A DNA stretch of 36,670 nt from contig JAIQES010000045.1 of assembly GCA_020073705.1 (NCBI GenBank), forward strand, positions 1 through 36,670, in the 5' to 3' direction. A program made the position numbers and the translations under genes. The DNA comes from Terriglobia bacterium. GTDB lineage: Bacteria > Acidobacteriota > Terriglobia > Acidiferrales > UBA7541. Every line of letters begins with the position of its first letter. Positions within the stretch are counted from its first letter, which is position 1. Shown in pieces: positions 1-36,670 of this stretch. Below the pieces are notes generated by a model. The model was not told the origin of the DNA. It saw only the letters and a list, made by a program, of their open reading frames with translations, and made no database searches.

Positions 1-1
1 C

Positions 2-706
2 AATGGCAAGACATGGACTAGGGCGCAGGTCCTCCAGAACATTGCCAACTTCAAAATTGAGAGCGAAGCCGACTGGACACACGCCTATCCTCATGTCGGA
101 GTAGTCCTGAACATCCACCATAGCCCGCGTTTTGCGCATATTTGGGTGAAGCGCCCAGCGGGCTGGCGAGCGTTCGTCTACCTAGATACCCCCATTCCTG
201 TGTCGCCAGCGACGCCTGTTCCTCCAACGCATTACGATCCCAACGCTGTCTGCAATAACCCATGCAAGACTATACCCGTCACGCCCACAACGGCCGCCGA
301 CAAAGCCATCATTAAGACTTGGCTGACAGCGAAAGTTGCCGAACGGCATCCTGACCCGGACGCCTGGACGCTTGTGGCCGGCGACGAGTTCTTGATCATC
401 AACGACCTTCCCCGCCTGAAAGATGGAATCGCTATGAAATCGGAGCGGATTGCACAGATGGCTAAGGCGAAACTGCGTGGCGGAATCGGTGTGCCGGGTG
501 ACCCGATCACGTCCATGCGCATGATTGATTTCGGCGGGGACTCTTCCGTGTTCATTTCGCATCACGTGCCCCGCGACGGTGGCAAGCCCTATTACAACGT
601 CCGCGTTTGGGTATATCGCAATGGTGGCTGGCAGATTGTGATCAGCCAGCAGACGACGATTCAGGACGCCCCGCCCGTAGATGCCAAAATAACGCTGCCA
701 ATGTAA
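2..706 (+). CDS. Secreted-type NTF2-like (SnoaL/DUF4440-like) protein, 5' end outside window
   Basis: The frame is open from base 2, so the true start lies before the window; the internal ATG at 146 is not the start. The protein is clearly paralogous to the next gene: both share FAHxWVKRxxGWRAF, then LDTPIP, an NPCK motif, a second domain ending in a YDFG/IDFG-type strand, and a final GWQIVISQQT / AWKIALSDQT strand. This looks like two NTF2-like halves in one chain. NTF2-like proteins of this type are usually small secreted or ligand-binding proteins or enzymes; no substrate can be named. It sits 17 bases upstream of its paralog with a shared direction, so the two are probably co-transcribed. 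The fold is inferred from motif shape, not from a search. Confidence 0.7.
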   Translation, partial: NGKTWTRAQVLQNIANFKIESEADWTHAYPHVGVVLNIHHSPRFAHIWVKRPAGWRAFVYLDTPIPVSPATPVPPTHYDPNAVCNNPCKTIPVTPTTAADKAIIKTWLTAKVAERHPDPDAWTLVAGDEFLIINDLPRLKDGIAMKSERIAQMAKAKLRGGIGVPGDPITSMRMIDFGGDSSVFISHHVPRDGGKPYYNVRVWVYRNGGWQIVISQQTTIQDAPPVDAKITLPM

Positions 707-723
707 TGTAAAAGGAGAATACG

Positions 724-1590
724 ATGAAGCTCTTTATTAGCAATTTAGTTGTCATCGGCGCCATGTTCGGCACCGTGTTGCTTGTGCAGGGAGGTAGGCC
801 GGTTGCTGCTGCCGATGATGAACAGGTTGCCGCGCAGGCCGACCACGCTTTGAACGAGGCGCTCGGCAAAGCGGATAAGACAGCCGTAGGCCGGCTCCTG
901 GACGCAGACTTCGAATGGACGGACGTGGAGGGAAAGACGCGGACGAAAGCCGAAACTCTCCAGGCCTTGCCTGCCCTCGCAGCAGACACCCGAGATCAGG
1001 TGGAGATACAGACGCACAACTTCGGGCAAGTCGAGCGCTTTGTCGGGAGGCAGCAGAGCACGCGCTTCGCGCATTTATGGGTAAAGCGCGCAGACGGTTG
1101 GCGGGCGTTCTCTTTTCTCGACACGCCCATTCCCGCGGCGGGTTACAAGAACAAGCCTGTGCCTCCGGACGGGAAAGACTGCATCAATCCCTGTAAAATG
1201 CTGCCATATAAGCCCGCCAATGCGGCTCAGCAGAACGCTGTGAACGCCTGGCTGGCCACGAAGATCACCGAATGGCACGCCCTCGCCGACGAGTGGCCGA
1301 AGCACGTCAGCGAGGCCATGGTGGTCATCAGCCCGACGATGTGGTACGACAAGGCCGGGCGCCACGCGCTGTTGATTGAGCAGCAGAAAGCGTATGGAGA
1401 CGGTTCAGGCAGTCCTGCGGTGGAATCCATGCAGATGTATGATTTCGGCAACGCCGTGATCATGAGAGCGCTCCATGCGCCCGGGCCGAACGGGAAACGC
1501 GCGCGCGCCCTTCGAATGTTTGTCGAAGAAAACGGCGCCTGGAAGATCGCCTTGAGCGATCAGACGAATATTCAGCAACCAGCCAACTAG
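724..1590 (+). CDS. Secreted two-domain NTF2-like (SnoaL/DUF4440-like) protein
   Basis: 288 residues. A strong ribosome site (AAAGGAG, 711-717) precedes the ATG at 724. Residues 1 to about 29 form a signal peptide (MKLF, hydrophobic core, cut near VAAA). Residues about 30-140 look like a DUF4440/SnoaL domain: an amphipathic helix, then DFEWTDVEGKTRTK and a strand ending in GWRAFSFLDTP. Residues about 165-288 look like a second, diverged copy ending in GAWKIALSDQT. It is the tandem paralog of the gene upstream. The likely location is periplasmic or extracellular. Function is unknown; NTF2-like folds include ketosteroid-isomerase-type enzymes and non-catalytic binding proteins, and no catalytic residue can be assigned here. 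Confidence 0.75.
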   Translation: MKLFISNLVVIGAMFGTVLLVQGGRPVAAADDEQVAAQADHALNEALGKADKTAVGRLLDADFEWTDVEGKTRTKAETLQALPALAADTRDQVEIQTHNFGQVERFVGRQQSTRFAHLWVKRADGWRAFSFLDTPIPAAGYKNKPVPPDGKDCINPCKMLPYKPANAAQQNAVNAWLATKITEWHALADEWPKHVSEAMVVISPTMWYDKAGRHALLIEQQKAYGDGSGSPAVESMQMYDFGNAVIMRALHAPGPNGKRARALRMFVEENGAWKIALSDQTNIQQPAN

Positions 1591-2009
1591 CTAGCAATCA
1601 GGACTGAGGTGGTGGTCTATGGCAGCTCCTAGCACACCTCCACATCAGCCCGATAAGCTGTACCGGGCTCAGCGGATAGTGGCGCCAAAGTCGGTACACT
1701 GTGGTTTGGCGTGCCTTTCCGCGGGCGCCTCAGCCTTTGCTCTGGTCATGCTGAGCGTCAGCATTCTCCGTTTTCACAAGTCACTTGAATAACTCTTGTT
1801 GCCAGTCTTGCGGCACGGTGCGCTTGTTTCGGTTCGGCAATTTTGCCCAATGACCCTGTCATGTTTTTCAAGTCGCCGCGTATAATGCCACCTGATCGTC
1901 GGCCACAAAAGTTCTTCTACGGACCGTGGGCTCGAACAGTCCGCCTACACTTACCCCGCGCAAAGGGATAAAATACCTATCCTTAAGACGCGCGCAAGGA
2001 GGAATACCG
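1591..2009. other. Intergenic region, about 420 bp, with a possible -10 box
   Basis: No gene is convincing here. A TATAAT hexamer at 1881-1886 could be a -10 box for the downstream gene, but the sequence 17 bases before it (GTCATG) is a poor -35. Nothing else was recognised. Confidence 0.3.
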
Positions 2010-2714
2010 ATGGATAAATCGAGAGAGCAGGAGAAATCCGAGACGAATTCGCTGGTTGAGCGGCGCGAGTTTCTGGGCGGGGCGGCGACTCTTGCTGGAA
2101 CTTCGTTTCTTGGGCTTGGCCTGCCGGCCGCTGCGCAGGCTGCCGAGGCAGTGCAGGATCGAATGCCGCCGATTGCAACCGATAAGATGACCGACGCTCA
2201 AAAGAAGGCCGCCGAGGAACTCGTTGCGGGCCCGCGGGGATCCTTGGTTGGGCCGTTCGTGCCGCTGCTTCGCAGTCCTGAGTTCTTGAGCCGGCTGCAG
2301 AAGACGGGAGAGTACCTCCGGTTCAATACCAAACTCGGATCGAACATCAGCGAGTTCATTATTCTAGTGACAGCGCGGCAATGGACGCAACAATTCGAAT
2401 GGGATACACATTACTCGCTGGCTCTGAAGGCCGGCGTGAAGGCGGAGACCGTAGCTGCCGTTGCCGAGGGGCGCCGCCCAACAGGAATGTCAGCGGATGA
2501 AGAGATCGTATATGACTTCTTGGCGGAACTCCGGCAGAACCAGAGCGTCAGCGACGCCACCTACTCGCGCGCAATAAAGAGGTTCGGCGAGCAGGGTGTG
2601 ATCGACATGACAGGAATCGCCGGTTATTATTCGATGCTGGCGATGATCATGAACGTGGCGAGGACGCCCCTGCCGCCCGGGAAAACGCCGCCGCTTTCTC
2701 TTTATCCACATTAG
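2010..2714 (+). CDS. Tat-exported carboxymuconolactone decarboxylase family protein
   Basis: 234 residues from the ATG at 2010, chosen because AAGGAGG (1996-2002) precedes it; an upstream in-frame ATG at 1926 has no such site. Residues about 20-50 hold a twin-arginine signal (ERREFLGG, hydrophobic stretch, AAAQA), so the folded protein is probably exported by Tat. The rest matches carboxymuconolactone decarboxylase/AhpD-like proteins: an all-helical core with an ITARQW-like stretch (ILVTARQWTQQFEWDTH) and ALKAGVKAETVAAVAEGR. The CxxC pair of AhpD-type peroxidases is absent, which favours the decarboxylase-like branch over a peroxidase. The substrate is unknown. The Tat signal is unusual for this mostly cytosolic family but occurs in soil bacteria. 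Confidence 0.82.
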   Translation: MDKSREQEKSETNSLVERREFLGGAATLAGTSFLGLGLPAAAQAAEAVQDRMPPIATDKMTDAQKKAAEELVAGPRGSLVGPFVPLLRSPEFLSRLQKTGEYLRFNTKLGSNISEFIILVTARQWTQQFEWDTHYSLALKAGVKAETVAAVAEGRRPTGMSADEEIVYDFLAELRQNQSVSDATYSRAIKRFGEQGVIDMTGIAGYYSMLAMIMNVARTPLPPGKTPPLSLYPH

Positions 2715-3064
2715 CGGCGTCGGCAAGCCGACACTTAATCGGAACCGTGGCTCCTTCACGTAAACGGCGCAGTTGCATTCCGTCCATGGTGTGCTACAAC
2801 CCATTCCGCGCGACAGGACGAAGCTTATTTTTGGCTTTCTCCACTGAGGACGAGTGGAAAAACGGAAAATTAGCCGGACTGATTCGCGCGCTGGGCCGCT
2901 GGGCGCTCTCGGCGGTCGTCACCCTTGCGCGTTCCAATTTCTCGCAACGCGTGCGTAAATGTCGTGACAATGTATTTCTCTGGCGAGAACTTCTTTACGC
3001 AATTTCCCCGATTAGCGCCCGGTTACCGGGATCCTTGGCGGATCGGGTCGCGGAAGGGCATTCC
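2715..3064. other. Intergenic leader before the S9 peptidase
   Basis: About 350 bases with no recognisable gene. It is open in the peptidase frame from 2747, but the encoded residues are arginine/cysteine-rich and lack family features, so I treat it as non-coding leader. Confidence 0.4.
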
Positions 3065-5119
3065 ATGAACTGTATGCTAAGAATTTTGCTATTGGCCAGT
3101 GCCATACTTGCGTGCGTTCCTGCACTACAAGCACAAACTCCCTCCAAGCATGCGATGACGTTCGACGACCTGATTGCCATGCAGCGCATCAGCGAGCCGC
3201 AGATTTCACCTGACGGACGTTTGGTGGCATACACGGTTGGCACGCCGGAGACGGAGTCGAACCGAATCGCCGGCAACATCTGGGTCACTTCCACCGCACC
3301 GGGAAGTCAACCTCGCCAGTTGACGCAGAGCGGACATGATGCGCGGCCGCAGTGGTCACCAGACGGAAAGAGAATCGCATTCCTCTCCAGCCGCGACGGT
3401 GCATCTCAGATTTACCTGATGTCCGCCCAAGGCAAGAATGTGACGAAGATCACTTCCCTTTCGACGAGCGCGAATAACGAACAGTGGTCACGCGACGGCC
3501 GATCGATCGCCTTCACGGCGAGCGTCTATCCCGATTGCACCGATGACGCCTGCAATCGTTCGCGTGACGAGACTGCTGAAAAGAACAAGGTGAAAGCGCG
3601 CACCTATGATCATCTGCTCTTCCGCCACTGGACGCACTGGAGCGACGGCAAACGCAGCCATCTTTTTGTGGTAGCCGCAAACGGGGGCGTCCCTCGCGAT
3701 TTGACCGCGCGCGCCGACTACGATGTGCCTCCCGATGAACGCGGCGACGCTGGCGATTTCTCATTTTCTCCCGATGGCAAGCAACTGTGCTTCACCGCGG
3801 TAACCGACCGGCCCGAAGCCATCAGCACGAACGGCGATCTTTTCCTGGTGCCCGTCACTGGAGGCGAGCCGAAGCGAATCACGACCAATCCCGGTTTCGA
3901 CGGCCATCCCGCATACTCGCCCGATGGACGTTTCATCGCCTATCACTCCCAGAAGACAGCCGGGTACGAGAGCGATCGTTGGCGCCTGATGTTGTATGAC
4001 CGTGCAAACGGCAAACAGACCGAACTGGCCGAATCGTTCGACCGGAGCGTGGATGAGATCGTTTGGTCCCCGGACGGCAAACGAATCTACTTCACCGCGG
4101 AGAATGAAGCTGAGAAACCCGTCTACGAAATCGCCGCCACCGAAGGCAGCGCACCGCGCGAAATTCTGAAAGAGACCTATAACGAAAATCTATCTATTTC
4201 CGCGGATGGCAGCGCCTTCGCGTTCCTGCGTTCGAGTCTGACGATGCCTGCTGAGGTGTTTACCGCGCGCGCCGACAGCGGCGCTCAACAGCTCTCGCAT
4301 CACAATGCCGCGCGCTTGACCACGCTCGATCTGAATCCGCCCGAGCCCTTCTGGTATGAAGGCTCTGGCGGCACGCGCGTGCATGGAATGCTGATTCGCC
4401 CGCCTCATTTCGATGTGTCGAACAAATATCCGCTGCTGTTGCTGATCCACGGCGGTCCGCAGAGTTTGTGGGCCGATTCCTGGGGCTACCGGTGGAATGA
4501 AGAGTTGTTCGCCGCGCCCGGCTATGTCGCTGTGATGATCAATCCGCGCGGATCCACCAGTTACGGACACGAATTCACTGACGAAATCACGGACGATTGG
4601 GGCGGCCGTGTCTACGAGGACCTGATGAAGGGCGTGGACTTCGTGCTCGCAAAATATCCGTTTGTGGACGCAAGCCGCGTGGCTGCGGCGGGCGGCTCCT
4701 ATGGCGGCTACATGGTGGACTGGATCGCGACCCATACCGGACGTTTCAAGGCGCTGATCAGCCACGCAGGAGTGTATGACAAAGTCGGCATGTATGGCGG
4801 CACCGAGGAACTTTGGTTCGAAGAGCACGACATGCGGGGAACACCCTGGACCAACCCTGAGAGTTACCACAAGTGGTCGCCCAGCTCGTATGCTGGCGAT
4901 CTGGGCAAGTACAGGACACCAACGCTGGTGATTTGCGGCGAACTCGATTACCGCGTACCCTACACGCAGAGCCTTGAGTTTTTTACGGCCATGCAGCGGC
5001 AGGGCGTACCGTCCAAATTGATCGTCTATCCCGATGAGGGTCACTGGATTCTGAAGCCGCAGAATAGCCAATTCTGGTACAAGGCGTTTTTCCAATGGCT
5101 CGCAACCTACCTGAAGTAA
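3065..5119 (+). CDS. Secreted S9 family peptidase (prolyl oligopeptidase / acylaminoacyl-peptidase type)
   Basis: 684 residues from the ATG at 3065, which follows GGAAGGG (3053-3059) and begins a clean signal peptide (MNCMLRILLLASAILAC, cut near LQAQ). The frame continues upstream to 2747 but that stretch has no peptidase similarity. Residues about 25-420 carry seven PD40/beta-propeller repeats (ISPDGRLVAY, WSPDGKRIAF, WSRDGRSIAF, FSPDGKQLCF, YSPDGRFIAY, WSPDGKRIYF, ISADGSAFAF). The C-terminal alpha/beta hydrolase has the triad Ser545 (GGSYGGYM), Asp628 (GELDYRVP) and His660 (DEGHWI). The family cleaves short peptides, often acyl-aminoacyl or dipeptide units, and the propeller limits substrate size. 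It acts in the periplasm or outside the cell, probably in peptide scavenging. Confidence 0.93.
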   Translation: MNCMLRILLLASAILACVPALQAQTPSKHAMTFDDLIAMQRISEPQISPDGRLVAYTVGTPETESNRIAGNIWVTSTAPGSQPRQLTQSGHDARPQWSPDGKRIAFLSSRDGASQIYLMSAQGKNVTKITSLSTSANNEQWSRDGRSIAFTASVYPDCTDDACNRSRDETAEKNKVKARTYDHLLFRHWTHWSDGKRSHLFVVAANGGVPRDLTARADYDVPPDERGDAGDFSFSPDGKQLCFTAVTDRPEAISTNGDLFLVPVTGGEPKRITTNPGFDGHPAYSPDGRFIAYHSQKTAGYESDRWRLMLYDRANGKQTELAESFDRSVDEIVWSPDGKRIYFTAENEAEKPVYEIAATEGSAPREILKETYNENLSISADGSAFAFLRSSLTMPAEVFTARADSGAQQLSHHNAARLTTLDLNPPEPFWYEGSGGTRVHGMLIRPPHFDVSNKYPLLLLIHGGPQSLWADSWGYRWNEELFAAPGYVAVMINPRGSTSYGHEFTDEITDDWGGRVYEDLMKGVDFVLAKYPFVDASRVAAAGGSYGGYMVDWIATHTGRFKALISHAGVYDKVGMYGGTEELWFEEHDMRGTPWTNPESYHKWSPSSYAGDLGKYRTPTLVICGELDYRVPYTQSLEFFTAMQRQGVPSKLIVYPDEGHWILKPQNSQFWYKAFFQWLATYLK

Positions 5120-5188
5120 TCCGCGGCATGGAGAATTAACCCCGGTTTGGTTGAAAGCGACAGGTCCCGACTTGTTGCACGATGTGAC

Positions 5189-5389
5189 CTACTGCTGAGT
5201 CAACGAGGGATTCGGTTTGCGATGCAAGACCTTCAGTTCCCGGCAGCCTTTCACCTTTCGGAATTCCTTCTCCGCTTCGAGCAATCCGGTGGCCGTCCCG
5301 TGCAGCGCGTGATGGCCGACTCGCCAGCGCTTCATACGCCGGGCCACTTTGTTCACGATGGAAAAAACAAGACTTGATCGTCGGAGCAA
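5189..5389 (-). pseudogene. IS256/mutator-type transposase C-terminal remnant
   Basis: The minus strand encodes about 66 residues including MKRWRVGHHALHG and LLEAEKEFRKVKG followed by RELKVL. This resembles the conserved C-terminal end of mutator-type transposases (KRW, then LLEAEKxFRxVKGYREL). The DDE catalytic core is missing and no upstream continuation was found, so this is a scar of an old insertion. The assignment rests on motif memory; a fragment of another helical protein cannot be excluded. Confidence 0.5.
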
Positions 5390-5446
5390 CCCTGCCAGAT
5401 ACAGTTGCCCATCGATTTGAATTTTTAACGATGCCTTGAATCGAAT

Positions 5447-5782
5447 TTATCTTCCGGCTGCGCGCGCCGCGCGGGCGTATTTCCTGACGGCGTTATCCAT
5501 GCTGGGTTTGGCATTTTTCAAGTCTTCAAGGTTCATCGCAGGGTGAAACTCAACCTTCGCATTGAATGCCAGAAACCAGGGTTCAGCCACCGCTGGAATC
5601 TGTGATGAGTTTTCCAGATCGACGAAAACGAATGCAGTCCTGGCGCCATTATCTTCGGCAAAATAGGCGGCTTCGGGTTTCAAATCACTGAGGATGGAGT
5701 TGATGGTTGTTGCCAGTGATCCGTCCGCAACCGCAGCGTTTCCTTCTGCTACGGGAAGGGCGATCTTAACTAAACAACGCAT
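5447..5782 (-). CDS. Small alpha/beta protein of unknown function
   Basis: 111 residues. AAGGAGGTG lies just before the ATG at 5782, an excellent ribosome site, so the gene is probably real and expressed. It starts MRCLVKIALPV, includes AAYFAEDNGARTAFVFVDLEN, and ends in a basic RKYARAARAAGR tail. The pattern strand-helix-strand-strand with a long central helix suggests a ferredoxin-like, dimeric alpha/beta barrel fold (as in GYD or ABM-type proteins). No signal peptide or membrane segment is present, so it is cytosolic. I do not recognise a function. Confidence 0.65.
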   Translation of the reverse strand: MRCLVKIALPVAEGNAAVADGSLATTINSILSDLKPEAAYFAEDNGARTAFVFVDLENSSQIPAVAEPWFLAFNAKVEFHPAMNLEDLKNAKPSMDNAVRKYARAARAAGR

Positions 5783-6071
5783 GTGACACCTCCTTGAGAC
5801 TGGAACAAATCTACTGCACTAGCTGGAGGATACCAATGAAGAACGCCGTGTTCAAGACACACGCGATTGACGGCGGCTCGCGCAATAGGTGTCGTGACCT
5901 TCCTTCAATAACCCGATGGGGAGCGACCTCGAACAAGAACAAATGTTGAGGGCGACCCACCCTGAATCCATCGCTGGCAATCTCGGGGTGTGGCAACCAT
6001 CGCAAGATTTCGAGAATAGTGCCCTGCACCCCGAGGATTCCCGGCGAATCGGATCATTTAAGACCGCGAAC
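5783..6071. other. Intergenic region without a recognised gene
   Basis: About 290 bases between two minus-strand genes. Short open frames on the minus strand show no family features and no ribosome site. Confidence 0.4.
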
Positions 6072-6446
6072 TCATGACATCTTTCTGTTGCTATTGGTCT
6101 GTATGTTTGAAAATTCAACCGCCTGGGTCTTCCCTCCCACTTGAATTTCGGTCAGATGATCACGGTCCATGAGGAATTCACTGTTGACCGCCTTATTTGG
6201 GAGCGTTTTCCAGGTGCAAGGAACTTCGGCAACGGTCTTACCGTCGCGCTCAAATCTTGCCTGACTCCCTTCGGCGATGACCTTGTATTCGCCCGCTGAG
6301 AGCGTTTTGCTACCCACCTTTGCAGTTGAATCGAGATCGATTGTCGTGGTTAGATCGCGTTGTGTAGTGGACTTGGCCCAAATGGGAACGGCCATCGCCA
6401 TTATTGCCAACGTGGTGAGAAAATGTGCCAACGCATGTCGAGACAT
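6072..6446 (-). CDS. Small secreted protein of unknown function
   Basis: 124 residues from the ATG at 6446, chosen because AAAGGAGG lies 10 bases upstream; a longer frame starts at 6473 but would overlap that site. Residues 1-25 form a signal peptide (MSRHALAHFLTTLAIMAMAV, cut near IWAKS). The mature part is a beta-rich domain: TTTIDLDSTAKVGSKTLSAG, YKVIAEGSQARFERDGKTVA, a single Cys near PCTWKT, and TEIQVGGKTQAVEF. Small secreted beta proteins of this kind are common in Acidobacteriota, with unknown role. The location is probably periplasmic. Confidence 0.72.
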   Translation of the reverse strand: MSRHALAHFLTTLAIMAMAVPIWAKSTTQRDLTTTIDLDSTAKVGSKTLSAGEYKVIAEGSQARFERDGKTVAEVPCTWKTLPNKAVNSEFLMDRDHLTEIQVGGKTQAVEFSNIQTNSNRKMS

Positions 6447-6676
6447 GATTCGCCTGCCTCCTTTTGATATCAATTGTGCTGCTGGGGGGATGATCGAAAA
6501 CCGAGGAACGTGAAATCCTCAGGCCGAGTGCGCCCTCGCAGCGCTCAATGATATAGACGTAACAAATTGCAAGAAGGTAGCACCTTTGTGGCCCCGTAAT
6601 TTCATCCCGATGCAGTCGTAGCTTTCTCGCATTACATCTGGATGACTCAACATTCTGGGTTTCGTCGAATAATCGG

Positions 6677-7156
6677 TCAGCTTTGTTTCCACGCGCCGAG
6701 AAGGCGGCGAAGAACAATCACTTGGCCGAGGTGGTATGCGTTGTGGTCGGCAACGAGCAGGGCTTCACGGAGAATCGTTTGTCCTGTGCCGTGAGGAATT
6801 CGCGCAAAGAGGTCTGTTTGGGGATTCACCACCAGCCTTTTCATCGCCGCAAGGTCGCGGGCAAATGTTTTCAGGCTTTTCCCCCACGCCTTTGTACTCG
6901 GGGGTTCCGGGCTTTCGGGCCAGTATCCGGCGGGCCAATCCGGCGAGACGTGTTTCGGATCGCGCGAGAATTCGAGAATGTCCCACTGCGCGATCCGCAT
7001 GTGCTCCAGCAATTCCCACGCCGAATGCGGCAGACCCTCGGGCCGGATTCCCTGAAGTTTGGGAGGAATCCCGGCAAATGCTGCTTTCCAATCGAGGTGC
7101 GCGCCACGGCCGGACAGAAGATTCATAAGATGCTCGCGTAATACTCTTTCCTTCAC
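6677..7156 (-). CDS. DinB family protein (putative metal-dependent enzyme)
   Basis: About 159 residues from a GTG at 7156 ([14 protein letters not shown]), chosen by where family similarity begins; an ATG at 7240 would overlap the gene upstream by 55 bases, and an ATG at 7126 is also possible. The protein shows the four-helix DinB/YfiT-like layout with likely metal ligands: [17 protein letters not shown] early and DHNAYHLGQ near the C-terminus, which carries the HxxxH-type pair. DinB-like enzymes include bacillithiol/mycothiol-type transferases; this member's substrate is unknown. It lies 29 bases downstream of the GH75-like gene on the same strand, possibly co-transcribed. The start has no good ribosome site, so the exact 5' end is uncertain. 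Confidence 0.82.
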
Positions 7157-7185
7157 GGGGTTCTCGCGATCCTCGACTCTGCGTT

Positions 7186-8283
7186 TCAATTTGTGCCCTG
7201 GCTTCCTGCGAACCGAGGAGCCGGTTCCTGGACCGTGCACGCGGTCAATCGCATGGTCCCTCGCCAGGCCTGGAGCAATGTTTCCGTTTCGGCATTGATC
7301 TCCTCGATCGGCCTCGGCCGGCCGTTTCCAGATCCGGGAAAAACGAGATACAGAATACCTCTCCGTGCGCCGCCATTGCGTGCACTGGATCGAATGCCAA
7401 GATTTTCGGCCAGCGCCATCGAGCCTTCGCCAATTCTGTCGAATGGGCCAACGTCACCAAAGATCGCATAGGTGTTCTTGCCGTTTTGCAGGTTGAAAAC
7501 CGCCGCGAAGTCTCCCGGGCGCGCCCCCAACTGACGCGCCAAGCCGCCTGGCAGCACAATGAACGGAATCTTCGAGGCATCCACGTAGCGCGCAGGGTCG
7601 TTCACGGGCTTAGTCCGGTCGGAAAGCGCAGTAGCGGAAACATAGTAGCCGGGGAAGGGATCGTCCGGGCCTTGCACAAAGGGTTCGCCGTCTTCATTCT
7701 TGGCCAGTCCCTGCCAATGCCCCGGCACCCCTGCGTTCGCAAGATCATCGAGGCCCGTATTGTCAGGATGGTAAGCGTTCGGCGCGCCATCGGCGTCGAT
7801 TGTCATGCCCGACTCATAAAAAAAGGCCGTATTGCCGGGCAGTTGCCAGATCGGAACTTCGCGGACAGGCTCGCCGTCATGGCTCACCTGGAAATTCAAA
7901 AGCGGTTCGCTGGAGCAGCTTCTTGACGAGTCCTGCGCCGCGCTCAGACCATTGTTCACAACCGCGCACCTGCTCAGATCGGTCTCTTTCTGCTCGAGGA
8001 TTTTCAAATCCTGCTGCAACTCGATTGACCGGAGATCCGCATTGTTTATTGCCTGCATGTCGCGCGAGTCATCCACCCCCACGAACTGGCGCCGGTCGCG
8101 CTCCACGTACTGCCGTTGTTGGCGGATCGCGTCAAAGGAACTGCTGCAATCCTGTGCGTTGTTCGGAGCTGCTTGGTCCTCCACCTGCTCAGGTGCAGGC
8201 TTAGGGGAAACCTGCTGCCCCCGCGTCACGGTCGAGGAACACAGGAATATTCCCCCCAGGAATAGAACCACAGCGCGCCGCAT
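7186..8283 (-). CDS. Secreted glycoside hydrolase family 75 (chitosanase-like) protein
   Basis: 365 residues from the ATG at 8283, which has GGAGG 9 bases upstream and starts a signal peptide ([17 protein letters not shown], cut near TRGQQ). Residues about 25-125 are polar and Cys-containing ([15 protein letters not shown], then [17 protein letters not shown]) and may form a coiled coil. The C-terminal domain matches GH75: [43 protein letters not shown], then [18 protein letters not shown]. By comparison with fungal chitosanases, Asp277 (FGD) and Glu286 (GEG) are the likely catalytic pair. The expected reaction is hydrolysis of chitosan-like beta-1,4-glucosamine chains outside the cell. GH75 is best known from fungi, and bacterial members are less studied. 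Confidence 0.72.
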
Positions 8284-8572
8284 GGCCCGTTGCCTCCATC
8301 CGATCCGTGTTCCCAACAGCTCTTCGAGGAACACGGGTCAGTCACACGTGTATTTTATACGATTCCGCAGGACAGCGTGTTTCATAATTTTCTTAGCCAC
8401 ATCAGAGGGCATAACCAGCGGCAGGCGTGTCCAAGCACGCACTCGACGCAACAAAAGTTCTCGGGGTAAACTTGGCTGGAGAGGTTAAATTCCACCGCTG
8501 CACACCTCCGGCACAGGTCCATGGTATGCTCCTGCCGCATAAAATTTCCTCGCCTCCCAGGATTTTCACCTC

Positions 8573-8578
8573 TAGAAT
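8573..8578 (+). promoter_or_regulatory. Possible -10 box of tRNA-Arg
   Basis: TAGAAT lies 10 bases before the mature tRNA start, the usual spacing for a tRNA promoter. The -35 position is poorly matched, so support is weak. Confidence 0.3.
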
Positions 8579-8588
8579 GTTTCCGTAC

Positions 8589-8665
8589 GCGCCCGTAGCT
8601 CAGTTGGAAAGAGCGTCTGCCTTCTAAGCAGAGGGTCGGGGGTTCGAATCCCTCCGGGCGCGCCA
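8589..8665 (+). tRNA. tRNA-Arg (anticodon TCT)
   Basis: The acceptor stem GCGCCCG (8589-8595) pairs with CGGGCGC (8655-8661), followed by discriminator G and an encoded CCA. The D-arm is GCTC/GAGC. The anticodon stem TCTGC/GCAGA encloses the loop CTTCTAA, so the anticodon is TCT (reads AGA/AGG). The T-arm has the TTCGAAT loop. It is 77 bases long with all four arms intact. Confidence 0.96.
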
Positions 8666-8812
8666 CAAATACAATAAAAACGAGGGTTTCGGAAAGTCGC
8701 TGCGGGAGAGAGAGTCTATATTTTACTTCGATTTTACTTTTTGCATCTGATGGTTCTCCTCTACCTTGCGGCAGAAGGTCTGCGCCTGGTGAGTGTGTGA
8801 GGCTTTTCGTTT

Positions 8813-9241
8813 ATGATCATCCGCGCGAGGCAAAGCAGCATGCTCGTTATCGCTCTGGCAACCCTGGCGGTGGGTTTCTTCGGAGTCGCGGTGGCAATGT
8901 ACTTTGGCGTGATAGATACCAGGGCGTCGAAGCGCCAAGAGAGACAGGACCGCGAGGACCACGAGTGGCAGTTGAAGCACGAGGCCGTCGCGCTTCACGT
9001 CGCTGAGTACGACCCGGCAACCGTGTCTCTAGAGACAGGGCAATTTGAGATGCCGCCACCTACCAAGTTGCAGATGGTCCCATGGGTTCGCTTTCGCAAG
9101 GCCTTCACTTCTGCGGGAAGGGACATGGGTGCTCGAACGATCTTTGTCGTGAGCGCCGTGGAACTTGCTAGCTGGCTTGGCAAGCTCGATTTCATGGAGC
9201 AGTTTGCCTCAGAGATCGGCAAGGTTCACATTCAATGGTAA
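8813..9241 (+). CDS. Membrane-anchored hypothetical protein
   Basis: 142 residues. Residues about 9-32 form one membrane segment (MLVIALATLAVGFFGVAVAM), followed by a charged, Arg/Glu/His-rich linker (RASKRQERQDREDHEWQLKH) and a C-terminal soluble domain of about 90 residues with PPPTKLQMVPWVRFRKAF and IFVVSAVELASWLGKLDF. No ribosome site is strong: ATG at 8813 and ATG at 8840 are both possible. I do not recognise the family. It is the first gene after tRNA-Arg at the edge of the accessory stretch. Confidence 0.5.
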   Translation: MIIRARQSSMLVIALATLAVGFFGVAVAMYFGVIDTRASKRQERQDREDHEWQLKHEAVALHVAEYDPATVSLETGQFEMPPPTKLQMVPWVRFRKAFTSAGRDMGARTIFVVSAVELASWLGKLDFMEQFASEIGKVHIQW

Positions 9242-9279
9242 TGGGGTAACCGCCGCAACGGGACACGCAGGGATAGCGA

Positions 9280-9295
9280 CCCACATTCCGATAAG
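9280..9295 (+). repeat. 16-bp sequence repeated inverted at 13252-13267
   Basis: CCCACATTCCGATAAG occurs here, and its exact reverse complement occurs at 13252-13267. The two copies face each other and enclose the IS30-type remnant, the kinase and the MDR oxidoreductase. Matching stops right outside the 16 bases. They may be terminal repeats of mobile elements. Confidence 0.6.
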
Positions 9296-9361
9296 GGGGG
9301 CGAGCTCAACCGGTCGATGCAACACCATCTAAGCTAGATGTTCTCTTCAAAGGTGGTGTTT

Positions 9362-9437
9362 ATGACCCAGGAGAAACGCGTAGGGCTTTCAGCGACGCAG
9401 AAAGCCGACTTATGGTGCCGTTGGAAGGCGGGACAGT
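9362..9437 (+). pseudogene. IS30-type transposase, N-terminal fragment only
   Basis: From the ATG at 9362 the frame encodes MTQEKRVGLSATQKADLWCR followed by WKAGQS, the hallmark N-terminal helix-turn-helix start of IS30-family transposases of soil bacteria. Similarity stops at GQS (about 9437), just before the stop codon of the convergent kinase gene at 9440, and nothing resembling the DDE core follows. The leader carries a palindrome (CATCTAAGCTAGATG, about 9328-9340) and AACACCA/TGGTGTT arms. This is the left end of an insertion sequence whose body has been lost, so the junction marks a deletion or rearrangement. Confidence 0.72.
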
Positions 9438-9439
9438 CA

Positions 9440-11680
9440 TCACGATTCCGGCAGATTGAGCTTCCGCATCAACCCTGCCCAGCGCGGAGTAGAGCGCAGC
9501 TCCCTTCCGTACCAGAACCGCAGATATACGGCACCGTAAGCATCGCGCTGGTCAATGGCCTTCTCGAGCCAATCTGCCTCCGCGTCGAATTCCCGGAGCA
9601 CCCAGTGGTAAACGGCCAGGCCTCGGGGAGCGCCAAACGCATCGCCGGGCTGGAGGTTCCCCAACAGTTCTTCCGCCCGGCGCGTCTCTCCGGTGCGCTT
9701 CAGTAACCCGGCGAGCAATCCGATCACATGGGGAAGCAGCGGCGCGAGGGCGTACGTCTTTTCGCAAAGTACCAACGCCTCGTCCAACTCCCCCCGCGAC
9801 GCATAGTGAGTGGCCAGAGGTCCTAGCGCACCCACGATGCTCGGATTGAGCTCCAGAGCCTCGCGATATCCCGCGGCAGCTTCCTCGTCGCGGCCAGCTG
9901 CGACGAGACAGCCCGCCCGGTTAATTCGCAGAATAAGATTTAGCGGGTCTTCTTGCAGTCCGAGCTCTATCTGCTGGAGTGCTTCCACCGGCCGACCAGC
10001 GCGCAGAAGGTAACCAAGAGCGTACTGGAGGCGCACATTGACCGGCACGGGATCGCGAGCCATCGCTAGGCGGAAGCGCCTCTCGGCTTCCTTCCAGTCG
10101 TATTCGCCCGCCGCCACGACGCCCAACATCGAGTCTCCTTCGGGGAGGGAAGGATCCAGCTCCAGCGCCTTCTGCGCCTGGGAGCGCACCATGGGGAAGG
10201 CCTGGTTAGCCGGCAGCGCTCCCATAAGCGTCTTGCTAAGGAAATAAATTCCGTACTCGCAGTGGGCCAGCGCGAATTTCGGATCCAGCGTAATGGCTTG
10301 CTCGAAGCATTCCTTAGCGCGCGAAAGCAAGTCCGGACGAGAGGCTCCGAGATAGTGCCGCGCCTTCAACAGAGCCTCATAAGCGGGCAGGCTCGGCTTG
10401 TACTGCTCGAACGGCGCGGGCGTTCCGGACAGCTTCACCCGCAGCGCGGACGTGATAGCCTGCGCAATCTCGTCCTGCACCGCGAATACATCCGCCAGCT
10501 CGCGGTCATAGCGCTCCGACCAGAGATGCGAGCCGTCCTCGGCGTCGATGAGCTGCGCCGTCACTCGGACGCGGCTTCCGGCACGGCGTACGCTGCCTTC
10601 GAGAATGGAACGCACTCGGAGTGTTTCGGCGATCTTGGTGATGTCCTGCTCTTTGCCTCGAAACGCGAACGAAGAAGTGCGCGCGATCACCTTCAGCCCC
10701 GGAATCTGCGCCAGGAAATTGAGGATCTCCTCAGCCAGCCCATCGCTGAAGTATTCGTTTTCCTTGTCCCCGCCCAGGTTGACGAACGGCAGCACAGCGA
10801 TGGAGGGCGTTCGCTCCACGGACGAGTTTTGCGCATGGAGCGCAGTTTGCGCGCCGGAAACGGCGGCTCCGGGCGAACTCACTCCGCTGGTTGCAGCCAG
10901 TAGAGCGTCCTTCACTTGCGCAATGGATTGGAATCGGTCGGCGGGCGATTTGCGTAGACAGCGAGTGACAATACTTTGCAACGCCGGTGCAACCTGGATT
11001 GGTTCGGGCTCCTTGTACAAGATGGCCGCCATGGTGGCGATTGCGGAATCTCCGGTGAACGCGCGCTGCCCGGATAACATTTCGTAAAGCACCAATCCAA
11101 ATGAGAAAATATCGGAACGCGCATCGACGGGTTTGGCTTCGGCCTGCTCGGGAGACATGTAGGCAACGGTACCAAGGATGGTGCCGGGCATGGTCATGCC
11201 GAGGCTTGCTGTCGCGCCCGTCGCCGCTCGCTCGTGGCCATCGGCGTCGCGGTTCAACAGCGCAAGTCCGAAATCGAGCAACTTGATGCCAGATGCCGTC
11301 ACCAGGATATTGGCGGGCTTCAGATCACGATGCGTGATGCCCTTGGCGTGCGCGGCGGAGAGCGCATCGGCGATCTGCGCGGCATGGCGCAAAGCAACAT
11401 CGATTGGCAAAGGGCCAGCGAGCGGAGCGCCCTCAATAAACTCCATGACCAGGTAGTTCGGGCCGATGTCATGCAGCGTGCAAATATTCGGATGGTTCAG
11501 TGCGGCAATCGCGCGGGCCTCGCGCTCGAATCGATCGGTAAACTGCACCGCGGAGACTTTGATGGCCACGTCGCGCCCCAGCCGTGGATCATGCGCGCGA
11601 TACACTTCGCCCATCCCGCCGGCGCCGATGAAGGCGAGGATTTCGTAAGGCCCGAGTTTTGTGCCGGCCGAGAGGAGCAT
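9440..11680 (-). CDS. Soluble Ser/Thr protein kinase with FlgO/TolB-like segment and TPR repeats
   Basis: 746 residues. The kinase domain (about 10-265) is complete: glycine loop IGAGGMGEVY (18-27), Lys41 in VAIKVS, HRDLKPAN with Asp119, DFG 136-138, and GTVAYMSPEQ. There is no membrane segment. After a low-complexity linker, residues about 290-425 form the SIAVLPFVNL ... YFSDGLAEEI ... ILEGSVRR domain (FlgO/TolB N-terminal-like, also seen in adenylate cyclases). The C-terminus has about six TPR-like helical pairs (for example ALAHCEYGIYFLSK, GEYDWKEAERRFRLAMARDP). The starting MLLSAGTKLGPYEIL fits the family, although no ribosome site is visible. This layout is very common in Acidobacteriota. 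Its target is unknown; the TPRs suggest protein binding. Confidence 0.94.
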   Translation of the reverse strand: MLLSAGTKLGPYEILAFIGAGGMGEVYRAHDPRLGRDVAIKVSAVQFTDRFEREARAIAALNHPNICTLHDIGPNYLVMEFIEGAPLAGPLPIDVALRHAAQIADALSAAHAKGITHRDLKPANILVTASGIKLLDFGLALLNRDADGHERAATGATASLGMTMPGTILGTVAYMSPEQAEAKPVDARSDIFSFGLVLYEMLSGQRAFTGDSAIATMAAILYKEPEPIQVAPALQSIVTRCLRKSPADRFQSIAQVKDALLAATSGVSSPGAAVSGAQTALHAQNSSVERTPSIAVLPFVNLGGDKENEYFSDGLAEEILNFLAQIPGLKVIARTSSFAFRGKEQDITKIAETLRVRSILEGSVRRAGSRVRVTAQLIDAEDGSHLWSERYDRELADVFAVQDEIAQAITSALRVKLSGTPAPFEQYKPSLPAYEALLKARHYLGASRPDLLSRAKECFEQAITLDPKFALAHCEYGIYFLSKTLMGALPANQAFPMVRSQAQKALELDPSLPEGDSMLGVVAAGEYDWKEAERRFRLAMARDPVPVNVRLQYALGYLLRAGRPVEALQQIELGLQEDPLNLILRINRAGCLVAAGRDEEAAAGYREALELNPSIVGALGPLATHYASRGELDEALVLCEKTYALAPLLPHVIGLLAGLLKRTGETRRAEELLGNLQPGDAFGAPRGLAVYHWVLREFDAEADWLEKAIDQRDAYGAVYLRFWYGRELRSTPRWAGLMRKLNLPES

Positions 11681-11777
11681 ATTGAGGATTCACTAAGTGT
11701 ACAAGATCAGGACGCGGTTAGCACCTGGATCGCGGCCTACTCGGAAACGGTCCTCTGCCTCCACGTGAACCGGATAG

Positions 11778-11832
11778 GTCCTGATAAACGCATTATAAAA
11801 GGGCGCCCCTTTTATAATGCGTTTATCAGGAC
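11778..11832. repeat. 55-bp palindrome with 26-bp perfect arms (REP/MITE-like)
   Basis: The left arm 11778-11803 and right arm 11807-11832 are exact reverse complements around a 3-base loop (CGC). The arms begin GTCCTGATAAACGCATTATA and end in AAAAGGG. The hairpin lies between the divergent kinase and MDR oxidoreductase genes. Being so perfect, it looks like a mobile palindromic unit. It could also act as a cruciform or a bidirectional transcription stop, though no T-run follows. Confidence 0.8.
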
Positions 11833-12028
11833 GTGGCCGGGACAGGATCTCAACAAACGGCGAGGTCCAAGGATTCTGAGCAAAATCTTGGTTGCATGAC
11901 GAGGTCGCCCGTTGTAGATTCCCGGTCATGTACATTACGCGGGTACTCTTCCTTTGTGTTGTCACGACTGCACTTACGATTGTCTCGTCTGTGCTCGGCT
12001 CTTTCCCCGCCAAGGGAGCAAGAGGTTC

Positions 12029-13087
12029 GTGAGACACACGCGCATCATCGTCACTCACTACGGTGGGCCCGATGAACTTCGGGTGGTTGCAGAAGAGTGC
12101 CCGGAGCCGAAGGATGGTGAGGTGCGGGTGAAAGTGCTCGCCGCAGGTGTCGCCTACCCCGACCTACTGATGCGCGAGGGCGTTCATCCCGAGAAGCCCC
12201 CGCTGCCCTTCACGCCGGGGTGGGATCTGATTGGCGTGGTGGATCGGCTCGGCAAGGGTGTCTCTGGGATCGAGCCAGGCCAGATAATTGCCGCGCTGCC
12301 GATAAGCGGTGCATACGCGGAGTTCGTCTGCCTGCCGCAACGTGAACTCGTTCCGGTGCCATCTGGGTTGGACGCAGCCGAGGCTGTCAGCCTCGTGCTG
12401 AATTACATCACGGCGTACCAGATGATGCATCGTTCGGCTCAGGTCAGACCGGGCCAGCGCGTGCTGATTCACGGCGCGGCAGGCGGGGTCGGCTCGGCAC
12501 TATTGCAGCTTGGGCGCATCGCCGGCCTCGAGATGTACGGCACTTGTTCATCACAAAGGGCGTCGGCCGTTTCCGACCTGGGCGGAATCCCAATTGATTA
12601 CCGACATCTCGACTTCGTGAAAGAAATTCACCGCCTCACGAGTGAGGGCGTAGACGTTGTCTTTGACGGCATCGGTGGTCCCCATATGTGGCGTTCACGC
12701 AAGGCTCTGCGTCCTGGCGGGAAGGTCGTGGTCTATGGTCTCACTGCGTCGCTAAGTGGGGGGCGATTGGCTTCAGGTCGTCGTCATCGCTTTCATGGAA
12801 TCGCCATTTACGGGTTGTACATCGCTGGCGGCTGGCTTCTCCCGGGCCGGAAACGGCTGGTCCCCTACAGCATCCAGTGGCTCAAACGGCTGAGACCGGC
12901 ATTGTTTCGACAGGATCTGATCGCCCTCTTTGATCTCCTTCAACAGAAAAAGATCAAGCCGCTGATCGCGCAGCGATTTCCCCTTGCCGAGGCAAGACGT
13001 GCGCACGAGTTGCTCGGGAAGGAAGGCGTGGCCGGCAAGATCGTGCTCCTCTGTAACGGGTCCTCGCTTGCATCAGGACCGGCGTAA
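12029..13087 (+). CDS. MDR-family NAD(P)H oxidoreductase (quinone reductase-like)
   Basis: 352 residues from the GTG at 12029, where family similarity begins (VRHTRIIVTHYGGPDEL); AAGGGAG (12012-12018) lies upstream. A frame open to 11954 adds a Cys-rich stretch unlike the family. The N-terminal GroES-like domain has VLAAGVAYPDLLMREGVHP and PFTPGWDLIGVV. The Rossmann domain carries HGAAGGVGSALLQLGRIAGL at about residues 147-166, a GxxGGVG nucleotide site. Catalytic zinc ligands are not evident, so it is quinone reductase/VAT-1-like. It probably reduces quinones or enones with NADPH in the cytosol. It diverges from the kinase across the palindrome. Confidence 0.9.
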   Translation: MRHTRIIVTHYGGPDELRVVAEECPEPKDGEVRVKVLAAGVAYPDLLMREGVHPEKPPLPFTPGWDLIGVVDRLGKGVSGIEPGQIIAALPISGAYAEFVCLPQRELVPVPSGLDAAEAVSLVLNYITAYQMMHRSAQVRPGQRVLIHGAAGGVGSALLQLGRIAGLEMYGTCSSQRASAVSDLGGIPIDYRHLDFVKEIHRLTSEGVDVVFDGIGGPHMWRSRKALRPGGKVVVYGLTASLSGGRLASGRRHRFHGIAIYGLYIAGGWLLPGRKRLVPYSIQWLKRLRPALFRQDLIALFDLLQQKKIKPLIAQRFPLAEARRAHELLGKEGVAGKIVLLCNGSSLASGPA

Positions 13088-13239
13088 CGACGGTAAGCCG
13101 AGCCTACAAGCCGGGCGGTACACAGGCCAGACCCACGCTTTCGACCATAGGTTCTACATCGTTGATTTCGACGATGACGGCCTTGAAGGACGAGAAATCA
13201 CTCGAACGTTTGGGCAGTCAGCATAGCTGATGCCAAGTC

Positions 13240-13430
13240 CTGATAAGTCGGCTTATCGGAATGTGGGAGCGGGGATGGATCGGGATTTCGGATGCCTCCC
13301 CGCTGGCGGGTTTGTTCGTATACCCAGGACGGTTTGACTTGGAGGCGTTCGGCAATCCGCTTGGGAGTAAGTATTTCATTAAAGGTTTGCTCCTTGTGAA
13401 AGGTCCTCAGCGCGAAATCTCATCATAATC
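13240..13430 (-). pseudogene. Excisionase-like (HTH_17/MerR-type) DNA-binding fragment, broken at both ends
   Basis: The minus strand encodes ILTPKRIAERLQVKPSWVYE followed by QTRQRGGIRNPDPSPLPH. This is the typical helix-turn-helix of excisionase-like proteins that accompany integrases. The start is damaged: an AAGGAG site and an ATG (MKYLL, near 13382) sit one base out of frame with the helix-turn-helix. The C-terminal end (expected GRYxRF) is lost right where the 16-bp repeat copy begins at 13267. The fragment marks a former integrative element next to the 16-bp repeat. Confidence 0.55.
13252..13267 (-). repeat. Inverted copy of the 16-bp repeat at 9280
   Basis: CTTATCGGAATGTGGG, the exact reverse complement of 9280-9295. 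On its left it runs into GATAAG/CTTATC hairpin arms; on its right begins the excisionase-like fragment. Confidence 0.6.
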
Positions 13431-13590
13431 TGCGAGAACCGCTGGACGGGGATCGAGATTGCTCTAGATGAGATGTATTGGGGAGCATGTCGTACTTCGC
13501 ACTTCCACCGGCTAGTATGGCAGGGTTACGTCACAAAGTACGTCACAAAAACGCAAGGCCTATCCTACGGTGGCGGTTCTCTGTTGGAAG

Positions 13591-14511
13591 TCATGGTTTG
13601 CCCTGCGGCGAGAATGTCTGAAAGTAAGTTTCAAGCGCGGCGACCGTCGCATCGTCGTAGTCCGGGTTACCGGCCATCTGCGTCTGAGGATTCGTGGCTT
13701 GCGGATTGCGTACATACGCCGCGAAAGCTTTCGGCGTGTTCGCGGCGAATGCGGCGAGTGCCGTCCACGAAATCCCTGCCTTTTGCCCGCCTTCATTTCC
13801 CATGTTGTGGCAACGGAAGCAATTCTGCTGCGCGATGCCGAAACCGGCCTGCACCGCGGGATCGGTCGCATGCGGCCCCCGCGGAGCGATTACCCCCAAA
13901 ACTGTGCTCTCTTTGCGAAACTCTAGCCGCACCACGCCCCACGGAATCTGCGCTTCATCGGACTGCGAGAGGATCTTGAAGCTCGGCGTGAATGTCGCAT
14001 GCGAAATCATGTACGGCCCCATCTCGTTGCCCCCGGGATCTTTCGGCCAACCCGCGGGCGGCTGTCCATTCACTTCGAGCACCAGCAGCGGGTGATGCGC
14101 GGTCAAATAAGAACGCAAATAGTGAGCGCGGTACTTGTCGTAGCACACTGCGATGACCAAGTCCGATTCCGGCGCTGTGCCCAGCCGCTGCATCAACTCT
14201 TCCAATGTGACGCCTCTTACTTTCGCAGGGCTCGTGAAATTGGAGTCATCCGTGGCGGTGTAGCGTACTTGAGGCAACGCAAGCAGATCATTCCGCGTGA
14301 GAAAACGCGTGGTACCGGGCGGCAGACCTGCCAAATCGCCTCCGATCTCGAGGTCCGCAGGAGAAAGGCGTAGAGGGTGCAGTGCGATGCCAGCCGCGAC
14401 CGAAACTACCGATTGCTGCCGAGTCTCTGCCGCTCTTCCACTCAGCAGTGCTGTTTTCCCCACCAGAAAAATGCTAGCCGTAGTGAGCAGGCCAATCCAG
14501 GCTCGTTGCAT
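13591..14511 (-). CDS. Secreted cytochrome c with an N-terminal molybdopterin-oxidoreductase-like fold
   Basis: 306 residues. Residues 1-28 form a signal peptide (IGLLTTASIFLVGKTALLSG). Residues about 55-205 resemble the sulfite-oxidase/molybdopterin-binding fold: TRFLTRNDLLALPQVRYTAT, KVRGVTLEELMQRLG, LVIAVCYDKYRAHYL and a long loop with GNEMGPYMISHATF. Residues about 215-300 form a monohaem cytochrome c domain with CFRCH (Cys231, Cys234, His235) and probable axial Met in TQMAGNP. It probably carries electrons in the periplasm. No partner oxidoreductase is adjacent. Whether the first domain binds Mo-cofactor is unclear: a Cys (VCYDKY) is present, but its role cannot be shown from sequence. 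Confidence 0.82.
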   Translation of the reverse strand: MQRAWIGLLTTASIFLVGKTALLSGRAAETRQQSVVSVAAGIALHPLRLSPADLEIGGDLAGLPPGTTRFLTRNDLLALPQVRYTATDDSNFTSPAKVRGVTLEELMQRLGTAPESDLVIAVCYDKYRAHYLRSYLTAHHPLLVLEVNGQPPAGWPKDPGGNEMGPYMISHATFTPSFKILSQSDEAQIPWGVVRLEFRKESTVLGVIAPRGPHATDPAVQAGFGIAQQNCFRCHNMGNEGGQKAGISWTALAAFAANTPKAFAAYVRNPQATNPQTQMAGNPDYDDATVAALETYFQTFSPQGKP

Positions 14512-14816
14512 GCGCTATCCTAGCGTATAGCCGCGACCGCGCAAGCCGGAATCTTGCGCCGTGCTAAGCTGCGCCGGTCCGGATTCCTTGCCGGTCATCC
14601 TGTGTGCTGCCGTAGCGTTCGCTTCGCGTTCATTGGAATACATGCGTTTCCCGAATACTGCACATGTCCTCGGTGGGTCTCTCCTTGCATCGTCCATTTC
14701 CCAAGAAGAGTTGGGCGGGGTGCCCCATGTTTCGTTCGCGAAACGCGGGGGCTTTTCGGGTTACCCCTTGCCGCTCGCGGGGTTCGCCACCCCGGCTGGG
14801 GGCGCAACTTCACCCC
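14512..14816. other. Intergenic region with a hairpin repeat
   Basis: About 300 bases between two minus-strand genes. At 14729-14744 GTTTCG and CGAAAC flank a TTCG tetraloop, inside a G/C-rich block (GGGGTGCCCC just before, GCGGGGGC after). This resembles a dispersed hairpin repeat or a transcription stop. No gene is convincing. Confidence 0.4.
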
Positions 14817-15113
14817 CTATTTCACAATTGTCCATTTTGTGATGTCGGGCCGCCCATCCACTAGGGCCGGAACCAGCTTCAGGAGGGCTTGCAGGTGTGG
14901 GCTTTGAAAGTGCTCGTCCAGAGTCTCCTGGCTCGCCCAGTTCTCATAGAACAGGAAGAGTGCGGGATCGCCCGTCGATTCGTGTAAATCATAGCTCATG
15001 CAGCCTGCCTCCGCGCGCGTTGGCGCCAGCAGGCGCTGCAATTCTTGGCGTAGGCGTGATTCCTGGCCTGCCTTTGCCCGGAAGCGCGCAACGACTGTCA
15101 CTGGTTCGCTCAT
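14817..15113 (-). CDS. Antibiotic biosynthesis monooxygenase (ABM/YgiN-like) family protein
   Basis: 98 residues, the normal length. It starts MSEPVTVVARFRAKAGQESR and shows the ABM hallmarks EAGCMSYDLHES and ALFLFYENWASQETLDEHF. ABM proteins form small ferredoxin-like dimers; known members are quinol monooxygenases or cofactor-free oxygenases acting on aromatic or quinone substrates. The substrate here is unknown. It lies 27 bases downstream of the MBL hydrolase gene on the same strand, so the two are probably co-transcribed. Confidence 0.88.
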   Translation of the reverse strand: MSEPVTVVARFRAKAGQESRLRQELQRLLAPTRAEAGCMSYDLHESTGDPALFLFYENWASQETLDEHFQSPHLQALLKLVPALVDGRPDITKWTIVK

Positions 15114-15140
15114 GTCAGCTCCTATGGATCGTATTGTGAC

Positions 15141-15992
15141 TTATAAATCGAGCGTGGAAAGAGGCGTGTCCTGCGAGGCGACGATCAGTTCGCCCGAAAA
15201 CGCCGCGTCGCCTGGCCGCCGGCTGAGCGCTTCTTCGGCCGAAATGCGCGCCACGTCGGGGTTGTTGTTGTTCTCGGAGAGATGCGCGAGCACGACGTAC
15301 CTCGCATGCGCGTCGAATCCCTCCGCATCGGCGAGGAACTCGCTGACCGAGTGATTCGAGAGGTGCCCCGTGCGGCTCATCACGCGCTGCTTGACGTGCC
15401 ACGGATATGGCCCGACTTTAAGCATCTCCAGGTCATGGTTCGATTCGAGCATCAGGCAGTCGGAATCGCGCAGGTGATGTTTCACCAGTTCGGGCAGATA
15501 GCCGAGATCGGTGACGATGGCAACTTTGGTTCCATTCGCTCGGAACGTGAACCCCAGCGGATCGGCCGCATCGTGCGGAATCGAAAACGGCGAAACCTCG
15601 ATATCGCCCACGATAAATCGCTGCCCGGCACGAATGTGCTCCACATGGTTCAGACGCTTCTGCGAGCTTTCCGGCAGAATGCGCTTCACCTCGCAGTGCG
15701 TCGCTTCGGTGAGATAGACCGTCGTGCGCCACTGGCCGAGCACCTGCGCCAGCCCGCCGATGTGATCGCTGTGTTCGTGGGAAATGACGATGCCGTCGAG
15801 CCGGTCCACCAGGCGCTCGACCGCGGCGAGCCGCCGCAGCGTTTCTTTCTTGCCGAGGCCTGCGTCCACCAGCAGGCGAGTCTGCGAAGTCTCGAGCAAC
15901 GTGCAGTTGCCCGAACTGCCCGAAGCCAGTATGGTGACGCGCAAACTGATAGATTCCCCCGGCGAACCGGCCCGCAGGATGCGCGGGTCCAT
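15141..15992 (-). CDS. YycJ-type MBL-fold metallo-hydrolase
   Basis: 283 residues from the ATG at 15992. A TTG at 15944 is an attractive alternative start: it has GGGGGAAT 9 bases upstream and begins LRVTILASGSSGN, where the family normally starts. The protein has ASGSSGN, DAGLGKKET, the metal motif SHEHSDHIGG, a late IPHDAADPLGF, TDLGYL, and the C-terminal HLSENNNNP. This fits the YycJ/WalJ branch of MBL hydrolases, 5'-3' exonuclease-like enzymes implicated in mismatch repair and coordination of cell-wall synthesis. It probably binds two zinc or manganese ions in the cytosol. It is followed by the ABM gene. Confidence 0.9.
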   Translation of the reverse strand: MDPRILRAGSPGESISLRVTILASGSSGNCTLLETSQTRLLVDAGLGKKETLRRLAAVERLVDRLDGIVISHEHSDHIGGLAQVLGQWRTTVYLTEATHCEVKRILPESSQKRLNHVEHIRAGQRFIVGDIEVSPFSIPHDAADPLGFTFRANGTKVAIVTDLGYLPELVKHHLRDSDCLMLESNHDLEMLKVGPYPWHVKQRVMSRTGHLSNHSVSEFLADAEGFDAHARYVVLAHLSENNNNPDVARISAEEALSRRPGDAAFSGELIVASQDTPLSTLDL

Positions 15993-16084
15993 CGAATAAT
16001 GACAAAGAGATGCGCTGGCGTCAATGAGATCGCTGGCAAGCTGCTAACACTTGTTTAGGAGGCGGCGGAAGAACTCAAAATGCT

Positions 16085-16171
16085 GTCATTCCGAAGCACG
16101 CTGCGTGCCGAGGAATCTCTCTTTTCTCGGGTTTTGAACAAAGAGAGATTCCTCGCTTCGCTCGGAATGAC
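16085..16171. repeat. Dispersed inverted repeat (87 bp)
   Basis: The element begins GTCATTCCGAAG and ends CTCGGAATGAC; the central arms GAGGAATCTCTCTTT and AAAGAGAGATTCCTC pair closely. A short inner hairpin GCACGCTGCGTGC interrupts the left arm. Sequences of the GTCATTCCGAGCGAAGCGAGGAATCT type are dispersed through many bacterial genomes. It sits in the gap between the M16 peptidase and MBL genes. Confidence 0.7.
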
Positions 16172-16230
16172 ACCGTAAGCCACTTTTTCCACAGCCTGTA
16201 AGAGAGCAAGGAAAGAGGAAACCTGCTTCA

Positions 16231-17505
16231 CTACCCCAGCAGGTCCTGCGTCACTTGAAGACCATTTAGATTGCCGAGGACGGTGAGGGCGATCTGCCCG
16301 GGTTCAAAGAAATCATGAGCAATGGCGAGGACTTCCTCGCGCGTCACAATTTCGATGGACGCAAGCATTTCGTCGAGCGAGACAAACCGGTTGAAATACA
16401 TGGCCTGTCGCGCCAGGTTGGACATCCGCGCGCTCGTTGATTCGAGCGAGAGCATCATCGAGCCTTTCAGGTGGTCTTTGGCGCGGCGCAATTCTTCAAC
16501 GCTCACGGGCTCCCGCTTGATGCGGCGGAATTCCTCCACCACGGAGCGGATCAACTGCGCCGCGGATTCGCGCGATGTCCCGGCATACACCGACAGCATG
16601 CCCGAGTCGGTATACGGCGACAAGTCACTGAAGATCGCGTAGGCCAGTCCCTGCCGTTCGCGGATGTTCTGAAATAGCCGCGAGGACATCCCGCCGCCGA
16701 GAATAACGTTCAGCAGGGATGCCGCGTAGCGCCGCTCGTGCGCCAGCGGGTACGACGGCACGCCCAGTACGATGTGCACCTGCTCGAGTTCCCGCTTGTT
16801 GCGTTGTTCGATGACGGCGTGTGTTCGTGGCGCTGTGCGCGCCGCCGCGGCGCCGGCCCGCGCCGCGCCGTCGAACTCGCGCGCCACCAGATCCACCAGC
16901 CGCGCGTGTTCCAGATTTCCCGCCGCAGTGATGACGGTATTATTCGGCGCATACCACGCATCGAAACATTCGAACAGCGCGCCGCGCGTAAATTGCGGCA
17001 CCGTTTCCGAAGTGCCCAAGATCGGCAATCCCAGCGGGTGCCCGCGCCAGAAATTCTGCGTGAACATTTCATGGATCAGGTATTCGGGGTTGTCCTCCTC
17101 CATCTTGATCTCTTCGAGGATTACCTGTTTCTCTTTGACGATGTCCGCGTCGTCGAATCGCGGGCGCAACACCAGATCGGAGATCACGTCGAGCGCGACC
17201 GGCAGGTGCTCATCGAGCACCTTGGCGCTGAAGCAGGTCATCTCCTTGGCCGTGAATGCGTCGAGCATCCCGCCTACCGAATCCATTGTCTGCGCGATCT
17301 TCTCGGCTGTGCGCCGCTCGGTGCCCTTGAAGACCATGTGCTCGATGAAGTGCGCCATCCCGTTGCGCTCGGGAGTTTCGCCGCGCGAGCCGGTGCCCAC
17401 CCAGATACCCACGGAAACCGAACGCACGTGCGGCATCTTCTCCGTGACCACCACAAGGCCGTTCGACAGCTCCGCCCGTTCGATATCGCGTACTGGCTGG
17501 CTCAT
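16231..17505 (-). CDS. M16 family zinc peptidase (processing-peptidase-like)
   Basis: 424 residues from the ATG at 17505 (MSQPVRDIERAELSNGL). The frame is open to 17754, but the extra part is Arg-rich and overlaps rlmN on the other strand. It has the inverted zinc motif HFIEH (His52, Glu55, His56) with the third ligand Glu132 exactly 76 residues on (LEEIKMEEDNPEYLIHEMF), as in M16B peptidases. C-terminal features include GGGMSSRLFQNIRERQGLAY and RAKDHLKGSMMLSLES, the substrate-clamping half. Relatives degrade or process peptides, including targeting peptides. No signal peptide is present, so it is cytosolic. It diverges from rlmN. Confidence 0.94.
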   Translation of the reverse strand: MSQPVRDIERAELSNGLVVVTEKMPHVRSVSVGIWVGTGSRGETPERNGMAHFIEHMVFKGTERRTAEKIAQTMDSVGGMLDAFTAKEMTCFSAKVLDEHLPVALDVISDLVLRPRFDDADIVKEKQVILEEIKMEEDNPEYLIHEMFTQNFWRGHPLGLPILGTSETVPQFTRGALFECFDAWYAPNNTVITAAGNLEHARLVDLVAREFDGAARAGAAAARTAPRTHAVIEQRNKRELEQVHIVLGVPSYPLAHERRYAASLLNVILGGGMSSRLFQNIRERQGLAYAIFSDLSPYTDSGMLSVYAGTSRESAAQLIRSVVEEFRRIKREPVSVEELRRAKDHLKGSMMLSLESTSARMSNLARQAMYFNRFVSLDEMLASIEIVTREEVLAIAHDFFEPGQIALTVLGNLNGLQVTQDLLG

Positions 17506-17621
17506 TTTGTTATTGTGGCATACGTCCGGCGGGAACGCGACCCGTGAGACCTGTGTGTTTCCTGCCTCCGTGTCCTTGCATGTTAAAATGAAATGAAGAC
17601 ATCGTAATACGGAGAGCGCAC

Positions 17622-18698
17622 GTGCCTGTGGAATTGCTCGGAAAATCGGCAGAGGAATTGCGCGCGTTCGTCGCATCGCTCGGCGAGCCGACCTATCGCG
17701 GCGGACAGATCTACCACGCGCTCTACGCCGAGCGGCGCCTCGATCTCGCCGCAATGACGAACCTGCCTGCGGCCCTGCGCGCGCGGCTGGCCGAAGAAGC
17801 GCGCGTCACGCTCCCGCGCATTGTGAGGCGATTTACATCCGTCGATGGATCCGTGCGGTATCTGTTCTCGATCGGCGGTGAAGATGCCAAGCCCGCGCAG
17901 ATCGAGGCTGTCTTCATGCCCAAAGAAGGCCGCCAGACGATTTGCATTTCGACGCAGGCAGGCTGCGCCGTTGATTGCCATTTTTGCCTGACGGCCCAGT
18001 TGGGGTTGATTCGTAATGTCTCGGCTGGGGAAATCATCGGGCAGGTCCTGGTCGCGCTCGAAGAAAACCGGGAACACCTTGCGCCACAGACGAACGTGGT
18101 TCTAATGGGCCAGGGCGAACCGCTGCTGAACTACGACGCGACAATGGCCGCGGTCCGGATTTTGCTTGATCCCAAGGGCCTCGCGCTTTCGCCCAGGCAC
18201 GTTAGCCTTTCGACCAGCGGCATCGTCCCGGGCATCGAACGGATGGGGCAGGAGAAAATCCGGCCCAGCCTGGCGATTTCGCTCAATGCATCCTCGGATG
18301 AGCAGCGCGATGCGCTGATGCCCATCAATCGCAAATATCCTCTGGATGTGCTCCTGGAGGCATGCCGCCGCTATCCCCTGCGCCCACGGGAGTATTTCAC
18401 GATCGAATATGTTCTGCTCGGCGGCGTGAACGATTCACCCGAAGATGCGCGGCGCGTGGTGCGCCTGCTCGCGCACATCCGCGCGAAGGTGAATCTGATC
18501 CCCTGGAATCCGGGCAATTTGCCGTACCGCGCGCCGGAGCCGGAGCGAATCGAAGAATTCCGAACCATCCTCATCGAAAAAGGCGTTCCAGCGTTCACGC
18601 GCTACTCTCGCGGGCAGGATGTCTTCGCCGCCTGCGGCCAGCTCGCGCTCATCGAATCCGCAAGCCCGCTTTCCGCTGCGTCTGTATTCCTCAGTTGA
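17622..18698 (+). CDS. rlmN: 23S rRNA (adenine(2503)-C(2))-methyltransferase / tRNA m2A37 methyltransferase
   Basis: 358 residues from a GTG at 17622 with GGAGA 7 bases upstream. It is a radical SAM enzyme with the cluster-binding CxxxCxxC (Cys115, Cys119, Cys122; GCAVDCHFCLTAQ), the GQGEPLLN motif, SLNASSDEQRD, and the conserved late Cys in FAACGQLA that forms the methyl-transfer intermediate. It methylates C2 of A2503 in 23S rRNA and A37 of some tRNAs, using two SAM molecules. The length is normal. It is transcribed divergently from the M16 peptidase. Confidence 0.97.
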   Translation: MPVELLGKSAEELRAFVASLGEPTYRGGQIYHALYAERRLDLAAMTNLPAALRARLAEEARVTLPRIVRRFTSVDGSVRYLFSIGGEDAKPAQIEAVFMPKEGRQTICISTQAGCAVDCHFCLTAQLGLIRNVSAGEIIGQVLVALEENREHLAPQTNVVLMGQGEPLLNYDATMAAVRILLDPKGLALSPRHVSLSTSGIVPGIERMGQEKIRPSLAISLNASSDEQRDALMPINRKYPLDVLLEACRRYPLRPREYFTIEYVLLGGVNDSPEDARRVVRLLAHIRAKVNLIPWNPGNLPYRAPEPERIEEFRTILIEKGVPAFTRYSRGQDVFAACGQLALIESASPLSAASVFLS

Positions 18699-19039
18699 AT
18701 TGGCCCAGGATGTCCCAGATAGGGTCCCTGTGGTTTGTGGCTTTACTCGCGACCCTGGATGGGGGAAGAAAGTGATGTTTTAGCCCGCGTTTCTCACGAG
18801 CGCGCGATGAATTTGCTCTAAGAGGCTCGGTTGTGCCGCCATGTATGCGGGTTTTAAGTAGCACAGACTTCAGTCTGTGCAGTGTTCTGAGGGGGTGAAC
18901 ACCAAAACCGCACAGGTTGAAACCTATGCTACTTTACCGCGCCGGACCTGCTCTGTGGGCGCTGGCAGTAGGACCGGCAAGAACTGCCCGAAAGTTCCTC
19001 TGCGAAATGCAGGTTAGCGCCTGAAGCCTTTATTCCATT
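18699..19039. other. Intergenic region between rlmN and pgeF
   Basis: About 340 bases between convergent genes, without a gene. It contains the palindromic repeat listed at 18857-18934. Confidence 0.5.
18857..18934. repeat. Dispersed palindromic repeat with two hairpins
   Basis: The outer arms AAGTAGCA and TGCTACTT pair. Inside, GCACAGACTTCAGTCTGTGC (18861-18880) forms a 9-bp perfect hairpin, and GCACAGGTTGAAACCTATGC (18910-18929) forms a second, imperfect one. Such GCACAG-type repeats occur in many Acidobacteriota intergenic regions. They may also end transcription here, between convergent genes. Confidence 0.65.
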
Positions 19040-19972
19040 TCAGGAACGCACCCCAATCACCGCCATCATCCGTCCTGTCTTTGCACCTTCGCGGCGATAG
19101 CTGAATAGCAGATCTGTCCGGCAGGCTGTACAGAGATCGCTGACATCGATCTGCGTCTCCGGCACGCCGGCATCGAGCAACTGCCAGCGATTGGCGGCGC
19201 GCAGATCAAGCTGCACGCGCGGCGGGGGAGGCACATGTCCCGGGGGCATCATCGTTAGCCACGGCAGCCAGAGCGGCTCTTCACCATGCGCTAGTTGATC
19301 AAAGGGACCATCGAACCAGTCCGCCGCGCCGGGGAACTGCGCCGCGAACGCCTGCGCCACTTCCGGACCGACCTCATAGCAGCAGCGGCCAATTGCCGGG
19401 CCGAGCGCCGCGACGACGTCGCGCGGGCGTGTCCCGAATTCCATGCGCATCCGTCCGAGCGCCTTCACCGCAATGCGCGAGAGCGTGCCGCGCCAGCCCG
19501 CGTGAATTGCCGCGACCGCGCGTTGCCGCCTGTCCGCTAGCAAGATCGGCACGCAGTCGGCTGTCTGCACGCCCAGCAGCAGTCCCGCGATTCGCGTTGC
19601 CAGAGCATCGCCTTTAGGAGCATCCGCAACGGGTGCGACGGCTATGTGAATCACATCGGAGTGAATCTGCCGCAACGTGACCAGTCGCGTTTTCCGGGCA
19701 GGCAACGCCGTAACAAACTTGGCGCGGTTCGCCGCAACGCGTTCGCCTTCATCCCAATCCGTGAAGCCCAGATTCAGTGCGTGCTTGCCGCCCAGCAGGC
19801 TCTCGCCGCCCGGGCGCGTGCTGAATCCATGGACCAGCCAGCCGAGCTTTGCGAGCCCTCGGGACTGTACGATCTGTAAACTGTGTGCACGGCGTACGGT
19901 CCAGCCGGGATTTCTGGTCTGGGGTGCCAGGTTCCGTGTTCGGGCGCTGCGCTGTGATAGACGAGCTTTCAT
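19040..19972 (-). CDS. pgeF: Peptidoglycan editing factor PgeF (laccase domain, YfiH-like)
   Basis: 310 residues, somewhat longer than usual owing to an N-terminal tail of about 30 residues before LGWLVHGFSTRPGG, so the start may be later. The metal-site motifs are all present: RQIHSDVIH, GVQTADCVPILLADRR, HAGWRGTLSRIA, ALGPAIGRCCYEVG, and the C-terminal DLCTACRTDLLFSYRREG. Known members remove L-Ser misincorporated into peptidoglycan precursors (in E. coli) or act as purine nucleoside phosphorylase/deaminase-like enzymes. It acts in the cytosol. It is not obviously in an operon with its neighbours. Confidence 0.93.
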   Translation of the reverse strand: MKARLSQRSARTRNLAPQTRNPGWTVRRAHSLQIVQSRGLAKLGWLVHGFSTRPGGESLLGGKHALNLGFTDWDEGERVAANRAKFVTALPARKTRLVTLRQIHSDVIHIAVAPVADAPKGDALATRIAGLLLGVQTADCVPILLADRRQRAVAAIHAGWRGTLSRIAVKALGRMRMEFGTRPRDVVAALGPAIGRCCYEVGPEVAQAFAAQFPGAADWFDGPFDQLAHGEEPLWLPWLTMMPPGHVPPPPRVQLDLRAANRWQLLDAGVPETQIDVSDLCTACRTDLLFSYRREGAKTGRMMAVIGVRS

Positions 19973-20093
19973 CCGGAATTTCCATTTTGAAATGCACTTG
20001 TGAATCTTTGGATGTTCGTCGGCATCACTCTCCCGAGGTCGTCCAGCGGACGCTTTTCATCATTTCGTCTGTGCCTCATCCCCCTGCCCTATC

Positions 20094-20795
20094 CTATGAC
20101 TCGGGTCTCAGCCCTGTGATGCGAATTCCGCTGTGGTGCGTGCGGTAGCGGCGGTTCAGCGAAATCAGGAGTGCGGTCATACTCTCCACGATTCGGGCCA
20201 TCTCCAACGGGCCTGCGTCGAGCGGGCGCAAGCCGGGAATTAGCTTCACGAGGGGGAATAGAGTTTCTTTGGCCAGCTGATCGTCCCCGCAAACCAATAT
20301 GTCACAGTCGAGTACTGCGGACAGATCCTGCAACGCTTCGGCGGAAAGATTGTGGAAGGCCGCCAGCAGAGGTGTGCTTGTGGGAATCAGCTCGCGAGCC
20401 TGTTCGGCGGCCGATCCCTGCCAAACACCCAACAATCGCGTCGGTTTTCCCCCGAGCGTCGCGGCCAGAGGAACAGTAGTGTCCACGACGACGGCGTTTT
20501 TGAGGGAGCCGCGAATACTTTTTAAGATTGTGACTTGGCCGGGGAAAGGAATGGCCAGCACTACGATAGATGCCATTGCGGCAGCCTGTGTGTTCTCAAG
20601 ACCACTGACAAGGACCCTTTCAGGTGGTGACCCGCTCTCACACAGTTTCTCTTTGACGCGCTCCGCGCTGTCCTGAGCCTTCTTCTCATCGCGCGAACCA
20701 ATGACGACTTGTGCTCCTGCGTGTGCCCATCGTAAAGCTAGCCCAAAACCCAGGTCACCAGTCCCCCCGATAATGGCGATTTTGTGTTCGTCCAC
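20094..20795 (-). CDS. npdG: F420-dependent NADP reductase (NADPH-dependent F420 reductase)
   Basis: 233 residues from the GTG at 20795, with GAGGAGG just upstream. The frame is open to 21002, but the extra residues are unlike the family. The start VDEHKIAIIGGTGDLGFG holds the NADP-binding GGTGDLG site, followed by AGAQVVIGSRDEKKA. Typical later features are VVLAIPFPGQVTI, PLLAAFHNLSAEAL, DCDILVCGDD and AGPLEMARIVESMTALLISL. The family moves hydride between NADPH and the deazaflavin cofactor F420 and so feeds F420-dependent reductases. This suggests the organism makes or uses F420, though no other F420 gene lies in the window. Confidence 0.88.
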   Translation of the reverse strand: MDEHKIAIIGGTGDLGFGLALRWAHAGAQVVIGSRDEKKAQDSAERVKEKLCESGSPPERVLVSGLENTQAAAMASIVVLAIPFPGQVTILKSIRGSLKNAVVVDTTVPLAATLGGKPTRLLGVWQGSAAEQARELIPTSTPLLAAFHNLSAEALQDLSAVLDCDILVCGDDQLAKETLFPLVKLIPGLRPLDAGPLEMARIVESMTALLISLNRRYRTHHSGIRITGLRPES

Positions 20796-21133
20796 GCACC
20801 CTCCTCTGGATTCTTCAGATCCCCATAGGCAGTGTCGTGTGCCGCTGGGACTTACCCTTCCGAAAGCACGAGCACTCAGGACTGCTTCACCCTGTAAAGA
20901 GGGCCTGTAGCAATTGTAATTGTTCGGTGAACGGTCACGAAGCAAAAGAAATCGCGCGTGTTCGCCCGGCCTTTCGGCTGCACTCGGGGCCTTTCCGGAC
21001 ACTTGAGCGCTTTCAGTAGTGCTTGATCTCCCATGTCCAACTGACGTAGTCTCGATTTCGGCAAAATCTTGCCTCTAAATTCTCAGTCTACTGAAAACAG
21101 TGAGTAAATATTGCTAAACGTGAAAGGACAAGC
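20796..21133. other. Divergent intergenic region
   Basis: About 340 bases between npdG (minus) and the thioesterase gene (plus); presumably holds both promoters. I found no clear -35/-10 pair and no gene. Confidence 0.35.
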
Positions 21134-21553
21134 GTGCTGACAAATCGTAAGAAAATCAGGGTCGAATGGGGAGATTGCGATCCAGCGCGGGTTGTTTTTT
21201 ACCCGCGCTATTTTGCCTACTTCGATGCATGCACGCACTCTTTGTTTGAACGTGCCGGTCTTTCCTGTCAGATGATGCAAAAGAAGTATCAGATCATCGG
21301 TATACCTCTCGTAGAAGTGCGGGCGCGATTTATGGCACCGTCCCAATTTGGCGAAGAGATAGTAATCGAATCCTGTGTGGCGGCATTCCGTAACCGCAGT
21401 TTTCAGGTGCAACATAAGCTCTACAATGGTGATGAACTAGCCGTCGAGGCATTTGAGATTCGCGTTTTGGCAATTAAATCCGCCGATGATCCGGACAAGT
21501 TCGCGGCGAGGCCGATTCCGCCTGACGTAGTTAAGAAGTTCCAGAAGCCATAG
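21134..21553 (+). CDS. Hotdog-fold acyl-CoA thioesterase (4-hydroxybenzoyl-CoA thioesterase type)
   Basis: 139 residues, the normal length, from a GTG at 21134 with AAAGGA upstream. It carries the family active-site stretch VEWGDCDPARVVFYPRYFAY, where Asp16 matches the catalytic Asp of Pseudomonas 4-hydroxybenzoyl-CoA thioesterase, followed by FERAGLSCQMM, IPLVEVRARFMAPSQFGEEI and the late strand VEAFEIRVL. It hydrolyses an acyl- or aroyl-CoA thioester in the cytosol; the substrate cannot be read from sequence. No aromatic-degradation genes lie nearby. Confidence 0.9.
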   Translation: MLTNRKKIRVEWGDCDPARVVFYPRYFAYFDACTHSLFERAGLSCQMMQKKYQIIGIPLVEVRARFMAPSQFGEEIVIESCVAAFRNRSFQVQHKLYNGDELAVEAFEIRVLAIKSADDPDKFAARPIPPDVVKKFQKP

Positions 21554-21747
21554 CGAGTAGCAGTTCGGCGGCTCTGGTGCGCGCCAGATCCTTCTTCACA
21601 CAGTTGAGTTGTTCGACGAGCGCATTTGGCCGCTGCACGTCATGCCGAAAATGGGCACGTAGGTTTGTTGACACGCCCTAGTTCGAGGTCTACACTCTGC
21701 GACGTTGTCGTTGGAAACTCAGAGTCACATGATATCAGGAGGGGCTT

Positions 21748-23013
21748 ATGAAGAAGGATAGGAGTGCATGGAAGCGGGTGTTCGTCGGCTTGGCCGGCCT
21801 GGGCATATTGGTTTTGTGTGCGGTGGTAGGAGCGCAGGTGCGAACCGCTCCAAAGTTTAAGTTCGATCCGAACTGGCCCAAACCCCTTCCGAACAAGTGG
21901 AAGATGGGCGGCGTCACTGGCTTGTCCGTGGACAAGGACGATAATGTTTGGGTCTACGATCGCCCGCACGATCTCACGGATATTGAGCTCCAGGCAGAAC
22001 TAAATCCTCCGATTGCCGATTGCTGTGTCCATCCTCCATCGATGATCCACCTCGACAAGAACGGCAACGTCATCGGCTCCTTCAACCCGCCGGAAGGGCA
22101 CGGGATGGCTGTGGACAGCAAAGGATTCGTCTACCTCGGAAACGTTGTCGACGGGATAAGCAACGTCCACAAATACGATCCGGCAACCGGCAAAATGGTC
22201 GCCGAAACGCCTCACACACCGGAAATGCCCCCCGATGCCAGTGGCAGTGATCTTGCTGCTCCGCTAAGTGGAATTCCGGGTCGCGGCAGCGCGGGACCAG
22301 TTGCAGGATTCCTGACACCACCAGGGGGGCGTCCTAAACCCGATCCCGCAGTTCAGGCGGCTCGGGCGGCGGCGATAGCGGCCTTCCGCGTCAAGTATCC
22401 GCCGACAACGCCGATGATCGTGCAAGGAATCGAAGAGGTTCGGCTTGATGAACCCCACCGCGAACTTTACGCCGCCGACGATTACTTGGGCGGACGCGTC
22501 ATGGTGTTTGACTTGGACACGTTCAAGTTCAAAAGGGGCTGGGGCGCCTACGGACACAAACTATCGGAAATCACCACCGATGACAAAGACCGCGAATACA
22601 CTCCCAATGGGCCCATGCCCAAGGAGTTCCGGGGCCACCTCACGCTGAATGTGTCCAAGGATGGGTTGGTCTATGCCGCGGATCGGAGGGCAAACCGCAT
22701 CCAGGTCTTCGACAGGCAAGGCAACTTCAAGAAGGAATTCATCATGGCCCCATGGACGGGCGTGGGTGGTTCCACCGGTGGGGTCATGTTTTCGCCGGAC
22801 CAGCGGCTCTTATATATCTCCGATCTCACGAATGATCACATCTGGTTCCTCAATCGCGAGGACGGCAAAGTCTTGGGCACAATGGGCAGCATGGGCGAAA
22901 ACGGGGGCCAGTTCTACGGGCTGCACATGGAATCCGTGGACTCCAAAGGCATCCTCTATACGGGAGAGGTGTTCGGCGGCGAGCGGGTGCAGAGGTTCCT
23001 CCCGGTTAAGTAG
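21748..23013 (+). CDS. Secreted NHL-like six-bladed beta-propeller protein
   Basis: 421 residues. The ATG at 21748 follows AGGAGG (21737-21742). Residues 1-32 form a signal peptide (FVGLAGLGILVLCAVVGAQV). Propeller blades recur: GGVTGLSVDKDDNVWVYDR, GHGMAVDSKGFVYLGNVVDG, HRELYAADDYLGGRVMVFDL, LNVSKDGLVYAADRRANRIQ, FSPDQRLLYISDLTNDHIWF and MESVDSKGILYTGEVFGGER. A Pro/Ala-rich insert of about 45 residues (PPDASGSDLAAP ... DPAVQAARAAA) sits between blades. NHL propellers are often binding or lyase-like scaffolds. Similar secreted proteins are numerous in Acidobacteriota; the role is unknown. A hairpin terminator follows. Confidence 0.85.
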   Translation: MKKDRSAWKRVFVGLAGLGILVLCAVVGAQVRTAPKFKFDPNWPKPLPNKWKMGGVTGLSVDKDDNVWVYDRPHDLTDIELQAELNPPIADCCVHPPSMIHLDKNGNVIGSFNPPEGHGMAVDSKGFVYLGNVVDGISNVHKYDPATGKMVAETPHTPEMPPDASGSDLAAPLSGIPGRGSAGPVAGFLTPPGGRPKPDPAVQAARAAAIAAFRVKYPPTTPMIVQGIEEVRLDEPHRELYAADDYLGGRVMVFDLDTFKFKRGWGAYGHKLSEITTDDKDREYTPNGPMPKEFRGHLTLNVSKDGLVYAADRRANRIQVFDRQGNFKKEFIMAPWTGVGGSTGGVMFSPDQRLLYISDLTNDHIWFLNREDGKVLGTMGSMGENGGQFYGLHMESVDSKGILYTGEVFGGERVQRFLPVK

Positions 23014-23090
23014 GAGGCACGCAACCAGCTGCCAGTAGCCTTCCGAGGGTTCTAGGGAACCTCTGAATAAGGTCTCTGTTTCCCATGGTG

Positions 23091-23127
23091 CCCTGCCCTT
23101 CGTGGCTAGAAGGGCGGGGCTTTGTGT
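23091..23127 (+). terminator. Rho-independent terminator between convergent genes
   Basis: An 11-bp stem, CCCTGCCCTTC (23091-23101) with GAAGGGCGGGG (23109-23119), one G-T pair, a 7-base loop, and then CTTTGTGT. It lies 78 bases after the propeller gene and faces the LolA-like gene ending at 23155. The T-run is short. Confidence 0.7.
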
Positions 23128-23154
23128 CATCCTCATCTGAGTAAACTGGTCAAA

Positions 23155-23988
23155 TCAATTCTGTGAGGGATGAATCTCTTCCAGCCCCTCCGGCGTAAAG
23201 AGTTTTTCGTCCAGACCTGTATTGAACTTCACTTCGTCGATGGTCAACACGGTTCGGGTTGCATCCTGCACGGAACTCATTTCGGTGTGCCGTGCCCCCC
23301 AGATGCCGGACTCCCGCTTGAGCTGGGTGGCGTGGAGTACGCGCACCTTCCGGCCATTCGCATCGTACATTTCGGCAAAAAGAATGACGGGGACATCCTG
23401 CGCCACCCAGTAATAGAGAAATTTGTATTGCGAACGTCCGGGATCGACCGGCGTGGCTTCCACCTTGTAGGTTTTGTGTCCATCGATATTTTCGCCGTCG
23501 CCGAGCAGCCGGTAGGTGAAATCGTCGAGCACGTGTTCCGCGATGTCTTCGTATGTAAAGTCGCTGCCGATAAACCGCGCGGAGCGCTCCTGGGCAGACA
23601 CGCTACGGACCCGCTGAGTCGCCGGAGTATACATAAATTGACGATCAGTTACGCCCCGGCGATTGATCGATAGAAGCGCCACGCCACGAATCTCTTTGGG
23701 ATCGGTGAACACAACCAGTGTCTTGCTGTCGCCCAGAGAACCGATGCGCCGGTAGGAGAATCGCTTCTTCTTGCCGTGGCCTTCTTTGTCAAACACTTCC
23801 AGGTTCGCCCGCATCGCTGTGTCATGGCTAGTATCCTGCTGGTACACATCTTCCATGATTTTTCTGGGGTCCAAGGGCGAACCGGAAACGGAAAATCTCG
23901 ACGAGAAGCAAACAACAACGTACACCGAAAGTGCAAGCATTGGCACCAGGATCTTTGCATCGCGTGCGGCAGTGCTATTCATATCCAA
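23155..23988 (-). CDS. LolA-like outer membrane lipoprotein-sorting protein
   Basis: 277 residues; the ATGs at 23988 and 23982 are both possible, overlapping the permease gene by 14 or 8 bases. Residues about 12-35 form a signal peptide or anchor (ILVPMLALSVYVVVCFSSRF). Then come the family features RKIMEDVYQQDTSHDTAMRA, FSYRRIGSLGDSKTLVVFTD, a QFMYTPATQRVRSVSAQERS stretch, GSDFTYEDI and GHKTYKVEATPVDPGRSQY. This is the LolA/LolB-like half-barrel found in RND- and ABC-linked proteins. It probably binds a hydrophobic cargo in the periplasm and works with the ABC pair encoded just upstream. Confidence 0.9.
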   Translation of the reverse strand: MDMNSTAARDAKILVPMLALSVYVVVCFSSRFSVSGSPLDPRKIMEDVYQQDTSHDTAMRANLEVFDKEGHGKKKRFSYRRIGSLGDSKTLVVFTDPKEIRGVALLSINRRGVTDRQFMYTPATQRVRSVSAQERSARFIGSDFTYEDIAEHVLDDFTYRLLGDGENIDGHKTYKVEATPVDPGRSQYKFLYYWVAQDVPVILFAEMYDANGRKVRVLHATQLKRESGIWGARHTEMSSVQDATRTVLTIDEVKFNTGLDEKLFTPEGLEEIHPSQN

Positions 23989-26536
23989 TCGCCTCGATCA
24001 CCTGCACCTCCATGGCGTGGCGCGCCGGCAGCCAGGCCGCAAGCAGGGACGCTGCCACAACTACGGGTAATGTACAAAAGACCAGGGTCCAGGGAAAATA
24101 AAATGGAACCGCGTAGCCCGTCAGAACCATGGAAACCGTGTGCGACATGAATTGGATGTTGAACAACGCGGCTACCGCGCCCACGAGCACGCCTACAATC
24201 GAGATGGCAACGGCTTCCAGCAACACCAACTTCCGGATTTGAGAGCGCAATCCTCCGACAGCGCGAAGGATGCCGAACTCGCGGCGTCTTTCCGAGACGG
24301 AAATGATCAGCGTGTTCACGATCCCTACCAAGGCCACGAGCACGGCCACAACGAGCTGCATATCATCTAGGACGAAGAATTGATCCACCAGGCCCGATAT
24401 CCAATTCCTGAATTCCGCGTTCGTGTAGACCAGCGCGTGCTCCGAACCTGACGTGAGTTTCTCAATCTCACCTTTTACGGCGGTTGCGTTCCCGCCCGGC
24501 TTCAGACTAATCTCGACGAAATCGACGGCGTCATCGTCCCAATATTTTTTATAGAGTGCGCGATCCAGGAAGATGGTTCCCTTATCAGACCGATAGTCCT
24601 CCACAAGTCCAAGAACGGGCAGGTCCAGGGCTCTGGCCGGCGTGTTGAGATGCACCCGGCCACCCGCGCCTATTTTCCAGCGAGTAGAAAAGTTTTTCGA
24701 GATCAACACGCCTTCCCCCCGCGGCAACAGTTCGCGCGCGGTCTTCTCGTTGCCATCTTCGATCGCGCCTCCGGCACGCTCCAGAAAACCGTCCATTTCA
24801 ACGGCAGCCACGGCAGCGGTGTCGCCTTGAAAAGGGATGAGTGTAAAACGAACGTTATCCACGCGTTTCACTTCCGGCAGAGCAGCGATGCGCTGCCCCA
24901 GCTCTTCGCTGAAATGATAGGTAGTCGAGCGCAACAGCGTGGACGTGGCCACGAAAAGATCGGCGTTGAGCAGCCGGCTCGTCCAGCGGTCGATCATGCG
25001 TCTGTAGCTCTGGATATAGGCGCCCGTCGAAAACACAAACATCAGACCAACCATCAACGCACCCACTGTCGCGGAGATTCGCCGGGGCGACTGAATCATG
25101 GCGTCCACCGCCAGGGCTCCCTCGGAGCCGCCGGCAAAATCCATCAAGGGCCGCAGCGCGAGCGCGGCCCATTGCACTAGCTTTGGGAGCACGATAGTCA
25201 GGCCCAGCAGCATGAGCGCGGCGTATGCGAATTGCAACGTCATACCCACGCGAGCCGGCGATAACTGGATCAGCAGCGAGCAGAGCAAAAGGAGCCCGCC
25301 GCCCAGCGTGACGCGCGCCCATCCCAGCACCGATTCCTGCTGACGCGCCTCGACGTTGTGCAACGCCAATGCGGGGTCAAGAAGGGACGCGGCTCGAGCC
25401 GGGAACCACGCGCCGGCCAACGAACATGCGACGCCCAGCGCGAAAGAGGTTAGGACCAGATTGGAATGCAACTGCAACGGCTGCGGCGTGGAAATCACTC
25501 CAAAGATCGACGCGGCAATGGAATTCATCACTTTGCTGGCTAAGGCGGCCAGATAGTAGCCTCCCGCAATGCCAATCAGCGAGCCGATCGCGCCCATCAC
25601 GAGCGCTTCCCCCAGAAACATCCCGCTGATATTCCTGCGTTCCACTCCGACCGCGCGAAGAATACCGATTTCCTTCCATCGCTGATTTACCGCAATCGTG
25701 AACGAGTTGAAGATGATGTAGACGCCCACCAGCAGAGAGATAAAACTGGTGACCAACATTCCAACCCGCATTGCCGTCACGGCGTTTTCCAGCGCTTGCC
25801 CCCGCACCTGCGGACGGACCGTTTCAAGACCGGACGGCAACCGTTCGCGCAAACGCTGCTGAACGGTTTCGACCGGGGTGTCCGGCGAATTCACGAGATC
25901 GATCCGGTCAAAATTTCGACCGCGACCGAATACGACCTGCGCGGAGTACACATCCATGACCGCAATATTCCCGCCGAAAACCTCCCCGATCCCCACCGGC
26001 TTGAAAAGCCCTTGCACGGTGAAATCCTTGCGCCCGTGCGACGTGAAGAGCGGCAATGCATCGCCGATTCGCAAGCCATGGCGCTCCGCGAAAGACTGGG
26101 AAAGCAGAATCGAGTTCGGCTGCGCGAGATAAACCAGCGGGTCCGAGATCTGTGTTTGCGACCGGTCGAACTGATATTCGCGCAATTGCTGGTCGCCCGT
26201 GGTATCCACTCCCATGATGAGCAGATTCCCCTCATCCTCAAATCCGGTGTTTGCGATAACCTCAATCACGGGCTCGGCAATCTGAACCCCGGGCGTCGAC
26301 CGCACGGTTTCGAGTATTTGTTCAGGGAATCCAGTCTCGCCGGCGGTGACTTCCAGTGTGGATTTCCCGGCCAGGCGCTCAACCGTCAATGTAAGGGAAT
26401 CGAGCAATGTGGCGTTGGCGGTGCGGACCGCGAAAAATACGGCGACGCCAAGTGCGATGCCCAGCGTGGTTAGCGCGACCCGAAGGCGATGGCTTTTCCA
26501 TTGGCGGGATGTAACGTGCCACAGCGCCGGATACAT
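23975..26536 (-). CDS. ABC transporter permease, two FtsX/MacB domains
   Basis: 853 residues in a duplicated FtsX layout. An N-terminal membrane helix (about 20-40) precedes a MacB-type periplasmic domain, then three helices (VGMLVTSFISLLVGVYIIFN, MGAIGSLIGIAGGYYLAALA, LVLTSFALGVACSLAGAWFP). Two central helices follow (LGGGLLLLCSLLIQL, AYAALMLLGLTIVLP), then a second periplasmic domain and three more helices with the ISVSERRREFGILRAVGG coupling segment. About ten helices in all resemble duplicated LolC/E-like permeases that extract lipoproteins or lipophilic cargo from the inner membrane. Its ATG overlaps the ATPase stop codon (TAATG), and its end overlaps the LolA-like gene, so the three are translationally coupled. 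Confidence 0.95.
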   Translation of the reverse strand: MYPALWHVTSRQWKSHRLRVALTTLGIALGVAVFFAVRTANATLLDSLTLTVERLAGKSTLEVTAGETGFPEQILETVRSTPGVQIAEPVIEVIANTGFEDEGNLLIMGVDTTGDQQLREYQFDRSQTQISDPLVYLAQPNSILLSQSFAERHGLRIGDALPLFTSHGRKDFTVQGLFKPVGIGEVFGGNIAVMDVYSAQVVFGRGRNFDRIDLVNSPDTPVETVQQRLRERLPSGLETVRPQVRGQALENAVTAMRVGMLVTSFISLLVGVYIIFNSFTIAVNQRWKEIGILRAVGVERRNISGMFLGEALVMGAIGSLIGIAGGYYLAALASKVMNSIAASIFGVISTPQPLQLHSNLVLTSFALGVACSLAGAWFPARAASLLDPALALHNVEARQQESVLGWARVTLGGGLLLLCSLLIQLSPARVGMTLQFAYAALMLLGLTIVLPKLVQWAALALRPLMDFAGGSEGALAVDAMIQSPRRISATVGALMVGLMFVFSTGAYIQSYRRMIDRWTSRLLNADLFVATSTLLRSTTYHFSEELGQRIAALPEVKRVDNVRFTLIPFQGDTAAVAAVEMDGFLERAGGAIEDGNEKTARELLPRGEGVLISKNFSTRWKIGAGGRVHLNTPARALDLPVLGLVEDYRSDKGTIFLDRALYKKYWDDDAVDFVEISLKPGGNATAVKGEIEKLTSGSEHALVYTNAEFRNWISGLVDQFFVLDDMQLVVAVLVALVGIVNTLIISVSERRREFGILRAVGGLRSQIRKLVLLEAVAISIVGVLVGAVAALFNIQFMSHTVSMVLTGYAVPFYFPWTLVFCTLPVVVAASLLAAWLPARHAMEVQVIEAIGYE

Positions 26537-27234
26537 TACCGGATCTCCGCAAGGCCTTGCTCGATTCGCTCATCCCGGACGATCTGGCCATCGTGCAGGG
26601 ACACGATCCGATCGCAATGGCCCGCAGCCTGGACGTTATGAGTCACCAGCAGGAGAGTGTTGTTGTATTCGCTGTGCAGATCGTCCAGCAGGCGAAGTAT
26701 CTCTTCTCCCGTGACAGAATCGAGATTTCCTGTTGGCTCATCGCCGAGTAGAAGAGGTGGCCTGAAGATAACGGCGCGCGCGATAGCTACGCGCTGGCGT
26801 TCGCCGCCGGAGAGTTCGTCAGGACGATGAACGGCCCGGTCCTTAAGTCCTACACGCTCCAGCATGGCGACCGCGCGGCGTTCGGCCTCGTGTTTATGTT
26901 CGCCCTGGAGGCGGAGTGGCAGAGCGACGTTTTCGCCGGCAGTCAGAGTGGGCAGGAGGTTAAACGTCTGAAAGATCATTCCAATCTTTTCGCGCCGCAG
27001 CCGAGTACGCGCGTCATCGGTGAGGCCGGAAAGTTCCACACCCTCCACCTTGACCGAACCTGACGTAGGTTCATCCAGACCGCAAACCAGATTCAAAAGC
27101 GTGGATTTCCCTGATCCCGACGGCCCCATCACGGCCACCCGCTCGCCAGGCGCGATCGTTAGGTCGATATGGCTCAGAGCGTGGACAGTTTTTTCACTTC
27201 CATAGCTCTTTGAAACGTCCGTCAACTGGATCAT
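26536..27234 (-). CDS. ABC transporter ATP-binding protein (LolD/MacB family)
   Basis: 232 residues from the ATG at 27234 (MIQLTDVSKSYGS); a frame open to 27273 adds residues unlike the family. All motifs are intact: Walker A GPSGSGKST (37-45), Q-loop Gln89 (FQTFNLLP), signature LSGGE (141-145), Walker B LLLGDEPTGNLD (161-172) and switch His199. It belongs to the LolD/MacB/SalX branch that drives mechanotransmission rather than transport through the membrane. It is the first gene of the three-gene operon with the FtsX-type permease and the LolA-like protein. Confidence 0.96.
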   Translation of the reverse strand: MIQLTDVSKSYGSEKTVHALSHIDLTIAPGERVAVMGPSGSGKSTLLNLVCGLDEPTSGSVKVEGVELSGLTDDARTRLRREKIGMIFQTFNLLPTLTAGENVALPLRLQGEHKHEAERRAVAMLERVGLKDRAVHRPDELSGGERQRVAIARAVIFRPPLLLGDEPTGNLDSVTGEEILRLLDDLHSEYNNTLLLVTHNVQAAGHCDRIVSLHDGQIVRDERIEQGLAEIR

Positions 27235-27505
27235 GCCGGGGACCTCAAGGCCGTGTCGGCCACAAGATTTCACACTGCGAGCCTAGAAAGTCTATCGTAG
27301 CACCTCCGAACTGCGCAGTAAGAATTTCTGAGGCGCCGGAAGGGTTGACCAATTTCGCTTCATCCCTTAACCTGTACCAGCACTCGTAACTGTACGCATA
27401 CGGCGGATTTGCATATCTTGAGATCTTATCAATTGAATCCGAGTTAGGCGTCGTACTGAGGAAAGCTACCCTAACCCAATTAGAATGGGCTGAGAGAACA
27501 CTCCT

Positions 27506-28663
27506 ATGACTGGAATCATCAAAGAAAGACTGTTTACACCGGGGCCGACACCGCTTCTGATGGAGGCGCAGTTGCGGGCGTTGACCATGACGTTGCATCA
27601 CCGCACGGATGCCTTCCGAACGCTCATGCGGGAGACGCTCGACCACCTTCGCTACTATTTCAACACACGGAACGACGTGATCGTGTTTGCAAGTTCCGGG
27701 ACGGGCGCGATGGAAGGAGCGGTATCGAATCTCCTCTCGCCCGGCGACCGCGTTCTGATTGGAACGGCCGGAAAATTCGGCGAGCGCTGGGTCCAACTGG
27801 CAAAAGCGTACGGCATTGAATCCGTCGTGGTGGAAGCTCCCTACGGCCACACGGTTCCGATCAGCGAAATGAAGAAGCATCTCGATGCCAGCGGTCCGTT
27901 CCGCGCGGTATTCATTCAGGCGACGGAGAGTTCCACGGGTGTGCGTCATGACGTCAAGGCGCTCGGCGAGATGGTGAAGGCGTTGCCCGAATGTTGTCTG
28001 GTCGTGGACGCCATCACCGGGCTCGGCACCACGGATCTTCATCCGGATGAGTGGGGCATCGACATCCTGATCGGCGGCTCGCAGAAAGCGACGATGATTC
28101 CGCCGGGTCTCGCGTTTGCCAGCGTCAGTGAGAAAGCGTGGAAGACGATCGGAAATTCGAAACTTCCCCGCTATTACTTCGACTACGCCAAGGAACGCAA
28201 GAATCTGGCAAAAGGGGAGTCGAGCTATACTCCGGCGACTTCACTGGTTGTGAGCCTGCACGCGGCCCTGAGCTACATCAAGCAGCTTGGCCGTGAAAAC
28301 CTGGTCGCCAATGCCGCCCTGCTGGCCGAGGCGACACGCGAGGCTGCCAGTGCTTTGGGGCTTACACAGTTTGCCGTGAGTTCCCCCGCAAATGCCGTCA
28401 CGGCGATCAATGCCCCGCCGGGGATTGAGTCGACCAAGGTCGTCAAGGAAATGCGCGTGCGCTTCGGCGCGATCCTCACCGATGGCCAGGGTTCCATGAA
28501 GGGCCAGATATTCCGTCTGGCGCATCTCGGCTACTACGACTTTCTGGATCTCCTGGCCGTGCTTGGGGGACTCGAAATCGCCCTTCTGAAGGTCGGGCAC
28601 AAAGTCGAACTGGGGAGTGGCGTCCGGGCCGCGCAGAATGTCTATTTGCGCCAGCCCGCCTAG
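27506..28663 (+). CDS. Class V aminotransferase (alanine-glyoxylate / serine-pyruvate / phosphoserine type)
   Basis: 385 residues. It starts MTGIIKERLFTPGPTPLLME and has LHHRTDAFRTLMRETLDHLR, SSGTGAMEGAV, VVDAITGLGTTDL and the PLP lysine Lys194 in IGGSQKATMIPPG. Late motifs include SYTPATSLVVSLHAAL and FRLAHLGYYDFLD. The family moves amino groups among alanine, serine, glyoxylate or phosphohydroxypyruvate. The gene lies 137 bases upstream of serA on the same strand. I infer it supplies the phosphoserine aminotransferase step missing from the pair, since no serC-like gene is visible here. The enzyme is cytosolic. Confidence 0.93.
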   Translation: MTGIIKERLFTPGPTPLLMEAQLRALTMTLHHRTDAFRTLMRETLDHLRYYFNTRNDVIVFASSGTGAMEGAVSNLLSPGDRVLIGTAGKFGERWVQLAKAYGIESVVVEAPYGHTVPISEMKKHLDASGPFRAVFIQATESSTGVRHDVKALGEMVKALPECCLVVDAITGLGTTDLHPDEWGIDILIGGSQKATMIPPGLAFASVSEKAWKTIGNSKLPRYYFDYAKERKNLAKGESSYTPATSLVVSLHAALSYIKQLGRENLVANAALLAEATREAASALGLTQFAVSSPANAVTAINAPPGIESTKVVKEMRVRFGAILTDGQGSMKGQIFRLAHLGYYDFLDLLAVLGGLEIALLKVGHKVELGSGVRAAQNVYLRQPA

Positions 28664-28703
28664 CGGCTTCGCAGCAAACAACGCGGAACTGCTCAAGAGT
28701 TTA

Positions 28704-28733
28704 GCGTTCATAACAATCTGGCGTTCATAACAA
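28704..28733 (+). repeat. 13-bp direct repeat upstream of serA
   Basis: GCGTTCATAACAA occurs at 28704-28716 and again at 28721-28733, a 17-base period. It lies between the aminotransferase gene and serA and might be a regulatory site, or a duplication accident. Confidence 0.45.
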
Positions 28734-28800
28734 CTTGCTTGATGGACAATTTGACACAAAACGAGGCGTCGAAATCGCCAGCCCGGCGATAGAAAACACC

Positions 28801-30381
28801 ATGAAAATCCTTGTCGCAGATAGCGTTCCTGACAATATCATAGGAATTTTAAAGGCAGACCCCTCCTGGGAGGTCGTGAACCTCCCCAAGACCAAAGGCC
28901 AGATCGCAGAGGAAATTCGCGATGCCGACGCATTGCTGGTGCGCAGCGCGACGAAAGTGACGTCCCAACTCCTCGAGAATGCCAAACGCCTGGTTGTAAT
29001 CGGACGCGCGGGGGTGGGTGTGGACAACGTCGACCTCGAAGCCGCCACGCGTAAAGGCGTGCTCGTCATGAATACCCCCGGCGGGAATGCCATCAGCGTG
29101 GCCGAGCACACGATGACGCTGCTGCTGGCCATGGCGCATCCCGTGGCGCAGGCCGACGCTTCGATGAAGGCGGGCAAGTGGGAGAAGAAGAAATTCACCG
29201 GAAGCGAATTGCGCGACAAGACGCTGGGCCTGATCGGCCTCGGGACGATCGGGACGGAGGTCGCGCGCCTGGCGCAGGCGCACAAGATGACGGTCGTCGC
29301 CTACGATCCCTATGTCTCCGCCGTCCTTGCCACTGAGCAGAATATTCGTCTGCTGTCCCTCGAAGAGGTGTTGCAAACCAGCGATTTCATCAGCCTGCAT
29401 TGCTCGCTGACTCCGGAAACGATGCACCTTATCAATGCTAAGACCCTCGTGCTGACAAAGAAAGGCGTTCGAATCATCAATTGCGCGCGCGGAGAGCTTG
29501 TGGACGAAGCGGCGCTGCTCGCCGCGCTCGATAGCGGTCACGTGGCCGGCGCCGGACTCGATGTGTTCAATGCCGAGCCGCCAGCCGATCCGCGCCTCGT
29601 GAAGCACCACAATGTGCTTGCCACGCCGCATATCGCGGGATCGACAGAAGAAGCGCAGCAAGTCGTGGGCACGCGCATTGCGGAGCAGTTGCGCGACTAT
29701 CTGCTTACCGGCGCGGTGCGGAATGCCGTGAACATGCCCGCTGTTTCGCCCGAGGAGTTCAAGAAGCTCGAGCCGTACATCCAGTTGGGCGAAAAGCTGG
29801 GAACCTTCATCGCGCAACTGGCAGACAAGCCAATCGCGGAAGTCTCGATCAGTTACGATGGAGGTCTGGCGGATTTGAACACGCACCTGGTGAAGAACGC
29901 CGTACTGAAAGGCGTCCTCGGCCAGATCCTGGCCGAGCAGATCAACCTGATCAACGCGGGGAACTTAGCCAAGGCGCGCGGGATCGAGGTGGTCGAAGTG
30001 CGCAGCGCGCGCCGCGCCGCATACGCGAATTCGCTCGGGGTGGCCCTGCAGACGGCGGGTGAGTCTGCCTCCGTTCTGGGCATGATCGGTCTGAATGGTT
30101 CGTTGCGTATCCTGGGCGTGAACAACATCGATATCGAGGCGCCCCTTAAGGGCTTCCTGCTCTTGATTCGTAATCAGGATGTCCCCGGCGTCATCGGCCG
30201 CGTCGGCACATTGCTCGGGCAGCATAAAATCAACATCGCCAACTTCGCCCTCGGCCGCGTGCAGGATTCCAAGGAAGCCTTGGGCCTGGTCAATGTGGAC
30301 CAGAAAGTTTCGGCGGAAGTCCTGGGTGAACTCCGCGCCATTCCGGCTGTCCGTCAGGCGCGAATTATTGAGATCCGCTGA
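28801..30381 (+). CDS. serA: D-3-phosphoglycerate dehydrogenase, long form
   Basis: 526 residues from the ATG at 28801 (MKILVADSVPDNIIGILKAD), the normal long-form length; a frame open to 28735 adds an unlike stretch. Order: substrate-binding domain, NAD Rossmann domain (GLGTIGTEVARLAQ), catalytic Arg in NCARGELVDEAAL, Glu in AGLDVFNAEPP, His in ATPHIAGSTEEAQ, then the ASB domain (about 320-450) and a C-terminal ACT domain (LLIRNQDVPGVIGRVGTLLG). It oxidises 3-phosphoglycerate to phosphohydroxypyruvate, the first step of serine synthesis, and the ACT domain usually senses serine. The neighbouring aminotransferase fits the next step. No strong ribosome site is visible. Confidence 0.97.
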   Translation: MKILVADSVPDNIIGILKADPSWEVVNLPKTKGQIAEEIRDADALLVRSATKVTSQLLENAKRLVVIGRAGVGVDNVDLEAATRKGVLVMNTPGGNAISVAEHTMTLLLAMAHPVAQADASMKAGKWEKKKFTGSELRDKTLGLIGLGTIGTEVARLAQAHKMTVVAYDPYVSAVLATEQNIRLLSLEEVLQTSDFISLHCSLTPETMHLINAKTLVLTKKGVRIINCARGELVDEAALLAALDSGHVAGAGLDVFNAEPPADPRLVKHHNVLATPHIAGSTEEAQQVVGTRIAEQLRDYLLTGAVRNAVNMPAVSPEEFKKLEPYIQLGEKLGTFIAQLADKPIAEVSISYDGGLADLNTHLVKNAVLKGVLGQILAEQINLINAGNLAKARGIEVVEVRSARRAAYANSLGVALQTAGESASVLGMIGLNGSLRILGVNNIDIEAPLKGFLLLIRNQDVPGVIGRVGTLLGQHKINIANFALGRVQDSKEALGLVNVDQKVSAEVLGELRAIPAVRQARIIEIR

Positions 30382-30414
30382 GTAGATTGGTTGCTGGGAA
30401 GTTAAGTTCACGAA

Positions 30415-30442
30415 CCGCACCCTTGAAAACCAAAGGGTGCGG
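30415..30442 (+). terminator. Hairpin after serA
   Basis: A 10-bp perfect stem (CCGCACCCTT with AAGGGTGCGG) and 8-base loop start 34 bases after the serA stop codon. No T-run follows, so it may be a weak or factor-dependent stop, or a repeat. Confidence 0.4.
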
Positions 30443-30445
30443 CAC

Positions 30446-30538
30446 CCGGCGGCAGCGTTGCATCTCGGCTACGAGGTCGCGACGCTGAACCTCCGCGATT
30501 TCCAGAGAATCCCCGGTCTTTCCGTGATCCAACTCTGA
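30446..30538 (+). pseudogene. PIN-domain (VapC-type) toxin C-terminal remnant
   Basis: The plus strand encodes AAALHLGYEVATLNLRDFQR then IPGLSVIQL and a stop at 30536-30538. This closely matches the C-terminal end of VapC toxins (A..LG..V.T.N.RDF.RIPGL.V). The frame runs open upstream but lacks a PIN-like N-terminus, and no VapB antitoxin is seen. It is a leftover of a type II toxin-antitoxin module and marks the edge of the accessory patch. Confidence 0.6.
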
Positions 30539-30580
30539 AAGATTGACTGCCGACGAAATTCCCCTCCGCTCTCGTGCGGG

Positions 30581-31399
30581 CTACGAAATTGCCGCTTTTC
30601 GCCCCTCCTGCCACGCGTAATCGTAGTCGTTCTTGAGGTCATTGAGAGGAGGGGTCGAGTCGATCTCCTTTAATAGAGTGAGGGTTTGTACGGCTCGGAA
30701 CGTGCAGTAGTGGGCAGTTTGCAGTGCCTGCGAACAGCCAACGATAGATGGCGGTATGGCAGGCTGCGACTTACCCTCAACGATATTCTCGACATGCTGC
30801 ACCAGACCGCCGAAAGAGCCGTGCGACAGTTCGCTAGAAAGCGCGTACACGCTGCTGTACATCCCCTCGAAGTTCGCTCTTATCGCACGTTCTCGTAGGT
30901 TCAGCCTGCACCATGATTGACGCAATCTCTTCTTGCTGTTGGCAACCAGAAATCTCGGCCTGACCGCCTGATACCTTTTCTCGGTGTCGGCAACCATCTT
31001 AGGGTCGAGATTGGCCAACTTACCCGGCATATACTTCCGCATGTATTCGACTTTGCGGCACTGTTCGATCAAACCCCAGTCCAGAAAGTCCCTATACTCG
31101 GTCGGTTCGAGACACAGATATTCGACATTGATGGCGGACTCCAGGCAAGTCCGAGCAATCTTCATTGCGCCAAGGCCGTGGCCGTGAGCGACCAACATAC
31201 TTACGTCCGCGAAGGCAATCCCCGTCGAGGTACAAAGACGGCGGATGATCATTTCATTTTTATCTTTCGCCTTACCCGCGTTCAGTGTGAACTTGCTGAG
31301 CGCGTTAAAGAGGCGATTGCAGACTTCCCAGAACCTGACAAACTTCGGATACCCCTCTTTTTCCCAAAAGACGGGTTGGGCTAGGGGCGGGGGAATCAT
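30581..31399 (-). CDS. DUF5677-like helical protein of unknown function
   Basis: 272 residues from the ATG at 31399. It is mostly helical, with ARTCLESAINVEYLCLEPTE, FLDWGLIEQCRKVEYMRKYM, and YALSSELSHGSFGGLVQHVE. The ARxxLE...EYL / SxxSHG pattern fits DUF5677-type proteins, whose helical fold recalls HEPN-like proteins, but I see no RNase motif (RxxxxH). There is no signal peptide or membrane segment, so it is cytosolic. It lies 109 bases downstream of the HExxH gene on the same strand, probably in one transcript. The patch is more AT-rich than its surroundings, which suggests transfer. The function is unknown. Confidence 0.72.
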   Translation of the reverse strand: MIPPPLAQPVFWEKEGYPKFVRFWEVCNRLFNALSKFTLNAGKAKDKNEMIIRRLCTSTGIAFADVSMLVAHGHGLGAMKIARTCLESAINVEYLCLEPTEYRDFLDWGLIEQCRKVEYMRKYMPGKLANLDPKMVADTEKRYQAVRPRFLVANSKKRLRQSWCRLNLRERAIRANFEGMYSSVYALSSELSHGSFGGLVQHVENIVEGKSQPAIPPSIVGCSQALQTAHYCTFRAVQTLTLLKEIDSTPPLNDLKNDYDYAWQEGRKAAIS

Positions 31400-31508
31400 T
31401 GGAGTGGCCTTTCAATCAAAAAGAATAACACGTCAAAGGTGTGACCTTACGAGAGTGGCCGAGATGCCGCCTGGCCGGAAGCACTTTACGTGGAAACCGA
31501 TCTTGGTG

Positions 31509-32306
31509 TTACTTGGCCGTGCGCGGCGGAACGAAAAAAGCGTCCAAGTCAATGTCGGTGAAATCTGGGTTACCTGTCTGTTTGACTTTTCGCAGTAGTG
31601 CTTCAAGCTCTGGCCTGCAACCCTTCAATAGCTCGAAGAGCAGTTGGGTGCTGCTAGCGAGATCGACCGAATCCGAAGGCGTCAGTGTGCGGATAAACTC
31701 CCAGTCGTCAGCATCATCGTCCGTGATTCGCTCGGCAATCTTCCTGTCAATGTATTGGTTAACGCGCTGTTCGCCAAGCAGACACTCGCCAACGCACTTG
31801 GAGACGATCCGCGCCTCTACTTCGGTGGGAATATTAGACCACTTCAGATTCAAGGCATCGATGACCTTCTTGTCTAGCTTGCGAACGAGACTGTTTGCGG
31901 CCCACAACTTTCGCACTTGGGCGTGTTGAATGGAGTGCTGGAGTTCATGTGCCAACGTCATTGTCAAACCCACTTCATCGACGCAGGTAGTGCCATACAA
32001 ATAAACAAAATCATCGATAACGCGAGTACGCCTGCCGATGCGGTCGCTAGGGCGGATGCAATTCGTAACGTAACTCGGCCATCCATCCAAAACAGTGTTG
32101 TCGTGGATAGGCATGTAGAGTCCGCGATTTGCAGGCCCAAGGCTGGGGCTGTTTCTAAGCGTGGACGGGTCTTCGTCATCCAAGAAGCAAAGCAACTCAG
32201 ACTCTGGCAGGCACACGCCAAAGTAGTTTATTACCCGCTCTGCCGCCGCTTCCCGCTGAGACTTAATCTGAGCGTCCCCCGATTGGACGTGCGGCTTAAT
32301 GGACAT
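31509..32306 (-). CDS. Putative zinc-metallopeptidase-like protein (HELQH), function unknown
   Basis: 265 residues from the ATG at 32306, chosen for its AGGAG 5-6 bases upstream; a longer frame from 32378 would overlap the inverted repeat. It contains a HExxH motif (His120, Glu121, His124; LAHELQHSIQHAQ) followed by PTEVEARIV, whose Glu162 or Glu164 could be the third zinc ligand. Upstream lie CLPESELLCFLDDEDPSTL and YLYGTTCVDEVGLTMT. No signal peptide, so cytosolic. It resembles peptidases of the putative HExxH type linked to ImmA-like or stress-response modules, but I cannot name a family. It probably forms a unit with the DUF5677-like gene. Confidence 0.7.
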   Translation of the reverse strand: MSIKPHVQSGDAQIKSQREAAAERVINYFGVCLPESELLCFLDDEDPSTLRNSPSLGPANRGLYMPIHDNTVLDGWPSYVTNCIRPSDRIGRRTRVIDDFVYLYGTTCVDEVGLTMTLAHELQHSIQHAQVRKLWAANSLVRKLDKKVIDALNLKWSNIPTEVEARIVSKCVGECLLGEQRVNQYIDRKIAERITDDDADDWEFIRTLTPSDSVDLASSTQLLFELLKGCRPELEALLRKVKQTGNPDFTDIDLDAFFVPPRTAK

Positions 32307-32324
32307 CGAAACTCCTAGAAGCTG

Positions 32325-32378
32325 TTGCATAACCCAATTGCGCCCCAATGGAATCAATGACTTAACCAGGTTATGCAA
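32325..32378. promoter_or_regulatory. Inverted repeat upstream of the HExxH gene (operator candidate)
   Basis: TTGCATAACC (32325-32334) and GGTTATGCAA (32369-32378) are 10-bp perfect inverted arms with a 34-base centre, starting 19 bases before the start codon at 32306. The spacing and perfection suggest a regulator-binding site or a hairpin in the leader. TATATT-like sequence lies further upstream on the minus strand (about 32415-32425), which could be a promoter. Confidence 0.45.
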
Positions 32379-32777
32379 TACGCTCTAGTAGAGCACTCTA
32401 CCAAATCTTGGGGCGAATATAAAGCAAATATGGTAAGTTTAGTTTAGTCTATGAAAAGCGCAGCATCGATCTTGACACCCGGACACCCGAAAAATCCCTC
32501 GGTACTAAAGGCTGCGCCACCCGCCTATTTCCTGGAACTCCAACACCGCCGGCAAGATGCCAGCGCTACCTCAGCACGCTGCCGCCTTGGTCCGGAACAA
32601 TTCCCAGCCCGTTCGCCATCAACTCGAATGGGCTTGGAGTTCCAGACCGCGTCACTACCGATCGCTGCGCACATTCTCGTGAAGTAGTTTTCATTCCCAG
32701 CTCTTCTTCTGATTATACTTGTGCCTTCCCGGGCCTGCCGGTCAAATTTCGCTCACAGGGCCGGAACGAAGAACACG
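32379..32777. other. Intergenic region without a recognised gene
   Basis: About 400 bases between divergent genes. It is AT-rich near 32400-32450 (possible promoter for the HExxH gene). GCTCTA/TAGAGC arms lie near 32382. Open frames on the plus strand show no family features. Confidence 0.4.
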
Positions 32778-35429
32778 ATGACACCTGAAGAAAAACGTCT
32801 GGACGAAGCGCACCAGCGCACCAAGCGCTGGAAGCGTTGGGGACCCTACCTTGCCGAGCGGCAATGGGGCACGGTCAGGGAAGATTACAGCCCGGACGGG
32901 GCCGCCTGGGAATACTTTCCGCACGACCATGCGCGTTCGCGTGCGTATCGCTGGGGAGAAGACGGGATTGGCGGGATCAGCGACCGCAACCAGCGAACTT
33001 GCTTCGCGCTCACGCTTTGGAACGGGCTCGATCGCATCCTCAAAGAACGTCTGTTCGGCCTGACGGGGGATGAAGGCAATCACGGCGAAGACGTGAAGGA
33101 GTATTACTTCTACCTCGATTCGACGCCGACGCACTCCTACATGAAGTACCTGTACAAGTATCCCCAGGCAGCCTTCCCGTATGACCAACTCGTGGAGGAG
33201 AACCGGAAGAGAGGAAAGCGCGACCCGGAATTCGAGCTGATGGACACGGGTGTCTTCGAGGGGAACCGCTATTTCGACGTGTTCCTGGAATATGCCAAGG
33301 CGGCGCCGGAAGACATTCTGATCAAGATCACCGCCTGGAACCGCGGCCCGAAGGAAGCGCAACTCGATCTGCTGCCGACCCTGTGGTTTCGAAATCTATG
33401 GTCTTGGGGGCGCACGCACGGGCGTCCCAAGCTCTGGCGCATGGAGGACTATCTGGGCGCGGCGGTCGTTGCGGCACAGGAAGACCGCTATGGCGCGCGG
33501 TGGCTGCTGGCAGAGGGCCGTCCAGAGATGCTCTTCACTGAAAACGAAACTAACGTGCAGCGCCTGCAAGGCATTCCGAATGCAACACCATACGTCAAAG
33601 ACAGCTTTCACGACTATCTGCTGCACGGGGTGAGCGAGGCTGTGAACCCAGCGCAATCGGGCACCAAGTGCGCCGCTCATTACCGGTTTCGAATCGCGCG
33701 AGGCGCTTCGGCGACAGTACGGCTGCGCCTGACCAACACCGATCCACATGGCCAAACAACCGGTCCTTTCGGAGAAGATTTCGAGAAGATGTTTGACCTG
33801 AGGCGCGGCGAAGCGGACCAGTTCTATGCGCGCCGCTTCCCACAAGAGCGCTCCGAGGACGCGCACAACGTCACGCGGCAGGCGTTTGCGGGCATGCTGT
33901 GGTCGAAGCAGTTCTACCACTATTACGTCCGCACCTGGCTGGAGGGAGATCCGGGATGCCCGCCGCCTCCGCCAGAACGCAAGAAGGGCCGCAACCACGA
34001 TTGGACACACCTCGACAACGCCGACGTGCTCTCGATGCCCGACAAATGGGAGTACCCCTGGTTTGCGGCATGGGATCTTGCGTTCCACACCATCACGCTC
34101 GCGCTGGTGGACCCCGATTTTGCCAAAGAACAACTCATTCTTCTGCTGCGTGAATGGTACATGCACCCCAACGGACAGTTGCCCGCGTATGAATGGGCGT
34201 TCGGCGACGTCAACCCGCCAGTACACGCCTGGGCAGCTTGGCGCGTATATAAGATCGAAAAGCGCGTCCGTGGTCGCGCCGACCGGAGCTTCCTGGAGCG
34301 CGTGTTCCACAAACTCCTGCTGAATTTCACCTGGTGGGTAAATCGCAAAGACCCCGAGGGTATGAACGTATTTCAGGGCGGTTTTCTTGGCCTCGACAAC
34401 ATCGGTGTGTTCGACCGCTCAAAGCCGTTGCCCACCGGAGGCCACCTGGAACAGTCGGACGGCACCAGTTGGATGGGAATGTATTGCCTGAACATGCTGG
34501 CGATCGCGCTCGAGTTGGCGCGCGAGGACCCGGCATACGAAGATGTGGCCAGCAAATTTTTCGAGCACTTCGTGTATATCGCGCATGCCATCAATGTTCA
34601 CGGCGCCGAGGGCCTCTCGCTCTGGGATGAAGAAGACGGTTTCTTCTACGATGCGATCCGTCTGCCGGGCGGTGACCAGCACTACCTCAAAGTGCGTTCC
34701 ATGGTCGGCCTGATTCCTCTGTTTGCCGTGGAGACACTCGAGCCGGAGATCATTGAGCGGTTGCCGGGCTTCCAACGGCGGATGCAGTGGTTCCTGAACA
34801 ACATGCCGGACTTCGCGCCGTGCGTGGACAGCAGCCAGAGCTCGCCGAACGGAGTGCGCCGTCTGCTTTCACTGGTCGGCCGGAAGCAATTGGTGCGTAT
34901 CCTGGGATACTTGGTCGACAAGGAAGAGTTCTTCTCGCCGCATGGCATCCGCGCGCTCTCGAAGTATCACGCGGCGCACCCCTATATCCTCGCGGTCAAC
35001 GGCAGTGAACATCGCGTGGATTACGAGCCGGGGGAATCGCAGACCGGTATGTTCGGAGGGAATTCCAACTGGCGCGGCCCGGTATGGTTCCCAATGAATT
35101 TTCTGATGATCGAATCGCTGCAGAAATTTCACCATTACTACGGAGATGATTTCCGCGTGGAATGTCCGTCCGGTTCCGGACAACAGATGACACTCTGGGA
35201 GGTGAGCGCTGAAATCTCGCGTTCGCTAGCGCACATTTTTCTGCGCGATGCCAATGGGCGGAGGCCGCTCTATGGCTCCCTTGAAAAATTTCAGAATGAC
35301 CCTTGGTGGCGGGACCTGATTTTGTTCTACGAATACTTCCACGGCGAAACCGGCGCCGGGCTGGGGGCCAGTCATCAGACCGGGTGGACCGGCCTGGTGG
35401 CAAAGCTCCTCGAACAAACCGGCGAGTAA
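32778..35429 (+). CDS. GH63-like glucosidase (MGH1-like)
   Basis: 883 residues from the ATG at 32778 ([20 protein letters not shown]), the normal family start and length; a frame open to 32721 adds an unlike stretch. The N-terminal beta domain has [20 protein letters not shown] and [20 protein letters not shown]. The C-terminal (alpha/alpha)6 barrel begins near residue 370 ([20 protein letters not shown]) with [88 protein letters not shown] and [11 protein letters not shown]. Asp in AAWDLA and Glu in PAYEWAF are plausible catalytic acids by analogy with GH63. Substrates of bacterial members include alpha-glucosides and mannosyl- or glucosylglycerate. No signal peptide, so probably cytosolic; 27 bases before the SDR gene. 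Confidence 0.92.
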
Positions 35430-35456
35430 GTTGGTTTGCGGATAAACGGAGCTCTC

Positions 35457-36173
35457 ATGAACTTCCACAACAAAATCGTCCTGGTTGCAGGAGGCACGGG
35501 CGGACTTGGCCGCGAAGTCACAAGGGCTTTTCTCGAAGCCGGAGCGAGTGTGGTGGTTACGTACCGGCGCGCGGAAGAATTTGCTGCAGTGATGTCCGCA
35601 GCGGAGCGAACCGGAGCGACACCGCCAGAGGGTGTGGCGGCAGATGTGACCGACCCTGCGGCCGTTGAGAAAGTCGTCGCCGATATCGTGGCAAAGCACG
35701 GGCGCATCGACATTCTGGTGAACGCGGTCGGCGGGTACGCCGGAGGGACAAGTGTTTGGGAAGTGGACCCGCGGATATATGATCAGATGCTTCAGCTCAA
35801 TCTGAAGGCAGGGTTTATTCTTGCGCGAGCCATCGTGCCGGTGATGATCCGGCAGAACCAGGGATGGGTGGTCAACATCGCGTCGAAGGCCGCGCTGGAC
35901 CATGCTGCGGGCGGCGGGCTTTATGCAGCGTCAAAAGCGGGTGCGCTGGCCCTGTTTGATTCGCTCGCAGCGGAAGTGAAGCCGTACAACATCAATGTAA
36001 ACTCCGTGTTGCCGAGCATCATCGATACGGCCGCGAACCGGAAGGCCATGCCCGGGGCGAATTTCTCGAAATGGCCGAAGCCGGAAGAAATCGCGCGGGT
36101 GATCCTATTCCTGTGCTCGGAACAGGCGCGTGTGATTCACGGCGCAGCGATCCCGGTTTACGGGAAGACCTGA
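35457..36173 (+). CDS. SDR family oxidoreductase
   Basis: 238 residues from the ATG at 35457 with CGGAG upstream. The Rossmann start MNFHNKIVLVAGGTGGLGRE holds the NAD(P) site GGTGGLG, followed by NAVGGYAGG (NNAG-like), VNIASKAALDHAAGG, and the catalytic YAASK (Tyr156, Lys160). The late NINVNSVLPSIIDTAANRKA fits. It is a classical short-chain dehydrogenase/reductase, closest in style to 3-oxoacyl-ACP reductase-like enzymes; the substrate is unknown. It follows the glucosidase on the same strand, probably in one transcript. Confidence 0.93.
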   Translation: MNFHNKIVLVAGGTGGLGREVTRAFLEAGASVVVTYRRAEEFAAVMSAAERTGATPPEGVAADVTDPAAVEKVVADIVAKHGRIDILVNAVGGYAGGTSVWEVDPRIYDQMLQLNLKAGFILARAIVPVMIRQNQGWVVNIASKAALDHAAGGGLYAASKAGALALFDSLAAEVKPYNINVNSVLPSIIDTAANRKAMPGANFSKWPKPEEIARVILFLCSEQARVIHGAAIPVYGKT

Positions 36174-36670
36174 GTGGCAGTTTTCGGCTGCTCGACTAGT
36201 TCGGCCAGAACTTTCTTGCCGTTCCAGGCAGTCGCCAGGAAAAAATTTACGCGCGTGCCATTCGCTCCTAGCCGCGTCGCAGGATAAATCGGTTCGACCT
36301 GGAACCGCGTGCGCAATATCCCGGTCGCGCGGTCCACGTCGGTCACGTCGATCTCCACTTGCTGGATTCCCTCTCCAAATTTTTCGAGAAAACGCGCAAT
36401 CGCACCCCCACCGCCCGGCGCCTTGGTTGTGAGAATATCCAGGCGAGGAGTCGGTATGAAGCGTCCGTTAAATTCAAGCTCGAACTCCAGGGCGTCCTGG
36501 TCGGGAGGGACGCCGGCGAGAGGCGGAGAGCCGTTGGCTGCGCGAATCTTTTCGAAGGTCTCTGGCAGGACGGCAATTCCGACCGTCAATCTGGGGAAGG
36601 AAACTTTCTCTCGGTGGGAGCGAACGAATTGTTCACGCACGAGGAGGACCCGAAACTCCTCATCCTTTTG
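36158..36670 (-). CDS. VOC/glyoxalase-like protein, 5' end outside window
   Basis: The frame is open to the window edge on the minus strand (KDEEFRVLLVREQFVRSH at the visible start), so the gene is partial; a GTG at 36640 is inside the open frame and need not be the start. Visible features are RLTVGIAVLPETFEKIRAAN, RLDILTTKAPGGGGAIARFL, EGIQQVEIDVTDVDRATGIL, and ATRLGANGTRVNFF then GKKVLAELVEQP. The QVEIDVTDVDRA and VNFF...VELVE strands match the vicinal-oxygen-chelate fold, as in methylmalonyl-CoA epimerase or glyoxalase relatives. Its 3' end overlaps the SDR gene by 16 bases, tail to tail. Confidence 0.72.
   Translation of the reverse strand, partial: QKDEEFRVLLVREQFVRSHREKVSFPRLTVGIAVLPETFEKIRAANGSPPLAGVPPDQDALEFELEFNGRFIPTPRLDILTTKAPGGGGAIARFLEKFGEGIQQVEIDVTDVDRATGILRTRFQVEPIYPATRLGANGTRVNFFLATAWNGKKVLAELVEQPKTATQVFP

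Follow-up and report, generated by a model that had tools for sequence, protein, structure and literature searches.

The locus considered here raises the question of whether a protein kinase gene and an MDR oxidoreductase gene, enclosed by an exact 16-bp inverted repeat, have moved together as one mobile unit. The window, that is the whole stretch of 36,670 nucleotides of Terriglobia DNA that was analysed, carries CCCACATTCCGATAAG at 9280-9295 on the forward strand and its exact reverse complement at 13252-13267. A sequence-only reading of the window had pointed out this pair, with mobile-element debris at both ends and a long palindrome between the two genes, and had proposed that the interval may have been moved or trapped as a unit or that two insertion sequence (IS) ends may be left from a rearrangement. 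The pair is indeed exact and non-random, its two members being the only matches in the window at up to 3 mismatches against a chance expectation of 0.2. The debris is also present, as an IS30-type fragment on the left and a broken reading frame on the right, and so is the palindrome. We find it very probable, however, that the 16-mers are half-sites of a repeat, hereafter the arm, that was hit by IS30 and IS110 elements, and that the kinase and MDR genes are bystanders rather than the cargo of one transposon. The features are collected in Table 1.

Table 1. Features of the interval and its left boundary (positions in the window)
Feature	Position	Strand	Support
tRNA-Arg (TCT), left core-gene boundary of the accessory stretch	8589..8665	+	ARAGORN, Rfam
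Box A, outer half-site of a 36-nt arm, probably split by an IS30-family insertion and its partner lost	9280..9295	+	
Initial ~145 bp of an IS30-family element, with the IS end GCGAGCTCAACCGGTCGATGCAACACC and the transposase start	9296..9440	+	
Ser/Thr protein kinase of 746 aa, its C-terminal regions FlgO-like and TPR	9440..11680	-	Pfam PF00069 (E 6e-38), TPR, FlgO
Long palindrome: two box B half-sites flanking a putative IS110-type right end (GGGGCGCCCTTTTATAATG) that is doubled in inverted orientation	11770..11840	.	
MDR-superfamily zinc-type alcohol dehydrogenase/quinone reductase, 352 aa	12029..13087	+	Pfam PF08240, PF00107, PF13602
Broken helix-turn-helix (excisionase-like) frame, runs into box A	13201..13398	-	sequence inspection
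Intact 36-nt arm, CCCACATTCCGATAAG-CCGA-CTTATCAGGACTTGGC	13232..13267	-	arm model, 55 bits

The assembly as a whole has 41 occurrences of the 16-mer at up to 2 mismatches, compared to one for a reversed control, which indicates that the pair at 9280 and 13252 is a sample from a repeat family. A global scan with the 16-mer mostly hit unrelated taxa with one exact match each, as any sequence of this length would. Alignment of the flanks revealed that the 16-mer makes up half of a dyad repeat of 36 nt consisting of box A (GCCACATTCCGATAAG), NNNN and box B (CTTATCAGGACTTGGC), with box B an imperfect inverted repeat of box A. The box sequences are conserved and variation is greatest in the central 6 nt, giving a core pattern ATAA-N6-TTAT.

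We counted arms with a covariance model, taking matches at E ≤ 0.01. The genome of the window has 61 matches, a few of which are the same arm on both strands, corresponding to about 55-60 arms. Three genomes of the same genus have 48-51 matches each and other genera of the family 0-15 per genome, while the model found zero matches in other families of the order or class. Viral contigs and plasmids contained no arms in searches with two arm patterns (one search for plasmids), and a literature search within one library found no paper on the repeat. Clustering of the arms is strong: for 33 of 50 sites another lies no more than 3 kb away, compared to a mean of 3.7 and a maximum of 16 in 10,000 random placements. 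In the fetched stretches of genomes on which the comparisons rest, most of them chosen for containing arms so that some counts are biased, none of 113 arms overlaps a predicted gene and 32 of the 113 are paired face to face, with 6-28 nt between their A boxes. The fetched same-genus core stretches beside MBL/M16/RlmN, GH75 and dnaX yielded no arm, except for the arm-bearing dnaX contigs of G000 and G005 (G, C and L numbers are our handles for genomes, contigs and loci), and core stretches in G009 gave weak arm matches only. The existence of an arm family, its clustering, its junctions with ISs and the scars are directly shown by sequence comparison.

Next, we consider what the symmetry of the arm may stand for. 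A covariation test on the arms found nothing beyond shuffles, and no Rfam family matched at the arms. Given this lack of covariation, the symmetry looks like a putative double-strand binding or target site rather than an RNA hairpin, and we rejected a structured RNA, as compensatory changes in the hairpin are absent. Transcription terminators were also rejected: the counts of gene ends facing the arm are 40 versus 25 on the A side, a slight excess, and about equal on the B side (25 versus 31). A second type of repeated junction at box A was seen at L143:200-245, L145:7932-7975 and G000:C77:6671, where box A reads CATACATTCCGATAAG and follows a shared sequence, GCGGCGGAC in G005.

At the left site, the sequence-only reading had recognised the N-terminus of an IS30-type transposase, correctly so. 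Positions 9362-9439 encode 26 codons, MTQEKRVGLSATQKADLWCRWKAGQS, ending at the kinase gene; the peptide is identical to the transposase N-terminus in contig C72 and shares 73-85% identity with most other copies. Fragment and half-site together are 97% identical to C72 over 161 bp, and the IS homology reaches as far as the stop codon of the kinase gene, ending at 9438-9440. A DNA similarity search with window positions 9260-9480 found 21 places in the genome, and in every readable case an arm half-site precedes the IS30-type end. For 46 of the 48 unique IS30-type ends present in the fetched loci, an arm half-site lies on the outer side at a distance of 10 ± 1 nt, compared to 1.8% of random positions. 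In contig C66 the element is preserved intact, inserted between the two boxes of a single arm, and encodes a 389-aa transposase of the IS30 family (NF033563, E 2.4e-86, 290 bits against a cut-off of 80). About a dozen inserts of ~250 bp with the same ends, likewise with half-sites on both sides, are short non-autonomous IS30 derivatives. CGG-like repeats at both ends of the C66 copy are compatible with a 2-3 bp target duplication, but such duplications are hard to read because the arm loop is itself G+C-rich. By analogy with these copies, the left copy in the window is probably the same IS30/arm junction with the IS cut after ~145 bp; as a single half-site is kept here, its history as a split arm rests on that analogy.

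Other copies of the 16-mer do lie beside IS30-type elements, as the sequence-only reading had suggested checking, with an explanation that differs from the one it gave: the termini of the IS30 begin a few bases inward (GCGAGCTCAACCGGTCGATGCAAC / GCGGTCTCAATGGGTCGATGCAAC), which leaves the 16-mer outside them as a target half-site. We ruled out the 16-mer as an IS30 terminal repeat because of this inward position of the IS ends and because dozens of arms carry no IS at all. No IS adjoins the right 16-mer.

The palindrome at 11770-11840, between the two genes, has two sides of 34 nt that are 91% complementary (DNA fold z = -10.7), and the arm model matches it weakly at 11773-11837 (18.9 bits). 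Its core is identical over 19 bases to GGGGCGCCCTTTTATANTG, the right end of an IS110-type element, and is followed by CGTTTATCAGGACCTATCC; the other half is an inverted copy. In the IS110-type elements of G005, G004 and G001, a half-site precedes the left end TTCTATAAAAGGGG and follows the right end GGGGCGCCCTTTTATANTG. The palindrome shares about 37 of 40 bases with the right end/arm junction at L144 10365-10405 (G005), and its terminus GGGGCGCCCTTTTATAATG is identical in L144 and similar in L149 and L155. The IS110-type transposases were found at E 1.2e-36 and 8.8e-34, with 126.5 and 117.1 bits, just below the NCBIfam cut-off of 140. Based on the 19 identical bases and the flanking half-site, the palindrome is best read as a scar left by an IS110 element that inserted into a second arm. 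The IS110 end contains a short palindrome, AAAGGGGCGCCCTTT, that could have seeded the inverted doubling. Elsewhere, two arms carry TTCTATAAA(A) in the loop with the element absent (L007:51-110 on C24 and L017:1501-1550 on C2). TTCTATAAA is the left-end sequence of the IS110-type elements, and these loops are possible excision footprints.

At the right site, the 16-mer is part of a full arm, at 13232-13267, which is the top-scoring arm of the genome. This had escaped the sequence-only reading, as had the related half-sites in the palindrome and the right copy, an inverted pair at 11823-11837 and 13232-13246. That reading had also placed a broken excisionase-like gene here. The frame at 13201-13398 does break off, translating ILTPKRIAERLQVKPSWVYEQTRQRGGIRNPDPSPLPH before it enters the repeat, and is unique among the fetched loci; its excisionase-like nature is weak, with no Pfam match at E ≤ 0.001.

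The interval has three arm sites, one per gene gap, and two of the three bear IS scars, apparently IS30-type and IS110-type. Its genes lie in an accessory region. Relatives retain the GH75-DinB order of the left flank, G002 also having the same tRNA-Arg beside GH75, and the ABM-MBL-M16-RlmN order of the right flank, while the kinase gene, the MDR gene and arms were not found in the fetched syntenic stretches of these relatives. There the two core flanks are on different contigs or far apart, and hence offer no clean empty site. Homology to arm-free relatives at the dnaX/SRP RNA locus of G000 and G005 stops ~25 bp before the first arm. These two genomes also share 1,248 bp at 99.8% identity, spanning the SRP RNA and two arms (L102:12058-13305 on G000:C15 and L159:92-1339 on G005:C21), whereas the adjoining dnaX is 85% identical between the two species. 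This is either a recent exchange or a chimeric contig end, the latter being considered because both copies lie near contig ends.

In our model, arms sit between the genes of accessory clusters in this Terriglobia genus, and their centre is a target of two unrelated ISs, one of the IS30 family, together with its short non-autonomous derivatives, and one of the IS110 family. Three arms occupy three adjacent gene gaps in the window. We infer a sequential order of insertion: IS30 would have entered the first arm, and a later deletion would have removed the remainder of the IS together with the second half-site, up to the kinase stop codon. IS110 would have entered the second arm, its right end staying behind as a palindromic scar between two half-sites, and the third arm is intact. 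Flanked by landing pads in this way, the kinase and MDR genes are expected to be bystanders, and the suspicious repeat pair is explained without a new transposon.

Joint movement of the two genes between inverted terminal repeats, as a composite or passenger transposon, would account for 16-bp repeats that are exact and correctly oriented and for two genes missing from the relatives' fetched syntenic stretches. It is nevertheless highly improbable. The 16-mer belongs to a family of dozens without a transposase of its own, arms of the same pair surround unrelated genes in the same arrays, and the IS30 that interrupts the left copy is situated outside the 16-mer. That IS30 remnant is on the left only, with no second end in the window. 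We saw neither a target duplication at 9280/13267 nor a second copy of the 4-kb block, and a third, separately scarred site of the arm family lies between the two genes. We also consider it quite unlikely that the arms are REP elements mobilised by a RAYT (TnpA-REP). Like REPs, they are short imperfect palindromes in high copy number, intergenic, present as singlets or inverted doublets, and hit by ISs (PMC1525189). They are, however, clustered in islands, and the A-side flank has no fixed tetranucleotide such as the GTAG or CGTC tag, GTAG preceding a few single arms. The genome's sole Y1_Tnp gene (RAYT-like, L107:1260-2095, G000:C7 around 95895) lies amid copies of a different, GTAG-tagged palindrome, GTAGCACAGACTTCAGTCTGTGC, and on this ground RAYT-driven REPs were rejected.

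A further alternative would make the arms recombination sites of a system that builds arrays in the manner of integrons or dif modules, with the kinase and MDR genes as two of its cassettes. This is unlikely, in our judgement, and an active site-specific recombination system of an undescribed kind, which gathers single genes into arrays in the genomic islands of Terriglobia and has IS30 and IS110 as parasites of its sites, is a similarly doubtful prospect. If true, it would place these ISs beside those that parasitise integrons and dif modules. The gaps between arms often hold about one to three genes, with small odd ORFs in several arrays, the arrays lie in islands, homologous flanks break at the arm edges, and the ATAA-N6-TTAT core has a variable 6-nt centre. 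Tyrosine recombinase genes lie on several of the contigs that carry arm arrays (L154:7995-8558, G005:C43:21439, G001:C84:13462 and G000:C47:42416), and the one in G005 adjoins tRNA-Arg(TCT), the same tRNA that borders the accessory stretch of the window. On the other hand, core-type genes with their own spacing also occur between arms, and excised or swapped cassettes were not seen. An integron attC array was rejected: inspection revealed no pair of R-boxes, and no integrase in six genomes exceeded the cut-off (TIGR02249, best 113 bits against 265). The alternation of dif modules is absent as well, same-orientation runs prevailing by about 24 to 12 in a hand count. Pattern matches at G000:C7:127552 and in G004, G005 and G009 stand behind TTGACA and may be promoters, and a chromosomal dif is not safely identifiable; dif modules were likewise set aside.

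Bystander genes between IS-targeted arms thus being our preferred reading, we compared it with known systems. REP/REPIN elements and the ISs that target them come closest, with short intergenic palindromes, single or in facing pairs, that serve as specific targets of ISs, IS110-family members included (PMC1525189); arms differ in having neither a GTAG tag nor a cognate RAYT and in being confined to accessory clusters. GTAG/CGTC palindromes and acidobacterial Y1 transposases have been covered before (PMC3733652). REP targeting is listed for IS3, IS110, IS4, IS256 and IS5 (Tobes and Pareja 2006, PMC1525189), and IS1655 is weakly REP-associated (2/13 and 2/6; PMC1525189), whereas the IS30-type element described here is found almost exclusively in the repeat. 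This would add an IS30-family element to the ISs whose insertions are almost confined to a palindromic genomic repeat. IS1655 is itself an IS30-family element, the one member of its family in the REP listing. IS30 of Escherichia coli also has a transposase of this family, inserts in the middle of a palindromic target, has nearly palindromic hot spots and leaves defective copies and adjacent deletions (PMC9333248), but the arm target is itself a multicopy genomic repeat family. The pdif/dif modules of Acinetobacter plasmids (PMC10132070, PMC13141974) are short, two-armed, intergenic and IS-hunted sites with a variable 6-nt centre. Arms differ from them in sequence, in wider conservation (36 nt), in the lack of alternating orientation and in their place in chromosomal islands, and ISs land in the arm centre rather than 5 bp outside as at pdif. 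Integron arrays share the order gene, palindromic site, gene, while arms have no R-boxes, conserve primary sequence across the whole site and come with no integron integrase over the cut-off.

Under the preferred reading, two unrelated IS families use one common landing pad, and the arms represent a family of repeats in acidobacterial gene islands, with a means of spread that can be tested by comparing complete genomes. Two more large protein-kinase genes, with similar 3′ ends attached to arms, stand beside arm pairs in G005 (L144:5485-8340 and L146:5601-8531).
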